Assembly (NCBI GenBank): GCA_902613185.1
Contig: CACMGP010000001.1
Span: 496,001-560,000 of the forward strand
Length of the DNA: 64,000 bases
DNA from: an uncultured Alphaproteobacteria bacterium
GTDB taxonomy: Bacteria > Pseudomonadota > Alphaproteobacteria > HIMB59
Reading direction: 5' to 3'
A model generated the notes under the pieces. The model had not been told where the DNA came from, ran no database searches, and saw only the letters and a list, made by a program, of their open reading frames with translations. Both the position numbers and the translations under genes were made by a program. This document shows positions 1 through 64,000 of the stretch, in pieces; the first letter of the stretch is position 1, and each line of letters starts with the position of its first letter.

Positions 1-542
1 ATAAGTGAAAGAGGAATTATGAACAGAAAAAACATAGATGTAATTTGAAATGAAAAACTCCATTTAAAGGTTGTGACTAAAAATTGGTTAATAGGTGTAA
101 ATATAAACATCCCTGTTGCAGCAAGAGACATAAGTATTCCTGTAACTGTGCTTTGTGTTTTATCATCTTCAAAATATTTTGAGACTCCTCCAATTATAAC
201 TGGTACAGAAATAACACCAGCTGAAATACCTCCAATTATGCCAATACCAAATAAAAAATGTAATGGGTGTATCGCTGAAGAAGCAACATAGAAACTAAGA
301 GAGACACCAAAGAAACCAAAACAAAGAGTTTTTACATAACCCTTTTGTTCAGCAAATGCACCTGCAATGGGTGACATAGCTCCCCAGAGCAAATTAAAAA
401 GACCATATGTTAGACCTATAATTGAAGCACTAAAAACTGTGGAACTTAAAAGATCTGGGACATAAATCCCTAGAGACATTCTAAATCCATTTCCAACTGA
501 CAGTATTAATCCAGCAACTAAAACTAATAGAATTGTTCTCAT
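1..542 (-). CDS. MFS transporter, N-terminal part (runs off the left edge)
   Basis: Reading leftward from an ATG at 540-542, the frame stays open for 180 codons to the window edge, so the C-terminal half is missing. The peptide starts MRTILLVLVAGLILSVGNG and has about five hydrophobic helices. A GAFAEQKGYVK loop after helix 2 resembles the cytoplasmic helix 2-3 loop of the major facilitator superfamily. It is an inner-membrane secondary transporter whose substrate cannot be told from this fragment. The divergent neighbour is a tiny basic ORF about 70 bases away. Confidence 0.75.
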   Translation of the reverse strand, partial: MRTILLVLVAGLILSVGNGFRMSLGIYVPDLLSSTVFSASIIGLTYGLFNLLWGAMSPIAGAFAEQKGYVKTLCFGFFGVSLSFYVASSAIHPLHFLFGIGIIGGISAGVISVPVIIGGVSKYFEDDKTQSTVTGILMSLAATGMFIFTPINQFLVTTFKWSFSFQITSMFFLFIIPLSL

Positions 543-614
543 TTGCTTAAAATATATGAATCATATCAAAAAAATATGTTTATTTTTGAGGTTAAATATC
601 TATTATACGCCGTC

Positions 615-698
615 ATGGGTTATCCTAAAAAACACAGAGGCAGAAGAAAAATCGGTTCACGAAAAAGAAGAGCTAAAAGAAGAGCTAAAAAGAAATAG
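615..698 (+). CDS. 27-residue, extremely basic peptide, ribosomal-protein-like candidate
   Basis: ATG at 615, TAG at 696-698. The peptide begins MGYPKKHRGRRKIGSR and ends in alternating RRAK blocks; about two thirds of its residues are Lys, Arg or His, and there are no acidic residues. Length and composition recall the tiny 30S proteins bTHX and bS22 or the AURKAIP1/COX24 motif, but I cannot show homology. A TATTAT hexamer at 601-606 sits about 9 bases before the ATG and no Shine-Dalgarno is visible, which would fit a leaderless transcript. A longer ORF in another frame (556-798) overlaps it; I prefer this one because of its coherent composition. The function is unknown. Confidence 0.45.
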   Translation: MGYPKKHRGRRKIGSRKRRAKRRAKKK

Positions 699-733
699 TA
701 TTTTCAATTATTATAATTTATCCCTGATATTTT

Positions 734-1201
734 ATGGTTGTTTTAAACAGAAGAAGATTTATATCAATACTTATTGGTGGATGCTTTGTTGGATATAAAC
801 CTTTAGTTGCGATGGAAAAATTAATTCTTTCAGATGAGGAATGGAAAATGAGATTATCAGAAGAGGAGTATTATATTTTGAGGCAGCATGGAACTGAACG
901 ACCCGGGTTTAGCGTGCTTAACAATGAAAAAAGGAAAGGTACCTACCATTGTGCAGGATGTGAATTACCACTATTTTCTTCGGATATGAAATATGATAGC
1001 GGAACTGGCTGGCCTTCATTTTTTGATTATCTTCCTAATGCTTTAGGTTTTAAAACAGATTTTAAATTGGTGTTTCCACGAAAAGAATATCACTGTGCTA
1101 AATGTGGCGGGCATCACGGACACGTCTTCAAAGATGGTCCAGAACCCACAGGTTTAAGATACTGTAATAACGGTATAGCTTTGAACTTTATACCAGATTA
1201 A
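734..1201 (+). CDS. msrB: Peptide-methionine (R)-S-oxide reductase, probably exported
   Basis: Reduces the R-epimer of methionine sulfoxide in proteins. The 155-residue product has the complete MsrB fold signatures: zinc CxxC pairs at C73/C76 and C121/C124, TGWPSF near residue 91, the GGHHGHVF block and catalytic C144 in RYCNNG, ending in LNFIP. The N-terminus (NRRRFISILIGG) looks like a twin-arginine signal and suggests a periplasmic enzyme. A start at the later Met27 would give a cytoplasmic form, so export is inference. The gene converges on bioY with a 4-base overlap of the two 3' ends. Confidence 0.9.
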   Translation: MVVLNRRRFISILIGGCFVGYKPLVAMEKLILSDEEWKMRLSEEEYYILRQHGTERPGFSVLNNEKRKGTYHCAGCELPLFSSDMKYDSGTGWPSFFDYLPNALGFKTDFKLVFPRKEYHCAKCGGHHGHVFKDGPEPTGLRYCNNGIALNFIPD

Positions 1202-1743
1202 TTTTTTTTAATTAGCAAATGCGTTAAAGAAATAGCAAGTGCTATCTTTAAAAGTTCACTGTAAATAAATGGGTATAAGCCAGCGTTAATAGATTTCTCT
1301 AGTCCTATGAAGCTTGATAAATGGGCGATACCACAAACAAAAATAATTAACGCTCCTATAAAAATAGATAAAATAATTTTTATTAAATTTTTATTGAAAA
1401 GGTTTTTCGAAAAATATGCAATTACAAATGAAGCTAAAATCATTCCATAAAGAAATCCAAATGTTGGAGACATGACATAACCAAAACCCCCACCAGCAGC
1501 AAAGATGGGAAGACCAATAAGTCCAAGAATAACATATGAAACAGTTGCATAAAACCCAACCATACCCATTGAGGCAGCAATAAAATATACAACAAAGGTT
1601 TGTAATGTCATCGGCACAGGATAGAAAGGAATACTAATTTTACTAGAAACTGATAAAAGAATAATTCCCAAAAGAGAAAATACTATCTTGGATAAATTAC
1701 TTTGAGCGTACTGACTTAAAATAGTTATATTTTTATTTTCCAT
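1198..1743 (-). CDS. bioY: BioY-family biotin transporter
   Basis: Substrate-binding membrane component for biotin uptake. At 181 residues it has the usual BioY length, about six hydrophobic helices, and the family signature PVPMTLQTF near residue 42, followed by LIGLPIFAAGGGFGYV and SPTFGFLYG. No ecfA or ecfT genes lie nearby, so it either acts alone, as many proteobacterial BioY proteins do, or shares an energising module encoded elsewhere. It is flanked by msrB (convergent) and the transaldolase gene (same strand, 38 bases upstream). Confidence 0.88.
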   Translation of the reverse strand: MENKNITILSQYAQSNLSKIVFSLLGIILLSVSSKISIPFYPVPMTLQTFVVYFIAASMGMVGFYATVSYVILGLIGLPIFAAGGGFGYVMSPTFGFLYGMILASFVIAYFSKNLFNKNLIKIILSIFIGALIIFVCGIAHLSSFIGLEKSINAGLYPFIYSELLKIALAISLTHLLIKKN

Positions 1744-1781
1744 ATTAATTATTTATAATTTTGAAGTGATTTGTGCAATAA

Positions 1782-2741
1782 TTATAATTGCTCACTAATC
1801 AATTCTTTTAACTTCAATAAATCCTTATTGAATAATCTAATACCCTCAGCTAGTTTAAAAGATGCCATCTGATTTTCATTTAAATGCCAACGAAATGAGC
1901 TCTCATTAACATTAATTCTCTCAATATCTAATAAAGATGAGTTTTCTTTTGATAATTTAAGTTTAATTTCATCATTGTTTTGGCTTAACTCCTCTAAAAG
2001 AGTTGGGCTGATAGTTAATTTATCACATCCAGCTAAATTAATTATTTCATCCTTATTTCTAAACGATGCTGCCATAACAATAGTGTTATAATTAAATTTT
2101 TTAAAATAATTAAAAATCTTCTCAACACTCTCAACACCTGGATCATTTGATGAGTCATAATCTTTTTGTGTATTTGATTTAAACCAGTCAAGTATCCTTC
2201 CCACAAATGGTGAAATTAAAAATGCTCCTGCTTCAGCACAAGCTATTGCTTGTGTTAAAGAAAAAATGAGTGTGCAATTACAAGATATTCCCTCTGCCTC
2301 TAATTTTTTTACTGCTTGTATACCTTCCCATGTGCCTGCAATTTTAATTAATATTCTATTCTTAGGGACGCCTGATTGCTCATAGCTATTGATTATTTGC
2401 TTTGCCTTTTCAACAGTAGCTTCAGTATTAAATGATAAATCAGAGTCGACCTCGGTAGAAACATATCCTGGCACGATTTTTGTTAATTCTATCCCAAAAG
2501 CAATAGTTAGTTGATCAGCTATGTAGTTAACTTGATCATCAGTTTGAGAAAATTTTCTACTTTTTGAGTTACTTATTACTTCATCAACTAGTTTTTTGTA
2601 TTTGTTTGATTGAACAGCTTTAAATATTAAAGATGGATTGGTAGTACAGTCATCTGGGTTAAATTTTTGAATACTGTCAATATCTCCCGTGTCTGCAACA
2701 ACTGATGAAAATTTTTTAAGACTATCTAATTGAGATACCAT
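1782..2741 (-). CDS. tal: Transaldolase
   Basis: Transfers a dihydroxyacetone unit between sedoheptulose 7-phosphate and glyceraldehyde 3-phosphate in the non-oxidative pentose phosphate pathway. The product has 319 residues, matching the TalB subfamily. The N-terminus carries VVADTGDIDSIQKF and TTNPSLI. RILIKIAGTWEGI near residue 130 contains the Schiff-base lysine, and FSLTQAIACAEAGA and SPFVGRILDW follow. The start agrees with the family N-terminus. It is divergent from the phosphatase gene, with 56 bases between them. Confidence 0.95.
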   Translation of the reverse strand: MVSQLDSLKKFSSVVADTGDIDSIQKFNPDDCTTNPSLIFKAVQSNKYKKLVDEVISNSKSRKFSQTDDQVNYIADQLTIAFGIELTKIVPGYVSTEVDSDLSFNTEATVEKAKQIINSYEQSGVPKNRILIKIAGTWEGIQAVKKLEAEGISCNCTLIFSLTQAIACAEAGAFLISPFVGRILDWFKSNTQKDYDSSNDPGVESVEKIFNYFKKFNYNTIVMAASFRNKDEIINLAGCDKLTISPTLLEELSQNNDEIKLKLSKENSSLLDIERINVNESSFRWHLNENQMASFKLAEGIRLFNKDLLKLKELISEQL

Positions 2742-2797
2742 GAAAATAAATATTCTTTCTTAACGATTATTTAAGCTATATATTAATTGAACTTCTT

Positions 2798-3304
2798 ATG
2801 CAAAAAAAAATAATTATTTGTGGATTAGCAGATATCCAAGAGTGTGTTGATAAATTCAGTCCAGATAAAATGCTTACCATCATTAATAAAAATTTTGAGC
2901 CTGAAACCCCATCAGGTATGGATAAAAATAGACATTTGAAAATGTTAATTGATGATATTTCTGAGCCAAGAGAGGGATTTATATTACCTGAGAAACATCA
3001 TACTCAAGAATTATTAGATTTCACAGATGATTGGGATAAAACTAAACCTATTTTAGTCCATTGTCATATGGGTATAAGTCGATCTACTGCAACAAGTTTA
3101 GGCATAGCGGCAAAATACTCTCCTGAAAATATTGAGCTTATAATTGAAAACTTAAAAGAAATTGCACCACACGCTAGCCCTAATAAAATTATGATGAGAT
3201 ATTATGATGAAATATTGGGTTTAGATAACAGACTTTATGGGTCAGTTCCATACTTTGACCCTGAGCCGATAGAAGAAAGTAGAATAGTAGAGTTAAATTT
3301 TTAG
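2798..3304 (+). CDS. Dual-specificity/tyrosine-type protein phosphatase
   Basis: A 168-residue cytoplasmic protein with the cysteine phosphatase loop HCHMGISRS: catalytic C89 and phosphate-binding R95 in the CX5R pattern. An aspartate-rich stretch before it (DFTDDWDKTKP) may hold the general acid. It resembles the small PTP-like proteins found singly in alphaproteobacterial genomes, whose substrates are mostly unknown. The next gene, a tiny Cys-rich protein, starts 10 bases after its stop, so the two are probably cotranscribed. Confidence 0.75.
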   Translation: MQKKIIICGLADIQECVDKFSPDKMLTIINKNFEPETPSGMDKNRHLKMLIDDISEPREGFILPEKHHTQELLDFTDDWDKTKPILVHCHMGISRSTATSLGIAAKYSPENIELIIENLKEIAPHASPNKIMMRYYDEILGLDNRLYGSVPYFDPEPIEESRIVELNF

Positions 3305-3313
3305 GATAATTAA

Positions 3314-3472
3314 ATGAATCATAGTTGTGAAGTATGTAGAAAAAAGATTGTGGAGCCTTTATATTGGGCTGATCCTAAGTTTTATGATATCCCAAAAAAA
3401 GTATTTTTTTGTGATGCCAAATGTTCACTAATTTATTACAAGAAAATTAAAAAATTATTTAAAAATCAATAA
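3314..3472 (+). CDS. Small Cys-rich, zinc-ribbon-like protein
   Basis: A 52-codon ORF from ATG 3314 to TAA 3470-3472. It contains CEVC near the N-terminus and CDAKC near residue 33, giving four cysteines in a CxxC...CxxxC pattern, followed by a Lys-rich tail (YYKKIKKLFK). The pattern suggests a small metal-binding knuckle of the TRASH/MYM kind, but I do not recognise a family. It lies directly after the phosphatase gene and before a perfect inverted repeat, so it may close that transcript. Confidence 0.6.
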   Translation: MNHSCEVCRKKIVEPLYWADPKFYDIPKKVFFCDAKCSLIYYKKIKKLFKNQ

Positions 3473-3485
3473 ATTCAATACATTA

Positions 3486-3508
3486 AGCTGTGCAAAATTT
3501 GCACAGCT
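3486..3508 (+). terminator. Perfect 11-bp inverted repeat after the phosphatase pair
   Basis: Arms AGCTGTGCAAA and TTTGCACAGCT are exact complements around a single central A. It sits 13 bases after the preceding stop codon. No clear T-run follows, so it could be a weak terminator, an mRNA-end stabiliser or a dyad operator for the promoter 20 bases further on. Confidence 0.4.
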
Positions 3509-3527
3509 AATTTCTATTATCTGCAAT

Positions 3528-3555
3528 TTGACTTTAGAAAAAAAATTAGTATAAA
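3528..3555 (+). promoter_or_regulatory. Sigma70-like promoter in the sbcB upstream gap
   Basis: TTGACT at 3528-3533 and TATAAA at 3550-3555 are separated by 16 bases, a good housekeeping match. The predicted start near 3562 lies 5 bases before a long hairpin and about 128 bases before sbcB. It could drive a small RNA, a structured sbcB leader, or both. Confidence 0.5.
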
Positions 3556-3561
3556 TCACCA

Positions 3562-3620
3562 ATCAAAAACTAGCTCCATCCTTATTCCTATCCTTACTTA
3601 TTCCTCCGGGGCTAGTTTTA
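3562..3620 (+). ncRNA. Candidate small RNA or structured leader with a CU-rich loop
   Basis: Directly downstream of the promoter, 3567-3577 (AAACTAGCTCC) pairs with 3608-3618 (GGGGCTAGTTT) over 11 base pairs including one G-U, then TTTTA follows. The 30-base loop is almost free of G and ends in TTCCTCC, the complement of a Shine-Dalgarno core. Loop CCUCC motifs occur in some alphaproteobacterial stress small RNAs such as the CcsR/cuckoo type, but no homology is claimed. It may instead be the 5' leader of sbcB. Confidence 0.35.
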
Positions 3621-3689
3621 TATAATCTCTCAAAATAATAAATTAAACTTAAACTTTATTATAATATTTAATTGATATAATTTTTTAAT

Positions 3690-5174
3690 ATGAGTGATCA
3701 TTATATTTTCTGGGATCTCGAAACAACAGGTCGTAATGATAAATTTAATCAAATAACACAAGTTGGTGCTGTTTTAACTAATAATAAATTTGAAGTTAAA
3801 GACAAATTAGAAATACATAGTAAGTTAAGAGAGGGAAAATGGTTCGAGCCAGGTGCTTTAATAACAACTGGGGTAGATCCAACTAGTTTTATACTAAATA
3901 ATTACCCAAATTATTATGAGGCTAGTGCTCAATTGTATGAGACATTTCAACAATGGTCATCCTCGTCAGCAATTTTTGTAGGTTTCAATAATATAAATTT
4001 TGATGAACCCTTTTTACGACAGGCACTTTATCAAAACTTGTTACCTGAAATTTATATGACTGTGACTAATAATAATGTACGCATGGATGTTCTTGACATT
4101 TTAAGACTAGTTTCAGTTTATAGCCCTGAACATATTAAATTTAATACTGACGATCAGGGATATCCAATACTTAAATTAGATGAAATTTCTAAACTAAATA
4201 ATATTTCAATAAATTATGACGCAGGTCCTCATGATGCTGTTTTCGATAGCTTAATAACATTGGAACTTAATAAGATATTAAATATAAGGTGTCCAAAGAT
4301 TTGGAACTCTGCATATGAGTTCCGACATAGAGAGACACCTAAGAGATTCATGCTAGATAATTTAGTTTTTACAAACACGACCTTTTGGAGAAGAAAACCA
4401 ACAATCAAAGCTCAAACTTTAATTGGAGGCATTCCATCAAGAAATCATCATTATTTAGTCTATAATTTGATTTTTGATCCTATTAAGCTCATAGAATTAG
4501 AAGATAAAGATTTAATTAAGAAAATGAACGACGGAGCTAAAAAAATTTGTGAAGTTTTTGACGGATCAAAGTCAAAGACACTTTTAAATGAAAGTTATTC
4601 ATTCAAAGATAATAAAAATGCAGAAATAGGAGTAGATGAACTAAGAAAAAGAGCAAATTTTATAAAGAAAAATGAAGAGTTTTGCTCTCGGCTAATTAAA
4701 CTTCACCTCTCTAATCAAAAAGAATGGCCTGAACCGTTTAATGTTGAGGATAGGATATTTGAAAGTTTTCCCTCACATGAAGATAAAAAAATAATGATTG
4801 ATTTCCATACAGCTCCTAATGAAAGAAAATATGAAATTTCAAAAAATTTTAAAGACGATAGATATAAAGAAATAGCTATAAGAATTATTTATGAAATTGC
4901 ACCACATACCCTTCCTGAAAATGAGAAAAGGAACTATGAGTTTGAAATAAGGGAACGTTTTAATGATGATGATAAATCTAAATGGAATTCAAAAAATAAA
5001 ATATTATCCAGTTTAGATGCTGAGTTGGAAAAAATAACTGACGAAAATGAAAAAATTCTCTTTAAGCAGAAGATTATAACATTCTTAAACAATGAGTCAG
5101 CTAAATGGGATAATCACGAAGATGATAATAATAACAATGACCATGAGGCCGATAATAAAGATGACGATAAATGA
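3690..5174 (+). CDS. sbcB: Exodeoxyribonuclease I
   Basis: Degrades single-stranded DNA 3' to 5' in mismatch repair and recombination. The 494-residue protein has the DEDDh exonuclease set: D9 and E11 in FWDLETTG, D105 in NINFDEPFLR, and H181/D186 in AGPHDAVFDS. Length and the following domain (HYLVYNLIFDP near residue 254, then the C-terminal helical part) match ExoI rather than smaller DnaQ-type nucleases. The tail is a low-complexity Asp/Asn stretch (DDNNNNDHEADNKDDDK) not expected for the fold. It converges on rfbA with a 2-base gap. Confidence 0.92.
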   Translation: MSDHYIFWDLETTGRNDKFNQITQVGAVLTNNKFEVKDKLEIHSKLREGKWFEPGALITTGVDPTSFILNNYPNYYEASAQLYETFQQWSSSSAIFVGFNNINFDEPFLRQALYQNLLPEIYMTVTNNNVRMDVLDILRLVSVYSPEHIKFNTDDQGYPILKLDEISKLNNISINYDAGPHDAVFDSLITLELNKILNIRCPKIWNSAYEFRHRETPKRFMLDNLVFTNTTFWRRKPTIKAQTLIGGIPSRNHHYLVYNLIFDPIKLIELEDKDLIKKMNDGAKKICEVFDGSKSKTLLNESYSFKDNKNAEIGVDELRKRANFIKKNEEFCSRLIKLHLSNQKEWPEPFNVEDRIFESFPSHEDKKIMIDFHTAPNERKYEISKNFKDDRYKEIAIRIIYEIAPHTLPENEKRNYEFEIRERFNDDDKSKWNSKNKILSSLDAELEKITDENEKILFKQKIITFLNNESAKWDNHEDDNNNNDHEADNKDDDK

Positions 5175-5176
5175 AA

Positions 5177-6058
5177 TTAATTATTTTTTAAATATTCCTC
5201 AATATATTTTCCATAATCAGACTTAATTAATTTTTCTGCAATATCACTAAGATTGCTTTTGTTTATAAAGCCTTGTTCATAAGATGCTATTTCATAAGAT
5301 CCAATTTTAACATTATTATTTTGTTCATATAATTTTACTTTTTGAGCTGCCTCTAGTAGAGCCTTTGCATTACCAGTATCATGCCAAACAATTGAGTCAT
5401 CTAAAATTTCTAAAGCAAGTTTTTTTTCAGATAAATATATCTTTATTAAATCAGTTATTTCTAATTCGCCTCTGTTTGATGGTTTGAGTTTTTTTGCAAA
5501 TTTTGAAGCATCGGAGTCAAAAAAATATAAACCAGGAATAATCAAATTACTTTTAGGTTTTGATGGTTTTTCTTCAATACCAACAATATTTTTATTGTTA
5601 TCTAATTCAATAACACCAAATTTCTCTGGATCTGGAACTGGCAATCCAAATACACTTCCGCCGTTCTCTTGCATCTTAAGAAGAGCAGAATTTGCATAGT
5701 CAAAATAATTTTTGCCAAGAAAAACATTATCACTTAATGCTAATACTGATGGGCTGCCGTCTAAAAATTTTTCAGCAATAAAGTAAGCATCTGCTATACC
5801 CCTTTGAATTTTTTGAACCTCATATGAAAAATTAAGACCAACCACTGATCCTGTTCCAAATGTTTTTTTGAATATTGAAAGGTCGTCCTCTTGAACTATA
5901 AATAATATATCTTTAATTCCTAATCTTACTAAAGTCTCGAGTGGGTAATAAATCATAGGTTTATCGTAAAGAGGTAACAAAGGTTTTGAGGCAGGTATTG
6001 TTGCAGGCATTAATCTTGTACCCTTACCAGCAGCAAGAATAATACCTTTAGTTTTCAT
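5177..6058 (-). CDS. rfbA: Glucose-1-phosphate thymidylyltransferase-type sugar nucleotidyltransferase
   Basis: Expected to couple glucose 1-phosphate and dTTP to dTDP-glucose, the first step towards dTDP-rhamnose. The 293-residue length is typical of RmlA. Motifs are GIILAAGKGTRLMPAT at the N-terminus, YDKPMIYYPLETL near 31, LSDNVFLG near 108, VEEKP-like GIEEKPSKPKSN near 160, GLYFFD and RGELEITD. No rfbB, rfbC or rfbD lies in the window, so sugar specificity rests on resemblance alone. It overlaps the upstream CBS-protein gene by 4 bases. Confidence 0.85.
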   Translation of the reverse strand: MKTKGIILAAGKGTRLMPATIPASKPLLPLYDKPMIYYPLETLVRLGIKDILFIVQEDDLSIFKKTFGTGSVVGLNFSYEVQKIQRGIADAYFIAEKFLDGSPSVLALSDNVFLGKNYFDYANSALLKMQENGGSVFGLPVPDPEKFGVIELDNNKNIVGIEEKPSKPKSNLIIPGLYFFDSDASKFAKKLKPSNRGELEITDLIKIYLSEKKLALEILDDSIVWHDTGNAKALLEAAQKVKLYEQNNNVKIGSYEIASYEQGFINKSNLSDIAEKLIKSDYGKYIEEYLKNN

Positions 6059-6531
6059 ATCCAGCCAAATGACTTAACTAAAAAAACTATCGGAATAATC
6101 ATACATATAAATGTAATTAAAATTATATTTAGTTTTGTGCTATCTCTAACAGAGCTTATAAGGTCTCTGTGAGAAATAAAATTTATTAATTTATTTTGAT
6201 CATCGACTACCGGTAGGTGCCTTATATTATTTTCCCCCATAATTTTTATTGCGATTTCTGAGGAGGTTTTTAAGTCCACAGTTATAATTTCAGATGTCAT
6301 AATATCTGATGCTGTGACCAAATCTGGATCTCTACCGTCTTTGACACATTTTCTGACTATGTCTCTTTCTGAAACAACACCAAGTAATATTTTTTGTTCA
6401 TTCAGTATAGGAACAGCCCCTATATTTTTTATATCCATACTATCTGCAATTTCACTTACTATGGACTCAGGACCAAAAAATATATATTCATCATTAAGCT
6501 TAATCTTTTTAATGTCCTTAATACTTGGCAT
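6055..6531 (-). CDS. CBS-domain-pair protein with a C-terminal membrane anchor
   Basis: A 158-residue protein with two CBS motifs: the first around residues 20-65 (IGAVPILNEQKILLGVVSERDIVR), the second around 77-127 (DIMTSEIITV ... RHLPVVDDQNKLINFISHRDL). One hydrophobic segment near residues 133-152 ends in SFGWI. CBS pairs bind adenosine nucleotides and usually regulate a partner. Here the partner could be RfbA, whose gene overlaps its stop, but that is only proximity. No enzyme domain is fused to it. Confidence 0.75.
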   Translation of the reverse strand: MPSIKDIKKIKLNDEYIFFGPESIVSEIADSMDIKNIGAVPILNEQKILLGVVSERDIVRKCVKDGRDPDLVTASDIMTSEIITVDLKTSSEIAIKIMGENNIRHLPVVDDQNKLINFISHRDLISSVRDSTKLNIILITFICMIIPIVFLVKSFGWI

Positions 6532-6634
6532 GAGATCATTATATAGGTATAGGAGGATTTAAATAAATTAAGCGTATTGAAGCACTTTTAGGTCTTCAAA
6601 AACTTTAATTTTTCAATTATTGTTGCAAAATAAA

Positions 6635-7630
6635 ATGTTTAGATTTTTTAACTCAAAAAAATGGTTTCTATGGGCATGGGCAGGGTCAGCTGCCATATTA
6701 GGTAGTCTTTGGGTGCAAGTAGAAATTGATGTCAGGATTAATGAGTGGTTTGGTACTTTCTATGACATGATTCAAAAAGCTCTTGCTGAGCCAAATTCAA
6801 TTACAATTGAAGAATATTGGGCGGGCTTACTATCCTTTATAACACTTGCAGGCATATATGTGGCTATTGCAGTTTTGGTAAGTTTTTTCACTGCACATTT
6901 CTTATTTAGATGGAGAACCGCTATGGTCGAGTGGTATCATAGTGTTTATAACTATGCCCGTACAATCGAAGGTGCTGCTCAAAGAGTTCAAGAGGACACT
7001 ATTAAGTTTGGTAGAATTATGGAAGGTCTTGGAACAAGCTTAATTGAGTCGGTGATGATTATTGTTCAATTCCTTCCAATCTTATTAGGACTTAGCGCTG
7101 GTATTCCAATATTCTTTTTTGGTGATTGGGAGTATGGTTTAGTTGTTGGTGCATTAATTTGGTCAGTTGGTGGAACAGTTTTTTTAATACTCCTTGGAAT
7201 TATTCTCAGACTTGTTGGTGTAGAATATGATTTACAAAAACAAGAGGCCGCTTACAGAAAAGTTTTAGTTATTGCCGAAGATGACGAAACTATTCGTCCA
7301 AAAACAATAGAAGAATTGTTTGATGATGTTAGAAAAATTCATTTTCTCTCATATATTCGGTACTTGTACTTTAATATTGGAAGAATTGCTTATTTGCAGG
7401 CTAATGTTTTAAGTGCTTATGTATTTTTAGCTCCTGCAATTGTTGCAGGTATTATTACCCTTGGTGTTATGCAACAAATTATTCGTGCTTTTGGCAGGGT
7501 TGAGGGATCAATGCAGTACTTGTTAAAATCATGGCCAACAATTATAGAGCTTGCAAGTGTTTACAAAAGATTAAGAGAATTTGAAAGAAAACTTAAGTCT
7601 ACGACAGATACTGCCAAGGTGTCTGAATAA
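6635..7630 (+). CDS. SbmA/BacA-family membrane transporter
   Basis: An inner-membrane protein related to SbmA/BacA, which import peptide antibiotics using the proton gradient. The 331-residue form starts at ATG 6635; an upstream TTG at 6620 is possible, but the shorter start MFRFFNSKKWF fits the family better. It has FRWRTAMVEWYHSVY, IEGAAQRVQEDTIKF and FLPILLGLS, hallmark SbmA_BacA blocks, within about 7-8 membrane segments. It is shorter than E. coli SbmA (406 residues). No ATPase domain is fused, unlike related ABCD-type proteins. Confidence 0.82.
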   Translation: MFRFFNSKKWFLWAWAGSAAILGSLWVQVEIDVRINEWFGTFYDMIQKALAEPNSITIEEYWAGLLSFITLAGIYVAIAVLVSFFTAHFLFRWRTAMVEWYHSVYNYARTIEGAAQRVQEDTIKFGRIMEGLGTSLIESVMIIVQFLPILLGLSAGIPIFFFGDWEYGLVVGALIWSVGGTVFLILLGIILRLVGVEYDLQKQEAAYRKVLVIAEDDETIRPKTIEELFDDVRKIHFLSYIRYLYFNIGRIAYLQANVLSAYVFLAPAIVAGIITLGVMQQIIRAFGRVEGSMQYLLKSWPTIIELASVYKRLREFERKLKSTTDTAKVSE

Positions 7631-7739
7631 ATATTTTAGACATCACATAGATAGAACTCAGAGTAATTAAAACAATTATAATCCAAACCCATCTATTGTT
7701 CTTATCGTAGTTTTCGCCATTTTTATTCGGGTCAACCAT
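7599..7739 (-). CDS. 46-residue single-span membrane protein, hypothetical
   Basis: ATG at 7737-7739, TAG at 7599-7601 on the minus strand. The product begins MVDPNKNGENYDKNNRW, then has one hydrophobic helix (VWIIIVLITLSSIYVM) and a short tail. Its last 10 codons are antisense to the end of the SbmA-like gene. It fills most of a 144-base gap that otherwise holds nothing, and a polar head followed by a clean transmembrane helix is unlikely by chance in AT-rich DNA. It lies downstream of the GNAT gene on the same strand. Function unknown. Confidence 0.5.
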   Translation of the reverse strand: MVDPNKNGENYDKNNRWVWIIIVLITLSSIYVMSKIFIQTPWQYLS

Positions 7740-7774
7740 AATATTTAAATATAATAATTATTTATTAAAATCAA

Positions 7775-8200
7775 TTATGCTTTTTTTAAGTATCTTGTTC
7801 TATTGACAACAGCATAATTTTTAAAAAGTTTCTGAGCGAGTAAGTTACTTTTTTCTACACCTTTGATTATCAGATCAAGATTTTTTTCTTTTGCTATTTC
7901 TTCAATTTTGTTCATTAATGCTCTGGCTACACCAATTTTTCTAAAATCTTGTAATACATATAAAACGTCTAATACTACGTTCTTTTCATAGTAGGTTTCG
8001 TTGATTTTAGCTACGACAATTCCCATGAATTTATCCTCGTTTTTTGCAGCAAACGCAAAATAATCATCTTGAAATATGCACGTCCAAAATAAGCTGAAAT
8101 TTACTTTTTTAAACTGAAAAGAATTTGATGATGCACTTTCATTAATGATTTCTTTCCAACTATTCAGGTGAATTTCTTTAGGTTTTTCAATGGTGAACAT
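7775..8200 (-). CDS. GNAT-family N-acetyltransferase
   Basis: A 141-residue acetyl-CoA-dependent acetyltransferase of unknown substrate. The acetyl-CoA-binding motif A is visible as VLDVLYVLQDFRKIGVARALMNKIEE near residues 82-108, containing the RxxGxA core (RKIGVA), preceded by the usual beta strands (FMGIVVAKI). I start at ATG 8198-8200; the frame also opens with a TTG one codon earlier. It is followed on the same strand by the small single-span protein. Confidence 0.75.
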   Translation of the reverse strand: MFTIEKPKEIHLNSWKEIINESASSNSFQFKKVNFSLFWTCIFQDDYFAFAAKNEDKFMGIVVAKINETYYEKNVVLDVLYVLQDFRKIGVARALMNKIEEIAKEKNLDLIIKGVEKSNLLAQKLFKNYAVVNRTRYLKKA

Positions 8201-8268
8201 CAACTATTAATCTAACAATTAATTTCAATCATTTACATAATTATTCAATAAAAGCTTGATCTTAGGTG

Positions 8269-8281
8269 GATAAGTCTTATC
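8269..8281. promoter_or_regulatory. Short palindrome just before cysE
   Basis: GATAAGTCTTATC has 6-base arms around a central T and ends 10 bases before the cysE start. A position over the likely promoter would suit a dimeric repressor or activator, but 6-base arms can occur by chance. Confidence 0.25.
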
Positions 8282-8290
8282 TGTATATTA

Positions 8291-8875
8291 ATGTTTGAAA
8301 ATTTAATGAAGTATTTTGAGTCAGTAAAGGCAAGAGATCCTGCTGCAACTTCATTGTTACTTGTGATATTAACCTATCCTGGTGTAAAAGCTGTTTTCTT
8401 CCATCGTATTGCAAATTTTATCTGGTCACTAAATTTGAAATTATTAGGAAGAATGATCTCTCAATTATCAAGATTTTTAACTGGTATAGAAATTCATCCT
8501 GCTGCTAAAATTGGAAAAAATTTTTTTATTGATCATGGGATGGGAGTTGTTATCGGAGAAACTGCTGAAATAGGAGACAATGTAACTATCTATCACGGTG
8601 TCACATTAGGAGGAATCATGCCTGCTGTTAAATCATCAGAACAAGTTGGTGTGAAACGTCATCCTACTCTTGAAGACGATGTGATTGTTGGCTCAGGGGC
8701 ACAGATATTAGGACCAATAATTATAAAAAGTTGTGCTCGAATTGGATCTAATGCTGTTGTAACTAAAGATGTCCCAAAAGGGGGAATAATGGTTGGTATA
8801 CCTGCAAAAAATATTCAATCTAAATCCAAAAAAACAGATAATACTTTTGCGCCATATGCCGTTACAAAAAAGTAA
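8291..8875 (+). CDS. cysE: Serine O-acetyltransferase
   Basis: Makes O-acetylserine from serine and acetyl-CoA, the carbon skeleton for cysteine. The 194-residue product is the short EpsC-like type. It has an alpha-helical N-terminus ([28 protein letters not shown]) and a left-handed beta-helix of hexapeptide repeats: [31 protein letters not shown] and [24 protein letters not shown]. The catalytic histidines are in DHG and YHG. It stands alone before the proV run, so sulfide incorporation is represented here but no cysK is seen. Confidence 0.93.
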
Positions 8876-8993
8876 CTATTTATATGTTCAAAATTAATTT
8901 GCATGATTATGTTTCAAATGTTTAAATAAATAATTCTTGGAGGGCAGAGTATTTATATAAATAATAAAATTTCTTGAATATCCTCTTTAAAAT

Positions 8994-10016
8994 ATGTCTG
9001 AAATAAAAATTCAAATTAAAAACTTATATAAAATTTTTGGTAAAAGCCCAAAGTCTGCGTTAGAGCAAGTAAAAGATGGCGTCAATAAAGATGAACTCTT
9101 AGAAAAACACAATCATGTTCTGGGTCTAAAAGATATAAATTTGGATATTAAAGAAAAATCAATTCAAGTTGTAATGGGCCTTTCTGGTTCAGGTAAGTCT
9201 ACATTAATAAGACATATAAATAGATTAATAGAACCTACAGACGGCAGTGTAGTTGTTGATGGTGATGATGTTTTAAAAATGAATGATGAAAATTTAAGAA
9301 ATTTCAGAAGAACAAAAACTGCTATGGTATTTCAGCGTTTTGCTTTGTTGCCTCATAAGACGGTTTTAGAAAATACAATGTTTGGCCTTCATATTCAAAA
9401 TATTGATGAAAAAGAGGCAAATACTAGGGCACGAAGATGGATTGATCGTGTTGGATTATCTGGATATGAGGAAAAATATCCTCAACATTTATCTGGTGGC
9501 ATGCAGCAACGTGTTGGACTCGCAAGAGCTCTTACTAACGATGGGGAGATCTTGCTTATGGATGAAGCTTTTAGCGCTCTTGACCCTCTAATTAGAAAAG
9601 ATATGCAAGATATTTTGTTGGAGCTACAAGATGAACTTCATAAAACAGTTGTATTTATTACTCATGACCTAGATGAAGCTTTAAAAATTGGGGATCGTAT
9701 TGCAATATTAAAAGATGGTATTATGGATCAAGAAGGTATCCCCGCAGATATTTTATTAAGTCCAAAGACACAATATGTAAAAGATTTTGTTGAGGACGTA
9801 AACAGAGCTAGGGTAATTAAAGCAAAACACATTATGTCAGAATTAAATGGACAAGACAGAGATAACGCTATGTTTGTAGATCAAGATGATTTTATCGATA
9901 GATTTATTGATAAAGTTATTTCTGATAAGCCAAATTGCCTGATAGTCAAAAATAAAAATAATGACGAAATAGGCTATTTATCAACAAAAAGACTCTCTGA
10001 AATACTAAAAAGATAG
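8994..10016 (+). CDS. proV: Glycine betaine/proline-type ABC transporter ATPase
   Basis: ATP-hydrolysing subunit of an osmolyte importer. The 340-residue protein has Walker [10 protein letters not shown] near residue 63, Q-loop VFQRFALLPHKTV, signature LSGGMQQR, Walker B EILLMDEAFSALDP and the H-loop ITHD. The N-terminal IKNLYKIFGKSPKSALEQVKDG and the spacing to Walker A are typical of ProV/OpuAA rather than other importers. After the ATPase core comes a degenerate CBS-like regulatory tail of about 70 residues, shorter than in E. coli ProV. It is the first gene of a long same-strand run; proX follows after 114 bases. Confidence 0.93.
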   Translation: MSEIKIQIKNLYKIFGKSPKSALEQVKDGVNKDELLEKHNHVLGLKDINLDIKEKSIQVVMGLSGSGKSTLIRHINRLIEPTDGSVVVDGDDVLKMNDENLRNFRRTKTAMVFQRFALLPHKTVLENTMFGLHIQNIDEKEANTRARRWIDRVGLSGYEEKYPQHLSGGMQQRVGLARALTNDGEILLMDEAFSALDPLIRKDMQDILLELQDELHKTVVFITHDLDEALKIGDRIAILKDGIMDQEGIPADILLSPKTQYVKDFVEDVNRARVIKAKHIMSELNGQDRDNAMFVDQDDFIDRFIDKVISDKPNCLIVKNKNNDEIGYLSTKRLSEILKR

Positions 10017-10130
10017 CTAAATAAACAATTTTCTATTTTTTGCGGCATTTAGCTTCCATTTTTTAGGATTTTTTCACTGTTAATGCAATATAGGAATGTT
10101 ATCCTAGACTTTTATATCAGGGAGGATGTA

Positions 10131-11120
10131 ATGAACTCTATTAAGAAAATACTTCTGAGCTCAGTTCTATTATTTGGAATTAACTCAGTTGCAAAAGCTG
10201 ATTGTGGGACAATCACAATCGCTGAAATGAACTGGGCATCCGCAGAAATGTTTGCCCACGTTGATAAATTAATATTAGAAAATGCTTATGGGTGTGATGT
10301 TGAGCTTGTTCCTGGAGATACAATGCCAACAGCTACATCAATGATGGAAAAAGGCGAGCCAGATATTGCTCCTGAATTATGGATCAATTCTGTTCGTATT
10401 GCTTTAGACGCAGCAACTGCTGAAGGAAGACTTCACTATGCTGCTGAAGTTTTATCAGACACTGGTGAAGAAGGATGGTGGATACCTCAGTATTTAGCTG
10501 ATGCAAACCCTGATATCGTCACAGTTGAAGATGCTTTAGCAAGACCTGATTTATTTCCTCACCCAGAAGGAGATGGCGCTGCTCTTTATACCTGTCCATC
10601 AGGTTGGAACTGCCAAATAAGTACTGGTAACCTATTCCAAGCTTACGACGGTGAAGGCAAAGGGTTTAGCCTTGTAGATCCTGGCTCAGGTGGAGCTCTT
10701 GCTGGTTCTATTGCTGAAGCTTATGAAAAAGGTGAAGGATGGTTAGGCTATTACTGGGCACCTACAGCTATTTTAGGTAAGTATCCAATGAAGAAGTTAG
10801 ACTTTGGTGTACCTCATGACTTTGACGAGTGGAGCACTTGTACCTCTCAAGAGGGTTGTGCTGATCCACAAAAAAACTCATGGGTTGTTTCATCAGTGTT
10901 TACTGTAGTTACAGATAACTTTAAAAACTCATCTGGTCCAGGAATGGATTATATCAAAAAGAGAGCATTACCTAACTCAGTTGTAAACGAACTTTTAGCA
11001 TGGAAAGATGATAATCAAGCAACTGGTGAAGATACTGCTATCTATTTCCTAGAAAACTACGGTGAGTGGAAAAATTGGGTTCCATTTGATGTTCAATTAG
11101 ACATCTTAAACGCATTATAA
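10131..11120 (+). CDS. proX: Glycine betaine-type ABC transporter substrate-binding protein
   Basis: Periplasmic binding protein of the OpuAC family, 329 residues. I start at ATG 10131, which follows a strong GGGAGG ribosome site and gives a clean signal peptide (KKILLSSVLLFGINSVAKA, then DCGT); the frame is open further upstream. EMNWASAEM near the mature N-terminus, PELWINSV, EGWWIPQYLAD and YYWAPTAIL supply aromatic residues of the kind that box quaternary ammonium groups. The ligand could be glycine betaine, choline, DMSP or similar. The dmdA gene downstream makes sulfonium ligands worth considering. Confidence 0.9.
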   Translation: MNSIKKILLSSVLLFGINSVAKADCGTITIAEMNWASAEMFAHVDKLILENAYGCDVELVPGDTMPTATSMMEKGEPDIAPELWINSVRIALDAATAEGRLHYAAEVLSDTGEEGWWIPQYLADANPDIVTVEDALARPDLFPHPEGDGAALYTCPSGWNCQISTGNLFQAYDGEGKGFSLVDPGSGGALAGSIAEAYEKGEGWLGYYWAPTAILGKYPMKKLDFGVPHDFDEWSTCTSQEGCADPQKNSWVVSSVFTVVTDNFKNSSGPGMDYIKKRALPNSVVNELLAWKDDNQATGEDTAIYFLENYGEWKNWVPFDVQLDILNAL

Positions 11121-11135
11121 AAATCATTTTATTTG

Positions 11136-11157
11136 GAAGTGGGCTTTTGCCCACTTC
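11136..11157 (+). terminator. Hairpin between proX and proW
   Basis: A perfect 9-base-pair stem, GAAGTGGGC and GCCCACTTC around a TTTT loop, begins 15 bases after the proX stop. The following TTAATTTT is a weak T-run. In binding-protein operons such a hairpin often stabilises the upstream mRNA or partly terminates, giving more binding protein than permease. That role is inferred from position. Confidence 0.65.
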
Positions 11158-11179
11158 TTAATTTTAAGCCACTTATTTT

Positions 11180-12073
11180 ATGGAAAAATTTTTCCTATCT
11201 GAATTTCCTGAGTTAAGTCGAGAAACACTTCGATTTATTAAAAAGGGTTTTGATGCATCCTATAGAGCTTTTTCCAGAGAATATGGCGATACTATTGAAG
11301 CTGTATTTGATCCAGTTTTGTATTTTTTAGTCTGGTTTGAAAAATTATTACAAAATTCACCTTGGCCCATAGTTCTAATTTGTTTTTTAGCTGTAATTTA
11401 TTTTGGCAGTAGAAAGATATCAGTGACTATAGGTTCATTATTTGCTTTTCTCTTAATTGGAATTTTTGGAATGTGGGAAGACACCATGTCAACTGTAAGT
11501 ATTATTGGTGTTTGCACTCTGCTATCTATAGGAATTGGTATTCCAGTTGGGGTGCTGATGGCAAAATCAGAGCGCGCTCAAAGGATCTGCACTCCAATTT
11601 TGGACATTATGCAAACGATGCCAAGCTTTGTGTACTTAATTCCTGTCGTTATGTTATTAGGTATTGGCAAAATACCTGGCTTGTTAGCCGTAGTAATTTA
11701 TGCCATACCGCCAATTATAAGACTCACTAACTTAGGAATAAGAGAAGTCGATAGCGAAGTGTTAGAAGCAGCAGATGCTTTTGGGGCCAACCCTAGACAA
11801 AAATTATTTCAAATTCAGCTGCCATTAGCTCTTCCAACAATTTTTGCTGGAATCAACCAAACTATCATGATGGCACTAGCGATGGTTGTTATTGCGTCTA
11901 TGATTGGTGTCAAAGGCCTTGGACAACCAGTTTTAAAAGCCATTACAAACCAATATTTTGCAATGGGTCTTTTTAATGGTTTGGCAATTGTAGCTTTAGC
12001 TATTATTTTTGACAGAGTTTCACAATCGTTTGGCCACCGTATTCAACAACATAGAAGTGGTGCTAGAGAGTAA
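11180..12073 (+). CDS. proW: Glycine betaine/proline-type ABC transporter permease
   Basis: Membrane subunit of the importer encoded with proV and proX. The 297-residue protein has an N-terminal cytoplasmic stretch of about 55 residues, then six or seven helices. The coupling motif is EAADAFGANPRQKLFQIQLPLALPTI near residue 195. LMQT-like DIMQTMPSFVYLIPVVMLLGIGKIPG and the end of the core (IGVKGLGQPVLKA) are typical of ProW/OpuAB. It starts at ATG 11180, 59 bases after proX and past the hairpin. Confidence 0.92.
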   Translation: MEKFFLSEFPELSRETLRFIKKGFDASYRAFSREYGDTIEAVFDPVLYFLVWFEKLLQNSPWPIVLICFLAVIYFGSRKISVTIGSLFAFLLIGIFGMWEDTMSTVSIIGVCTLLSIGIGIPVGVLMAKSERAQRICTPILDIMQTMPSFVYLIPVVMLLGIGKIPGLLAVVIYAIPPIIRLTNLGIREVDSEVLEAADAFGANPRQKLFQIQLPLALPTIFAGINQTIMMALAMVVIASMIGVKGLGQPVLKAITNQYFAMGLFNGLAIVALAIIFDRVSQSFGHRIQQHRSGARE

Positions 12074-12130
12074 ATTAAAAATCAAATTATTACCTAATAA
12101 AATCTTTAAATTTTTTATTAATTAATCAAT

Positions 12131-13189
12131 ATGTTAAATAAAAGTCTTTTAGGCGTATTTTTTGTAACTTTTATATATCTACTAGCAATATTTCTAAAAC
12201 AACCCTTAGAATATGTCTTTAATTTACAGTTTTTACCATTAAGTCTTTTATCACTTATTTTGGGAATATTTTTTTTTAATATATTCTCTTTATCCTCTGA
12301 TATTGTTGAAGGTCGAGAATTTATTAAGAAAAATATACTTCAATTAGCAATTATCTTATTAGGTATAAAGATAAGTTTGGCTCAGTTATGGAGAGTCAGT
12401 ATTGAGTCGATATTTGTAATAATATTAACAATATTATTGATTTTTCTTACATACATTTTGATAAAAAAAATTTGTCCAACTCAAAAAGACTTGTCAAAAT
12501 TATTGGCAATTGGCACGTCCATTTGTGGTGTCACAGCTATTTTAGCCTCCTCATCAATTTTAAAATCAAAAGATCAAGATGTGGCTGTGGCTGTGCTAGT
12601 AGTAGTTTTATGGGGAAGTTTAGCTGTATTTACATATCCTTTTTTTGTTGAGTTATTTTTTTTAACAGACATAGCTAAAGGTATTTTTTTAGGTGTTAGT
12701 ATTCATGACACAAGTCAAGTTTTAGCAGCTGCCATGGTTCATAATGATTTACATCCAAATCAAAAAACTTTAGAAATTGCTACGATAACAAAAATAATAA
12801 GAAATTTATTTCTTTTAGCTTTGATACCAATATTGATAGCATTTAATAAAAGTTCAAAAAATAATAAAAATAAAAGTAAATCAGTCTTTATTAAAATATT
12901 TAATTCAATTCCACTTTTTGTAATAGGTTTTATTTTATTTGTAACCTTTCGCTCAATTATGGACATATACTTTTTTGATAATGAGAAATGGATGCAATTT
13001 TTAGTAATGCTTGAAGAAATAATTTCAATTCTATTTGGCCTAGCTCTTACAGCTCTAGGAGCCTCTATTGATTTAAGAAAAATCTTTAATCAGGGTTATG
13101 CTGCTCTTTTAATTGGTATGACTTTTAGCTTTGTATCCCTTGTATCAGTAACTTTCTTAATATTTATTTTAGGGCTAAATGTCTTATAG
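12131..13189 (+). CDS. YeiH-family (UPF0324) putative sulfate/anion exporter
   Basis: A 352-residue membrane protein with about ten helices. It has the family motifs GTSICGVTAILA near residue 136, VVLWGSLAVFTYPF, GVSIHDTSQVLAAAM near 195 and a C-terminal GLALTALGASIDLRK. The family is annotated as putative sulfate exporter, and related proteins export organic sulfur compounds or sulfite. Experimental assignment is thin. Between betaine uptake genes and dmdA, a role in clearing a sulfur product is plausible but inferred. It lies 57 bases after proW. Confidence 0.8.
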   Translation: MLNKSLLGVFFVTFIYLLAIFLKQPLEYVFNLQFLPLSLLSLILGIFFFNIFSLSSDIVEGREFIKKNILQLAIILLGIKISLAQLWRVSIESIFVIILTILLIFLTYILIKKICPTQKDLSKLLAIGTSICGVTAILASSSILKSKDQDVAVAVLVVVLWGSLAVFTYPFFVELFFLTDIAKGIFLGVSIHDTSQVLAAAMVHNDLHPNQKTLEIATITKIIRNLFLLALIPILIAFNKSSKNNKNKSKSVFIKIFNSIPLFVIGFILFVTFRSIMDIYFFDNEKWMQFLVMLEEIISILFGLALTALGASIDLRKIFNQGYAALLIGMTFSFVSLVSVTFLIFILGLNVL

Positions 13190-13241
13190 AAATAATATCA
13201 TTGCTTTGTAATAAGAATACATATTAACTACACTAAATTTT

Positions 13242-14345
13242 ATGACCCACTTAATTGCTAAAAGTGCGAGACTTCGCTCTACTCCTTACACCAAAAGAAT
13301 TGAGGAATATGGTGTACAATCATACACAGTTTATAATCACATGCTTTTACCTGCATCTTTTAAAGGTATAGAGGAAGATAGTAGGCACCTAAAAAAAAAT
13401 GTTCAACTTTGGGATGTATCTGGCGAGAGACAAGTTCAAATTCACGGACCTGATGCAGCTAAACTCACACAATTAATTACGTGTAGAGATTTATCTGAAG
13501 CAAAAGATTATCTTTGCTATTACGCTCCAATTATTGATAACAAAGGTAAAATCATTAATGATCCACTGATAATGAAAGTTGGTGAAAAAACATGGTGGCT
13601 ATCAATAGCAGACACAGATGTGCTTCTTTATGCAAAAGGAATTGCAATTGGTATGAACCTTGACGTTGAGATATCTGAACCCAATGTTAACATTCTTGCT
13701 GTTCAGGGACCAAAATCATTTGATCTTATGTCAAGAGTTTTTAAAGACATAGATAAGTTAAAATTTTTCAATTTCAAAAGATTTGATTTTCAAAATCATA
13801 AATTTTTAATTGCAAGATCAGGTTGGTCCAAACAAGGTGGATTTGAAATCTATGTAGATGATGATGAAATCGGCCTAAATCTTTATGATACCCTTATGTC
13901 TAAAGGTGAAGATTTGGATGTAAGACCAGGTTGTCCAAATTTAATTGAAAGGATAGAGGGTGGTCTATTATCATTTGGGAATGATATGAATATGAATGAT
14001 ACCCCACTAGAATGTGGTTTAGGTTCTTTTGTTTCTTTCAACCACAAAATAGATTATTTAGGAAAAGCTGAGTTAGAAAAACAGCACAAAGAGGGAGTCA
14101 AAAGATCTTTAGTTGGTTTAAAACTTAAACTAGATAAAATTGAAATCACAAAAGCGTTACCTTTAAAAATAGGCACTGACATAATAGGTGAGCTAAGAGC
14201 TGCATGCTTCAGTCCAGATTTTGGCTGTTGTCTTGGAATAGCGATGGTGCAAACCAAATATCAAAGCTTAGAAGAAAAACAGACACTTCTTGTTGATGGT
14301 GAAGAGGTTGAGTCTGTAATGACAAACCTGCCATTTAACAAATAA
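13242..14345 (+). CDS. dmdA: Dimethylsulfoniopropionate demethylase (GcvT fold)
   Basis: Transfers a methyl group from DMSP to tetrahydrofolate, giving methylmercaptopropionate; it is the key step of marine DMSP demethylation. The 367-residue protein closely resembles SAR11 DmdA as I recall it. Shared features are the N-terminal RSTPYTKRIEEYGVQSYTVYN and HMLLPASF, WDVSGERQVQIHGPDAAKL, WWLSIADTDVLL, LAVQGPK, ARSGWSKQGGFEIYV and PGCPNLIERIEGGLLSFGND. Plain GcvT and dimethylglycine dehydrogenases lack this combination. The membrane neighbours fit import of its substrate. No dmdB, dmdC or dmdD lies in the window, so later steps are encoded elsewhere or absent. Confidence 0.85.
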   Translation: MTHLIAKSARLRSTPYTKRIEEYGVQSYTVYNHMLLPASFKGIEEDSRHLKKNVQLWDVSGERQVQIHGPDAAKLTQLITCRDLSEAKDYLCYYAPIIDNKGKIINDPLIMKVGEKTWWLSIADTDVLLYAKGIAIGMNLDVEISEPNVNILAVQGPKSFDLMSRVFKDIDKLKFFNFKRFDFQNHKFLIARSGWSKQGGFEIYVDDDEIGLNLYDTLMSKGEDLDVRPGCPNLIERIEGGLLSFGNDMNMNDTPLECGLGSFVSFNHKIDYLGKAELEKQHKEGVKRSLVGLKLKLDKIEITKALPLKIGTDIIGELRAACFSPDFGCCLGIAMVQTKYQSLEEKQTLLVDGEEVESVMTNLPFNK

Positions 14346-14383
14346 TAATTGCTTTTTTAAACTAAAAGTTTAAAAAATCTCGG

Positions 14384-15637
14384 GTGTTAAATATCGTTTA
14401 TAGCTCTTGGGCTCTATTTACAGGTTTTGGATTCATTATGCTTGCACACTCTTTGCAAGGAACCTTGTTAAATATTAATGCTGTATTATTTAATTTTTCC
14501 GATTTTGAAATTGGATATGTCTTTACAGGTTATTTTGTAGGCTATTTAGCTAGCTCATATATTTGTCCGAAAATTATCAAAAATGTAGGACATATAAGAG
14601 TATTTGCAGCATTTGCATCCATTGCTTCTATTACAATTTTATTTCATTGGATTTATGTTCACCCGTTTTTCTGGTTTTTTTTAAGATTACTTACAGGGTT
14701 TTCATTAGCAGCAATATATATCGTTTGTGAAAGTTGGCTAAATGATCGTGCTGATAATCAAACTAGAGGGAAGCTTATTGGGTTTTACATGGTGATATTA
14801 TACTTCTCAACTAGTGGGGGTGGTTTGTTGATTAATATAAAAGAAACTACTGAGGCACACTTATATATTCTAACATCTTTATTAATTTCTATTGCTTTGG
14901 TTCCAATTTTACTTACTAAAAAATCGGCACCAGAATTTTCTACACCTAAGTTCATATCTTTAAAAGATCTATATAGAAATTCTCCCATGTCTTTTATCGG
15001 CTCTTTTGGCATTGGTATGATTTATGGAGCATCATTTGGATTAATTGCAGTCTTTGGAGCTAAATTAGGCTTAAGTATTTTTCAAATATCTATACTTGTT
15101 TTTGTAAATACATTCATTGGCGCTTTATTTCAATATCCGGTTGGCAAATTATCGGATATGTTTGATAGAAGAATAATTTTACTGATATTAAATATCATTG
15201 CCTTGTTTTCTTCTATTTGTGTAATTATTTTTGGATCTATTTCATTTAATATTCTTTTATTATTTGTTGGGATACATTCAGCTGTATCTCTTCCTTATTA
15301 TGCAGTTGTTATTTCTCATCTAAATGATTTTTTAGAAAAGAACGAGGTTGTTTCTGCTAGCTCAACTCTGACATTAGTTAATGCATTAGGTTTAGTTTTA
15401 GGGCCAATTATCGTCTCTGGATTTATGTCTTATTTAGATGCTTATGGATTATTTTATTATTGTGCAATAGTTTATGTTTTTATAGCACTATTCACCTATC
15501 AAAGAATTAGGATTGGAAGAACTAGTGAAATTTATAATGAAAATACACCATCAATTATTGTGCCTCGCACCACTTCCGCAATAGGAATTCAAACTGCTAC
15601 TGAACAAATGATTAGTAAAATTGATGAAAAAGAGTAA
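14384..15637 (+). CDS. MFS transporter, YcaD-like
   Basis: A 417-residue protein with twelve hydrophobic segments. It begins at a GTG (14384) that puts the first helix at the very N-terminus. The central region around residues 185-200 is cytoplasmic, and a conserved motif-A-like loop appears in the second half (GKLSDMFDRRIIL near residue 257). CESWLNDRADNQTRGKLIG near residue 115 is typical of the YcaD-like group, often annotated as sugar or unknown transporters. Its place between dmdA and ridA suggests import or export of a metabolite of this locus, but the substrate is unknown. Confidence 0.8.
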   Translation: MLNIVYSSWALFTGFGFIMLAHSLQGTLLNINAVLFNFSDFEIGYVFTGYFVGYLASSYICPKIIKNVGHIRVFAAFASIASITILFHWIYVHPFFWFFLRLLTGFSLAAIYIVCESWLNDRADNQTRGKLIGFYMVILYFSTSGGGLLINIKETTEAHLYILTSLLISIALVPILLTKKSAPEFSTPKFISLKDLYRNSPMSFIGSFGIGMIYGASFGLIAVFGAKLGLSIFQISILVFVNTFIGALFQYPVGKLSDMFDRRIILLILNIIALFSSICVIIFGSISFNILLLFVGIHSAVSLPYYAVVISHLNDFLEKNEVVSASSTLTLVNALGLVLGPIIVSGFMSYLDAYGLFYYCAIVYVFIALFTYQRIRIGRTSEIYNENTPSIIVPRTTSAIGIQTATEQMISKIDEKE

Positions 15638-15648
15638 TTTTTTAATTG

Positions 15649-16110
15649 ATGGATTTCGAAGCCAAGATAGCTGAGTTAGGTCTTTTAATACCAAAACCTG
15701 CCAAACCTGCAGGGAGTTACAAACCCTGCGTTATTGTTGATAATTTTGCATATATATCTGGTCAAGGCCCATTACTTGAGGATGGGTCTTTTGCAAAAGG
15801 AAAAGTTGGGGCTGATGTTGATTTAGAGACAGCTCAAAATCACGCTAAGTTATGTGGATTAGCTATCTTATCTGCTTTAAAAAATGAAATAGGATCAATT
15901 AATAAAGTAGATCAATTAATTAAACTGACAGGTTTTGTAAATTGTATTGAGAGCTTCACACAGCAACCCTTAGTAATCAATGGTTGCTCAAATATGATGA
16001 AAGATATTTTTGGCGAGACTGGTGTTCATGCTCGAGCTGCAGTAGGAGTTAATTCTTTGCCTCTAGGTTTTACAGTAGAAATTGAGGCAATGTTTAAAAT
16101 CAAGAGTTAA
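15649..16110 (+). CDS. RidA/YjgF-family protein
   Basis: A 153-residue protein of the RidA superfamily, whose best-known member hydrolyses reactive enamine/imine intermediates. ISGQGPL near residue 39, the central helix with LCGLAILSALKNEIGSINKVDQLIKLTGFVNC, and the C-terminal HARAAVGVNSLPLGFTVEIEA are visible; the Arg in HARAAVG is the usual carboxylate-binding residue. It is somewhat longer than canonical RidA (about 128) and belongs to the Rid subgroup often encoded next to catabolic genes. I use the ATG at 15649; a TTG lies one codon upstream. Confidence 0.85.
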   Translation: MDFEAKIAELGLLIPKPAKPAGSYKPCVIVDNFAYISGQGPLLEDGSFAKGKVGADVDLETAQNHAKLCGLAILSALKNEIGSINKVDQLIKLTGFVNCIESFTQQPLVINGCSNMMKDIFGETGVHARAAVGVNSLPLGFTVEIEAMFKIKS

Positions 16111-16175
16111 TTTCTTAATTGACAATTAATTAAATTTAGCAAAATATTAATTTATTAATGCTTGGAGTTTGAATT

Positions 16176-17300
16176 ATGGATTTTCATTTTGAAAACAATA
16201 CTATTAGGATAATCCATCAAAATAAGACATTTCATTTGCATCCCATTTGGTTAAGAGAAAGACTACCGGGTGAAAAGTATTTTGATTTAGATACTAATCA
16301 AAGATTATATGAGCCATCCTCTATTAACTTAAAGTTGAAAATTGAAAATTGTAAATTAACAGATAACAAACTTGATGTTGAATTTAATGATGGGGCACAA
16401 GGTCAATATCGTTTAGATGATCTTTTAATTGAAATGGATGAAGAAAAAAATAAAAGAGGGCCCTTACCAAAAAGAATTTTATGGAATTCTCAACTAGAAG
16501 ATTTACCTGAAGCTATTTTTGAAGTAGATATGATTGAACAAGAATCTATGTATAATCTTCTTATAGATTTTTATAAATATGGATTTGTTATTATTAAAAA
16601 TGTACCAACTGAAAGTAAGTATATTTTAAAATTTGTAAATTCAATCGGCCCAGTTAAAGTCACAAATTTTGGAGAATTTTTTGATGTAATGTCTAAGCCA
16701 AATCCAAATGACTTAGCCTATAAACCTATTGCATTACCGCCTCATACTGATAACCCTTACAGAAAACCAGAAGCACCCGGGATACAGTTTTTGCATTGTT
16801 TAAAAAATGAAGTGAGTGGTGGTTTTTCTACTCTTGTTGATGGTTTTTCAGTTGCAGAATATATCAAATTAAATGAGCCAGAAGCATTTGAGTCTTTAAC
16901 CAAAACAAATTTACGTTACCGATTTGAAGATAAAGATATAGTTTTAGAGAATTGGGGAGAGTTAATTGAATTAGACAAGGATGGCGACTATAAGCAAGTC
17001 AGGTATAGTACTAGAGTTGATTATGTGCCACCTTTAGAAAATGAAAAATTAGAGAGTTTTTACAAAGCGAGAAAATTATTAGGAGATTTATACACTTCAT
17101 CTGACTTCGAGATAAAATTTAAGCTCTCACCAGGAGATGTCATGATGTTTGATAACCACAGACTTCTCCATGGAAGAACCTCTTATGACTCGAGTGAGGG
17201 AGCTAGACATTTACAAGGTTGTTATCTAGAATTTGATTCAACTGATGGAAAATTGAGACATTTACATAAAAAATATCATCTAAGTGGGACAAATTTATGA
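16176..17300 (+). CDS. TauD-like Fe(II)/2-oxoglutarate dioxygenase, BBOX/TmpA-type
   Basis: A 374-residue oxygenase with an N-terminal DUF971-like domain (HPIWLRERLPGEKYF near residue 22) and a TauD domain from about 115. Iron ligands are H190 and D192 in LPPHTDNPYR, with distal H332 in RLLHGRT; R344 in GARHLQGCY would bind 2-oxoglutarate. This is the layout of gamma-butyrobetaine hydroxylase, but the N-terminal zinc cysteines of that enzyme are replaced here (LPGEKY). It overlaps the HD-protein gene by 4 bases, as expected for TmpA, which hydroxylates 2-trimethylaminoethylphosphonate. TmpA is my preferred reading; carnitine synthesis is the alternative. Confidence 0.65.
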   Translation: MDFHFENNTIRIIHQNKTFHLHPIWLRERLPGEKYFDLDTNQRLYEPSSINLKLKIENCKLTDNKLDVEFNDGAQGQYRLDDLLIEMDEEKNKRGPLPKRILWNSQLEDLPEAIFEVDMIEQESMYNLLIDFYKYGFVIIKNVPTESKYILKFVNSIGPVKVTNFGEFFDVMSKPNPNDLAYKPIALPPHTDNPYRKPEAPGIQFLHCLKNEVSGGFSTLVDGFSVAEYIKLNEPEAFESLTKTNLRYRFEDKDIVLENWGELIELDKDGDYKQVRYSTRVDYVPPLENEKLESFYKARKLLGDLYTSSDFEIKFKLSPGDVMMFDNHRLLHGRTSYDSSEGARHLQGCYLEFDSTDGKLRHLHKKYHLSGTNL

Positions 17301-17902
17301 CTGAGAAAAATGTAAAATTTAAACATATGAAAGATGGAGATAAAGAAGATTATCTATTGCTCCAAAAATATGAGGAAAAGTATGTTTCTTTGACATATGA
17401 AAGAATAATAGAAGAGCTTACAAGACAAGGAAAAAATACTATGGAGGGTTACAAGATAACAAGATTAGATCATGGCCTACAATCAGCTACTAGAGCTTAT
17501 AATGATGGAGCTGATATTGATTGGATTGTTGGTGCCTTACTTCATGATATTGGAGATGGGCTTGCCCCTCAAAATCACGATAGGTTTTCTGCTGAAGTTG
17601 TAAGACCTTATGTAAGAGATGAAATAACATGGGTGATTGAGCATCATGGAATTTTTCAAATGATATACTATGCTCATCATTATGGATGGGATAAAAATGC
17701 TAGAGATAAATTTAAAGATAATATTTATTTCCAAACTTGCGCAGATTTCTGTGAAAGATGGGATCAAAAATCTTTTGATCCCGAATATGAAAATAAAGAT
17801 CTAGATTTTTTTAAACCCTTGATTAAAGAGGTATTTAGCAGACCTCCCTACAAAGATGAATACATCAAAAAAAATGAAGTTTTAGGTTTACCAAAAGTTT
17901 AA
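17297..17902 (+). CDS. HD-domain protein, candidate diiron oxygenase (TmpB-like)
   Basis: A 201-residue protein carrying the six ligands expected of mixed-valent diiron HD oxygenases (MIOX, PhnZ, TmpB): H59, the H83-D84 pair, H94, H117 and D156. H59 to H83 is 24 residues, as in PhnZ. The final Asp lies in ERWDQKS, like the RWDE of PhnZ. E50 and Y52 sit just before H59, where PhnZ has its substrate-sensing Tyr/Glu, though in different order and spacing. Known TmpB cleaves the hydroxylated phosphonate made by TmpA to glycine betaine and phosphate. An ordinary HD phosphohydrolase remains possible. It starts inside the dioxygenase stop (ATGA), so the two are translationally coupled. Confidence 0.6.
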   Translation: MTEKNVKFKHMKDGDKEDYLLLQKYEEKYVSLTYERIIEELTRQGKNTMEGYKITRLDHGLQSATRAYNDGADIDWIVGALLHDIGDGLAPQNHDRFSAEVVRPYVRDEITWVIEHHGIFQMIYYAHHYGWDKNARDKFKDNIYFQTCADFCERWDQKSFDPEYENKDLDFFKPLIKEVFSRPPYKDEYIKKNEVLGLPKV

Positions 17903-17942
17903 ATCTATAAATCCAGATAATTTAAAGTAAGTATATATTGTC

Positions 17943-18467
17943 ATGAGAATTTTCTTGATAACTTTGAGTATTTTATTCACAAGCATAGGGAGCATTATGG
18001 CGAAAAACTTATATAACTTTAGTATTCAAGATATTGATGGAAATACAATTAATCTTGATAAATTTAAAGGTAAACCCATTCTTCTTGTTAATACGGCTAG
18101 TAGATGTGGTTTCACAAAACAATACGCTAATCTATCCAATCTTCATCGTGAGTATTTTAAAAAGAACTTAGTCATTATTGGAACTCCTTCTAATAGTTTT
18201 CATCAAGAGCTGAGTAATAATGAGGAAGTTAAAGAATTTTGTTTAGTTAATTATGAAACCAAATTCATTATATCAGAAATTATTAGTGTTGTTGGTGAAA
18301 ATGCCCATCCGATATACAGTTGGATGACATCAGAGTATAACGAAACTCCGAAATGGAATTTTTATAAGTATCTTTTTGATGGAGAGGGTCAATTAGTTAA
18401 AAGTTGGTCCTCTATGACCAAACCTGACAGTTCGAAAATTACAAGTTTAATTGATGATTTAATATAG
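17943..18467 (+). CDS. Glutathione peroxidase-like thiol peroxidase, exported
   Basis: A 174-residue member of the GPx family, the last gene before a terminator. MRIFLITLSILFTSIGSIMA at the N-terminus is a signal peptide, so it is probably periplasmic. The peroxidatic Cys is in NTASRCGFT near residue 57, the catalytic Trp in WNFYKYLF. The usual PCNQFGGQE block has diverged to TPSNSFHQE, keeping Gln. The second resolving Cys of thioredoxin-dependent forms is not obvious, so the electron donor is uncertain. Its role is removal of hydroperoxides. Confidence 0.85.
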   Translation: MRIFLITLSILFTSIGSIMAKNLYNFSIQDIDGNTINLDKFKGKPILLVNTASRCGFTKQYANLSNLHREYFKKNLVIIGTPSNSFHQELSNNEEVKEFCLVNYETKFIISEIISVVGENAHPIYSWMTSEYNETPKWNFYKYLFDGEGQLVKSWSSMTKPDSSKITSLIDDLI

Positions 18468-18497
18468 AAAAGGGGGCACGTAATGTGCCCCTTTTTT
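18468..18497. terminator. Bidirectional rho-independent terminator
   Basis: GGGGCAC (18473-18479) pairs with GTGCCCC (18485-18491) around GTAAT, extended by flanking A and T runs, with TTTTTT after the stem on the plus strand. On the minus strand the A run (18468-18471) reads as a short T tail. It lies between the convergent glutathione peroxidase and amtB genes and ends both transcripts. Confidence 0.9.
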
Positions 18498-18516
18498 AGG
18501 AGTACTATAAATAAGA

Positions 18517-19797
18517 TTATTTAAATTCTGGGTAAGCGACTGTTGTTAATTCAGCACTATCTAAACCAGATGCTTCGGTCTCTTCCGATACTCTTAAGCC
18601 TACAGTTCCTTTTAGAATATAAAAGAATATGCCACTTAAAGGTACAACTAAGACAGCTGCAGCAACAATTCCTATTAATTGCACTAGGAAATCGCCGCTA
18701 CCAAAAATACCTACGGCCAATGTTCCCCAAATACCTGCAACTAAGTGTGCTGATATTGCACCGACAACATCATCGATTTTCATTTTGTCGAGCATTGGGA
18801 TAGCGATAGTACAAAGAATACCACCTATTGCACCAACAATCATAGATAAGAAGTGGTTGCTTAAATCTGGACCTGCAGTAATAGCAACAAGACCTGCAAT
18901 AGCACCGTTCAATGCAATAGATAGATCAATTTTTTTATACAATAGCTGTGATAAAATAATTGCAGCCACAACACCACCACATGCAGCAATATTTGTGTTT
19001 ACAACAACAATTGACATTGCAGAAGCATCAGCGGCACTACCAAGTGCTAGTTGAGATCCACCGTTAAATCCAAACCATCCAAACCAAAGGATGAAGGTTC
19101 CTAGACATGCTAAAGGCATGTTCGCACCAGCGATTGGAGAGATCTTTCCATCTGCACCATATTTTCCAGCTCTAGGACCAAGAATTAAACAGCCAGTTAA
19201 AGCTGCCCATCCGCCGACTGAGTGAACAATAGTAGATCCAGCAAAATCAGAAAAGCCCATTTCTGTAAGCCATCCACCGCCCCAGGTCCAAGAACCATAG
19301 ATTGGGTAAATAATTCCTGTCATAAATGCTGCAAATATCATAAATGGCCATACTTTAATTCTTTCAGCACATGCTCCAGATACAATTGAAATTGCTGTAG
19401 CACAGAAAACCATTTGGAAGAACCAATCTGACGCTAAAGAGTAGCCGCCCTCTTCTGTTGCAACTGTTAAATCATCAGCGGTATCATAAAAAGCACCACC
19501 TAATGAACCAATCCAACCTGAAACATCTACATACATTAAGCTGTAACCGATTAGATAAAACATTATTCCTGCAATTGAGTATAAAGCTATATTTTTTAAT
19601 AAAATTGCTGATGTGTTTTTTTTACGAACAAATCCAGCTTCTAACATGGCAAAACCTAATGCCATGAACATCACTAAGACTCCACTAAAAACAAATAAAA
19701 ATGTATTAAATACAAAGGCTGTTTCAGCAGATACTTCCGCACTTGCAACTCCAGAGAAAAGCAAAGTAGGGATTAAAAAAGTTAATATTTTTTTCAT
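18517..19797 (-). CDS. amtB: Ammonium transporter
   Basis: Inner-membrane ammonium channel, 426 residues, with a signal peptide (LTFLIPTLLFSGVASA) and eleven helices. It has AMLEAGFVRKKNT near residue 50, DFAGSTIVHSVGGWAAL with one pore His, and DDVVGAISAHLVAGIWGTLAVG with the other. It follows glnK by 9 bases and has a good AAGGAGAT ribosome site. This is the usual pairing in which the PII protein GlnK blocks AmtB when nitrogen is ample. Confidence 0.97.
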   Translation of the reverse strand: MKKILTFLIPTLLFSGVASAEVSAETAFVFNTFLFVFSGVLVMFMALGFAMLEAGFVRKKNTSAILLKNIALYSIAGIMFYLIGYSLMYVDVSGWIGSLGGAFYDTADDLTVATEEGGYSLASDWFFQMVFCATAISIVSGACAERIKVWPFMIFAAFMTGIIYPIYGSWTWGGGWLTEMGFSDFAGSTIVHSVGGWAALTGCLILGPRAGKYGADGKISPIAGANMPLACLGTFILWFGWFGFNGGSQLALGSAADASAMSIVVVNTNIAACGGVVAAIILSQLLYKKIDLSIALNGAIAGLVAITAGPDLSNHFLSMIVGAIGGILCTIAIPMLDKMKIDDVVGAISAHLVAGIWGTLAVGIFGSGDFLVQLIGIVAAAVLVVPLSGIFFYILKGTVGLRVSEETEASGLDSAELTTVAYPEFK

Positions 19798-19806
19798 TGG
19801 ATCTCC

Positions 19807-20148
19807 TTATTTAATTGCCTCAGCGCCACGTTCTCCTGTACGAATTCGGACAACTTCTTGCACTTCAGTTACAAAAATTTTGCCATCTCCAATTTTTCCT
19901 GATTTTACTGCCTCAGAAATCGTTGTTATGACTTTTTCGACGTCTGCAGAATCTACTAAAACCTCTGCTCGAGATTTAGGAAGAAAATGTACCTCATATT
20001 CTGCGCCTCGGTACAGTTCGGTATGACCCTTCTGGCGCCCATATCCTTTAGCCTCGACAATAGTTAAACCTTGGATGTCAACACCTGTAAGTGCTTGTCT
20101 CAAAGCTTCAACTTTATCGGGCTTGATAATTGCTGTTATTAGTTTCAT
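19807..20148 (-). CDS. glnK: Nitrogen regulatory PII protein (GlnK type)
   Basis: A 113-residue trimeric signal protein that senses 2-oxoglutarate and ATP/ADP. The T-loop is present with the uridylylation tyrosine Y51 in LYRGAEYEVHFLPK; KPDKVEALRQAL and the C-terminal KIGDGKIFVTEVQEVVRIRTGERG are hallmark segments. Linkage to amtB indicates GlnK rather than GlnB. I found no sigma-54 type promoter (GG-N10-GC) by eye in the 210 bases upstream, so nitrogen control may use another route. Confidence 0.95.
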   Translation of the reverse strand: MKLITAIIKPDKVEALRQALTGVDIQGLTIVEAKGYGRQKGHTELYRGAEYEVHFLPKSRAEVLVDSADVEKVITTISEAVKSGKIGDGKIFVTEVQEVVRIRTGERGAEAIK

Positions 20149-20252
20149 AAATACCTCTCTTATTTTTGAGTTGTGAAACTTATAAATACTGAATCAGAAA
20201 AAAAATAATGCTAAGAAGTTAATGAAACTATGCATCTAGTGAATATCCAAGA

Positions 20253-20281
20253 TTGCCCAATAAAATCAGTCATATTGGCAA
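20253..20281. promoter_or_regulatory. Imperfect inverted repeat upstream of glnK
   Basis: TTGCCCAAT (20253-20261) and ATTGGCAA (20274-20281) pair with one bulged base around a 12-base spacer, about 105 bases before the glnK start. No T-run follows on the sense strand of glnK, so it is more likely a regulator site than a terminator. The rest of the 210-base gap is plain AT-rich sequence. Confidence 0.25.
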
Positions 20282-20358
20282 AAAAAAATTAAATAATATT
20301 ACTAAAATAATTAAAAAAGCTAGGCTATATATTAAATTAATTAGTTGGCGTTCATGAC

Positions 20359-20913
20359 TTAAAGAGGATTCTTCCAACCGACTTGATAGATTGCTTCATT
20401 TCTTCGAAGATTAGGCAATGTAAAAGGGCCATCATAGGTAGCTTTAATAGCAGGTCCGATAACTTTAATATTATCGGTATTTAACTTACTTTTTAAAACA
20501 TCTCGGTGTTTATAAAAATTTTTATCGGAAGCAAAACCAGAATATCTAATTACTGCAAAATAACCTGGCTCAATTGAAGAAATTTTCACTGAATTATCTG
20601 ATGGCAAAGGTATTTCATTCAGTTTGTATTTATCTGGTAAGTAAAATTGCATGACGTAATCATTTTCAATTTGAGTAACATTCACAGGTGTGGTCATTGC
20701 AATTTTTTCACTTTGTTTATTATTGCCAGAAATATAATTAAAGAGCTTTCGAAATCCATTATTTTGATTAGTGTATTGGGTTTGAACCACTAGGCGCTCC
20801 TCATAAAATCTAATTTCATATGTATCTGTCTGATGAACTACTTTATAAAGAGACTCACTATAAGCCATCAAGTCTTGTACCACGAGTAACATAAATAGTA
20901 AGTATTTAATCAT
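20359..20913 (-). CDS. SOUL-family heme-binding-like protein
   Basis: A 184-residue protein with a hydrophobic N-terminal segment (KYLLFMLLVVQDLMAYS) that may be a signal peptide, then a SOUL/HBP domain: YEIRFYEERLVVQT near residue 32, GFRKLFNYISGNN, EKIAMTTPV, and the C-terminal NEAIYQVGW. SOUL proteins bind heme or porphyrins in eukaryotes; bacterial roles are not settled. The gene overlaps the SH3 gene by 8 bases and ends the minus-strand run that includes the photolyase. It is possibly a periplasmic tetrapyrrole-binding protein (inference). Confidence 0.82.
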   Translation of the reverse strand: MIKYLLFMLLVVQDLMAYSESLYKVVHQTDTYEIRFYEERLVVQTQYTNQNNGFRKLFNYISGNNKQSEKIAMTTPVNVTQIENDYVMQFYLPDKYKLNEIPLPSDNSVKISSIEPGYFAVIRYSGFASDKNFYKHRDVLKSKLNTDNIKVIGPAIKATYDGPFTLPNLRRNEAIYQVGWKNPL

Positions 20914-21439
20914 TTAAAATTTGCGTTTCTTTGTCAGAGACTCCCCATAATCTGTCATCTATGGGTATCCATCCTTTAACAGAGGATTTATTGTCCTCAG
21001 GTATACTTATTTTCACCATTGTTTCTTTTACCTCTAATAAGTTTACAATTTTTGGTGCAAGTATTACTCCTTTTTGAATAGTCGTCCAAGACTCAGGGTC
21101 ATGAGACTTCAATGCATACAGCTCAATATCCTCTAGTATCAGCAATGTTCTTTTTTTAGATAACTGATTGTGAGCAATCCAACCTTGTATCCCATTAAAT
21201 AATTCAATGCGGTACCAATCTGTATAAGAACTCCAACTATTTCTGAACTCTTCAATAACCTTTACAGGCATATTTTCCTCTGTAAGGAGAAATTTCTCTG
21301 TTTGTTTATTCAAATCTTGATTTTCTGGATAATGACGTAACCAAGACTTATCGTAAGCTAGGGATTTATAATATGGAATATGTTTATCAGAATATGAAGT
21401 TAATGGGAGTATCAGAAACAAAAGCACTAGCCTGATCAT
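20906..21439 (-). CDS. Exported SH3-like domain protein
   Basis: A 177-residue protein. The frame opens with a TTG at 21464-21466, but the ATG at 21439 directly gives a signal peptide (MIRLVLLFLILPLTSYS) and removes the overlap with the GMC gene, so I use it. Two SH3b-like repeats can be seen: PVKVIEEFRNSWSSYTDWYRIEL...GWIAHNQL and the WTTIQKGVIL...MVKISI...GWIPIDDRLWGV half. The family is common in alphaproteobacteria next to unrelated genes and is sometimes mislabelled. It is probably a periplasmic peptidoglycan-associated or adaptor protein. Confidence 0.75.
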   Translation of the reverse strand: MIRLVLLFLILPLTSYSDKHIPYYKSLAYDKSWLRHYPENQDLNKQTEKFLLTEENMPVKVIEEFRNSWSSYTDWYRIELFNGIQGWIAHNQLSKKRTLLILEDIELYALKSHDPESWTTIQKGVILAPKIVNLLEVKETMVKISIPEDNKSSVKGWIPIDDRLWGVSDKETQILND

Positions 21440-21444
21440 AAATT

Positions 21445-23103
21445 TTATCTTTGTGAATTTTGCCAATTTGGGTGGTTATAAGGTTGTAGATTTGATGGTG
21501 CTAAAAGAGGTTTTCCCAAGATATGATCTGAGGCTTTCTCACCAGTCATTATTGACGGTGCATTAAGGTTACCATTACATATTTGAGGAAAAATTGATGA
21601 GTCTGCAAGGTATAGATTTGAAAAACCCTTTACTTTACAATCGTTTAGAACGACAGAAGAAGGGTCATCTTCTTTTCCAATCTTGCAGGTACCACATGGA
21701 TGATAGGCACTTTCACAATTATTTTTTATAAATTCGTCGAGACCTTCATCCGAAACAACGTCATCGCCAGGTTGAATTTCATCTCCTTTAAAAGGAACTA
21801 GGGCCTCTTGGCTCAATATCTCTCTACTAAGTCTAAGTGATTTTCTAAAGTTTGGAAAATCATCTTCATGAGACATGTAATTGAATTTTATCGTTGGTGA
21901 GTCAAATGGGTTGCTAGATTTTAATTTTACAAAACCTCTAGATTTTGAACGCATTGGCCCTACATGCAATTGAAAACCATGACCCTCGCTAGGTGCCTTT
22001 CCGTCATATCTAATAGCGACTGGAAGAAAATGAAATTGTATATCTGGATATGGTATGTTTTTATCAGAGCGAATGAAACCAAGAGTTTCAAATTGGTTTG
22101 TTGCTCCTGGCCCACTTTTAAAAAACATCCATTGCATGCCGATAAGTAATTTGGAGAAAGGATTTAAATATTTATTAAGTGTTACTGGTTGTAGACATTT
22201 AACTTGAAAATAAACTTCTAAATGGTCTTGTAAGTTTTTACCAACACCCGGTAAGTTTTTAATAACCTTGATCCCCAAACTATTTAAATCATTGCCCTCT
22301 CCAATGCCCGATCTTTGTAGAATTGTTGGGCTATTGATTGCGCCAGCTGATAAAACAACACCAATATTTGCACTAAAGGTTTTTTTTTGGCCCTGATGAA
22401 ATACTTCAACTCCCTTAGCTTTGTCTTCATGAAAAATTATTTTATCGACTAGGACCTTTGTTATAAGTTGTACATTTTTTTTTGCTAACGCAGGCTTTAA
22501 ATAAGCTTTTGCTGTTGAAAAACGTGAGCCTTTCCAAACAGTCATATCAGCTGGTCCAAAACCCTCCTGTCGAAAGCCATTGTAGTCATCAGTGTAGGTG
22601 TATCCCGCCTGCTCGGTAGCTTTTACAAAAGCATTGTGTAATGGGTTATCTCTTTTGCCATGGGTTATGTTTAGAGGGCCTGATTTTCCTCTAAACTCTG
22701 AATTGCCTCCATGGCTTGCTTCCATTCTTTGAAAATATGGAAGGACATCAGGATAATCCCAACCTTTTGCACCACTTTCTGCCCATTGATTATAATCACC
22801 AGCATTACCCCTAACATAAATCATTCCGTTAATTGACGAAGACCCTCCTATAACTTTACCTCTAGGGCAAACGAGAGACCTACCATTTAAGGTAGGCTCG
22901 GGTTCTGCTTTATAGCCCCAATCGAATTTATTCATATTCATTGGGTATGAGAGTGCTGCAGGCATTTGTATAAAAGGACTATTGTCATTGCCGCCAAATT
23001 CTAATACTAGAATTTTTAATTGAGGGTTTTCCCCAAGTCTGTATGCAATTGTAGATCCTGCTGATCCAGAACCAATTACGATATAATCAGGTTTTTCAAA
23101 CAT
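21445..23103 (-). CDS. GMC-family FAD oxidoreductase, choline dehydrogenase-like
   Basis: A 552-residue flavoenzyme with the dinucleotide motif YIVIGSGSAGSTIAYRL at residue 7, CPRGKVIGGSSSINGMIYVRG near 80, GVVLSAGAINSPTILQRSGIG (second GMC signature) and the C-terminal active-site stretch YHPCGTCKIG...NGNLNAPSIMTGEKASDHI. The closest pattern I know is BetA-type choline dehydrogenase, which makes betaine aldehyde. Other alcohol-oxidising GMC enzymes look similar, and no betaine aldehyde dehydrogenase is adjacent. It lies 5 bases before the SH3 gene and 8 after the photolyase gene. Confidence 0.85.
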   Translation of the reverse strand: MFEKPDYIVIGSGSAGSTIAYRLGENPQLKILVLEFGGNDNSPFIQMPAALSYPMNMNKFDWGYKAEPEPTLNGRSLVCPRGKVIGGSSSINGMIYVRGNAGDYNQWAESGAKGWDYPDVLPYFQRMEASHGGNSEFRGKSGPLNITHGKRDNPLHNAFVKATEQAGYTYTDDYNGFRQEGFGPADMTVWKGSRFSTAKAYLKPALAKKNVQLITKVLVDKIIFHEDKAKGVEVFHQGQKKTFSANIGVVLSAGAINSPTILQRSGIGEGNDLNSLGIKVIKNLPGVGKNLQDHLEVYFQVKCLQPVTLNKYLNPFSKLLIGMQWMFFKSGPGATNQFETLGFIRSDKNIPYPDIQFHFLPVAIRYDGKAPSEGHGFQLHVGPMRSKSRGFVKLKSSNPFDSPTIKFNYMSHEDDFPNFRKSLRLSREILSQEALVPFKGDEIQPGDDVVSDEGLDEFIKNNCESAYHPCGTCKIGKEDDPSSVVLNDCKVKGFSNLYLADSSIFPQICNGNLNAPSIMTGEKASDHILGKPLLAPSNLQPYNHPNWQNSQR

Positions 23104-23111
23104 AGATTAGT

Positions 23112-24545
23112 TCAATTTCTTCCTCTACTACCATGTTTTAAATAAACATTTTTTGCAAGTATTTTATGTTCTTGTGATTTGCGAATATCAAAAATTTTTT
23201 TACTAGCATACTGAGCAGTTTCTTTAACATTAATTATTTCTTTTTGAAACTCATTATCGAACAAATTTACGTTCAAACTTTTTTTTGGGGGATTATGAAA
23301 AAAAGCAGGTGGGAAATTTTTTACTTCAGGAATTTGTGACTTAATAAATTTACCGAGAGGATCTTGATCCATAGCTTGCTTATAAGGATTATACATTCTA
23401 ATAGTATTGATACCAGTTGTACCTGATTGCATTTGTATTTGACTGTAATGAATTCCAGGTTCAAAGTCTGTAAACAATGCTGCCAAGCGTGGAGCAAAGT
23501 ATCTCCAATCAAGCCATAAATTATAAGAAGCAAATGAAGCTAACATTGCTCTCATTCTAAAATTGATCCATCCATGATTTCTTAAATAAATCATACATGC
23601 ATCGATAAAATGAACTCCGGTCTTACCTTCAATCCAAGCCTCTAATTTCTCTTCATCTTTATCACGTATTTGATCATACACAGGAATAAAGCTTGCATGT
23701 TCAATTGATGGCTGATCCTCTAATTTTTGAATAAAATGTGATCTCCAATGTAACCTAGATAAAAATGAATTTATAGATTTAGCAAAATTTTTATTGGTAT
23801 GCTTTATTAGATCTCTTTTTTTTGCGGCCTCTTGAAAAACTGTGCGGTGTGATATTGTACCGTATGTCAAATGAGTTGATAATCTTGAGCAGCTTTTTTC
23901 AGCAGTTATTGGGCTAGACATCTCAAATTGATAATTTTCACCTCTTTTATTTAAAAAAGACTGAAGTAATTTTTCTGCTTCGACAGATCCACCCTTTTGC
24001 CTATATGGACATGGTGTTGAGTCGTAAAAAAATTTTGGTAATTCATGGTTTGTTAATTCTAAATTAACTGATTGTTTTATGACGGGCAAATTAGACTTTT
24101 TAATAATCTCGTTTCTAAAATTTTTTGCCCATTGGTTTCTATCATGTTGTCCTCTTTTAACTCCTGGGTAAGAACACTCAATCCAATCAATTTTATTTTG
24201 AAAAAAAAATTTTTTTAATTTTTTATCTCTTTGGTAAGTCCATTGAATACCTGTTTCTTGTTCGCTAATTACGCTTGAAAAGCTATATTTATCTTTTAAA
24301 AACTTGAATATTTCAATCGCGTCACCAAAAAAGATATTTAAATATAAATTATTTTTTAATAATTGTCGTTTAAGCTCATTTACACTCTCTAATGTAAATT
24401 GCCACTGCCTTAAAGACATATCTTTTTGCTTCCACAGATCAGGTTCAATTATGTAAATTAATATAGATCTTTTATTTTCATCAATAAGAATTTCATTGTC
24501 TTTAAATCTTAAATTCTTCTTAAACCAGACGATCCTATTTGACAT
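23112..24545 (-). CDS. Photolyase/cryptochrome-family flavoprotein
   Basis: A 477-residue protein with an N-terminal Rossmann antenna domain (IVWFKKNLRFKDN) and a C-terminal FAD domain: SRLSTHLTYGTISHR near residue 223, RLHWRSHFIQKLE near 268, GKTGVHFIDACMIYLRNHGWINFRMRAMLASF and GIHYSQIQMQSGTTGINTIRMYNP. These place it in the family, but the HWRSHF and QMQSGTTG versions differ from E. coli PhrB (WREFYRDL, QWAASTG). It therefore belongs to another bacterial clade and may repair a different photoproduct or act as a photoreceptor. Confidence 0.85.
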   Translation of the reverse strand: MSNRIVWFKKNLRFKDNEILIDENKRSILIYIIEPDLWKQKDMSLRQWQFTLESVNELKRQLLKNNLYLNIFFGDAIEIFKFLKDKYSFSSVISEQETGIQWTYQRDKKLKKFFFQNKIDWIECSYPGVKRGQHDRNQWAKNFRNEIIKKSNLPVIKQSVNLELTNHELPKFFYDSTPCPYRQKGGSVEAEKLLQSFLNKRGENYQFEMSSPITAEKSCSRLSTHLTYGTISHRTVFQEAAKKRDLIKHTNKNFAKSINSFLSRLHWRSHFIQKLEDQPSIEHASFIPVYDQIRDKDEEKLEAWIEGKTGVHFIDACMIYLRNHGWINFRMRAMLASFASYNLWLDWRYFAPRLAALFTDFEPGIHYSQIQMQSGTTGINTIRMYNPYKQAMDQDPLGKFIKSQIPEVKNFPPAFFHNPPKKSLNVNLFDNEFQKEIINVKETAQYASKKIFDIRKSQEHKILAKNVYLKHGSRGRN

Positions 24546-24551
24546 CTGTTT

Positions 24552-25313
24552 CTAATCTTTAATTTTGAAGCCTTTTGAAAAAATATAAATAATTGCAGAA
24601 ATATTTAAAATTAAAAATGTAAATATCATAATCAAACTTGTTGTAATACTCACATCAGCCATTTCATAAAAACTCCATCGAAAACCACTAACTAAGTAAA
24701 GAACTGGATTTACCAAAGAAACGTTTTGCCAAAACTCTGGTAACCAGTTTATTGAATATAGCGATCCACCAAGAAATACGAGTGGAGATAAAATTAGTGT
24801 TGGAAATATTGATAGCTCCTCCCAATTTGATGACAACATCCCTATAAGAAAACCAAGTAAGCTAAAAGTTAAAGATGTTAAAACGAGCATTAAAATCATT
24901 GTAAAAGGATGCATAATATATATTTCAACAAAAAATAACCCTGTTGCTAATATTAAGCTTCCTAAAATTATTGATTTTGTAGTGGCCGCACCAACAAAAC
25001 CAATAACAATCTCTGTTGTTGATAGTGGGGCAGCATATATTTCATTTATAGTTCCAAGAAACTTTGGAAAAAAAATACCTGAGGAAGCGTTTGAGACACT
25101 TTGTGTAAGTAAAGCTAACATTATCATACCAGGTACTATGAAAGAACCATAAGAGATATCTTCAATCACAGGGATGCGACTTCCTATTGCAGCACCGAAG
25201 ACAACAAAATAAAGAGAGGATGATATCACAGGAGAAAATATACTTTGAACAGTTGTTCTTCTCATTCGATCCATTTCATGCAAGTAAATTGCCATTATAC
25301 CTGTCCAGTTCAT
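24552..25313 (-). CDS. ABC-2 type exporter permease
   Basis: A 253-residue membrane protein with six helices, starting with the cytoplasmic MNWTGIMAIYLHEMDRMRR. It shows the ABC-2 features FVVFGAAIGSRIP, YGSFIVPGMIMLALLTQSVSNASSGIFFPKFLGTINEIYAAPLS (coupling region) and FLGGSLYSINWLPEFWQNVSLVNPVLYLVSGFRWSFY near the end. It pairs with the ATPase gene, whose last 4 bases it overlaps. The layout resembles the YadG-YadH and NodIJ exporters; the substrate is unknown. Confidence 0.88.
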   Translation of the reverse strand: MNWTGIMAIYLHEMDRMRRTTVQSIFSPVISSSLYFVVFGAAIGSRIPVIEDISYGSFIVPGMIMLALLTQSVSNASSGIFFPKFLGTINEIYAAPLSTTEIVIGFVGAATTKSIILGSLILATGLFFVEIYIMHPFTMILMLVLTSLTFSLLGFLIGMLSSNWEELSIFPTLILSPLVFLGGSLYSINWLPEFWQNVSLVNPVLYLVSGFRWSFYEMADVSITTSLIMIFTFLILNISAIIYIFSKGFKIKD

Positions 25314-26239
25314 ACACTCTCCTCCAAAAGTTTTTCAAATATCGTCTCCAACGATGTCTGGGAGGAATTTAAATCTTTTAATTTTAAACCAGCCGACTTT
25401 ATGTCTTGAAGAAGTGCAGTAATACCAGTCGAAGATCCATGAGAGTCATATGAATATGTTAAAGAATTATTATTATTCATTTTTAAGTTATACGACTCTA
25501 AAGTAGATGGGATTTGACTAAAAGGCTCTTGAAATTCTATAGTTAAATTCTTTTGACCCATTTTTCGCATTAAATCATTCTTATTATCAGTGATTATAAT
25601 TTCGCCATTATTGATTACAGATACTCGATCAGATATAGCCTCAGCTTCTTCGATATAATGAGTAGTAAGAATAATTGTTACTCCATTTTCTTTGAGTTCT
25701 TTCACTGCTCTCCACATATCTCTTCGCAAATTAATATCGACACCTGCAGTAGGCTCGTCAAGAAAAAGTATTTTTGGTTCATGACTCAATGCCTTTGCAA
25801 TTAATGCTCTTTTCTTCATACCACCAGAGAGCTCACGAAGCTTACTATCTTTTTTATCCCAAAGGCTGAGATCTTTAAGAATTTTTTCTATGTATGCAGG
25901 ATCTTTTTTCTTACCATAAAGACCTCTTGTGTAAGAAACATTTTGAAAAACTTTTTCAAAGGCTTCTAAATGTAGTTCTTGAGGCACAAGACCAATCATC
26001 GATCGAGTTTTTCGGAAATCTTTAACAACATCATATCCATCAACTGAAATGGTTCCTGATGTAGGTAAGACTATCCCACATATGGCATTAATAAGTGTTG
26101 TTTTTCCAGCACCATTTGGACCAAGAAGTGCAAGAATTTCACCTCTTTGAATTTCTAAATTGACTCCTTTAAGGGCTTCTAAACCTCCTTGAAAAGTTTT
26201 TTTTAAATTATCAATTTTAATTAAGATATCTGCTGACAT
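25310..26239 (-). CDS. ABC exporter ATPase (YadG/NodI-like)
   Basis: A 309-residue ATPase with Walker A LLGPNGAGKTTLINA near residue 37, Q-loop VPQELHLEAFEKV, signature LSGGMKKR, Walker B ILFLDEPTAGVD and the H-loop TTHY. The last 90 residues form the usual DrrA-type C-terminal extension (ENEFxxL-like ETIFEKLLEE). With the ABC-2 permease it would make a homodimeric ATPase plus permease exporter. It starts 37 bases after the EamA gene. Confidence 0.9.
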   Translation of the reverse strand: MSADILIKIDNLKKTFQGGLEALKGVNLEIQRGEILALLGPNGAGKTTLINAICGIVLPTSGTISVDGYDVVKDFRKTRSMIGLVPQELHLEAFEKVFQNVSYTRGLYGKKKDPAYIEKILKDLSLWDKKDSKLRELSGGMKKRALIAKALSHEPKILFLDEPTAGVDINLRRDMWRAVKELKENGVTIILTTHYIEEAEAISDRVSVINNGEIIITDNKNDLMRKMGQKNLTIEFQEPFSQIPSTLESYNLKMNNNNSLTYSYDSHGSSTGITALLQDIKSAGLKLKDLNSSQTSLETIFEKLLEESV

Positions 26240-26276
26240 AATTAGATTGCGTACAGTATATTATAAGCAAATAACA

Positions 26277-27176
26277 TCAAGATAGTTTATCAGTAATCTT
26301 ATTTTTTTTACTTTTTTCAATTAAGTAAGTGCTTATTAAAACAGCAATAAGGGCAACAATAATTTTATAAGTTATTTTTTCGTTTAAAAAAAGATATCCA
26401 AATATCAAACCAAAAATTGGAATGATGTAGGCAACTTGTGATTGAAAAACTAAGCCGTTATTTTTAAGAATATAAAATCTCATTAACCAAGCTATCGCTG
26501 TCGCAACAATACCAAGATACAGAAGAGAAATTGTAGCATTAAGAGAGGGTCTCAATTCTGTTGGATTTTCAAAAATGAACATAATTGGTAATAAAAGAAT
26601 AACTGCCCAAATTAAAATACTTGATGTAAGTACTTCATTTTTTATATGTTTTAGCTTGAGTGAAAATAGTCCACCTATGGTGTAACAAACTGGACCCAAG
26701 ATTACCATAAAAGCATAAAAGATATTTGACTGATTGATTAGAATGTTATCTGAAAATAAATAAACGATACCAAGAAAGCCGATTAATATTCCAACAAATT
26801 TTAAAAGATTAATTTTTTCATTTTGAATAAATAAATGCCCTAAGATTGTTGCTGCAATAGGTGCCGTAGACATCAAGATTGCTGCTAGATTACTTTGAAC
26901 CTTTAATATGCCGAATGAAATAAAAAAAAAGGGGAGAACTAAATTCACAAATCCTATAGTTGCGTACCATAACCAATTCTCTCCAAATGCTTCAATTGAA
27001 ATTTTTCTTATCCAACAGTAAACAAGCATTACTATTGCAGCAAAAAAAATTCTACCAAAGGCAAGTGCCATTGGTGTATAGCTTTCTGAGGCAATTTTGA
27101 TGTTAAAGAACGCACTTCCCCATATACCAGCTAATAAAAATAAAAGTAAAAAATCTTTAAAAGATGCTTTGTGCAT
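26277..27176 (-). CDS. EamA/DMT-superfamily transporter
   Basis: A 299-residue inner-membrane protein with ten hydrophobic helices arranged as two EamA repeats. LLLAGIWGSAFFNIKIASESYTPMALAFGRIF is the first-helix signature, and GLVFQSQVAYIIPIFGLIFGYLFLNEKITYKI the typical end of the second repeat. The family exports amino acids, nucleosides or other metabolites; nothing here fixes the substrate. Its ATG overlaps the last base of alaX. Confidence 0.88.
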   Translation of the reverse strand: MHKASFKDFLLLFLLAGIWGSAFFNIKIASESYTPMALAFGRIFFAAIVMLVYCWIRKISIEAFGENWLWYATIGFVNLVLPFFFISFGILKVQSNLAAILMSTAPIAATILGHLFIQNEKINLLKFVGILIGFLGIVYLFSDNILINQSNIFYAFMVILGPVCYTIGGLFSLKLKHIKNEVLTSSILIWAVILLLPIMFIFENPTELRPSLNATISLLYLGIVATAIAWLMRFYILKNNGLVFQSQVAYIIPIFGLIFGYLFLNEKITYKIIVALIAVLISTYLIEKSKKNKITDKLS

Positions 27177-27859
27177 TATATGAGAGTAAACTGAACACGT
27201 TTATTCATTTTTCCTTTACTCTCATACTTCATAAATTTGAATTCGCCAATTTCATTTGTATTTGCTACGTGAGTTCCCCCACACGGTTGTAAATCAATAT
27301 CTCCTATTTTAACAAGGCGAATTTTATCATTTGTTCTTGGCGGTTTAACTGACAAGGTTCGCACTAGTTCAGGTTTTTGATCTAGCTCATCATTTGTTAT
27401 CCACTGATAAGAAATAGAATGAGATTGTTGAATAAATTCATTAATGATTTTATTTAAAGTTTCAAATTCAAATGTTTCTTCACCTAAATCAAAATCAATC
27501 CTACTTTTTTCTAAACCAATTGATCCTCCTGTAACATAATAAGGTAATGCTGCACACATTAAGTGCATTGTGGTGTGCATTTTCATTAAGCGATATCGAT
27601 GATCCCAATCAATATGGCCTTTTATTTGCCCAGATAGATTTAGATTTTCTGAGTCAACAACATGGGCAATACCTAACTCATGTTTAACTGTGTTGATAAC
27701 ATTGAATTTTTTATCATTAATTTCAAGTACTCCCTTGTCTCCGGGTTGCCCACCACTTTGAGCATAAAAAGAACTATCTTGAGTAATGATTTTGTCACCC
27801 TCGACTAATAAAATTTTTTCTTCAAAGCTCTTTGTATAACTATCTTTGAGATAAATCAT
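27176..27859 (-). CDS. alaX: Alanyl-tRNA editing protein AlaX
   Basis: Hydrolyses mischarged Ser- or Gly-tRNA(Ala) in trans. The 227-residue protein corresponds to the AlaRS editing domain: FYAQSGGQPGDKG near residue 32, HTTMHLM near 95 (the zinc HxxxH, here HTTMH) and QPCGGTHVANTNEIGEF near 190 carrying the other zinc ligands. There is no C-Ala domain, so it is the medium-length AlaX type. It starts inside the stop codon of the upstream small membrane protein gene (ATGA). Confidence 0.92.
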   Translation of the reverse strand: MIYLKDSYTKSFEEKILLVEGDKIITQDSSFYAQSGGQPGDKGVLEINDKKFNVINTVKHELGIAHVVDSENLNLSGQIKGHIDWDHRYRLMKMHTTMHLMCAALPYYVTGGSIGLEKSRIDFDLGEETFEFETLNKIINEFIQQSHSISYQWITNDELDQKPELVRTLSVKPPRTNDKIRLVKIGDIDLQPCGGTHVANTNEIGEFKFMKYESKGKMNKRVQFTLI

Positions 27860-28029
27860 TTTTTTGCTTCCTCTATCATAAAATCAACACAAGACTCTAT
27901 ACCTCCTTGTGTGTTGCTTTGTTTTTCACATTCCTCATAGTATTCATGGTATTCAAATGTCGAAGAAATATATAGGCCTAAACCAATAATGCCAAAGACT
28001 GCAATACTATATAATATTTTTTTACCCAT
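27856..28029 (-). CDS. 57-residue membrane-anchored small protein
   Basis: ATG at 28027-28029, TGA at 27856-27858. The N-terminus is a signal anchor (MGKKILYSIAVFGIIGLGLYI), followed by an acidic tail with two cysteines (EECEKQ... ESCVDF) that could form a disulfide in the periplasm. The stop overlaps the alaX start in ATGA fashion, and the upstream helicase gene ends 1 base before its ATG. That tight packing supports a real gene. No family recognised. Confidence 0.65.
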   Translation of the reverse strand: MGKKILYSIAVFGIIGLGLYISSTFEYHEYYEECEKQSNTQGGIESCVDFMIEEAKK

Positions 28030-28030
28030 C

Positions 28031-29332
28031 TTAAATTAATCTGTCTTGGAAACCTATCAATTGATTGTTAACAATGATATCTGATTTTTTAATAGGTCTT
28101 AGCAGTTCTATACCTTCCAAACTTATACATCTACTTAGTGCAACATAAAGTTGTCCTGGAGCAAAAGAACCTTGACTCATATCTATAATAACTTTTTCAA
28201 ATGTTTGTCCCTGGCTTTTATGAATTGTAATTGCCCAAGCTAATCTCATTGGATACTGTTTGAAAGATCCTGTTATTTCCTCTTGAACTTCTTGTTGATC
28301 ATCATCATAGGTATATTGAATACGATCCCATTTTTCTTTTTTAACCTCATATATTTTATTATTGATTTTTACTTTTATTTTTTTTTGAGCGATATCATGA
28401 ATTATACCAATGGATCCATTAACCCACCTTTTTTCAGGATCATTTTTAATCATAATTACTTGGGCTCCTTTTTTTAATTTTAAGATTTCATCGGTGGGAA
28501 ATAATTCTTTATAAAATTGGCCAGTAGCTTGTCCCCTGTAAGAAAACTCCTCCTGATTTAACTGGCTTAAATATTTTTGATTAATGCTACTCGCTCTAGC
28601 ATTAGTTGTAGTAAGTATGATTTTACCTTCATCCATCTCAATGTGATCAGTTAAAGAGTCGTTTATATTCTCGATCTGCGTGTGAGTAATTGAGCCATCT
28701 CTTACAGAGTTAAGCAAATGAATAAAATGGTCATCTTTTTGTCGATAAATATTATGTAGTTCAAGTGTTTTAAATTGTGCGTCTTGGAAAATATTTGAGT
28801 GAAAGAAGAAATGACCTTTAGGATAAATGCGCTGTAGAAGTCCTGACTCATCCATATTCACAACTGGTGGTAGTTGAAATAAATCCCCAAAAACTATTAA
28901 CTGAACTCCGCCAAATGGTTGTGTAAGTTTTTTTCTGTGAACACGAAGGCTATAATCAATCGCATCAAAAACATCAGCACGAACCATAGATATCTCATCA
29001 ATAATTAATGTTTCCAAATTTTGAAGAATTTCGATTTGTCTTACTTTTTTTATATGTCGTGTTTGAATAACCTTTGGTGGAAAACCAAAAAATGAGTGAA
29101 CAGTTTGTCCTTTAACTCGAATTGCAGCAACTCCTGTTGGAGCAAGAACAACTGTATTCTTCTTTGTTATAGATCGAAAGTAGGCCAATAGTGTAGACTT
29201 ACCACTACCTGCTTTACCAGTAATATAAAAATGATCTTTTGTGCTTTCTAGTTGCTCAATGATATTTTCAAATTCTTTACTGAGCTCGAAATCATCAGGT
29301 AGTAAACTATTATAATTTCGCTTATAGCTCAT
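28031..29332 (-). CDS. PIF1-like superfamily 1 helicase
   Basis: A 433-residue ATPase of the PIF1/RecD-like group, which unwinds DNA 5' to 3'. Visible are Walker A FYITGKAGSGKST near residue 39, motif Ia VVLAPTGVAAI, Walker B LIIDEISMV, FGDLFQLPPV (motif III), a late LTTTNARASSIN and the C-terminal RLAWAITIHKSQGQTFEKV (motif V), then YVALSRC (motif VI). It lacks the N-terminal domains of RecD and TraI. It overlaps pncC by 11 bases; its role is probably replication-fork or G-quadruplex processing. Confidence 0.9.
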   Translation of the reverse strand: MSYKRNYNSLLPDDFELSKEFENIIEQLESTKDHFYITGKAGSGKSTLLAYFRSITKKNTVVLAPTGVAAIRVKGQTVHSFFGFPPKVIQTRHIKKVRQIEILQNLETLIIDEISMVRADVFDAIDYSLRVHRKKLTQPFGGVQLIVFGDLFQLPPVVNMDESGLLQRIYPKGHFFFHSNIFQDAQFKTLELHNIYRQKDDHFIHLLNSVRDGSITHTQIENINDSLTDHIEMDEGKIILTTTNARASSINQKYLSQLNQEEFSYRGQATGQFYKELFPTDEILKLKKGAQVIMIKNDPEKRWVNGSIGIIHDIAQKKIKVKINNKIYEVKKEKWDRIQYTYDDDQQEVQEEITGSFKQYPMRLAWAITIHKSQGQTFEKVIIDMSQGSFAPGQLYVALSRCISLEGIELLRPIKKSDIIVNNQLIGFQDRLI

Positions 29333-29801
29333 CTATAATATTATTTAACATGTGAAAACATTCTTTCACTGTGCCTTTTTGAATTTGAATTCTAGAAAGT
29401 TTTGGATTGAAATTTAATTGTTCGATATAAACATTTTTTTTAAAATATAATCCGATAAAAACTAAACCTACAGGTTTTGATTTAGTACCACCGTTTGGAC
29501 CAGCTACACCTGTAGTTGAAAATGTTAGCTGACTTTTGGAAATTTTGTGCAAATGTAAACACATTTGAGCACATACTTGACGGCTGACTGCACCGTACCT
29601 TTTGATAGTACTTGGTTTGACTTTGAGATTTTTAATTTTTGAGTCATTTGAATATGTTATCAAACCAGTTTTATAAATTTTAGATATACCAGACACAGCT
29701 GTAAATTCTGCTGCAAGCAAACCACCAGTACAAGATTCTGCTGTTGAAACTGATATGTTTTTATCGAGTAAATATTTGATTGTTTTCGAAACAACGCTCA
29801 T
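29322..29801 (-). CDS. pncC: Nicotinamide-nucleotide amidohydrolase (CinA C-terminal domain)
   Basis: Deamidates NMN to nicotinate mononucleotide in pyridine nucleotide recycling. The 159-residue protein is the stand-alone CinA C-terminal domain: SVSTAESCTGGLLAAEFTAVSG near residue 16, KTGLITYSNDSK, the Tyr/Arg region and STTGVAGPNGGTKSKPVGLVFIG near 95. Length matches E. coli PncC. It is the first gene of the long minus-strand run, and its promoter should lie in the 190-base gap above it. Confidence 0.92.
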   Translation of the reverse strand: MSVVSKTIKYLLDKNISVSTAESCTGGLLAAEFTAVSGISKIYKTGLITYSNDSKIKNLKVKPSTIKRYGAVSRQVCAQMCLHLHKISKSQLTFSTTGVAGPNGGTKSKPVGLVFIGLYFKKNVYIEQLNFNPKLSRIQIQKGTVKECFHMLNNIIDEL

Positions 29802-29895
29802 AAGCTAGTTATACTTATTATAAGGACGAAGAAATAACAATGGTGCTTATTGGTATAAAAAAAATGCATAATTAATCCCCATAATTCACAATAAA

Positions 29896-29904
29896 TGTGG
29901 ATAA
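29896..29904. promoter_or_regulatory. Perfect DnaA-box-like 9-mer in an intergenic gap
   Basis: TGTGGATAA is the exact complement of the consensus TTATCCACA. It lies in the AT-rich gap between divergent pncC and the 27-codon ORF. I saw only one box, so an origin is not supported; it may be a DnaA regulatory site or chance. The remainder of the 29802-29990 gap is AT-rich promoter-like sequence without genes. Confidence 0.25.
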
Positions 29905-29925
29905 ATTAACAAAATTTGTCTATAC

Positions 29926-29944
29926 ATATGCAAATATTGCATAT
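29926..29944. promoter_or_regulatory. 8-bp-arm dyad before the 27-codon ORF
   Basis: ATATGCAA and TTGCATAT flank a 3-base centre, 47 bases before the small ORF. A TTGTCT at 29916-29921 could be a -35 element next to it. The dyad would overlap such a promoter, as a repressor site would, but AT-rich dyads are common. Confidence 0.3.
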
Positions 29945-29990
29945 TACAATGAAATCCTATAACCTAATTAAAGGAATCATGGAGGTTTAA

Positions 29991-30074
29991 ATGGCAGATA
30001 TGTTTACAGGACACTACCCCTTTATAATTATGATTATTTGGTTCATAGCAGGTTTCATCGGATCAAAAATGTGA
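29991..30074 (+). CDS. 27-residue single-span membrane peptide
   Basis: ATG at 29991, TGA at 30072-30074, preceded by ATGGAGGTTTAA, one of the strongest ribosome sites in the window. The peptide reads MADMFTGHYPF followed by a hydrophobic helix (IIMIIWFIAGFIG) and SKM, so it would span the inner membrane once. The strong initiation site and a GC-rich hairpin just after the stop support expression. No family is recognised; such peptides often modulate a membrane enzyme or transporter. Confidence 0.6.
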   Translation: MADMFTGHYPFIIMIIWFIAGFIGSKM

Positions 30075-30081
30075 TTGTTAT

Positions 30082-30103
30082 GAGGGCAGTCCACGCTGCC
30101 CTC
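30082..30103 (+). terminator. GC-rich hairpin after the 27-codon ORF
   Basis: GAGGGCAG (30082-30089) pairs perfectly with CTGCCCTC (30096-30103) around TCCACG. It starts 8 bases after the stop codon. No T-run follows, so it could be an attenuator or mRNA-stabilising stem ahead of the aminotransferase gene rather than an intrinsic terminator. Confidence 0.55.
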
Positions 30104-30187
30104 TCCCTACCCTAAAAGATGACATTATTACCCTTGCTGAAGCAATTGTGAGGGAATAATGTATCTTTATTAAAATCAAGAGAGAAA

Positions 30188-31501
30188 ATGAATAAGCCAA
30201 ATAATTTAGAACCGCTGTGGATGCCTTTCACTCCTAACAAAGTATTTAAGAAAGATCCAAGAATTATAGTCGGTGCTAAAGATATGCATTTTATTAGTGA
30301 CGATAATCGAGAAATTTTAGATGGCACTGCAGGGCTTTGGTGTGTAAACGCTGGTCATGGTAGAAAAAAAATTCAAGAAGCTGTAAATAAACAAATTGAA
30401 AATCTTGATTACTCTCCACCTTTTCAATTTGGACATCCAAAACAATTTGAACTAGCTAATCGTTTAGCAGAGATTTTTCCTGAAGGAATGAATCATGTTT
30501 TCTTTTCTAATTCAGGATCTGAAGCAGTAGATAGTGCATTGAAAATTGCGCTAGCTTATCAACGTGCACGCGGACACTCATCTAAAACTAGATTAATAGG
30601 TCGCGAAAGAGGTTATCATGGTGTGGGCTTTGGAGGAATAAGTGTAGGTGGTATGGTAAAAAATAGAATGTACTTCGGATCAATGCTAAATGGTGTTGAC
30701 CATTTACGCCATACCCACAATTTAAAATTAAATGCTTTTTCAAAAGGTGAACCTGAACATGGAGCAGAACTTGCCGATGATTTAGAGCGTCTTGTTCAAT
30801 TGCATGATGCATCAACTATTGCAGCTGTAATTGTTGAGCCAATTGCTGGATCAACTGGTGCGCTGCCTCCGCCTAAAGGATACTTAAAAAGATTAAGAGA
30901 GCTCTGCACAAAACATGACATTTTATTAATTTTTGATGAAGTCGTAACTGCTTTTGGCCGTATGGGAAAAGCAACTGGCTCTGAGTTTTTTGGTGTAACA
31001 CCAGATATTATTTCATGTGCAAAAGGCATTACAAATGCCACCATCCCTATGGGTGCAACCATAGTTCAAGACTTTATTTATGAGTCAATGATGGAAAATG
31101 CAGATGCTCCAATAGAATTATTTCATGGATATACTTACTCTGGTCATCCTGTTGCTTGCGCTGCAGCCTTAGCAACACTAGATATTTATCAAGAAGAGGG
31201 ATTATTTGATAATGCTGCTCATATGGCTCCTATTATTGAAGAAGCCGCTCATAGCCTGAAGGGAACAAAACATATAATCGATATTAGAAATTTAGGAGTG
31301 ATTGCTGCACTCGAATTAGAGCCTAAAGGTAACGCTGTTGGTGCAAGAGGGTTTGAAGCTATGAAAAAAGCTTGGGATCTTGGCTTAATGGTAAGAGCTA
31401 ACGGAGATACGCTTGCTTTTTCTCCACCTTTAATAATTAAAGAAAATCAGGTCGATGAAATGTTTACGAAAGTAAAAAAAGCCCTGGAACAAGTAGACTA
31501 A
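30188..31501 (+). CDS. Omega-amino acid (beta-alanine type)-pyruvate aminotransferase
   Basis: A 437-residue class III PLP aminotransferase. HWMPYT-like LWMPFTPNKVF at the N-terminus, LDGTAGLWCVNAGHGRKKI, YSPPFQFGHP, FFSNSGSEAVDSALK, RERGYHGVGFGGISVGG, LIFDEVVTAFGRMG and SCAKGITNATIPMGA (with the Schiff-base Lys) follow closely the Pseudomonas beta-alanine-pyruvate transaminase as I recall it. Taurine- or other omega-amine-pyruvate enzymes share most of these. The product would be malonate semialdehyde or sulfoacetaldehyde. The start has a weak GAGA ribosome site. Confidence 0.85.
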   Translation: MNKPNNLEPLWMPFTPNKVFKKDPRIIVGAKDMHFISDDNREILDGTAGLWCVNAGHGRKKIQEAVNKQIENLDYSPPFQFGHPKQFELANRLAEIFPEGMNHVFFSNSGSEAVDSALKIALAYQRARGHSSKTRLIGRERGYHGVGFGGISVGGMVKNRMYFGSMLNGVDHLRHTHNLKLNAFSKGEPEHGAELADDLERLVQLHDASTIAAVIVEPIAGSTGALPPPKGYLKRLRELCTKHDILLIFDEVVTAFGRMGKATGSEFFGVTPDIISCAKGITNATIPMGATIVQDFIYESMMENADAPIELFHGYTYSGHPVACAAALATLDIYQEEGLFDNAAHMAPIIEEAAHSLKGTKHIIDIRNLGVIAALELEPKGNAVGARGFEAMKKAWDLGLMVRANGDTLAFSPPLIIKENQVDEMFTKVKKALEQVD

Positions 31502-31769
31502 AAACGTCCCCACTACAACCATACCCTGTTTCAAAAACGCCGCTTGGTTGGTAAAAACCACATAACATTACCCATCTATATAAAAAGACAATTCCAGGAA
31601 CTAAAATAATCGCATTAATAAGAAAAAGAGCTATAGAAATAACTACCCTCATTGGTAGTTTTGTATTCATATACTGTTTATAAAAAATACGAATTATCAA
31701 ACCAGTGGTTACAGCAGATAGCAATAGAAATGGTGCATCAAGGTATGTAACTAAAAATTCATAATACAT
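31464..31769 (-). CDS. Hypothetical membrane protein with three helices
   Basis: A 101-residue ORF from ATG 31767-31769; the frame also opens with TTG at 31787. Three hydrophobic segments (FLLLSAVTTGLIIRIF, VVISIALFLINAIILVPGIVFLY, VFSLLVPGLFLLS) flank a Cys-containing loop (CGFYQPSGVFETGYGCSGD). Its 3' end is antisense to the last 38 bases of the aminotransferase gene, and it diverges from the aquaporin gene. It fills a 307-base gap that has no other content. No family recognised. Confidence 0.6.
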   Translation of the reverse strand: MYYEFLVTYLDAPFLLLSAVTTGLIIRIFYKQYMNTKLPMRVVISIALFLINAIILVPGIVFLYRWVMLCGFYQPSGVFETGYGCSGDVFSLLVPGLFLLS

Positions 31770-31808
31770 TTCTTTAAAACTTAGCAATGATACATTAAGA
31801 CTTTAAAA

Positions 31809-32453
31809 ATGCAAAAATACATATCTGAATTTATAGGCACATTTATTTTATTAGTATCAATTGTTGGATCTGGCATAGCAGGACAGCAATATACGAATGA
31901 TCAAATGGTAATTTTATTTAGTCATGCTGTTGTAATAGGTTTCACACTAATTTTTATAATTAGAATATTTGCAAATTTTTCTGGAGCTCATTTTAATCCT
32001 ATTGTTTCAATTATATTTTTCTTACAAAAAGAATTGAGTTCTAGGGATTTATTTCTTTATATACTAATACAAATCATTGCAGCTGTACTAGGCACACTTT
32101 TTGCTAATTATATTTTTGGATTAAATGTAATTGAGATTTCTTCAAATATAAGAAGTGGGGCAAATATATATATTTCCGAATTTTTTGCTGCAACTGGATT
32201 ATTATTGGTCATACTTTTATCTAGAGCAGATGGTAAAAATGTAGTTTCATTTAATGTTGGTATTTATATTACAGCAGCTCTTATATTTACATCATCTACA
32301 AGTTTTGCAAATCCGGCTGTAACAATTGCTAGAATGTTTACTGAGTCATTTACGGGTATCAATCCCTCCACTGTAATATTTTTTATTAGTTGTCAAGTTA
32401 TTGGAATGTTTGCTGCCTACATTTTGTATAACCAGTTCTTTAAAAGCAAATAA
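31809..32453 (+). CDS. MIP-family channel (aquaporin/glycerol facilitator type)
   Basis: A 214-residue membrane protein with six helices and two half-helix NPx boxes: GAHFNPIVSIIF near residue 60 (NPI in place of NPA) and FANPAVTIARMF near 172. The N-terminus KYISEFIGTFILLVSIVGSGIA is typical of MIP proteins. Pore selectivity (water, glycerol, other small solutes) cannot be told by eye. The altered first NPA box also occurs in some bacterial aquaporins of arsenic operons, but no arsenic gene is adjacent. Confidence 0.88.
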   Translation: MQKYISEFIGTFILLVSIVGSGIAGQQYTNDQMVILFSHAVVIGFTLIFIIRIFANFSGAHFNPIVSIIFFLQKELSSRDLFLYILIQIIAAVLGTLFANYIFGLNVIEISSNIRSGANIYISEFFAATGLLLVILLSRADGKNVVSFNVGIYITAALIFTSSTSFANPAVTIARMFTESFTGINPSTVIFFISCQVIGMFAAYILYNQFFKSK

Positions 32454-32547
32454 TTTCAAGGATTTTTGTAAATTATTAACAGAGACAATTCGTATTGTTG
32501 ACTTACATACAGGTTAAATTTTAATGACTTCAATATTAATTAAGTAG

Positions 32548-34710
<2,163 letters not shown>

Positions 34711-34713
34711 TTA

Positions 34714-35376
34714 ATGTTCAATTATGGTAATATCCAACTTAAAGTTTGTGGTATTACAGATCAAAAATCTTTAGAAGTAATTCAAAAGTACTCTGTAAGT
34801 AGGGTGGGCCTTGTAAGTGATTACTTATATGGCCCAAATACACTTAGTACTAAAGAAATTCAAGAACTGACTATTGCATCCTACAATTTAAAATTAAATC
34901 CAATTTTATTGATTGGAAATATACAGATACAAGAAGTAATTAGTATCGTAAATGATGTAGCAATAAAAGAGGTTTGCATATCTAATCAATATAAAAATGA
35001 AGAAATTGAATTGCTGAATAATAAAACAGATGCAAAAATTTCAATTTCGGTAAATTATGAGAATTTTGACTATAATTTCTTTGAAGAGATTTTAAATAAT
35101 ATAAGTAGTTTTTATTATGATTTAAATATTTACAGAAAAGATACTATTGAAAAAAAATCTCTTGTGGAATGTGAAAAACAAATCAATCAATTAAAGATCT
35201 TTGCGAAACCTCTCTACCTTGGTGGGGGAATAAATATAGATAACATAAAAGAGGCAATTAAAACAATATCTCCTCATGGAATTGATATTTCAACAGGCTT
35301 AAAACAATCTAATAGTGTGGATGAGGAAAAGCTTAAAAAAATCCTTGATAATCTTGGGTTTGACGAGATTTCTTAA
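34714..35376 (+). CDS. Divergent TrpF-like TIM-barrel protein
   Basis: A 220-residue protein resembling phosphoribosylanthranilate isomerase. It has KVCGITD near residue 10 with the catalytic-type Cys, and the late phosphate-binding strands LYLGGGINIDNIKEAI and HGIDISTGL. The usual GGTG loop after the catalytic Asp strand is missing (FYYDLNIYRKDT), and the middle is poorly conserved. It might be a weak or repurposed TrpF. It begins 3 bases after katG, and its 3' end overlaps folK on the other strand by 44 bases. No other trp gene is nearby. Confidence 0.6.
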   Translation: MFNYGNIQLKVCGITDQKSLEVIQKYSVSRVGLVSDYLYGPNTLSTKEIQELTIASYNLKLNPILLIGNIQIQEVISIVNDVAIKEVCISNQYKNEEIELLNNKTDAKISISVNYENFDYNFFEEILNNISSFYYDLNIYRKDTIEKKSLVECEKQINQLKIFAKPLYLGGGINIDNIKEAIKTISPHGIDISTGLKQSNSVDEEKLKKILDNLGFDEIS

Positions 35377-35860
35377 TAATAAATCGTTCCTCTAAGTTAT
35401 TTATGAGTCTTTTGTAAGTATATTGGGTTTTTAAATCAATAAAATTAGGATTGAGGTCTAATACTGGCTGTATAACAAAATCTCTTAAATGTGAGGAAGG
35501 ATGAGGAATTGATATTAAATGATTTTTAACTTTCAAGTTTTCGAATTGAATAAGATCTAAATCAATTCTTCTTGGCCCATTCTCTAGAAGTTTATTTTTT
35601 TTTATCAGCTTTTCTACAGCGTTCATTTTTATAAATAGCTCATTAAAAAATAAATTAGTGAGAAATAAAAAGGCAGCATTATGAAAATATTTTTGGGCGG
35701 TTAAACCAAAAGGCTTGGTAAAATAAACTCTACTAACCTTTTTAACATGACCAAATTTATTCATTAAATTTAATGCACTGTTAAAATTACTTCTCCAATT
35801 GCCTATATTTGATCCGATAGCAATATATGATTTATATCGATACGCTAACTTTTTTTGCAT
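35333..35860 (-). CDS. folK: 2-amino-4-hydroxy-6-hydroxymethyldihydropteridine pyrophosphokinase
   Basis: Pyrophosphorylates the pterin before its coupling to p-aminobenzoate. I start at ATG 35858-35860 (175 residues); the frame extends to a TTG at 35881. It has YIAIGSNIGNWRSN near the N-terminus, SRVYFTKPFG, FHNAAFLFLT and the HPPK signature GPRRIDLDLIQF, then HPSSHLRDFVIQPVLDLNP. It is the last gene of the folate operon and overlaps folB. Confidence 0.92.
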   Translation of the reverse strand: MQKKLAYRYKSYIAIGSNIGNWRSNFNSALNLMNKFGHVKKVSRVYFTKPFGLTAQKYFHNAAFLFLTNLFFNELFIKMNAVEKLIKKNKLLENGPRRIDLDLIQFENLKVKNHLISIPHPSSHLRDFVIQPVLDLNPNFIDLKTQYTYKRLINNLEERFIIKKSRQTQDYQGFF

Positions 35861-36179
35861 TGTATTTTTTAGCAATCTCAATTTTATTTATTTCTAATTT
35901 TTCTATTTGAATTGGAAACTTATCATCTAGTTGTTTTTTAAGATCTGTAATTAATTTTTCCAATGTTTTATATTGAGAGGCTGCAACAAATTTAATTATT
36001 TCATTTTTGATATCTGAATAACTTGTAACATTTTCAATATTGTCAAGATCTTGATTATGATCAATGTCTAACTGGCATTTTATACTTATTAATATAGTTT
36101 GGGGTTTTAACCTTTCTTCTTCGAACACCCCAATAATTGTGTCAACTTTTAGCTCTTCTATTTCGATAAAAAATTTCAT
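35832..36179 (-). CDS. folB: Dihydroneopterin aldolase
   Basis: Converts dihydroneopterin to hydroxymethyldihydropterin and glycolaldehyde. The 115-residue length is typical. IEIEELKVDTIIGVFEEERLKPQTILISI near the N-terminus, with the conserved Glu in GVFEEER, and the late LEKLITDLKKQL and EKLEINKIEIAKKYN match FolB. It overlaps folP by 4 bases upstream and folK by 29 downstream. Confidence 0.88.
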   Translation of the reverse strand: MKFFIEIEELKVDTIIGVFEEERLKPQTILISIKCQLDIDHNQDLDNIENVTSYSDIKNEIIKFVAASQYKTLEKLITDLKKQLDDKFPIQIEKLEINKIEIAKKYNAKKVSVSI

Positions 36180-36991
36180 TTATTTAATGCTTTCAAAACT
36201 TTTATCATTTGATTTGTCTCTTTGACATCATGAATTCTATATGTGTGAATATTTTGTTTGAGAGCATGCGCCACAGAAGCTAAAGATCCTCCAATCCTTT
36301 CATCGGCATTTGATGTATCAATATGATTTATCCAACTTTTTCGTGAGGATCCCAATAATACTTGGATATTTGCACTACTGAATTTCTTCAAAGATTTCAT
36401 TAATTGTAAATTTTGATTTAGTGTTTTGCCAAATCCTATACCAGGATCAAACCATACCTTTTTGAGATTAATCTTCATTTTATTAAGTATTTTCAATCTT
36501 TTTTTAATAAAATAATCAAATTCTCTTACCATATTTACTCTGGAATTAAGTTTTTTTTGCATTTCCTTTGGTGTTCCTCTTTTGTGCATTAAGAAAAGTC
36601 CTGCGTTATATTTCTTTATAAGTTTAAATAGCTCTTCTGATCCTCCATTAATATCATTAATGATATGGGCACCTTTTTTCAGTGCATACTCTTGGGACTC
36701 AATTTTATACGAGTCCACAGAGACAAGGTATTTCTTATAGTTTAAATATGGTAAGATTTTGGATAAACGATTTATTTCTTCAATATATGTAATTGGCTCG
36801 CTATTTGGTCTAGTGCTTTCAGCACCAATATCAATAATTTGTGCACCATCTTTAACCATTGCATTTATATGTTTCAATGCAGTAGATCGTGAAAATGTTT
36901 TTCCCCCATCACTAAATGAGTCAGGTGTAAAATTACATATACCTACTAGTAAAGGCTTTTTCAAAGCAAAGGAATGTTGATTAAATTTCAT
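36176..36991 (-). CDS. folP: Dihydropteroate synthase
   Basis: Joins pterin pyrophosphate and p-aminobenzoate; the target of sulfonamides. The 271-residue TIM barrel has LVGICNFTPDSFSDGGKTF at residue 15, IIDIGAESTRPNSEPI near 55, HIINDINGG, LFLMHKRGTPKEM, KVWFDPGIGFGKT and the end motif VLLGSSRKSWI, then RIHDVKETNQMIKVL. All substrate loops are present. It overlaps pabC by 11 bases. Confidence 0.95.
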   Translation of the reverse strand: MKFNQHSFALKKPLLVGICNFTPDSFSDGGKTFSRSTALKHINAMVKDGAQIIDIGAESTRPNSEPITYIEEINRLSKILPYLNYKKYLVSVDSYKIESQEYALKKGAHIINDINGGSEELFKLIKKYNAGLFLMHKRGTPKEMQKKLNSRVNMVREFDYFIKKRLKILNKMKINLKKVWFDPGIGFGKTLNQNLQLMKSLKKFSSANIQVLLGSSRKSWINHIDTSNADERIGGSLASVAHALKQNIHTYRIHDVKETNQMIKVLKALNK

Positions 36992-37760
36992 AATAATTCC
37001 TTTTTATCATAGTTTCATAATCTTTTTTTAATTTTTGAAAATATTTTGTAGACGCTCTCTTCCATAAAACACTTTGAATTTTTTTTATTGAGGTAATACC
37101 TCTACCAGAGCCAATCGATAATATCTCACTGTATTCTTTTAGATCCTCTAATAAAATTTTTCTTTTAATAAATTTCGATTTTGATATTTCTTCAATAAGC
37201 TTCAATGTATTTCCATGATAATACCCAGTTTTGGGAATATAAATTTTATCTCTCTTTACAAAAACTAAATTTGTGACTGCTCCTTCTGTAATTTCATCGT
37301 CTCTTAGTAATATAATTTCATTTTCAGAGTAATTTATTTCACTCATGAATTTTAATAATTTTTTGTAAAATAAGTTTTTATTTTTAAAGTCTCTTCTTTT
37401 GTATTTTTTTATAAATCCAATGACACTGTCTTTAGTTGTTGTTCTCTTTCTAAACGAAATTGATAATGTTGTTCCATTAGTTGCTATTCTCAATAAGTGA
37501 TTAAAATTTTTGATTTTCTTTAAATCCGCTCCTACTAAACTTCTGATAATGTTTAAATCTATTTTGGTAGCAAATTTATAATCCCGACATGTTGTGTTAA
37601 AAGTTCTCAAATATTTATTTAAACCTATTAACCTTGGTGTTTTTCCAATTACAGGTATGGATGTAAAAACACCTTTTTGACCCCACAGTGGCTTAAATTG
37701 TGAGGAGTAATATGAATTATTTTTTATATTGAATGATTTTTCGAATAAATTGTTTGCCAT
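36981..37760 (-). CDS. pabC: Aminodeoxychorismate lyase-like class IV PLP enzyme
   Basis: Expected to split 4-amino-4-deoxychorismate to p-aminobenzoate and pyruvate. The 259-residue protein has the fold-IV features: Arg/Lys-rich RIATNGTTLSISFR, a lysine region KNLFYKKLLK near residue 130, the PLP-binding EGAVTNLVFVKRDKIYIPKTGYYHGNTLKLI near 157 and a GSGRGITSIKKI end. Sequence conservation is low, so the assignment rests mainly on its place between pabA and folP. Its start overlaps pabA by 44 bases. Confidence 0.75.
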   Translation of the reverse strand: MANNLFEKSFNIKNNSYYSSQFKPLWGQKGVFTSIPVIGKTPRLIGLNKYLRTFNTTCRDYKFATKIDLNIIRSLVGADLKKIKNFNHLLRIATNGTTLSISFRKRTTTKDSVIGFIKKYKRRDFKNKNLFYKKLLKFMSEINYSENEIILLRDDEITEGAVTNLVFVKRDKIYIPKTGYYHGNTLKLIEEISKSKFIKRKILLEDLKEYSEILSIGSGRGITSIKKIQSVLWKRASTKYFQKLKKDYETMIKRNYYEI

Positions 37761-38283
37761 TTGGAGTCAAAAACGAGTCTGGGTGAAATTGTAATCCACA
37801 AATATCATATTTATGACTTTCCAAACACATTGCAACATTAGTTTCTTCACATCTCATTGTAATATGCATTGAAGAGGAATTAAATGGCTCTTTTAGTTTT
37901 AAAGAATGGTATCTACCTACTTGATATAAAGCATTATTAGGAAATCTTAAACTTTTTGAATTCGTTCTAATATAAGTCTGATAACCATGAAATATTTTTT
38001 CTTGCTTAGAAATAGTTCCGCCCTCTCCATTAGCAATAAGTTGAAAACCAAGACAAATACCAATTATTTTTTTCTTTGATTTATAATTATTATAAATATC
38101 AAGTGATACTGGGTAATCTGAGGGCTTCCCTGGTCCTGGAGAAAAAATAATGATGTCAGATTTTTTTATAGATTTTTCTTTAATGTCATAAAAATTTTTT
38201 ACTTCTAAATTACCAAATCCTGATAACAAATGTGCCAGGTTATAAGTAAAGGAGTCTTCGTGGTCAATTAAAAGTAAGTTCAT
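37717..38283 (-). CDS. pabA: Aminodeoxychorismate/anthranilate synthase glutamine amidotransferase
   Basis: Supplies ammonia from glutamine to the PabB subunit. The 188-residue class I glutaminase has LLIDHEDSFTYNLAHLL, SPGPGKPSDYP, the nucleophile elbow IIGICLGFQLIANGEGG with the catalytic Cys, and the C-terminal GLQFHPDSFLT with the catalytic His and an Asp in place of the more usual Glu. In many bacteria this subunit serves both PabB and TrpE; the folate operon context favours PabA. Confidence 0.9.
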   Translation of the reverse strand: MNLLLIDHEDSFTYNLAHLLSGFGNLEVKNFYDIKEKSIKKSDIIIFSPGPGKPSDYPVSLDIYNNYKSKKKIIGICLGFQLIANGEGGTISKQEKIFHGYQTYIRTNSKSLRFPNNALYQVGRYHSLKLKEPFNSSSMHITMRCEETNVAMCLESHKYDICGLQFHPDSFLTPNGKQFIRKIIQYKK

Positions 38284-39485
38284 TTTAATAAATCCAATAA
38301 CGATTTAGCTTTTAAGTAATTTTCATGGTATTCATTTTTTGCAGTACTATCTAAAATCACACCACTAGCAGCAAATACCTCATTATTTTTTTGAAAATTT
38401 AAAATAGATCTAATTATTATGTTAAAACTCATATCCTGTTTAGAGCGATAGTAACCAAAAGAACCAGTATAAATTCTTCTTGGTTCTTTCTCCTCTTTAT
38501 TGAGTAATTTTAAAGTATTAATTTTTGGACAACCTATAACTGAGCCACCGGGCATCATCGCCTTAATCACTGCAGATAACCTTACATTATCAAGAAGTGT
38601 TCCTGAAATTTCAGAGACATTGTGGAAAATATATTGGTATTTTTGAACAAATTTTAAATTTTGAATTTTGACAGTGTTTGCCTTAGTTATACGACTTAAA
38701 TCATTTCTTTCTAAGTCAACAATCATATTATGTTCTTTGTCCTCTTTTTGATTATTTTCAAAAAACTTTCTAGCCTCTTTTGTTGATTTTACCTTATCTC
38801 TACTTACTGTTCCTGCTATTGGGGAGGTGATTATTTTTTTTCCTTTTACCTTAAAAAGGTTTTCAGGAGAGCAACTAATTATATTAAAATCATTTGTTCT
38901 AATACAAAAAGACTCTGGACTAAGATTTTTCTTCATCAAATTGAAAAATAAATTCACTACATCTAAATCTTTTTTGTTCGAATATTTTTGAGCAATTTTT
39001 ATTTGATAGGTTTCACCAGCCCTTATATTTTTTTTAAATTTATTAAAGATTTTTTCATATACTTGGACGTTTGGACTTACAGATATTTTATTGCTATTTG
39101 AAAAAGTAGTTTTATTTAAAGCTTTAAGGTCTTTTAGTAATTTTGATTTAGATTTGGTTACAATTTTAACTTGTTTATCTAAGATTATTTTAGTTTGTGG
39201 TCGAAAAAAAACTCCCTCAGGAAAAGATGAATTATCTTTGTTTACTTTTAAATTAATATTCTTACAAAGTAATTCATAACCGAAGAAGCCAATATAACAA
39301 TCATAGGGTTTATTTGATTTAAATCGCTCTAATTTATTTAAAAACTTATCTAAATTACCTATATTTAAATTAACTTTTTCAGCAAAATCCGTATATATTT
39401 CGAAATTATTTTTATCTGAGTTTCTATAAATTATTAATTCTTTATCAGAATTTAATAAAACACTGAGTATTTCAGAATTATTCAT
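38280..39485 (-). CDS. pabB: Aminodeoxychorismate synthase component I
   Basis: Aminates chorismate for p-aminobenzoate synthesis. The frame opens with TTG, and ATG 39483-39485 gives 401 residues. The chorismate-binding domain shows FNIISCSPENLFKVKGKKIITSPIAGTVSR near residue 210, NDLSRITKANTV, MPGGSVIGCPKINTLKLL (near 315) and RRIYTGSFGYYR. The N-terminal half is short and weakly conserved, as in PabB. It is the first gene of the six-gene folate operon and overlaps pabA by 4 bases. Confidence 0.9.
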   Translation of the reverse strand: MNNSEILSVLLNSDKELIIYRNSDKNNFEIYTDFAEKVNLNIGNLDKFLNKLERFKSNKPYDCYIGFFGYELLCKNINLKVNKDNSSFPEGVFFRPQTKIILDKQVKIVTKSKSKLLKDLKALNKTTFSNSNKISVSPNVQVYEKIFNKFKKNIRAGETYQIKIAQKYSNKKDLDVVNLFFNLMKKNLSPESFCIRTNDFNIISCSPENLFKVKGKKIITSPIAGTVSRDKVKSTKEARKFFENNQKEDKEHNMIVDLERNDLSRITKANTVKIQNLKFVQKYQYIFHNVSEISGTLLDNVRLSAVIKAMMPGGSVIGCPKINTLKLLNKEEKEPRRIYTGSFGYYRSKQDMSFNIIIRSILNFQKNNEVFAASGVILDSTAKNEYHENYLKAKSLLDLLK

Positions 39486-39553
39486 AAGCAAATTTTAGTT
39501 ATAAAGATTATTTATTCAACTGAAGCGATTGCTACAATTTCACATTCATTTAT

Positions 39554-39583
39554 GAAAAATGCACCCTAACCAATGGGGTGCAT
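39554..39583 (-). terminator. Rho-independent terminator of the iron-binding protein gene
   Basis: On the minus strand ATGCACCC pairs with GGGTGCAT around a 9-base loop and is followed by TTTTTC. It lies 45-74 bases downstream of the stop codon of the iron-binding protein gene and upstream of the pabB start. Confidence 0.85.
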
Positions 39584-39627
39584 CGGGCCTATTTGAAGCG
39601 ACCAACCTTTGAAATATAAAAAATCTA

Positions 39628-40629
39628 CTACTCGTCGTAATTTATTTTATTTAAAATATTAATAACAGCTTTTCGATTTTCAGCTATTTTTAATAAATCA
39701 ATATTGTCAAACTTAGCACCTCCTGCTAATTCATTCACACCATCTGATAAAGGTACATCGGGTGAAACAGGAAATTCATTATTGTCATTTGCGTATATGG
39801 CCTGAGCTTTTTGACTAACTAAGAAATCCAAAAGTTTTTCAGATTTTTCTCTAGAACTTTCTTTAAGTAAAGCTATACCAGAAATATTAACATGAGTTCC
39901 TCTATCCTTTTGGTTAGGAAAAACAATTGTTGCTTTCTCTAGCCATATCTTTTGTTCTTCATTATTGAGCATCTTGAAATAATAATAATGGTTGCCGATA
40001 CTTAAATCACAAACCCCTGCATATATTGCTTTGACTTGGTCTCTGTCGTTACCCTGAGGTTTTCTAGCTAAATTTGCTTTTAAATTAATCAAATAATTCT
40101 CTAACCACTCCTCACCATGATGAGCCATCAAAGATGCAAACAATGAAACATTATATGGGTGAAAACCAGATCTTGTACATATTCTTCCTTTATATTTTTC
40201 AGATACTAAATCCTCATAAGTAATATCATTAAGACCTAAATCTTTATTCACGTATATAATCCTTGCTCTTTGAGTAAGGCCTATCCAATTATCACTTTGG
40301 AGATGAGAGGGCACAGCAGAAGAATTATTAATTTTAATTGAGGCTCCTGCTTCAGCTACATCAATTAATCTTGATATATCTGATGCTAAGAATACGTCAG
40401 CTACAGGCTTATCTTTTTCTAAAATAATTTTTTGAACTAAGCCTTTCTTGGAATATATCCATTCAACATCAATACCAGTTTGACTCTCAAATTCATTTAA
40501 AAGAGGTTCAATTAACATTGGTTGTCTTTCTGAGTAAATTTTTAATAAATCATCCGCATGTGCACCACTAAAACCAATAAAGAAATTAATTACTAAAATC
40601 TTTATTAAAAAAGAAATTAAATTTTTCAT
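39628..40629 (-). CDS. Iron(III) ABC transporter substrate-binding protein (FbpA/FutA type)
   Basis: A 333-residue periplasmic protein with signal peptide (LVINFFIGFSGAHA, then DDLLKIYSERQP). Conserved blocks are RQPMLIEPLLNEFESQTGIDVEW, KPVADVFLASDISRL, RICTRSGFHPYNVSLFASLMAHHGEEW, QGNDRDQVKAIYAGVCDLSIGNHYYYFKM and GTHVNISGIALLK. The GNHYYYF tyrosines are the iron ligands of this family. No permease or ATPase is adjacent. The Fur-family regulator gene 105 bases upstream probably controls it. Confidence 0.9.
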   Translation of the reverse strand: MKNLISFLIKILVINFFIGFSGAHADDLLKIYSERQPMLIEPLLNEFESQTGIDVEWIYSKKGLVQKIILEKDKPVADVFLASDISRLIDVAEAGASIKINNSSAVPSHLQSDNWIGLTQRARIIYVNKDLGLNDITYEDLVSEKYKGRICTRSGFHPYNVSLFASLMAHHGEEWLENYLINLKANLARKPQGNDRDQVKAIYAGVCDLSIGNHYYYFKMLNNEEQKIWLEKATIVFPNQKDRGTHVNISGIALLKESSREKSEKLLDFLVSQKAQAIYANDNNEFPVSPDVPLSDGVNELAGGAKFDNIDLLKIAENRKAVINILNKINYDE

Positions 40630-40734
40630 ATCATATTACTAATCTCGAATTGAAAAAATCTAAATACAAAAAAAAATGAATGTTACAAATGAATAAAAAA
40701 AAACTATTTCTGAAATGAACTACAGATTAAAAAT

Positions 40735-41151
40735 TTACTTTTTTTTTAAATTTATAACTAGTGAATATTCTTCAAGAAGTGATAAGCAAGCTGGTATAGG
40801 AAGATCTTTGTGAAGCTCTTTGCAATCGTCATAATCATAGATTCGGTTTTCTTCTTGATTATAAACATGTATGTGATCGGTAGTATTAGTGTCGTAAAAT
40901 GATTGTTTATCAACAACGATTTGTTTTAAATATCCTTTATCAACAAGGGTATTTAGATTTTCATAAAGAGTAGTCAGAGAAAAATAACTTCTATTGTCTT
41001 TTAAAATTTCATTAATTTGATTAATAGAAAAATGTTTATGATTTCCATCAAAAATTGACTTTAAAAGCACCACTCTCTGTTTGGTCTGTCTCCAGCCACA
41101 ATTTTCTAAGACCACATCAATGTCTTTTTTACAAGCGTTTGATAAGTTCAT
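40735..41151 (-). CDS. Fur-family regulator, Irr-like
   Basis: A 138-residue metal-responsive repressor. The N-terminal winged helix is RQTKQRVVLLKSIFDGNHKHFSINQINEIL...YFSLTTLYENLNTLVDKGYL. The dimerisation half has FYDTNTTDHIHVYNQEENRIYDY, close to the Irr pattern (TNTSxHHHF) rather than Fur. C-terminal CxxC zinc pairs are absent, again like Irr. It sits next to the iron-binding protein gene, consistent with iron or heme-dependent control. A low-complexity AT-rich gap precedes it. Confidence 0.82.
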   Translation of the reverse strand: MNLSNACKKDIDVVLENCGWRQTKQRVVLLKSIFDGNHKHFSINQINEILKDNRSYFSLTTLYENLNTLVDKGYLKQIVVDKQSFYDTNTTDHIHVYNQEENRIYDYDDCKELHKDLPIPACLSLLEEYSLVINLKKK

Positions 41152-41268
41152 CAGACTTAAACTATGTTAAATTTCATTATTTATCAATACTTTCAGGATA
41201 AAAATTAAAGACAAAATAGCACTATTAGATTGAAATGAGTTTTAAATAACTTTGTTTAGTTAGCTGTA

Positions 41269-41427
41269 TCAAGGCTTACTCATGTTAGTGACATTCACTT
41301 TATTTTTTTTTTGAGAGTTCAATTGATAAATAACATTTACTCTATCAATAAATGATATTGGATAATATTTTTCCTCGACAAGTCTTTTTATTCTAAGATT
41401 ACAAACTTTATTTTTAATTTTTCTCAT
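41269..41427 (-). CDS. 52-residue basic hypothetical ORF in a large gap
   Basis: ATG at 41425-41427 and TGA at 41269-41271. The peptide begins MRKIKNKVCNLRIKRLVEEK, continues with YYPISFIDRVNVIYQLN and ends Lys-rich. It covers 40% of the 378-base gap between the Fur-family gene and znuA. No ribosome site is visible, and a 10-A run inside it suggests caution. Apart from this and the hairpin at its start I see nothing else in the gap. Confidence 0.3.
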   Translation of the reverse strand: MRKIKNKVCNLRIKRLVEEKYYPISFIDRVNVIYQLNSQKKNKVNVTNMSKP

Positions 41428-41445
41428 AGGCATATAAAATGCCTA
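41427..41445. repeat. 7-bp-arm inverted repeat
   Basis: TAGGCAT and ATGCCTA flank ATAAA. It sits at the start of the small ORF in the Fur-znuA gap, about 85 bases past the znuA stop codon. There is no T-run on the znuA-sense strand, so it may be a leader hairpin or operator. Confidence 0.3.
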
Positions 41446-41529
41446 TAAGAAAGACATGTAAATTAGTTTTTTTTTAGCCTTTAAGTTTCTATGAATATTT
41501 CAATTTTCTGAAACTTATTTCAAATTTTA

Positions 41530-42567
41530 TTAGTGACAATCTTTAATTGAATTTGCAATTCCATTAATTAGATCACTATACATTGAAGGTCCAGCATCTA
41601 TATAAGCTCCCAAAGGATCCATTACACCAGTAGAAATTTTCATATCATTCCCGATAGTTTCAATTATTTTTGGATTATATTGAGGTTCAGAAAAAATACA
41701 TTTAATACCTTTGTCATTTATAACATCTTGTATATCTGCTATTTGTTTAGCTCCTGGTAAAACATCTGGATTTAAAGTCAATGCTCCAGCAGGAATTACT
41801 CCAAATCTATTCTCAAAATATTGGTAAGCATCGTGAAATACAATATAGCTAATATCTTTTGATAATTCTTTTTCTACACTATTGATTAAATTATCTAGTT
41901 CCAATGTTGCCCCTGCAGTATTAACTGAATATTGTCTTTGACCATCTGGATCTATTTTAATTAATTCGTCTCGGATAATTTTAACCATTTCTTTAGCATT
42001 TTCTGGGTCTAGCCAAATGTGTGGATCAAACTCACCGTGTGCATGCGCATGTGCGTCCTTGTGATCGTCATCGTGACCTTCATGTTCATCTTCATGGCCA
42101 TCATGATCATCATCGTGATCGTCGTCCTTGTGACCATGATCATCTTCATCCTCATGGCCTTCATGTTCATCTTCATGGCCATCATGATCATCAAAAATAT
42201 TTTTTTCTCTAAATTTTAATTTTTCTATAGATGATAGCTCCATAAATGAAATAACTTGTGCTTTCTCAGCAAGTGAGTCTAAAGGTTTTTCCATAAAAGC
42301 CTCTAAATCCTCGCCAATCCAAAAAATAATATCAGCTTCTTCAATCATTTTTGCATGAGATGGTTTAAAAACAAATGTGTGAGGATTATTTGTACCTTCA
42401 ATAATTAATTGAGGTTCTCCTCTTGTTTCCATAATTCTTGATATCAAAGAATGCAAAGGCTTTATTGTAGTGACTACTTTAATGTCCGTTTTCACATCTG
42501 CATTAGAATTAAAACTTAAAAATAAAAAAGAAAGTCCGAAAAATATTGATCTTTTGAACAAATTCAT
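41530..42567 (-). CDS. znuA: Zinc ABC transporter substrate-binding protein
   Basis: Periplasmic zinc capture protein. I start at ATG 42565-42567 (345 residues), after a GAGGTGG ribosome site; it gives a signal peptide (FFGLSFLFLSFNSNA). The family features are VVTTIKPLHSLISRIM, GTNNPHTFVFKPSHAKMIEEADIIFWIG and GEFDPHIWLDPENA, the histidines binding Zn. Between them is a loop of nearly 60 residues made only of His, Asp, Glu, Gly, Lys and Ala, longer than in E. coli ZnuA and partly repeated. It is divergent from znuC across two Zur boxes. Confidence 0.93.
   Translation of the reverse strand: MNLFKRSIFFGLSFLFLSFNSNADVKTDIKVVTTIKPLHSLISRIMETRGEPQLIIEGTNNPHTFVFKPSHAKMIEEADIIFWIGEDLEAFMEKPLDSLAEKAQVISFMELSSIEKLKFREKNIFDDHDGHEDEHEGHEDEDDHGHKDDDHDDDHDGHEDEHEGHDDDHKDAHAHAHGEFDPHIWLDPENAKEMVKIIRDELIKIDPDGQRQYSVNTAGATLELDNLINSVEKELSKDISYIVFHDAYQYFENRFGVIPAGALTLNPDVLPGAKQIADIQDVINDKGIKCIFSEPQYNPKIIETIGNDMKISTGVMDPLGAYIDAGPSMYSDLINGIANSIKDCH
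42077..42192. repeat. 35-bp direct repeat inside the znuA His/Asp loop
   Basis: The same 35 bases occur at 42077-42111 and 42158-42192, an 81-base (27-codon) period. They encode the repeated DDHDGHEDEHEG segment. Slippage or unequal exchange would lengthen or shorten the zinc-binding loop in frame. It also creates spurious ORFs on the other strand. Confidence 0.85.
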
Positions 42568-42585
42568 ATTAATTACCACCTCTAA

Positions 42586-42617
42586 TGTTATACTATTACA
42601 TATGTAATAATATAACA
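42586..42617. promoter_or_regulatory. Two adjacent Zur boxes between znuA and znuC
   Basis: Box 1 is TGTTATACTATTACA (42586-42600), box 2 TGTAATAATATAACA (42603-42617), 2 bases apart. Each is a near-match to the Zur site TGTTATAnTATAACA, and together they form a nearly perfect 32-base dyad. They lie 18 bases above the znuA start and 23 above the znuC start, so one bound assembly could repress both directions. Confidence 0.85.
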
Positions 42618-42640
42618 CTATTAATAAGTCAAATTAAAAA

Positions 42641-43393
42641 ATGAATAACAGTCTGGTTGAATTAAATAATTGTGGGGTCTTTAGAAATCAAAAATGGTTA
42701 GTGAGGGGTGTTTCCTTAAAAGTCTCACAAGGAGAAATTGTAACGCTAATCGGACCCAATGGGTCAGGTAAATCAACTACTGCTAAAATGTCTTTAGATA
42801 TTTTAAAACCTGATGAAGGTACAAACACAATTAAAAAAGATATTAGAATTTCATATGTACCACAAAAAATTTCAATTGATTGGTCTTTACCCTTGAGGTC
42901 AATAGATTTTGTTAATTTAGTAACAAAACATAAAACTAGTGAAATCAATGATGCACTTGGAATTACTGGTATCCAACATCTAATTAATGAAGATGTAAGA
43001 AATTTATCAGGAGGTGAATTTCAACGATTACTTATGGCCCGTGCCATAGCTAAAGAACCCCATTTTCTTGTATTAGATGAACCTGTTCAAGGGGTAGACT
43101 ATTCTGGAGAGATTGCTTTATACAAAACAATCCAAGAAATTGTAAAAAAAATTAATTGTGGCATTCTTTTGATATCGCATAACTTACATGTAGTTATGTC
43201 TCAAACTGATTATGTTATTTGTCTTAATGGGCATGTTTGCTGTTCTGGTATTCCCAGTTCAGTTATAAAAGATCAAGAATACATTAAGCTATTTGGTAGT
43301 AATATTGATCCTACTTTATCGCTGTATAAGCATAATCATGATCATCATCATTTACCTGATGGAAGCATAAAAGAGGCGGATAAAAATAAATAA
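42641..43393 (+). CDS. znuC: Zinc ABC transporter ATPase
   Basis: A 250-residue ATPase with Walker A LIGPNGSGKSTTAKM near residue 37, Q-loop VPQKISIDWSLPLR, signature LSGGEFQR near 127, Walker B HFLVLDEPVQGVD and the H-loop LISHNLHVVM. The C-terminal tail is His-rich (HNHDHHHLPDG), typical of ZnuC. It starts 23 bases from the Zur boxes and its stop overlaps the znuB start (TAATG). Confidence 0.95.
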   Translation: MNNSLVELNNCGVFRNQKWLVRGVSLKVSQGEIVTLIGPNGSGKSTTAKMSLDILKPDEGTNTIKKDIRISYVPQKISIDWSLPLRSIDFVNLVTKHKTSEINDALGITGIQHLINEDVRNLSGGEFQRLLMARAIAKEPHFLVLDEPVQGVDYSGEIALYKTIQEIVKKINCGILLISHNLHVVMSQTDYVICLNGHVCCSGIPSSVIKDQEYIKLFGSNIDPTLSLYKHNHDHHHLPDGSIKEADKNK

Positions 43394-44214
43394 TGTTTGA
43401 TGATTTTATTATCAGAGCGTTTGTAGCAGGTATTGGTTTAGCATTAATTACAGGCCCACTTGGATGTTTTATTATTTGGAGGAGATTATCTTATTTTGGT
43501 GACACAATCGCCCACTCTGCATTGTTGGGTGTAGTTATCGCTTATGCAATGAATTTTAATCTGATCATTGCAGTTTTTGCTGTTTCTTGCTTTATTGCTT
43601 TGTCACTACTTTTCTTACAAAAACGAACCAATCTACCTGATGATGCATTACTAGGTCTTTTAGCACATTCAGTTTTAGCAATTGGTTTAGTTTTATTAGG
43701 TATACTTTCGTTTATAAGAATTGATCTTATGGGTCTTCTTTTTGGTGATATTTTATCAGTAAACATCACTGATGTTTTGTTTGTTTGGGTTGGTGGAAGC
43801 ATTGTTTTGATAGTGTTAATACTAATTTGGAGGCCTCTATTTGCTGCAACTGTAAATTTAGAATTAGCTAAAGCAGAAGGTTTAAATGCTGATCTAGCTA
43901 ATGCTATTTTTACAATTCTAATTGCCAGCGTAATAGCAATTTCAATTAAAATTGTTGGTATATTATTAATTACAGGTCTTCTAATAATACCTGCTGCTGC
44001 CTCTAGAAATTTATCATCTACCCCTATACAAATGGCAATAATTTCTTCAGTTATAGGACTTGTTTCAGTTGTACTCGGATTACAAACTTCAATGATTTGG
44101 AATTCTCCGACAGGTCCAACTATACTAGCAATAACCTTAGGTGTCTTTATCTTAAGTCTAATACCTCTGAAAAAATTGCTAATTTCAAAAAAAAAAATAG
44201 AATTGTCAAATTAA
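43393..44214 (+). CDS. znuB: Zinc ABC transporter permease
   Basis: A 273-residue membrane protein of the ABC-3 family with about eight helices. ITGPLGCFIIWRRLSYFGDTIAHSALLGVV near residue 18, the coupling region ELAKAEGLNADLANAIF, and KIVGILLITGLLIIPAAASRNLS are the family blocks. It forms the importer with ZnuA and ZnuC. It overlaps znuC by 1 base and is followed 2 bases later by zur. Confidence 0.95.
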   Translation: MFDDFIIRAFVAGIGLALITGPLGCFIIWRRLSYFGDTIAHSALLGVVIAYAMNFNLIIAVFAVSCFIALSLLFLQKRTNLPDDALLGLLAHSVLAIGLVLLGILSFIRIDLMGLLFGDILSVNITDVLFVWVGGSIVLIVLILIWRPLFAATVNLELAKAEGLNADLANAIFTILIASVIAISIKIVGILLITGLLIIPAAASRNLSSTPIQMAIISSVIGLVSVVLGLQTSMIWNSPTGPTILAITLGVFILSLIPLKKLLISKKKIELSN

Positions 44215-44215
44215 G

Positions 44216-44629
44216 ATGAGTTCAACACATACACATTCTAAAAAAAATCAAAGTTTGACCAAAAATCAAAGAATTGTTCTTGATCTCTTACAAAACAGTG
44301 GTGAGCCTTTAAAGGCATACTTTATATTAGACAGTCTGAAGAAAGAGGGTTTAAACTCACCTCTTCAAGTTTACAGAGCTTTAGATAAATTGGTTGAATT
44401 AGGAAAAATTCACAAAATTGAGAGTATTAACTCGTTTATAATTTGTAATAACTCAAACTGTGCGAGCAATACCGCTTTTACCATTTGCGAGAGATGTGGA
44501 AAGGTAAAAGAGATTAAAAATAAATATTTAAAGGATAGTGTCAGTGATCTGGTTAAGGATAATCAATTAGAAATCACAAGGTATAACCTTGAATTTTATG
44601 TTTTGTGTAAGTCTTGCAAAATAAATTAA
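44216..44629 (+). CDS. zur: Zinc uptake regulator, Fur family
   Basis: A 137-residue repressor that senses zinc and probably binds the two boxes at 42586-42617. The winged helix is TKNQRIVLDLLQNSGEPLKAYFILDSLKKEG...VYRALDKLVELGKIHKI. C-terminal CERCG and CKSC pairs form the structural zinc site. FIICNNSNCASNTAFTICERCG matches Zur rather than Fur. It is the last gene of the znuCB-zur transcript, giving self-repression. Confidence 0.93.
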   Translation: MSSTHTHSKKNQSLTKNQRIVLDLLQNSGEPLKAYFILDSLKKEGLNSPLQVYRALDKLVELGKIHKIESINSFIICNNSNCASNTAFTICERCGKVKEIKNKYLKDSVSDLVKDNQLEITRYNLEFYVLCKSCKIN

Positions 44630-44678
44630 TCAAAAACTAATCCTCAAATAAATCCCTATTTTATTGCATTTTTGACTA

Positions 44679-44706
44679 TTGACATAAATAAAGACCTATA
44701 TATATT
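44679..44706 (+). promoter_or_regulatory. Promoter of rplU-rpmA
   Basis: A consensus TTGACA (44679-44684) and TATATT (44701-44706) are 16 bases apart. Transcription would start about 6 bases before the rplU ATG, so the mRNA would be nearly leaderless. No Shine-Dalgarno is visible in that interval. Confidence 0.65.
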
Positions 44707-44718
44707 GACCGACTTATT

Positions 44719-45243
44719 ATGTACGCAGTTCTTAAATCAGTTGGTAAACAATTTAAAGTGTCTCCAGGAGATGTTTTAAAGATTGATAAAATAGAGGGTA
44801 ACGTTGGTGATACAATATCTTTTAAAGATATCGTTGCAGTTGGAAATGGAGATAAGTTTGAACTTGGTTCTCCAGCTGTAAAAGGTGCTGAAGTATCTGC
44901 AAAATTACTGTACCAGACAAGGGACGATAAGATTAGAGTTTTTAGAAAAAACAGAAGAAAACATTTTCAAAGAACTAAAGGTCATCGTCAATATATCTCT
45001 ATATTAAAGGTCATGGCAATCAAGTCCGCCATTGGAGAAGAAAGCTTTAAAGAGCCAGCTAAGAAAGCTGCGCCAAAAGCAGAAACTCCAAAAAAAGTTG
45101 AAAACAAGGCTGAATCTCCAAAAAAAACTGAAGTAAAAGCTACAGAAACAAAAAAAGTTGAAGCTAAAGCTGAAAAACCTAAAAAGGTCGAGGCTAAAGA
45201 AAAAAAGACTGTGAAAAAAGAAACAACTGAGGTAAAAAAGTAG
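44719..45243 (+). CDS. rplU: 50S ribosomal protein bL21 with long basic tail
   Basis: The first 103 or so residues are canonical L21 ([27 protein letters not shown], then [28 protein letters not shown]). A tail of about 65 residues follows, made of Lys, Ala, Glu, Pro, Val and Thr in degenerate repeats such as [10 protein letters not shown]. Such tails occur on L21 in some alphaproteobacteria and are probably disordered. Total length is 174 against a usual 103. rpmA starts 5 bases downstream. Confidence 0.95.
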
Positions 45244-45247
45244 AAAT

Positions 45248-45493
45248 ATGGCAACAAAAAAAGCAGGTGGAAGTTCCAAAAACGGAAGAGACTCGGCTGG
45301 TAGAAGGCTTGGAGTTAAAAAGTTTGGTGGCGAACACGTAATTCCTGGAAATATTATTGTTCGTCAGCGTGGTACAAAATTTTACCCGGGCGAAAATGTT
45401 GGGATTGGAAAAGATCATACTCTTTTCTCCTTAGTTGAAGGCAAAGTTCTGTTTAAAAAATCTAGAAACAGACAGTTTGTTTGCGTTAACTAA
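45248..45493 (+). CDS. rpmA: 50S ribosomal protein bL27
   Basis: An 81-residue ribosomal protein near the peptidyl-transferase centre. It begins [20 protein letters not shown] and continues with [17 protein letters not shown] and [15 protein letters not shown], the standard L27 blocks. The N-terminus is the mature kind, without the cleaved Firmicutes extension. It follows rplU by 5 bases and precedes obgE, the common order. Confidence 0.97.
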
Positions 45494-45525
45494 ACCCACT
45501 TAAAAAAACTTCAAATTAAACTGTT

Positions 45526-46512
45526 ATGGCATTTATAGATAAAGCAAAAATATATATTAAATCAGGAAATGGTGGACACGGCGCTCTTAGTTTTCGAAGA
45601 GAAAAATTTGTAGAGTACGGAGGCCCTAATGGTGGAAATGGTGGAAAAGGTGGTGATGTTATTTTTCGAGGGAATAAAGGAATCAACACTCTTCAACGAT
45701 ATCGTTTTAACCAACATCATAATGCGCAAAATGGTATGGGTGGTGCTGGTCAATTAAAAACTGGCGCAAGCGGCAAAGATCTTATTTTAGATGTCCCTTG
45801 TGGAACTGAGATATACACCGAAGACATGAGTATTAAAATTCATGAGATATTAAAAGATAATGAAACTTATCATTTTTTAAGAGGAGGTCAGGGAGGCAAA
45901 GGCAATGCTCACTTTAAAAGTTCTACCAATAGAGCACCTCGTAAGTTCCAACAAGGAGAAAAAGGACAAGAGTCAACTGTCAGATTAAAACTGAAAATAT
46001 TAGCTGATGTTGGTTTGGTGGGAATGCCAAATGCAGGTAAATCTTCAATTTTAAATTTTGTAACCAATGCTAAGTCAAAAGTTGCTGATTATGCCTTTAC
46101 AACACTTCATCCACACATCGGAATGGTTCAAAAAGAAGATCTTGAATTTGTATTAGCAGATATACCTGGGCTCATAGAACATGCGAGCGATGGGAAAGGA
46201 CTGGGTCATGATTTTTTATCCCATGTTGAAAGGTGTAAAATTTTAATTCACGTTGTAGATATCACTGAACAAAACCCTTTTGAGAATTATAAAGTTATTC
46301 GACAAGAACTTTTAAATTATGGAGGTAAAATAGAACAAAAAAAAGAAATTATTGCACTAAATAAGATTGAAATTGCTGATCAGAAAAGGGTTGAGAGAAT
46401 TAAAAAAGAATTTGAGACTTTAAATCAAGAGGTTAAATTGATTTCAGCAGCAACAGGCCATCAATTAGATCAATTAACAAATTTATGTTTGGAATATTTA
46501 CAAGATGAATAA
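45526..46512 (+). CDS. obgE: GTPase Obg/CgtA
   Basis: A 328-residue GTPase involved in 50S assembly and stress signalling. The glycine-rich Obg domain runs from residue 1 to about 158 (SGNGGHGALSFRREKFVEYGGPNGG, GGQGGKGNAHFKSSTNRAP). The G domain has G1 GMPNAGKSS near 166, switch FTTLHPHIG, G3 DIPGLIEHA and G4-like LNKIE. There is no C-terminal OCT domain, as in many alphaproteobacteria. It overlaps proB by 8 bases. Confidence 0.96.
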   Translation: MAFIDKAKIYIKSGNGGHGALSFRREKFVEYGGPNGGNGGKGGDVIFRGNKGINTLQRYRFNQHHNAQNGMGGAGQLKTGASGKDLILDVPCGTEIYTEDMSIKIHEILKDNETYHFLRGGQGGKGNAHFKSSTNRAPRKFQQGEKGQESTVRLKLKILADVGLVGMPNAGKSSILNFVTNAKSKVADYAFTTLHPHIGMVQKEDLEFVLADIPGLIEHASDGKGLGHDFLSHVERCKILIHVVDITEQNPFENYKVIRQELLNYGGKIEQKKEIIALNKIEIADQKRVERIKKEFETLNQEVKLISAATGHQLDQLTNLCLEYLQDE

Positions 46513-47623
46513 AAAATTTCTAGAATTAGCTAAAAAATCAAAAGTTATTGTCATTAAAGTTGGCTCAAATATTTTAGTTAACGAAAAGCATGTGCTGAGG
46601 AAAAAATGGCTAAGCTCCCTAATTGAAGATGTAAAAGAACTCCAAAAGAGAGGTTCTAAGATAATCATTGTTTCATCTGGTGCAATCGCTTTAGGCAGGA
46701 ATATACTCTCAAAAAAAAAGTTGACTAATTTGCATGAAAAGCAGGCTGCTGCATCAATAGGTCAAATACAACTCTTGCAACAATGGCAAAAAGCTTTTGC
46801 AAAATTAAATATTCAAAGTTCTCAAATTTTAATAACAGCTGAAGATTTAAACGAAAGAAGAAAATATTTGAACATCAGAAATACAATTTACTCTCTCATG
46901 GATTTAAATGTTGTGCCAATAATTAATGAAAATGATACTACCTCGACAGAAGAAATTCGTTTCGGAGATAATGATAAACTCTCAGCTATGATTGCAAATG
47001 CCCTATCAGCTGAGTTATTAATTTTATTATCTGATGTGAATGGTTTGTATACTGCAAATCCTAAAAAATCATTGCAAGCTAAACTTATAACATCTGTTGA
47101 AGAGGTTGATCAACAAATAGAAAAATATATTGATAAAGATTTAAGTGAGTTTGGTTCTGGTGGAATGTTGGCAAAAATCAATGCTGCAAAACTCTGTATT
47201 CAATCTGGATCCACCATGATTATATCTAATGGTTTGGTGAATAATCCATTGAGTAAGATTGATCCTCAATTTTCAACATGGTTTCATCCATCCAAAAATA
47301 TTCTTACAAGCCGCCAACAATGGATTTGGAATAGACCAATACAAAAAGCAATTGTTCATATTGATGAAGGGGCCTCAAAAGCACTCAAGAAAAATTCAAG
47401 TCTGTTGGCAATCGGTGTAAAGTCAATCGATGGAAAGTTTTATCGTGGTGATACAGTTTCGATTCATTACAATAGAAAAGAATTTGCTAGGGGTATGATT
47501 AATTATGATTTTCAGGAAATGGATAAAATAAAAGGTAAAAAATCATCAGAATTCAGTGAAATTCTTGGTTTTGTCCGAGAGGATGAGATTATTCATAAAG
47601 ATAACTTGGTGAGATCGAGATGA
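46505..47623 (+). CDS. proB: Glutamate 5-kinase
   Basis: First step of proline synthesis, phosphorylating glutamate. The 372 residues comprise an amino-acid kinase domain (VIVIKVGSNILVNE, IIIVSSGAIALGR, INENDTTSTEEIRFGDNDKLSAMIA, GSGGMLAKINAAKL) and a C-terminal PUA domain from about residue 280. It overlaps obgE by 8 bases and proA by 4, so the three are cotranscribed. Allosteric proline inhibition is expected from the family. Confidence 0.96.
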   Translation: MNKKFLELAKKSKVIVIKVGSNILVNEKHVLRKKWLSSLIEDVKELQKRGSKIIIVSSGAIALGRNILSKKKLTNLHEKQAAASIGQIQLLQQWQKAFAKLNIQSSQILITAEDLNERRKYLNIRNTIYSLMDLNVVPIINENDTTSTEEIRFGDNDKLSAMIANALSAELLILLSDVNGLYTANPKKSLQAKLITSVEEVDQQIEKYIDKDLSEFGSGGMLAKINAAKLCIQSGSTMIISNGLVNNPLSKIDPQFSTWFHPSKNILTSRQQWIWNRPIQKAIVHIDEGASKALKKNSSLLAIGVKSIDGKFYRGDTVSIHYNRKEFARGMINYDFQEMDKIKGKKSSEFSEILGFVREDEIIHKDNLVRSR

Positions 47624-48873
47624 GTGACTATTTTCAAGAGATTTTAAACCATTCAAAGAGGGCATCGAGTGCCATGTCTAAACTATCTGCAGAGGATAGA
47701 AGTAGAATTTTAATGAATATTAGTGGTTTTCTATTATCTAATAAAAATGAAATTCTAAAAGCTAATCAAGCAGATGTAGAAAGAGCTAAATCAAATAATA
47801 TTTCTGCACCTATGATTAATAGATTAGTTTTGACTTCAGAGAAAATAGATCAGCTTTCTCGTGACGTAGAGAAAATAGCTCAAATGCAAGATCCCCTTGA
47901 TCAAACTTTAGAAAGTTGGACCAATGCCACTAATGGGTTGCAATTTACAAAAGTCTCAGTGCCTATTGGTGTGATTGGTATTATTTATGAGTCTCGACCT
48001 AATGTCACAATAGATGCTGCATGTCTTTGCCTTAGATCAGGAAATATTTCTATTCTTAGAGGAGGCTCTGAGTGTATCGAAACTAATAAAAAACTTTATG
48101 AGTGCATTCAAGATGCTTTAAAAGATTTAAATTTTGACACTCATCTTGTCTGTTTCATTCAAAATACTGATCGTAGTTTTGTTGAAGAGTTATTAAAAGC
48201 TGAAGGAGATATAGATGTGATTATTCCTCGTGGGGGAAAATCCTTAATTGAAACAATTTCTAAAAATTCAAAAGTTCCTACAATTAAACATTTGGAAGGT
48301 TTGTGTCATACTTTTTGGGATGAAGGATATGATAAAGATAAAGCCACTGAGGTCATCGCAAATGCCAAGCTGAGAAGACCAGAGATTTGTGGTGCAACAG
48401 AGACTTTACTTATACACTCTAATAATTCAGCAGAAGATGTTTCATCTGTTTTAGATAATTTAAAATCACAAGGATGTGAAATTATTGGATGTAGTCGCCT
48501 CAAAGATATTTATTCAATCGATCGAGATGCAACAGAAGAAGATTGGTCAACTGAATATCTAGATAAGAAAATTACAGTAAAACTAGTTGATAATATTGAA
48601 GAATGTGTAGAGCATATAAACAAATATTCTAGTGGACATACCGAGAGTTGTTTAAGTAACAATCAACAATCTATAGAGTATTTCTTTCAAAACTGTAAAA
48701 GTGCCATTTTAATGAATAATGCTTCCACTCAATTTGCTGATGGTGGAGAATTCGGATTTGGAGCAGAAATAGGTATTTCTACTGACAAGCTTCATGTGAG
48801 AGGGCCAGTAGGAGCAAAACACCTAACAACATTTAAATATCAAGTAATAGGCAATCACACCACTAGGCCTTAA
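47620..48873 (+). CDS. proA: Gamma-glutamyl phosphate reductase
   Basis: Second step of proline synthesis. The 417-residue aldehyde-dehydrogenase-fold enzyme has VPIGVIGIIYESRPNVTIDAACLCLRSGN near residue 112, DVIIPRGGKSLIE, the catalytic Cys in RRPEICGATETLL and the C-terminal FADGGEFGFGAEIGISTDKLHVRGPVG. It overlaps proB by 4 bases and the next, unrecognised gene by 1 base. Confidence 0.96.
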   Translation: MSDYFQEILNHSKRASSAMSKLSAEDRSRILMNISGFLLSNKNEILKANQADVERAKSNNISAPMINRLVLTSEKIDQLSRDVEKIAQMQDPLDQTLESWTNATNGLQFTKVSVPIGVIGIIYESRPNVTIDAACLCLRSGNISILRGGSECIETNKKLYECIQDALKDLNFDTHLVCFIQNTDRSFVEELLKAEGDIDVIIPRGGKSLIETISKNSKVPTIKHLEGLCHTFWDEGYDKDKATEVIANAKLRRPEICGATETLLIHSNNSAEDVSSVLDNLKSQGCEIIGCSRLKDIYSIDRDATEEDWSTEYLDKKITVKLVDNIEECVEHINKYSSGHTESCLSNNQQSIEYFFQNCKSAILMNNASTQFADGGEFGFGAEIGISTDKLHVRGPVGAKHLTTFKYQVIGNHTTRP

Positions 48874-49286
48874 TGGAATTTCGTAATAATTTTCAAGAAT
48901 TAAAATCTCAGATCGAATATCTTAGCTCTTTGAATAAAGAGGATGTTACTCATATAATCAAATCTTCAATATATGAGTTAGAAAGTTTAAAATTTTTCAA
49001 TGAAGAAGAATTAAATAAAATTAATAAAGTGACTCTTATAAGTGAGCCCTTTAATAACCTTTTCTTTAAATATAACAAAGAGCGTTTGATAAACAAAGGT
49101 GTAGTTTACATAGAGGAAGAAAACGATTTGCAATTTATTATATCTTTACTTTATTTTTTTAAACAAAGAGTGCCGATTTTATTTCATACAAGTTCAAAAT
49201 TACAATTACAATTTATAGATATTCTAAACAAATTCCTCGAGGAAAATGGTGTCTCTAAAAAATTTTTGAGGAAAATAGATGAATAG
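48873..49286 (+). CDS. Unrecognised protein between proA and nadD
   Basis: A 137-residue protein rich in Lys, Glu, Asn and Phe, with no signal peptide or membrane helix. It is locked into the operon: its ATG overlaps the proA stop by 1 base (TAATG) and its end overlaps nadD by 8. The first 60 residues look helical. The second half (IISLLYFFKQRVPILFHTS, then ILNKFLEENGV) loosely recalls the cofactor-binding strand-helix of aldehyde dehydrogenases, possibly a decayed duplication of part of proA. That is speculation; function unknown. Confidence 0.7.
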   Translation: MEFRNNFQELKSQIEYLSSLNKEDVTHIIKSSIYELESLKFFNEEELNKINKVTLISEPFNNLFFKYNKERLINKGVVYIEEENDLQFIISLLYFFKQRVPILFHTSSKLQLQFIDILNKFLEENGVSKKFLRKIDE

Positions 49287-49836
49287 AAAGATTGGACTAT
49301 ATGGTGGATTTTTTAATCCCTTACACGAGGGACACGTTCATGTAATAGAAAGTTCAATAAAAAGTTTAAATCTGAAAAAACTATTTATCCTTCCTACTTA
49401 TCAAAATCCTCTTAAAGCTAATCAAAATTTAAACTCAATAAATTCTCAATTATCAAATATCCGATCAAAAATTAAAGAGCCGTTAGTAAAAGTTTCTGAC
49501 TTTGAACATCGTTATAAAATGAAATGTACCTATGATGTGTTGCAAAAAATTAAGACTAAATGTGACCTTAGCTCTTTTTATTTAATTATAGGGCTTGATC
49601 AGCTTGGTCATTTTCACAAATGGAAAGAATATGAGTGGATTTTAAAAAATATTAGTATTTGCGTTATTTATAGACCGAGATATGATGAATTTATTGAAAA
49701 TTCAACAGTCCAAAAGCAATTCTCCCATTTATTTATGCCTAATTTAAATAGTTTTATTAACTGCTCTACTCCTTGTTTCCATATTCTTGATAATATAGGT
49801 GTAGAGATGTCATCTAGTGAGTTACGAAATTCTTAA
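49279..49836 (+). CDS. nadD: Nicotinate-nucleotide adenylyltransferase
   Basis: Makes nicotinate adenine dinucleotide in NAD synthesis. The 185-residue nucleotidyltransferase has IGLYGGFFNPLHEGHVHVIESS (the GxFxPxHxGH motif) at the N-terminus, FILPTYQNPLK, FYLIIGLDQLGHFHKWKEY near residue 95, and MSSSELRNS at the C-terminus in place of the usual ISSTxIR. It overlaps rsfS by 20 bases. Confidence 0.93.
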   Translation: MNRKIGLYGGFFNPLHEGHVHVIESSIKSLNLKKLFILPTYQNPLKANQNLNSINSQLSNIRSKIKEPLVKVSDFEHRYKMKCTYDVLQKIKTKCDLSSFYLIIGLDQLGHFHKWKEYEWILKNISICVIYRPRYDEFIENSTVQKQFSHLFMPNLNSFINCSTPCFHILDNIGVEMSSSELRNS

Positions 49837-50185
49837 TCACGATAAAGACCCTTCTGTTAAGGCTATAGTCGACAGTCTTGAAGACAATAAGGCTGAGAAT
49901 ATCTCAGTTATTTCTCTCAAAGGAAAGGCAGAATTTGCTGAATTCATGATCGTTGCATCCGGGCGATCAAATAAGCATGTAGACTCAGTTTCAGATAAGG
50001 TTTACCGATACCTTAAGAAAAATAAACTTTATTGCAATAAACCAGAAGGAAAGCCCCTTTGCGACTGGACGGTCATTGATGCTGGACATGTTTTAGTGCA
50101 TATTTTTAGAAATGAAGTTAGAGAAATATACGATTTGGAAAAACTATGGTCTGAAGACTTCAACACGATCAATACTGCCTCTTAA
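49817..50185 (+). CDS. rsfS: Ribosomal silencing factor RsfS
   Basis: Binds uL14 on the 50S subunit and blocks subunit joining under starvation. The 122-residue protein starts at a GTG at 49817, inside the end of nadD. It has the family core AEFMIVASGRSNKHVDSVSDKV, GKPLCDWTVIDAGHVLVHIF and REIYDLEKLW. nadD-rsfS is a standard bacterial pair; in most relatives rlmH follows, but here the next gene is ctpA. Confidence 0.92.
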   Translation: MSYEILNHDKDPSVKAIVDSLEDNKAENISVISLKGKAEFAEFMIVASGRSNKHVDSVSDKVYRYLKKNKLYCNKPEGKPLCDWTVIDAGHVLVHIFRNEVREIYDLEKLWSEDFNTINTAS

Positions 50186-50195
50186 AAAATCAAAT

Positions 50196-51422
50196 ATGCT
50201 CAAAATATTTTTTATTTTAATTTTAATCTTTAATGTAAATGTCAGTTTTTCTGATACTAAAGAAACCTATAAACAATTAAGTATTTTCAACGAAGTTTAT
50301 AACCGAGTAAAAAATCAATATGTTGAAGAGGTAACTGATAAAGAGTTAATAGAAAAAGCTTTGAATGGGATGCTACAGGCTCTGGATCCTCATTCAAGTT
50401 TTATGAGTGAAGAAATTTATAAAGAAATGCAGATGGACACATCAGGTTCTTTTGGTGGATTAGGTATCGAAATCACGACAGATAAAGGTTTCATAAAAGT
50501 AGTCTCTCCAATTGACGATACCCCTGCCTATAAGGCTGGAATTTTAGCTGGAGATTATATAACGCATTTAGATGGCACATCAGTAGTCGATATGACTTTA
50601 AAGGAAGCAATTGATATTATGAAAGGTGAACCAGGGACCACTATAACTTTAACAATTTTTAGATCTTCCGAAGATCCATTCGATGTCGATATTAAAAGAG
50701 ATATAATTAAAGTTGCATCTGTTAAACATCGTTTGATTAACGATGTAGGATACATAAGAATAATTCAATTTAATGAGCAAACAACAACAGGATTAAAAAA
50801 AAGTATAAAAGAACTTGAAGATGGTACTGATGCTCCAATTGGTTATGTTCTGGATTTAAGAAATAATCCAGGGGGATTATTAAATGAGTCTGTATCAGTT
50901 ACAGATATGTTCCTTGATAAAGGAGAAATAGTTTCAATCAGAGGAAGAGAAAAGAAAGATGTTCAAGTTTACTCTGCTAAAAAAGGAGATCTAATTAATG
51001 GAAAACCATTGATTATATTAATCAATGAGGGTTCTGCTTCGGCATCTGAAATTGTTGCTGGTGCATTACAAGATCATGATAGAGCAGTAATTATGGGTAT
51101 AAAGTCATTTGGAAAAGGTTCTGTGCAAACCATTATACCTATTGACAGCGGTGCAATCAGACTCACCATCGCAAAATATTACACACCAAGTGGGGATTCA
51201 ATACAAGCAGTTGGTATTGAGCCGGATGTTGTAGTGCCTAGAGCTGAACTAAATGTGATTGATAGTAACTTTACGTTTAGAGAGTCAGATTATCGAGAAG
51301 CTTTAGATAATGAGACAAATGAAGAAAGTGAGGAGGAAGAGTCAACTGATGATATTCTTGAAAGAGATTATCAGCTATCTCGTGCCATTGATGCAGTTAA
51401 AACCATAGCTGTATTAAATTAA
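50196..51422 (+). CDS. ctpA: Carboxyl-terminal processing protease (S41)
   Basis: Periplasmic serine protease. I start at ATG 50196 (408 residues), which gives a signal peptide (FFILILIFNVNVSFS); the frame extends upstream into rsfS. The PDZ domain lies near residues 65-150 (GGLGIEITTDKGFIKVVSPIDDTPAYKAGI). The protease has LRNNPGGLLNESV, the nucleophile in NEGSASASEIVAGAL and the general-base Lys in KSFGKGSVQT. The tail (EESEEEESTDD) is very acidic. It is followed by rppH with a 1-base overlap. Confidence 0.95.
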   Translation: MLKIFFILILIFNVNVSFSDTKETYKQLSIFNEVYNRVKNQYVEEVTDKELIEKALNGMLQALDPHSSFMSEEIYKEMQMDTSGSFGGLGIEITTDKGFIKVVSPIDDTPAYKAGILAGDYITHLDGTSVVDMTLKEAIDIMKGEPGTTITLTIFRSSEDPFDVDIKRDIIKVASVKHRLINDVGYIRIIQFNEQTTTGLKKSIKELEDGTDAPIGYVLDLRNNPGGLLNESVSVTDMFLDKGEIVSIRGREKKDVQVYSAKKGDLINGKPLIILINEGSASASEIVAGALQDHDRAVIMGIKSFGKGSVQTIIPIDSGAIRLTIAKYYTPSGDSIQAVGIEPDVVVPRAELNVIDSNFTFRESDYREALDNETNEESEEEESTDDILERDYQLSRAIDAVKTIAVLN

Positions 51423-51895
51423 TGAAAATAAACCCCAAAGATTATCGACCAAATGTTGGTATGATGATTATTAATCAAAATAAAGAAATATTTGTTGGAA
51501 AAAGAATAGACCACCCTTCAGAATTTTGGCAAATGCCACAAGGTGGGATTGATCCCAAAGAAAAATCTGAAGTGGCAGCTCTTAGAGAAATGGAGGAAGA
51601 GGTTGGTATAAAAAAAAATAAAGTTAAATTAATCTCACAGAGCAAAGACTGGTATTACTATTCTTTACCTAAAGACTTATCAAAAACTCTTTGGAAAGGT
51701 AAATACAAAGGTCAGCGTCAAAAATGGTTCTTGTATGAATTTAAAGGCAGTGAGAAAGATATAAATATTGAAACATCTCACCCTGAATTTTCTGATTATA
51801 AATGGGTTAAACCGGATTTTTTGGTTCCCAACATAGTGCCTTTTAAAAAAGCAATTTACGAAAAATTATTAAAAGAATTTAAAGACTATTTATAA
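51422..51895 (+). CDS. rppH: RNA pyrophosphohydrolase (Nudix)
   Basis: Removes pyrophosphate from 5'-triphosphate mRNA ends and starts decay. The 157-residue protein has YRPNVGMMIINQNKEIFVGKR, FWQMPQGGIDPKEKSEVAALREMEEEVGI (Nudix box GX5EX7REUXEEXGU) and the C-terminal YKWVKPDFLVPNIVPFKKAIYEKLL. It begins at the ctpA stop codon (TAATG) and converges on atpC with a 10-base overlap. Confidence 0.95.
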   Translation: MKINPKDYRPNVGMMIINQNKEIFVGKRIDHPSEFWQMPQGGIDPKEKSEVAALREMEEEVGIKKNKVKLISQSKDWYYYSLPKDLSKTLWKGKYKGQRQKWFLYEFKGSEKDINIETSHPEFSDYKWVKPDFLVPNIVPFKKAIYEKLLKEFKDYL

Positions 51896-52251
51896 GGCGG
51901 ATTATTTACCACTTGTTCAAACGTACCAAGAACAGTTTCATTACCCTCTAGTTCTTGATAGGTTTTAGATTGTTGGTAGTTAGAGCTATTAACATCAGAC
52001 AATGGCTCTATTTGATCAACTAAGACCTCACAAACCTTTTCTTTTAGCATAACCAAACCACCTGACACAAAGAAACTCTCATCGACTTTGTTTGAAGACA
52101 TAATTGCCATTTGACCAGGTCGCAAAGAACTGATGAACGGAGAATGATTAGGCATTGCAGCAAAATCACCCTCTGCTCCTGGCAAAACTGCCATTTCAAC
52201 TTCTTTTTCAAAAATCACTTTTTGAGGGGATACGACCTTCAAATTAATCAT
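51886..52251 (-). CDS. atpC: ATP synthase epsilon subunit
   Basis: Central-stalk subunit of F1. The 121-residue protein has the N-terminal beta-sandwich (MINLKVVSPQKVIFEKEVEMAVLPGAEGDFAAMPNHSPF...LRPG) and only about 35 residues after it, so the usual C-terminal two-helix inhibitory arm is shortened. That is common in alphaproteobacteria, where zeta (AtpZ) takes over inhibition. It is the last gene of atpHAGDC, 2 bases after atpD. Confidence 0.93.
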   Translation of the reverse strand: MINLKVVSPQKVIFEKEVEMAVLPGAEGDFAAMPNHSPFISSLRPGQMAIMSSNKVDESFFVSGGLVMLKEKVCEVLVDQIEPLSDVNSSNYQQSKTYQELEGNETVLGTFEQVVNNPPYK

Positions 52252-52253
52252 AA

Positions 52254-56648
<4,395 letters not shown>

Positions 56649-56713
56649 TTTGTATAAGTAACCTCAATTTTTTATCACATCACTAGGCCAACCGGCATCA
56701 TACAAATGACGCA

Positions 56714-58786
56714 TCAAGCGATTGATAGTGGATCAATGTCAATATTTAGAAAACGCCTGTATTTTGGGGCTATTTTTGACATTAAGATATCTATTTTTTT
56801 TCTCAAAGCCTTATATGTCCTCTCTTTAAAATAAAAATTCTCATGAAAGTGCTTCATTTTATATGGAATCAATGAGGGGACAGGCCCTAAAATATCAAGT
56901 CTACTCTTTTTCGATATATCAAGAATTTCTTGGCAAGCCTCTCTTATAACTGAGACATTAGGGTGGATTAATTGAATTTGAACAATTTTGTAAAATGGAG
57001 GTAAATTGTTCTCTTCTCTTCTTTGAAGTTCTAATTTTATAAATTGATCTCTACTTTGGTTCTTAAGTGAATTGTATATCGAATGCTTAGGATTGTAAGT
57101 TTGAATTAAGACCTTACCCCTGTTACCCTCTCTACCAGATCTCCCTGCTACTTGTTGCAAAAGCTGGTATGTTTTTTCCATAGCTCTGAAATCAGGACTA
57201 TACAGACTTGAGTCTGCATCAATAATATTTACTAATTTTAAATTTGGAAAATGAAAAGACTTCCCTATTATTTGTGAGCCAATCAATAGACTAGTATTTA
57301 AATTAAATATATTTTCAATGATTTCTTTTTTATTTTTTTTTGTTTTTAATGTGTCACTCGAAAATAATTGATTTGAGTATCCTGGAAAAAGACGTGTAAC
57401 TTCCTCTTGAAGTCTTTCTAACCCTATACCAATTGATATAAATTTATCAGATGAACACATCTTACATATTTGGTCAGGCTCAAAATAATTTGAACAATGA
57501 TGACAAATGAGTCTATCAATTTTTTTGTGATAAACTAAATTTGCTGCACAATTTTGACACTGTATTGGTGTATGACAACTTGCACATATTTTGGATGGGG
57601 CATAACCACGTCTATTGAGAAAAAATAAAACTTGTCCTTTTTGTTTTAGGACCCTATTTGTTTCATCAAATACTTGTTTTGATATCCAAGCCCTAGAGCT
57701 AGGTTTTGATTGATTCATGTCAACAATTTCAACTGATGGTAGTTGAGTTTTATGAAATTGATTGGAAAGATGATGAATATGAAATTTTCGCTTATTAGAA
57801 TTATGAAGACTCTCTAATGATGGAGATGCGCTTATTAAAAGACATAAAGCCTTTGAACATTTTGCTTTATATATAGCCATATCTCTTGCTTGATATTTTG
57901 GGCCCTCTTCTTGTTTATAAGATGAGTCGTGCTCTTCATCGCATATAATTAATTTTAAATTCTTGAAAGGAAGCAAAACCGATGACCTTGCTCCAACTAA
58001 AACGCATGGTTCACCCGATAGAAGAGATCTGATTATTCTAGCTTTTTGAATTTTTGATTGTTTAGAGTGCCAAATAAAGGGCCTACAACCAAAATATTTA
58101 AAAAATCTTTTAGACCATTCTTCAGTTAAAGCTATCTCTGGTAAAAGTATTAAAGATTGATTTCCCCTTACTAAATTTGACTCAACAGCTTTTAAATACA
58201 ACTCTGTTTTACCCGAACCTGTAACACCATCTATAAGGTGAACTTGAAAATCATTATGATTATTAATTTGAAGTGATTTAAAAATATTTTCTTGATCAGG
58301 GTTTAAAGAAATTTTTTGCGCCATGCCATCAAAAATAAAACTATCTTTAGTTTGGGAAATTTTTTTTTCTTCTAATAATTTCAGCCAATCTTTTTTTGAT
58401 AGATTGTATTTATCAATGAGATTTTTTTGAGTTTCATAAATTTCATTTTCAAAAAGATAATAATTTTTTAATTGTGTATTAGGAAATTGTTGTATTGCCA
58501 TCTTCAAAACCATACCTAAATCTATGAAGCAATGTAGTGACACATACTTGTAAAAATCAATATTTTCTTTGCAAACAGCAAATTGATAATAATTACTTAT
58601 TGAAAGTACTTTTTTGAGATCAAATTTTAAATCTTTAATGTTTGTTTGAGATATAATGACTCCTGCTGATTTTCTTTTTCTTAAATGGATTTCAACGATA
58701 GAGCCTACCTCAATAGAATGTGAGTATTTATAAGTCAGGCTCTCATTTATTTGCCCTATCGGCATAACTTGGTAGTAATAATCCAT
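56714..58786 (-). CDS. priA: Primosomal protein N' (replication restart helicase)
   Basis: Restarts stalled replication forks. The 690-residue protein has a DNA-binding N-terminal domain, Walker A LIDGVTGSGKTELYLKAVE near residue 188, DEEH box ICDEEHDSSYKQ, and the zinc region with eight cysteines (CASCHTPIQCQNC ... CHHC ... CKMC) near 400-445. Motif VI is QVAGRSGREG. It lies just above atpH on the same strand, a common alphaproteobacterial order, and diverges from xerC. Confidence 0.96.
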   Translation of the reverse strand: MDYYYQVMPIGQINESLTYKYSHSIEVGSIVEIHLRKRKSAGVIISQTNIKDLKFDLKKVLSISNYYQFAVCKENIDFYKYVSLHCFIDLGMVLKMAIQQFPNTQLKNYYLFENEIYETQKNLIDKYNLSKKDWLKLLEEKKISQTKDSFIFDGMAQKISLNPDQENIFKSLQINNHNDFQVHLIDGVTGSGKTELYLKAVESNLVRGNQSLILLPEIALTEEWSKRFFKYFGCRPFIWHSKQSKIQKARIIRSLLSGEPCVLVGARSSVLLPFKNLKLIICDEEHDSSYKQEEGPKYQARDMAIYKAKCSKALCLLISASPSLESLHNSNKRKFHIHHLSNQFHKTQLPSVEIVDMNQSKPSSRAWISKQVFDETNRVLKQKGQVLFFLNRRGYAPSKICASCHTPIQCQNCAANLVYHKKIDRLICHHCSNYFEPDQICKMCSSDKFISIGIGLERLQEEVTRLFPGYSNQLFSSDTLKTKKNKKEIIENIFNLNTSLLIGSQIIGKSFHFPNLKLVNIIDADSSLYSPDFRAMEKTYQLLQQVAGRSGREGNRGKVLIQTYNPKHSIYNSLKNQSRDQFIKLELQRREENNLPPFYKIVQIQLIHPNVSVIREACQEILDISKKSRLDILGPVPSLIPYKMKHFHENFYFKERTYKALRKKIDILMSKIAPKYRRFLNIDIDPLSIA

Positions 58787-58820
58787 TTTAAATTTTGATT
58801 CTAATTTATAATATAATGTA

Positions 58821-59801
58821 ATGAATTTTATTGAACTGTTAGAACAGTTAAAAATAGATAAATCCTCAATACAAGACTTTGATAAATGGGCTAGTTATTT
58901 AAAAGACATAAAAGGCCACTCGAAAAATACATATAGATCATACTGCTTTGATGTATGTGATTTTTTAATTTTCTTTAAATTCTATAATGGAAATTCCGTA
59001 TCTTTATCAAATGTAAAAGATTTAAATTTGCAGACATTTAGGGCTTGGTTGGCAGATCTCAGTGAGAATAGAAAATATAAAAATATTTATAAAAAACCAT
59101 TATCAGCAAGATCAAGGAGAAGAGCGATTAGTTCTATTAAAAATTTTTTTAAGTATTCATCTCTAAATAATGATTTATATAAAGTTGCTTATAGCGAGGT
59201 TCAATTATTAAAAAATCCAAAAATTCCAAGAACCCTTCCTAAACCTATAGCAGAGGGAGATATTGAGCTTTTAATTGAAGAATTAAAAAAAATATCAAAA
59301 AAAAGCTGGGTTCAAAAAAGAAATATAGCTCTGCTTTATCTTTTGTACGGATGTGGGCTACGAATTAATGAGGCCCTATCTATTACTAAAAACCATTTAA
59401 TTGATAAAAATTCTCTTACTATCTTAGGCAAAGGTAATAAAGAGAGATTAGTACCAGTTCTTGATATTGTAGCTAGCTCATTAGAAAATTATCTAAAAGA
59501 AATACCATATGATTTGCCAAGCGATGTTTCGATATTTGTGGGAGATAGAGGTAATCCGCTTAAAGCCTCGGCTTTCCAAAGAGATTTGAAGAATGCCAGA
59601 GTTAATTTGGGGCTACCAAAAACTGCAACACCTCACTCATTAAGACATAGTTTTGCAACTCACCTATTAAAAAATGGTGGGGATTTAAGAATAATTCAAG
59701 AATTATTAGGACATAGTTCGTTATCTACAACTCAAATATACACTGAAGTTGATGACATAAGTTTAGAAAAAACTTATAAAGAAAAAAACCCTAGTAAGTA
59801 A
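58821..59801 (+). CDS. xerC: Tyrosine recombinase, XerC-type
   Basis: Resolves chromosome dimers at dif with XerD. The 326-residue protein has an N-terminal SAM-like core-binding domain (FDKWASYLKDIKGHSKNTYRSYCFDV) and a catalytic domain with all six residues: R in YGCGLRINEAL, K in GKGNKERLVP, HxxR in PHSLRHSFATHLL, H in LLGHSSLS and the nucleophile Y in TTQIYTEV. Position beside priA is usual in alphaproteobacteria and argues for a housekeeping XerC rather than an integrase; no attachment site is seen. Confidence 0.92.
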   Translation: MNFIELLEQLKIDKSSIQDFDKWASYLKDIKGHSKNTYRSYCFDVCDFLIFFKFYNGNSVSLSNVKDLNLQTFRAWLADLSENRKYKNIYKKPLSARSRRRAISSIKNFFKYSSLNNDLYKVAYSEVQLLKNPKIPRTLPKPIAEGDIELLIEELKKISKKSWVQKRNIALLYLLYGCGLRINEALSITKNHLIDKNSLTILGKGNKERLVPVLDIVASSLENYLKEIPYDLPSDVSIFVGDRGNPLKASAFQRDLKNARVNLGLPKTATPHSLRHSFATHLLKNGGDLRIIQELLGHSSLSTTQIYTEVDDISLEKTYKEKNPSK

Positions 59802-59803
59802 AT

Positions 59804-60568
59804 TTAGATTTTACCTCTAACTATAAAATGAGGATTGATTATATCTTTCTTTGAATACTTCAACCTATTACCTTTTAGGTCTTTTACAGTACCACCTGCT
59901 CCCTCTACTACCGCTTGTGCTGCTGCAGTATCCCATTCAGAGGTAGGTCCCAGCCTAGGATATAAATCTGCCAAACCCTCTGCTATCATACAAAACTTTA
60001 AAGAACTACCGGCTTGTAGAGTATTAAAATTATTAAACTGAGATAAATAAGTTTTAGTCTCATTATTAAGATGACTTCTGCTCGTAACAATCTTTAATTT
60101 ATCGAATGGTGATTGCACAGAAATAGATTTGATATTGTCATTTAATAACTTGTATGATCCTTTGTTAAGACCCCCAAAAAATAATGTCTTATCTTTTGGA
60201 ATGTAAACAAAACCTTGGGTGGGATAATTGTTATTAATCAAAGCAATATTAATTGTAAATTCACCATTCTTATTGATAAATTCTTTAGTTCCATCCAAAG
60301 GATCAACTAACCAGTATTTTGGCTCATCAGTGTACTTTTGCTCACCCTCCTCTGAGATTATGGGGTAAGCTGAAATAGATGATAATAAATCAGAAATGTG
60401 TTCATGTGATGCTAAATCAGCTTCTGTAAATGGACTTTTATCATTTTTAAATTCAATACTTTGATCATAGTTATCATAAATATTTAGAATTTTTTGGGAA
60501 CATAACTCAAGATTTTCACTGATTTCATTGAAAAACTCAAATTGTCGTATTATGTTATTATTTGTCAT
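59804..60568 (-). CDS. cysQ: 3'(2'),5'-bisphosphate nucleotidase
   Basis: Hydrolyses PAP, the by-product of PAPS use, to AMP. The 254-residue inositol-phosphatase-family protein has SEEGEQ near residue 75, the metal motif WLVDPLDGTKEFINKNGEFTINIAL and the late GPTSEWDTAAAQAVVEGAGG. It diverges from cysD with an 82-base gap and so is encoded next to the enzymes that make PAPS. It converges on xerC with a 2-base gap. Confidence 0.93.
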   Translation of the reverse strand: MTNNNIIRQFEFFNEISENLELCSQKILNIYDNYDQSIEFKNDKSPFTEADLASHEHISDLLSSISAYPIISEEGEQKYTDEPKYWLVDPLDGTKEFINKNGEFTINIALINNNYPTQGFVYIPKDKTLFFGGLNKGSYKLLNDNIKSISVQSPFDKLKIVTSRSHLNNETKTYLSQFNNFNTLQAGSSLKFCMIAEGLADLYPRLGPTSEWDTAAAQAVVEGAGGTVKDLKGNRLKYSKKDIINPHFIVRGKI

Positions 60569-60650
60569 TTTTTTAAAATTTTACTTTTTTTTATATACAT
60601 TTAGATTATTTTTTGTATTTTTCCAATAATACGACAAATGGTCAATTATA

Positions 60651-62123
60651 ATGAATCATACTTTATTTTTTAAAATTAACCCATCAATAAAATTTCCTGC
60701 TTGGGATAGCGATAGTCATTATAAATTCCTTTTTAGTAAAAATTTATTTAAAACAAAAAGATCTTATGAAAGGTGGTTGGAAAAAATATCAATTTTTCCA
60801 GAGAATTTAAATATAGAAAGCATTTTAAACATACATGCAGGTGATATAAACAAATTAATTTATGAAGATTCTATAAAAAAATTTGAAAAACAAAGATCAC
60901 TTATTTTGTTCATTCAATACGTTGAGGTGAACAATAATAAATTTTTATTTGCAAATGATAGACGTAATGGAAGACTATGGGTCAAAGTTAAATCAAATAA
61001 AATAAAAGATATCTCTGAGAGTTTAAAATATTTCTCAAAATTAAGAAAAAAAAATATTATTATTTTTCCAGATGCTTATCTTCTTAAAATTTTTCTCGAT
61101 CAAAAAATTGATGAAAATCAAATTAACAATAAATCAAAATTCTCAATTCATTTTCCTGAGTATTTATTTTATATTAATAATCTCAAAATTAATGATACGA
61201 AACTAATCAATAAATTTAATTTAACTTCAAACAGTTATCTGTCAGATCTAGAAGCGGAAAGTATTCATATTATCAGAGAAGTAGTTAGTGAAACAAAAAA
61301 TCCTGTCATGCTTTACTCAATAGGAAAAGATAGTTCAGTGATGTTAAGGCTTGCTCAAAAAGCTTTTTACCCTAGTCTTCCCCCATTTCCTCTACTACAT
61401 GTTGATACTCGATGGAAGTTCCGAGAAATGTATTTGTTTAGAAATTGGGTAGAAAAAAATAGTGGTATGAAGTTAATAACACATATCAATCCTGATGGTA
61501 TTAAATCAAATATTAATCCCTTTGATCATGGGTCTGCTCTACACACTGATATAATGAAAACTCAGAGTCTAAAACAAGCCTTGGACAAGTATAAATACGA
61601 TGCTGCTTTTGGTGGAGCAAGAAGAGATGAAGAGAAATCAAGAGCTAAAGAAAGGGTTATTTCATTCCGAAACCCCTCTCATCAATGGGATCCCAAAAAT
61701 CAGCGTCCAGAGCTTTGGTCTATATATAACTCTAAAGTCAATAAGGGTGAAAGCTCAAGGGTTTTTCCATTATCTAATTGGACAGAATTAGATATTTGGC
61801 AATATATATACCAAGAACAAATACCGATAGTTCCTTTATATTTTGCAAAAGTTAGACCTGTAGTCGTGAGAGATGGAATGATTATTATGGTCGATGATGA
61901 TCGATTTAATATTCAATCTAAAGAGAAAATTGAATTAAAAAGTATTAGGTTCAGAACACTTGGTTGTTATCCCTTAACTGGTGCTATTGAATCAAATGCA
62001 AATTCACTTGAAGACATTGTTCTTGAACTTCTTCAATCCAAAACATCTGAAAGACAAGGAAGAGCTATCGATACAGATTCAAGTAGCTCTATGGAAATCA
62101 AAAAAATTGATGGTTATTTTTAA
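60651..62123 (+). CDS. cysD: Sulfate adenylyltransferase subunit 2 with a 196-residue N-terminal extension
   Basis: With CysN makes adenylylsulfate from sulfate and ATP. Residues 197-490 form a full Cys[34 protein letters not shown] (PP-loop SIGKDSS at 223-229), [48 protein letters not shown] and [16 protein letters not shown]. One change is HVDTR where relatives have HVDTG. The first 196 residues match nothing I know; they are charged and aromatic-rich, with a central [13 protein letters not shown] and no signal peptide or membrane helix. No Met lies near the domain boundary, so the extension appears to be translated. cysNC starts at the next base. Confidence 0.9.
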
Positions 62124-63989
62124 ATGTATAAAGCCAGTACAATTAGCAGATACTTAAAAAGTCAAGCTTCCCTTAATCTATTAAGGTTTATTACTTGTGG
62201 ATCTGTTGATGATGGTAAAAGTACATTAATTGGAAGGATGCTTTATGAATCTCAAATGATATTTGATGATCAAGTTGCTTCGTTAAAAAACGACTCAAAA
62301 AAATATGGAACACAAGGTGAGAATATAGATTTTGCATTACTGGTCGATGGTTTATCAGCTGAGAGAGAACAAGGTATTACTATAGATGTTGCATATCGAT
62401 TTTTTTCGAGTAGCAAAAGAAAGTTTATTGTAGCAGATACACCAGGTCACGAGCAATATACTAGAAACATGGCGACTGGAGCCTCAACAGCTGAATTAGC
62501 TATTTTACTTGTTGATGCCCGTAATGGCATACTTACACAAACTAAGAGACATTCTTTTATTGTATCTCTTCTCGGAATTAAAAATATTGTCTTGGCAATA
62601 AATAAAATGGATTTAGTTAACTATGATAAAAATATTTACGAAAAAATAAGCTCTGAATACAAATTATTCTCAAAAAAATTAAATTTTGAAAATATTCAAA
62701 GTATTCCTATATCAGCACTTAAGGGAGATAATATTCACAAAAAATCTAAATACATGAAATGGTACAATGATAAAACCCTATTTGACTACTTAGAAACTAC
62801 TAAAACTAAAATACAAAGCTCAGACAGTTTTGTACTTCCTGTTCAAAATGTCAATAGACCTAATTTAAATTTCAGAGGATATTCAGGAACCATCGCTGAG
62901 GGAAAAATTAGAAAGGGTGATGAGTTAATTTCTCTTCCGTCAAATCAAAAAGTAAAAGTAAAAGATATTTTTGTAGGCGAAAGATCTCTTAAAACAGCTC
63001 ATTTAAAGCAAAGTATTACACTTACTATAGACAAAGAGATAGATACCTCCAGGGGCGATATACTCTGCTCAAAAAACTCCTCAGTTGATATGGCTGACCA
63101 ATTTAACATGAATGTTATTTGGATGTCAGAGGATAAGGGTTTTACTGGAAGAACTTATTTAGCGAAAATTCATAATATCTCAACCAGTATTAAAATTATG
63201 AACATAAAAAAAATATATGATGTAAATACGCTAGAGTTCACTGCTGGAAATGAACTACAACTTAATGATGTTGCAGAAATTTCAATCTCATTTAATAAAA
63301 CTGTTCCCTTTTCGACTTTTAAAGAAAATAAAATTTTGGGATCTTTAATAATTATTGATCCAATTAATAATCAAACTATTGGAATGGGAATGATAAACTT
63401 TTCTCTTCGTAGATCACAAAATATTCAACTTCAAAACTTAACCATCAATAAGAATTTAAGAGAGAAGATTAATGGTCATAAAGGTCAAGTGCTGTGGATG
63501 ACTGGCCTCTCGGGATCAGGAAAATCCACTATAGCTAATGAACTAGAAAAAATATTATATTCTCAAGGTAAAAAAACATACATTCTTGATGGGGACAATA
63601 TCCGACACGGATTAAATAAAGATTTAGGTTTTACAGACAAAGATAGAGTTGAAAATATAAGACGAGTTGCAGAGGTGGCAAAACTTATGTGTGACGCTGG
63701 ACTAATTGTGATCACTGCTTTTATATCACCGTTTAGATTAGAGAGAGAAATGGCTCGATCACTTTTTGAAAAGAATGATTTTAAAGAAATTTATATTTCA
63801 ACTCCTTTAAAAGTAGCTGAAAAAAGAGATCCTAAAGGTTTATATAAAAAGGCAAGACAGGGTAAAATACCAAATTTCACAGGCATAGACAGTATCTATG
63901 AAAAGCCTATCAATCCTGACTTAGAAATTGATACCTCTAAAGTTTCTTTACGTAAGGCTGTAAAAAAAATATTGAATATTATTAATTAA
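62124..63989 (+). CDS. cysNC: Bifunctional sulfate adenylyltransferase subunit 1/adenylylsulfate kinase
   Basis: The 621-residue fusion makes adenylylsulfate and phosphorylates it to PAPS. The N-terminal GTPase (about 1-430) has G1 [18 protein letters not shown] near residue 23, [31 protein letters not shown] and NKMDLVNY, followed by beta-barrel domains. The kinase domain begins near 450 with [58 protein letters not shown] and [13 protein letters not shown]. The fusion is the NodQ-type layout. The frame ends at 63989, and the last 11 bases of the window hold no feature. Confidence 0.95.
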
Positions 63990-64000
63990 GTTGGATTTCC

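Follow-up and report, generated by a model that had tools for sequence, protein, structure and literature searches.

A 2-oxoglutarate dioxygenase and a PhnZ-fold HD protein in a DMSP-related gene run form a candidate oxidative module for zwitterionic carboxylates

A TauD-fold 2-oxoglutarate (2OG) dioxygenase and an HD-domain protein are encoded by overlapping genes in an uncultured alphaproteobacterium (GCA_902613185.1; we call the 64,000-nucleotide stretch analysed, positions 496,001 to 560,000 of contig CACMGP010000001.1, the window). We propose that the two constitute a two-step oxidative module that resembles TmpA-TmpB but has a DMSP- or betaine-type zwitterionic carboxylate as its substrate, a proposal to which we give an even chance. 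The observed basis consists of the sequence families, six metal ligands, a PhnZ-like predicted fold, changed substrate residues, a DMSP context and a swap of the second partner. The pair lies inside a co-directional run of ten genes (8994-18467, forward strand; Table 1).

Table 1. Genes of the run and two sites within the pair (positions in the window)
Feature	Position	Strand	Evidence
ABC transporter ATP-binding subunit, betaine/choline/DMSP-type, DmpV-like	8994..10016	+	proV subfamily (NCBIfam), 337.8 bits, above cut-off 326.6
DmpX-like substrate-binding protein (DMSP)	10083..11120	+	PDB 7yle match, pocket residues
DmpW-like permease subunit	11180..12073	+	Pfam BPD_transp_1; ProW model 267.9, under cut-off 439
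YeiH-family membrane protein	12131..13189	+	PF03601 185.8 bits
DMSP demethylase DmdA	13242..14345	+	NF009133 484.2 bits, above cut-off 410
MFS transporter	14384..15637	+	PF07690
Rid/YjgF-family protein	15646..16110	+	PF14588 and PF01042
TauD-fold 2-oxoglutarate dioxygenase, clade beside TmpA	16176..17300	+	Pfam, NCBIfam, alignment, tree support 99/96
D179 codon, replaces anion-binding Asn of TmpA (N187)/human BBOX (N191)	16710..16712	+	Alignments
HD-domain protein, probable mixed-valent diiron oxygenase, uncharacterised family	17297..17902	+	Six ligands, AF2 model, PDB fold matches
MEGY at the place of the PhnZ/TmpB YxxE loop	17441..17452	+	Alignments
Glutathione peroxidase-like protein; ends the run	17943..18467	+	PF00255

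Both open reading frames (374 and 201 aa) begin with ATG and share the four bases ATGA, confirming the overlap described in the earlier note. A TauD gene followed by an overlapping window-type HD gene recurs in 30 of 30 loci of the same genus (L001-L030), and seven loci from other lineages (L127, L151, L152, L155, L157, L160 and L163) carry a TmpA-like TauD gene directly upstream of a family HD gene. Given this repeated co-occurrence, the pairing is not due to chance. A search upstream of the HD gene at 125 loci (including one same-genus fragment, L045) found 76 ORFs; 55 were scanned, the other 21 being near copies or spurious-looking frames, and 20 of the 55 encode a 2OG oxygenase, with three kinds represented (12 PhyH, 7 TauD and 1 DIOX_N/2OG-FeII_Oxy). 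Counting against our reading, 85 of the 124 rows of the HD tree have no recognised partner directly upstream. The neighbours of standalone HD genes share no theme. The tree covers 124 of 169 HD loci, leaving out 40 near-identical same-genus copies together with L039, L042, L044, L045 and L158, and takes L039-L041 as outgroup. The neighbourhood samples are non-random (the 80 top-ranking loci out of at least 483, and elsewhere 40 of the family places found), and gene calls in GC-rich loci follow the longest frame, so that genes may be missed or invented. The Pseudomonas pair is adjoined by a gene for an 837-aa CoA transferase, for which identity with DddD was not supported.

The HD protein scores 27.1 bits against the Pfam HD model (cut-off 22). 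The complete diiron ligand set that the earlier note recognised (H59, H83, D84, H94, H117 and D156) is borne out, each residue being kept in 124 of 124 aligned family members. All ten PDB fold matches of its AF2 model (pLDDT 91.8) at E<=1e-3 are PhnZ (seven, including the best) or TmpB (three), with no hydrolase, which makes a tandem 2OG-oxygenase and HD-oxygenase mechanism likely as far as a predicted structure can tell. The next oxygenase in the fold list is myo-inositol oxygenase (E 0.71), which likewise belongs to the HD mixed-valent diiron oxygenases and breaks a C-C bond, but which is a larger protein and is not among the sequence matches of the window HD protein at E<=1. The HD mixed-valent oxygenases named in excerpts of PMC8177086 and PMC10574752 have inositol or phosphonates as substrates.

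The window protein shares the HD fold and six ligands of PhnZ but differs from the PhnY-PhnZ system in its TauD-type partner and in scoring 39.7 bits against the PhnZ-type model TIGR03276 (cut-off 214.6); against the TmpB model NF049941 it reaches 26.6 bits (cut-off 300), and it is shorter between the ligands than TmpB. A YxxE loop precedes the first His of PhnZ and TmpB, as described in part of PMC8177086. This loop is absent in 124 of 124 family members, in which the Glu position holds Tyr 119 times and never Glu; the E50/Y52 arrangement (MEGY) that had raised doubts about the substrate did so with reason. After the HD-x-G motif, PhnZ-like proteins have His whereas 123 of 124 window-family proteins have Asp (D87 here). 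Sequence and model together suggest that the HD protein, a member of an uncharacterised family, is probably a mixed-valent diiron oxygenase. Among 385 alphaproteobacterial genomes, the family is present in 109 at E<=1e-24 and in 128 at E<=1e-3, where the extra 19 are weak partial matches.

The dioxygenase matches Pfam TauD with 141.8 bits (cut-off 27), and H190, D192 and H332 occupy iron-ligand positions in the alignment, as had been proposed. TmpA is its best NCBIfam and PDB match and gamma-butyrobetaine hydroxylase (BBOX) its second-best NCBIfam family, with scores below the cut-off in each case (NF049936, 336.6 bits against 400; TIGR02409, 257.2 against 414.75). The TmpA model gives 596.4 (L208), 577.5 (L209), 470.1 (L218) and 437.5 (L219) for four comparison dioxygenases whose HD partners are PhnZ-like. 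Because L208, which is TmpA-type, also clears the BBOX cut-off (417.0), the BBOX model alone cannot separate TmpA from BBOX. In the dioxygenase tree, the window protein falls in a 14-row clade (support 99/96) that stands beside the TmpA clade (90/80) and outside it. The protein resembles BBOX in length, in fold and in having aromatic side chains at the three cage positions inspected, but the alignment shows that it lacks the cysteines that follow the WLR motif in human BBOX, which we take to be the zinc cysteines of that enzyme, in agreement with the earlier note.

The residues expected to contact the anionic group differ from those of both relatives. The phosphonate ligands of TmpA are N187, N287 and R288, with an anion-binding role for the Asn (excerpts of PMC9296572); two of the three are changed in the aligned window protein, to D and T, and the Arg is kept. 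The carboxylate-side N191 and N293 of BBOX likewise correspond to D and T. At the Asn position, 9 of 9 dioxygenases paired with the window-type HD family have D, and TmpA, BBOX and 4 of 4 dioxygenases paired with PhnZ-like HD proteins have N.

The surrounding operon connects the pair to DMSP. The sole PDB match of the DmpX-like protein at E<=0.001 is 7yle (E 5e-73), which is RnDmpX with DMSP (PMC10030565). Judged by eye from the alignment, it keeps seven of eight DMSP pocket residues (W35, T64, W84, E113, W152, Y200 and W202), with A153 replaced by N. DmdA is encoded in the same operon, and the sister group of the window HD clade (SH-aLRT 98) is a clade whose HD genes lie directly behind DddP in five loci (5 of 5 proteins pass the DddP model, 813.7-834.1 against a cut-off of 600). 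To our knowledge, neither of the known DMSP pathways, demethylation by DmdA and cleavage by Ddd enzymes, includes a 2OG or an HD oxygenase. BurB was considered as a known HD enzyme of DMSP metabolism and ruled out, being a SET-domain methyltransferase.

A substitution of the second gene bears on the chemistry of the first. Within the genus, the dioxygenase is found in 41 of 52 genomes, and the slot behind it holds the HD gene in 31 and an unrelated enolase-superfamily gene in 10, never both and never neither (one HD match, in G032, and one dioxygenase match, in G002, carry a stop codon). The TauD protein is 97% identical across the swap (L222), and its tree requires at least four changes of partner. 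Since enolase-superfamily enzymes require a carboxylate, the dioxygenase, as far as family membership can indicate, probably forms a hydroxy acid.

We infer the substrate, regiochemistry, products, metal and redox state of the pair along the following lines. Like TmpA and BBOX, the dioxygenase would hydroxylate the carbon that lies two bonds away from the onium atom; in DMSP or beta-alanine betaine this carbon adjoins the carboxylate, and a 2-hydroxy acid would result. The diiron HD protein would then chelate the alpha-hydroxy carboxylate, take the carbinol hydrogen with O2 and cut the carboxylate bond (R-CHOH-COO- + O2 -> R-COO- + HCO3-), the carboxylate counterpart of PhnZ chemistry. DMSP as substrate would yield dimethylsulfonioacetate and CO2. 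We know of no assayed enzyme from either the dioxygenase or the HD clade.

A specific version, which we consider unlikely, is a third, hydroxylating DMSP route: the dioxygenase would make 2-hydroxy-DMSP, to be finished by either of two unrelated, interchangeable enzymes. The HD protein would give dimethylsulfonioacetate and CO2; the enolase-superfamily enzyme would remove the alpha hydrogen as a proton and expel dimethyl sulfide, leaving pyruvate. Against DMSP as the substrate, DmdA and a second DMSP-consuming route would share one operon without explanation. If DMSP is the substrate, a marine bacterium would have an undescribed means of splitting it, some strains possibly releasing dimethyl sulfide, and ocean sulfur and carbon cycling would gain a new route. 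More generally, carboxylates appear to be the substrates of a widespread HD family. Some of the PhnZ-like genes counted as ocean phosphonate degraders may in that case be something else, and the family offers a testable cause of the variation among ocean phnZ estimates, which range from <1% to ~20% in an excerpt of PMC10574752.

Among the alternatives, it is rather improbable that the pair produces a beta-hydroxy acid and then splits it, turning gamma-butyrobetaine into carnitine (or a DMSP homologue into gonyol), after which the HD protein would cut C2-C3 to give glycine betaine (or DMSP) and a two-carbon acid. The second rank of BBOX among the NCBIfam families of the dioxygenase fits this idea, as do a distant clade of HD relatives (46-50% identity) inside a carnitine cluster (in the related family f2) and L216, a long-branched member of the window dioxygenase clade that adjoins carnitine genes. 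The window protein nevertheless scores only 257.2 bits for BBOX, and its genome encodes elsewhere another BBOX-like TauD protein (316.3, cut-off 414.75) beside a carnitine-dehydrogenase-like one (353.5, cut-off 414). Cleavage by an HD enzyme beside an unfunctionalised CH2 also has no precedent known to us, which counts against this reading. Carnitine cleavage as a general role was rejected, the f2 clade and L216 alone lying among carnitine genes in our sample.

The earlier note had proposed TmpA-TmpB proper, a pair that yields glycine betaine and phosphate from 2-trimethylaminoethylphosphonate or a closely related phosphonate. The type of system survives, a 2OG oxygenase with a PhnZ-fold HD oxygenase, and the Leisingera caerulea enzymes are the nearest PDB sequence relatives (6npb; 6npa); the dioxygenase also falls outside any BBOX clade and the HD protein outside the phosphohydrolases, the two placements by which that note had meant to judge it. 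The proposed substrate does not survive, and we regard a phosphonate as improbable. The top match to TmpA, the PhnZ and TmpB fold matches and the kept R288 argue for it, but the pair misses every phosphonate model, whereas the TmpA cut-off is cleared by all four comparison dioxygenases, and that of TmpB or TIGR03276 by three of the four HD proteins compared (TmpB scores of 357.6 for L208 and 351.8 for L209 pass, 168.7 for L218 and 207.1 for L219 fail; L219 clears neither, with 196.9 for TIGR03276). The replaced N187 and N287, the loss of YxxE throughout the HD family, the DMSP neighbours and the enolase-type partner in 10 of 41 genomes also stand against it, and no PhnZ above cut-off was found in the window's genome. 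In two related genomes of one genus (L151 and L152), a distant version of the pair sits between PhoR-like (317.5 and 314.0, cut-off 334.2) and PstS-like (156.1 and 158.8, cut-off 206.6) genes, which favours phosphonates; there, however, the good Pho-box sites by a crude consensus (12/14 and 11/14) lie between the HD and PstS-like genes, with 9 and 8 matches before the dioxygenase. Upstream of the window pair the same consensus gave no site above 8/14, and Pho regulation of the pair was rejected.

It is very unlikely that the HD protein works alone, converting 4-dimethylsulfonio-2-hydroxybutyrate (DMSHB) into DMSP for DmdA or DddP, with the dioxygenase serving something else. DMSHB is an alpha-hydroxy acid, four DddP-HD loci have by eye no obvious 2OG gene beside the HD gene, and Roseibium aggregatum IAM 12614 carries an HD protein of the window family. 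Excerpts of PMC11306096 leave the DMSHB decarboxylase of Labrenzia and Rhizobium unidentified and report Ruegeria pomeroyi DSS-3 as lacking the activity. This reading leaves the coupling to 2OG oxygenases unexplained. Of 395 genomes, 129 encode a family HD protein, but only 5 of the 28 with DsyB do (odds ratio 0.43, P 0.10), hence the DsyB route does not in general rely on this protein; as the missing decarboxylase of DsyB bacteria it failed.

That the HD protein is a phosphatase-like hydrolase merely sharing the fold is highly improbable: one plasmid record labels a relative phosphohydrolase (another says inositol oxygenase family) and the hydrolase YqeK also has a six-ligand site (part of PMC8177086), but the fold matches include no hydrolase and the HD gene is repeatedly coupled to three kinds of 2OG oxygenase.

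The last gene of the run follows the HD gene in relatives, and the enolase-like gene likewise.

Features of the dioxygenase-HD gene pair, its surroundings and related loci
Feature	Coordinates	Strand	Remarks
Run of co-directional genes	8994-18467	+	ten genes, gaps of at most 66 bases; in order transporter ATPase, binding protein, permease, YeiH-like, DmdA, MFS, Rid, dioxygenase, HD, Gpx
Transporter genes and DmdA	8994-14345		DmpXWV-like transporter genes shortly upstream of DmdA
Binding protein	10083-11120	+
Dioxygenase	16176-17300	+	TauD fold
HD	17297-17902	+
Enolase-superfamily gene	L212:11365-12513		takes the HD place after the dioxygenase; also at L220-L227
BBOX-like dioxygenase	L213:7019-9134		window genome, other contig; adjoins a carnitine-dehydrogenase-like protein; both below model cut-offs

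The dioxygenase and HD genes overlap by four bases (ATGA), as the earlier note had reported, and all the residues it named in both proteins lie where it placed them. Its reading of the pair as a likely TmpA-TmpB is not supported by curated models, every cut-off of which was missed: the dioxygenase scored 336.6 against TmpA (cut-off 400) and 257.2 against gamma-butyrobetaine dioxygenase (BBOX; 414.75), and the HD scored 26.6 against TmpB (300) and 39.7 against the phosphonate HD model TIGR03276 (214.6). As controls we used four dioxygenases found beside a PhnZ-like HD, all of which exceeded the TmpA cut-off (L208, 596.4; L209, 577.5; L218, 470.1; L219, 437.5), L208 barely passing BBOX too (417.0). 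Their HD partners passed TmpB (L208, 357.6; L209, 351.8), passed TIGR03276 and missed TmpB (L218; 215.0 and 168.7), or missed both yet aligned along the full length of each (L219; 207.1 and 196.9). A model search of the window's own genome returned no further TIGR03276 match. The PDB sequences closest to the dioxygenase are TmpA (6npb, E 5e-46) and human BBOX (4bg1, E 2e-43), and the HD matches TmpB and PhnZ at E<=0.001, only across 38-47 core residues.

Substrate residues also separate the pair from TmpA-TmpB. TmpA contacts phosphonate through N187, N287 and R288 and human BBOX contacts phosphinate through N191 and N293 (PMC9296572). At the matching positions the window dioxygenase has D179, T and R. 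Among 22 aligned dioxygenases, D occupies the N187 position in all nine paired with the HD family, two with an enolase-like partner, two that are unpaired and L216, whose neighbours are carnitine genes. TmpA, BBOX, the four controls, L213 and L207 have N there. In a maximum-likelihood tree of these sequences, the D sequences form one clade (99/96) beside and outside the TmpA clade (90/80); the branches of BBOX, L213, L216 and L207 are long and their placement is uncertain. The YxxE loop described for PhnZ and TmpB (PMC8177086) is missing from the window HD, and no member of its 124-sequence family has E at that position. YxxE is present in the HDs of L208, L209, L219 and the PhnZ-like L040, and the L218 HD retains the E, to which its Y lies one residue nearer. 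Where PhnZ-like proteins have H shortly after the HD motif, 123 of the 124 family members have D (D87).

The HD resembles the oxygenases. A confident AlphaFold2 model built from 52 sequences (mean pLDDT 91.8) gave ten Foldseek matches to the PDB at E<=0.001, seven PhnZ and three TmpB chains. Next came a chain of a tRNA processing enzyme (E 0.097) and human MIOX (E 0.71); HD hydrolases, small alarmone hydrolases among them, matched only at E >1. All six predicted diiron ligands are invariant across the 124 aligned members. Among 55 ORFs scanned directly upstream of the family (out of 76 present at 125 loci, from several lineages), 12 encode PhyH, seven TauD and one DIOX_N/2OG-FeII_Oxy. This recurring coupling to non-homologous 2OG oxygenases is the pattern expected, from PhnY-PhnZ and TmpA-TmpB, of an HD oxygenase that would need a hydroxylated substrate.

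A partner swap bears on the substrate's chemistry. We searched 52 genomes of the window's genus gene by gene and found the dioxygenase in 41, with the HD in 31, an enolase-superfamily gene in ten, both in none and neither in none. Because the genomes are incomplete not every gene absence is real, but the clean division of the 41 is genuine. The 382-aa product is a mandelate racemase/enolase superfamily protein, with 4jhm as its closest PDB entry (E 8.5e-73); its gene starts 7 to 30 bases past the dioxygenase's last sense codon and, in all eight loci checked, sits between dioxygenase and Gpx. That Gpx differs too (67-78% identity to the window's, versus 82-100% otherwise). Three swap genomes (G021, G040, G051) have dioxygenases 94-97% identical to the window's, and a dioxygenase tree including eight of the ten swap genomes (G029 twice) requires at least four partner changes. 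None of the 11 dioxygenase-less genomes has the HD; an enolase-like gene is intact in G015, broken in G038 and distant (28%) in G023. Enolase-superfamily enzymes begin by abstracting a proton adjacent to a Mg2+-held carboxylate. Since the superfamily needs a carboxylate, the dioxygenase product used by both partners would most simply be a hydroxy carboxylate rather than a phosphonate. With an alpha-hydroxy acid, both would act on one C-H, the diiron site taking a hydrogen atom and the enolase-type site a proton.

The neighbourhood suggests DMSP as a candidate substrate of the dioxygenase. The run's binding protein, a putative DMSP binder, has one PDB match, 7yle (E 5e-73), which is RnDmpX with DMSP (PMC10030565). 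Seven of the eight DmpX pocket residues given there are retained, including Tyr200, and Ala153 is replaced by Asn. The neighbouring DmdA scores 484.2 against its model, above the cut-off of 410. According to PMC10030565, dmpXWV lies apart from the known genes of DMSP catabolism in the strains studied there. The sister of the window clade in the 124-member HD tree (SH-aLRT 98) consists of five HDs encoded directly downstream of the DMSP lyase DddP; the two genes overlap by 4 bases at one extreme and are 20 bases apart at the other. All five DddPs pass their model (cut-off 600; L060, 829.3; L061, 816.7; L062, 830.4; L063, 813.7; L064, 834.1). Two sister HD clades thus accompany two different DMSP-consuming enzymes. 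These five loci, from marine alphaproteobacteria, comprise three-gene units of DddP, HD and alpha/beta-hydrolase (hormone-sensitive-lipase type in L064).

TmpA and BBOX both hydroxylate two bonds away from the substrate nitrogen. DMSP and beta-alanine betaine are carboxylate counterparts of trimethylaminoethylphosphonate, and in both of them that position is the alpha carbon. From R-CHOH-PO3, PhnZ produces R-COO- and phosphate; by analogy, the HD may convert R-CHOH-COO- to R-COO- and bicarbonate, likewise a four-electron oxidation by one O2, and DMSP would yield dimethylsulfonioacetate. Geometry and context underlie our inference of this whole scheme of hydroxylation and cleavage.

Other evidence weighs against this reading. 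No recognised partner lies directly upstream of 85 of the 124 HDs in the tree. In the sister family within the order, an HD relative (46-50% identity) lies within a carnitine cluster, with BKACE in nine of nine loci (L031-L038, L043) and, by eye, a carnitine-dehydrogenase-like gene in seven (model-based names for L033 only); the dioxygenase is not beside it, but a 51% dioxygenase relative lies elsewhere in genome G052. These clusters also contain a thioesterase and a CurA-like reductase. In two genomes belonging to a single genus, a TauD-HD pair is flanked by PhoR-like (317.5, 314.0; cut-off 334.2) and PstS-like (156.1, 158.8; cut-off 206.6) genes; the divergent regulator in L151 is closest to the choline-sulfate type (292.5, cut-off 324.8). 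A Pseudomonas plasmid pair is accompanied by a choline-binding protein (457.7, cut-off 379.05), choline dehydrogenase and aldehyde dehydrogenase, to which neighbours of a Rhizobium HD relative are 55-68% identical; these neighbours point equally to quaternary amines and sulfonium compounds. Given this evidence, including the choline-type neighbours, the substrate of the window pair could be a betaine.

DMSHB is also an alpha-hydroxy acid. PMC11306096 describes its decarboxylase in Labrenzia and Rhizobium as not yet identified. In 395 genomes from a single family, searched with the Roseibium aggregatum DsyB (L132; PDB match 7wdq, MTHB methyltransferase) at E<=1e-60 and with the Planktotalea L108 HD at E<=1e-30, we found DsyB in 28, HD in 129 and both in five (odds ratio 0.43, P 0.10); with HD in only five of 28 DsyB genomes, we rejected the HD family as general DMSHB decarboxylase of the DsyB route.

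Among the open-licence papers listed by searches on HD diiron oxygenases, on DMSP with TauD, dmdA and HD and on HIMB59 with DMSP and dmdA, no title or abstract describes such a dioxygenase-HD pair in DMSP metabolism, and the main text of two genomic papers on this order mentions neither DMSP nor dmdA (PMC10734472, PMC10308909). Published estimates of marine phnZ abundance range from under 1% to about 20% (PMC10574752), and the present PhnZ-like HD family, which lacks YxxE, could inflate some of these counts. In genomes of 1.2-1.3 Mb from a further family, a standalone HD of this type lies right behind an amidophosphoribosyltransferase-like gene (L143, L145); one of them, G305, encodes a 48% dioxygenase relative elsewhere.
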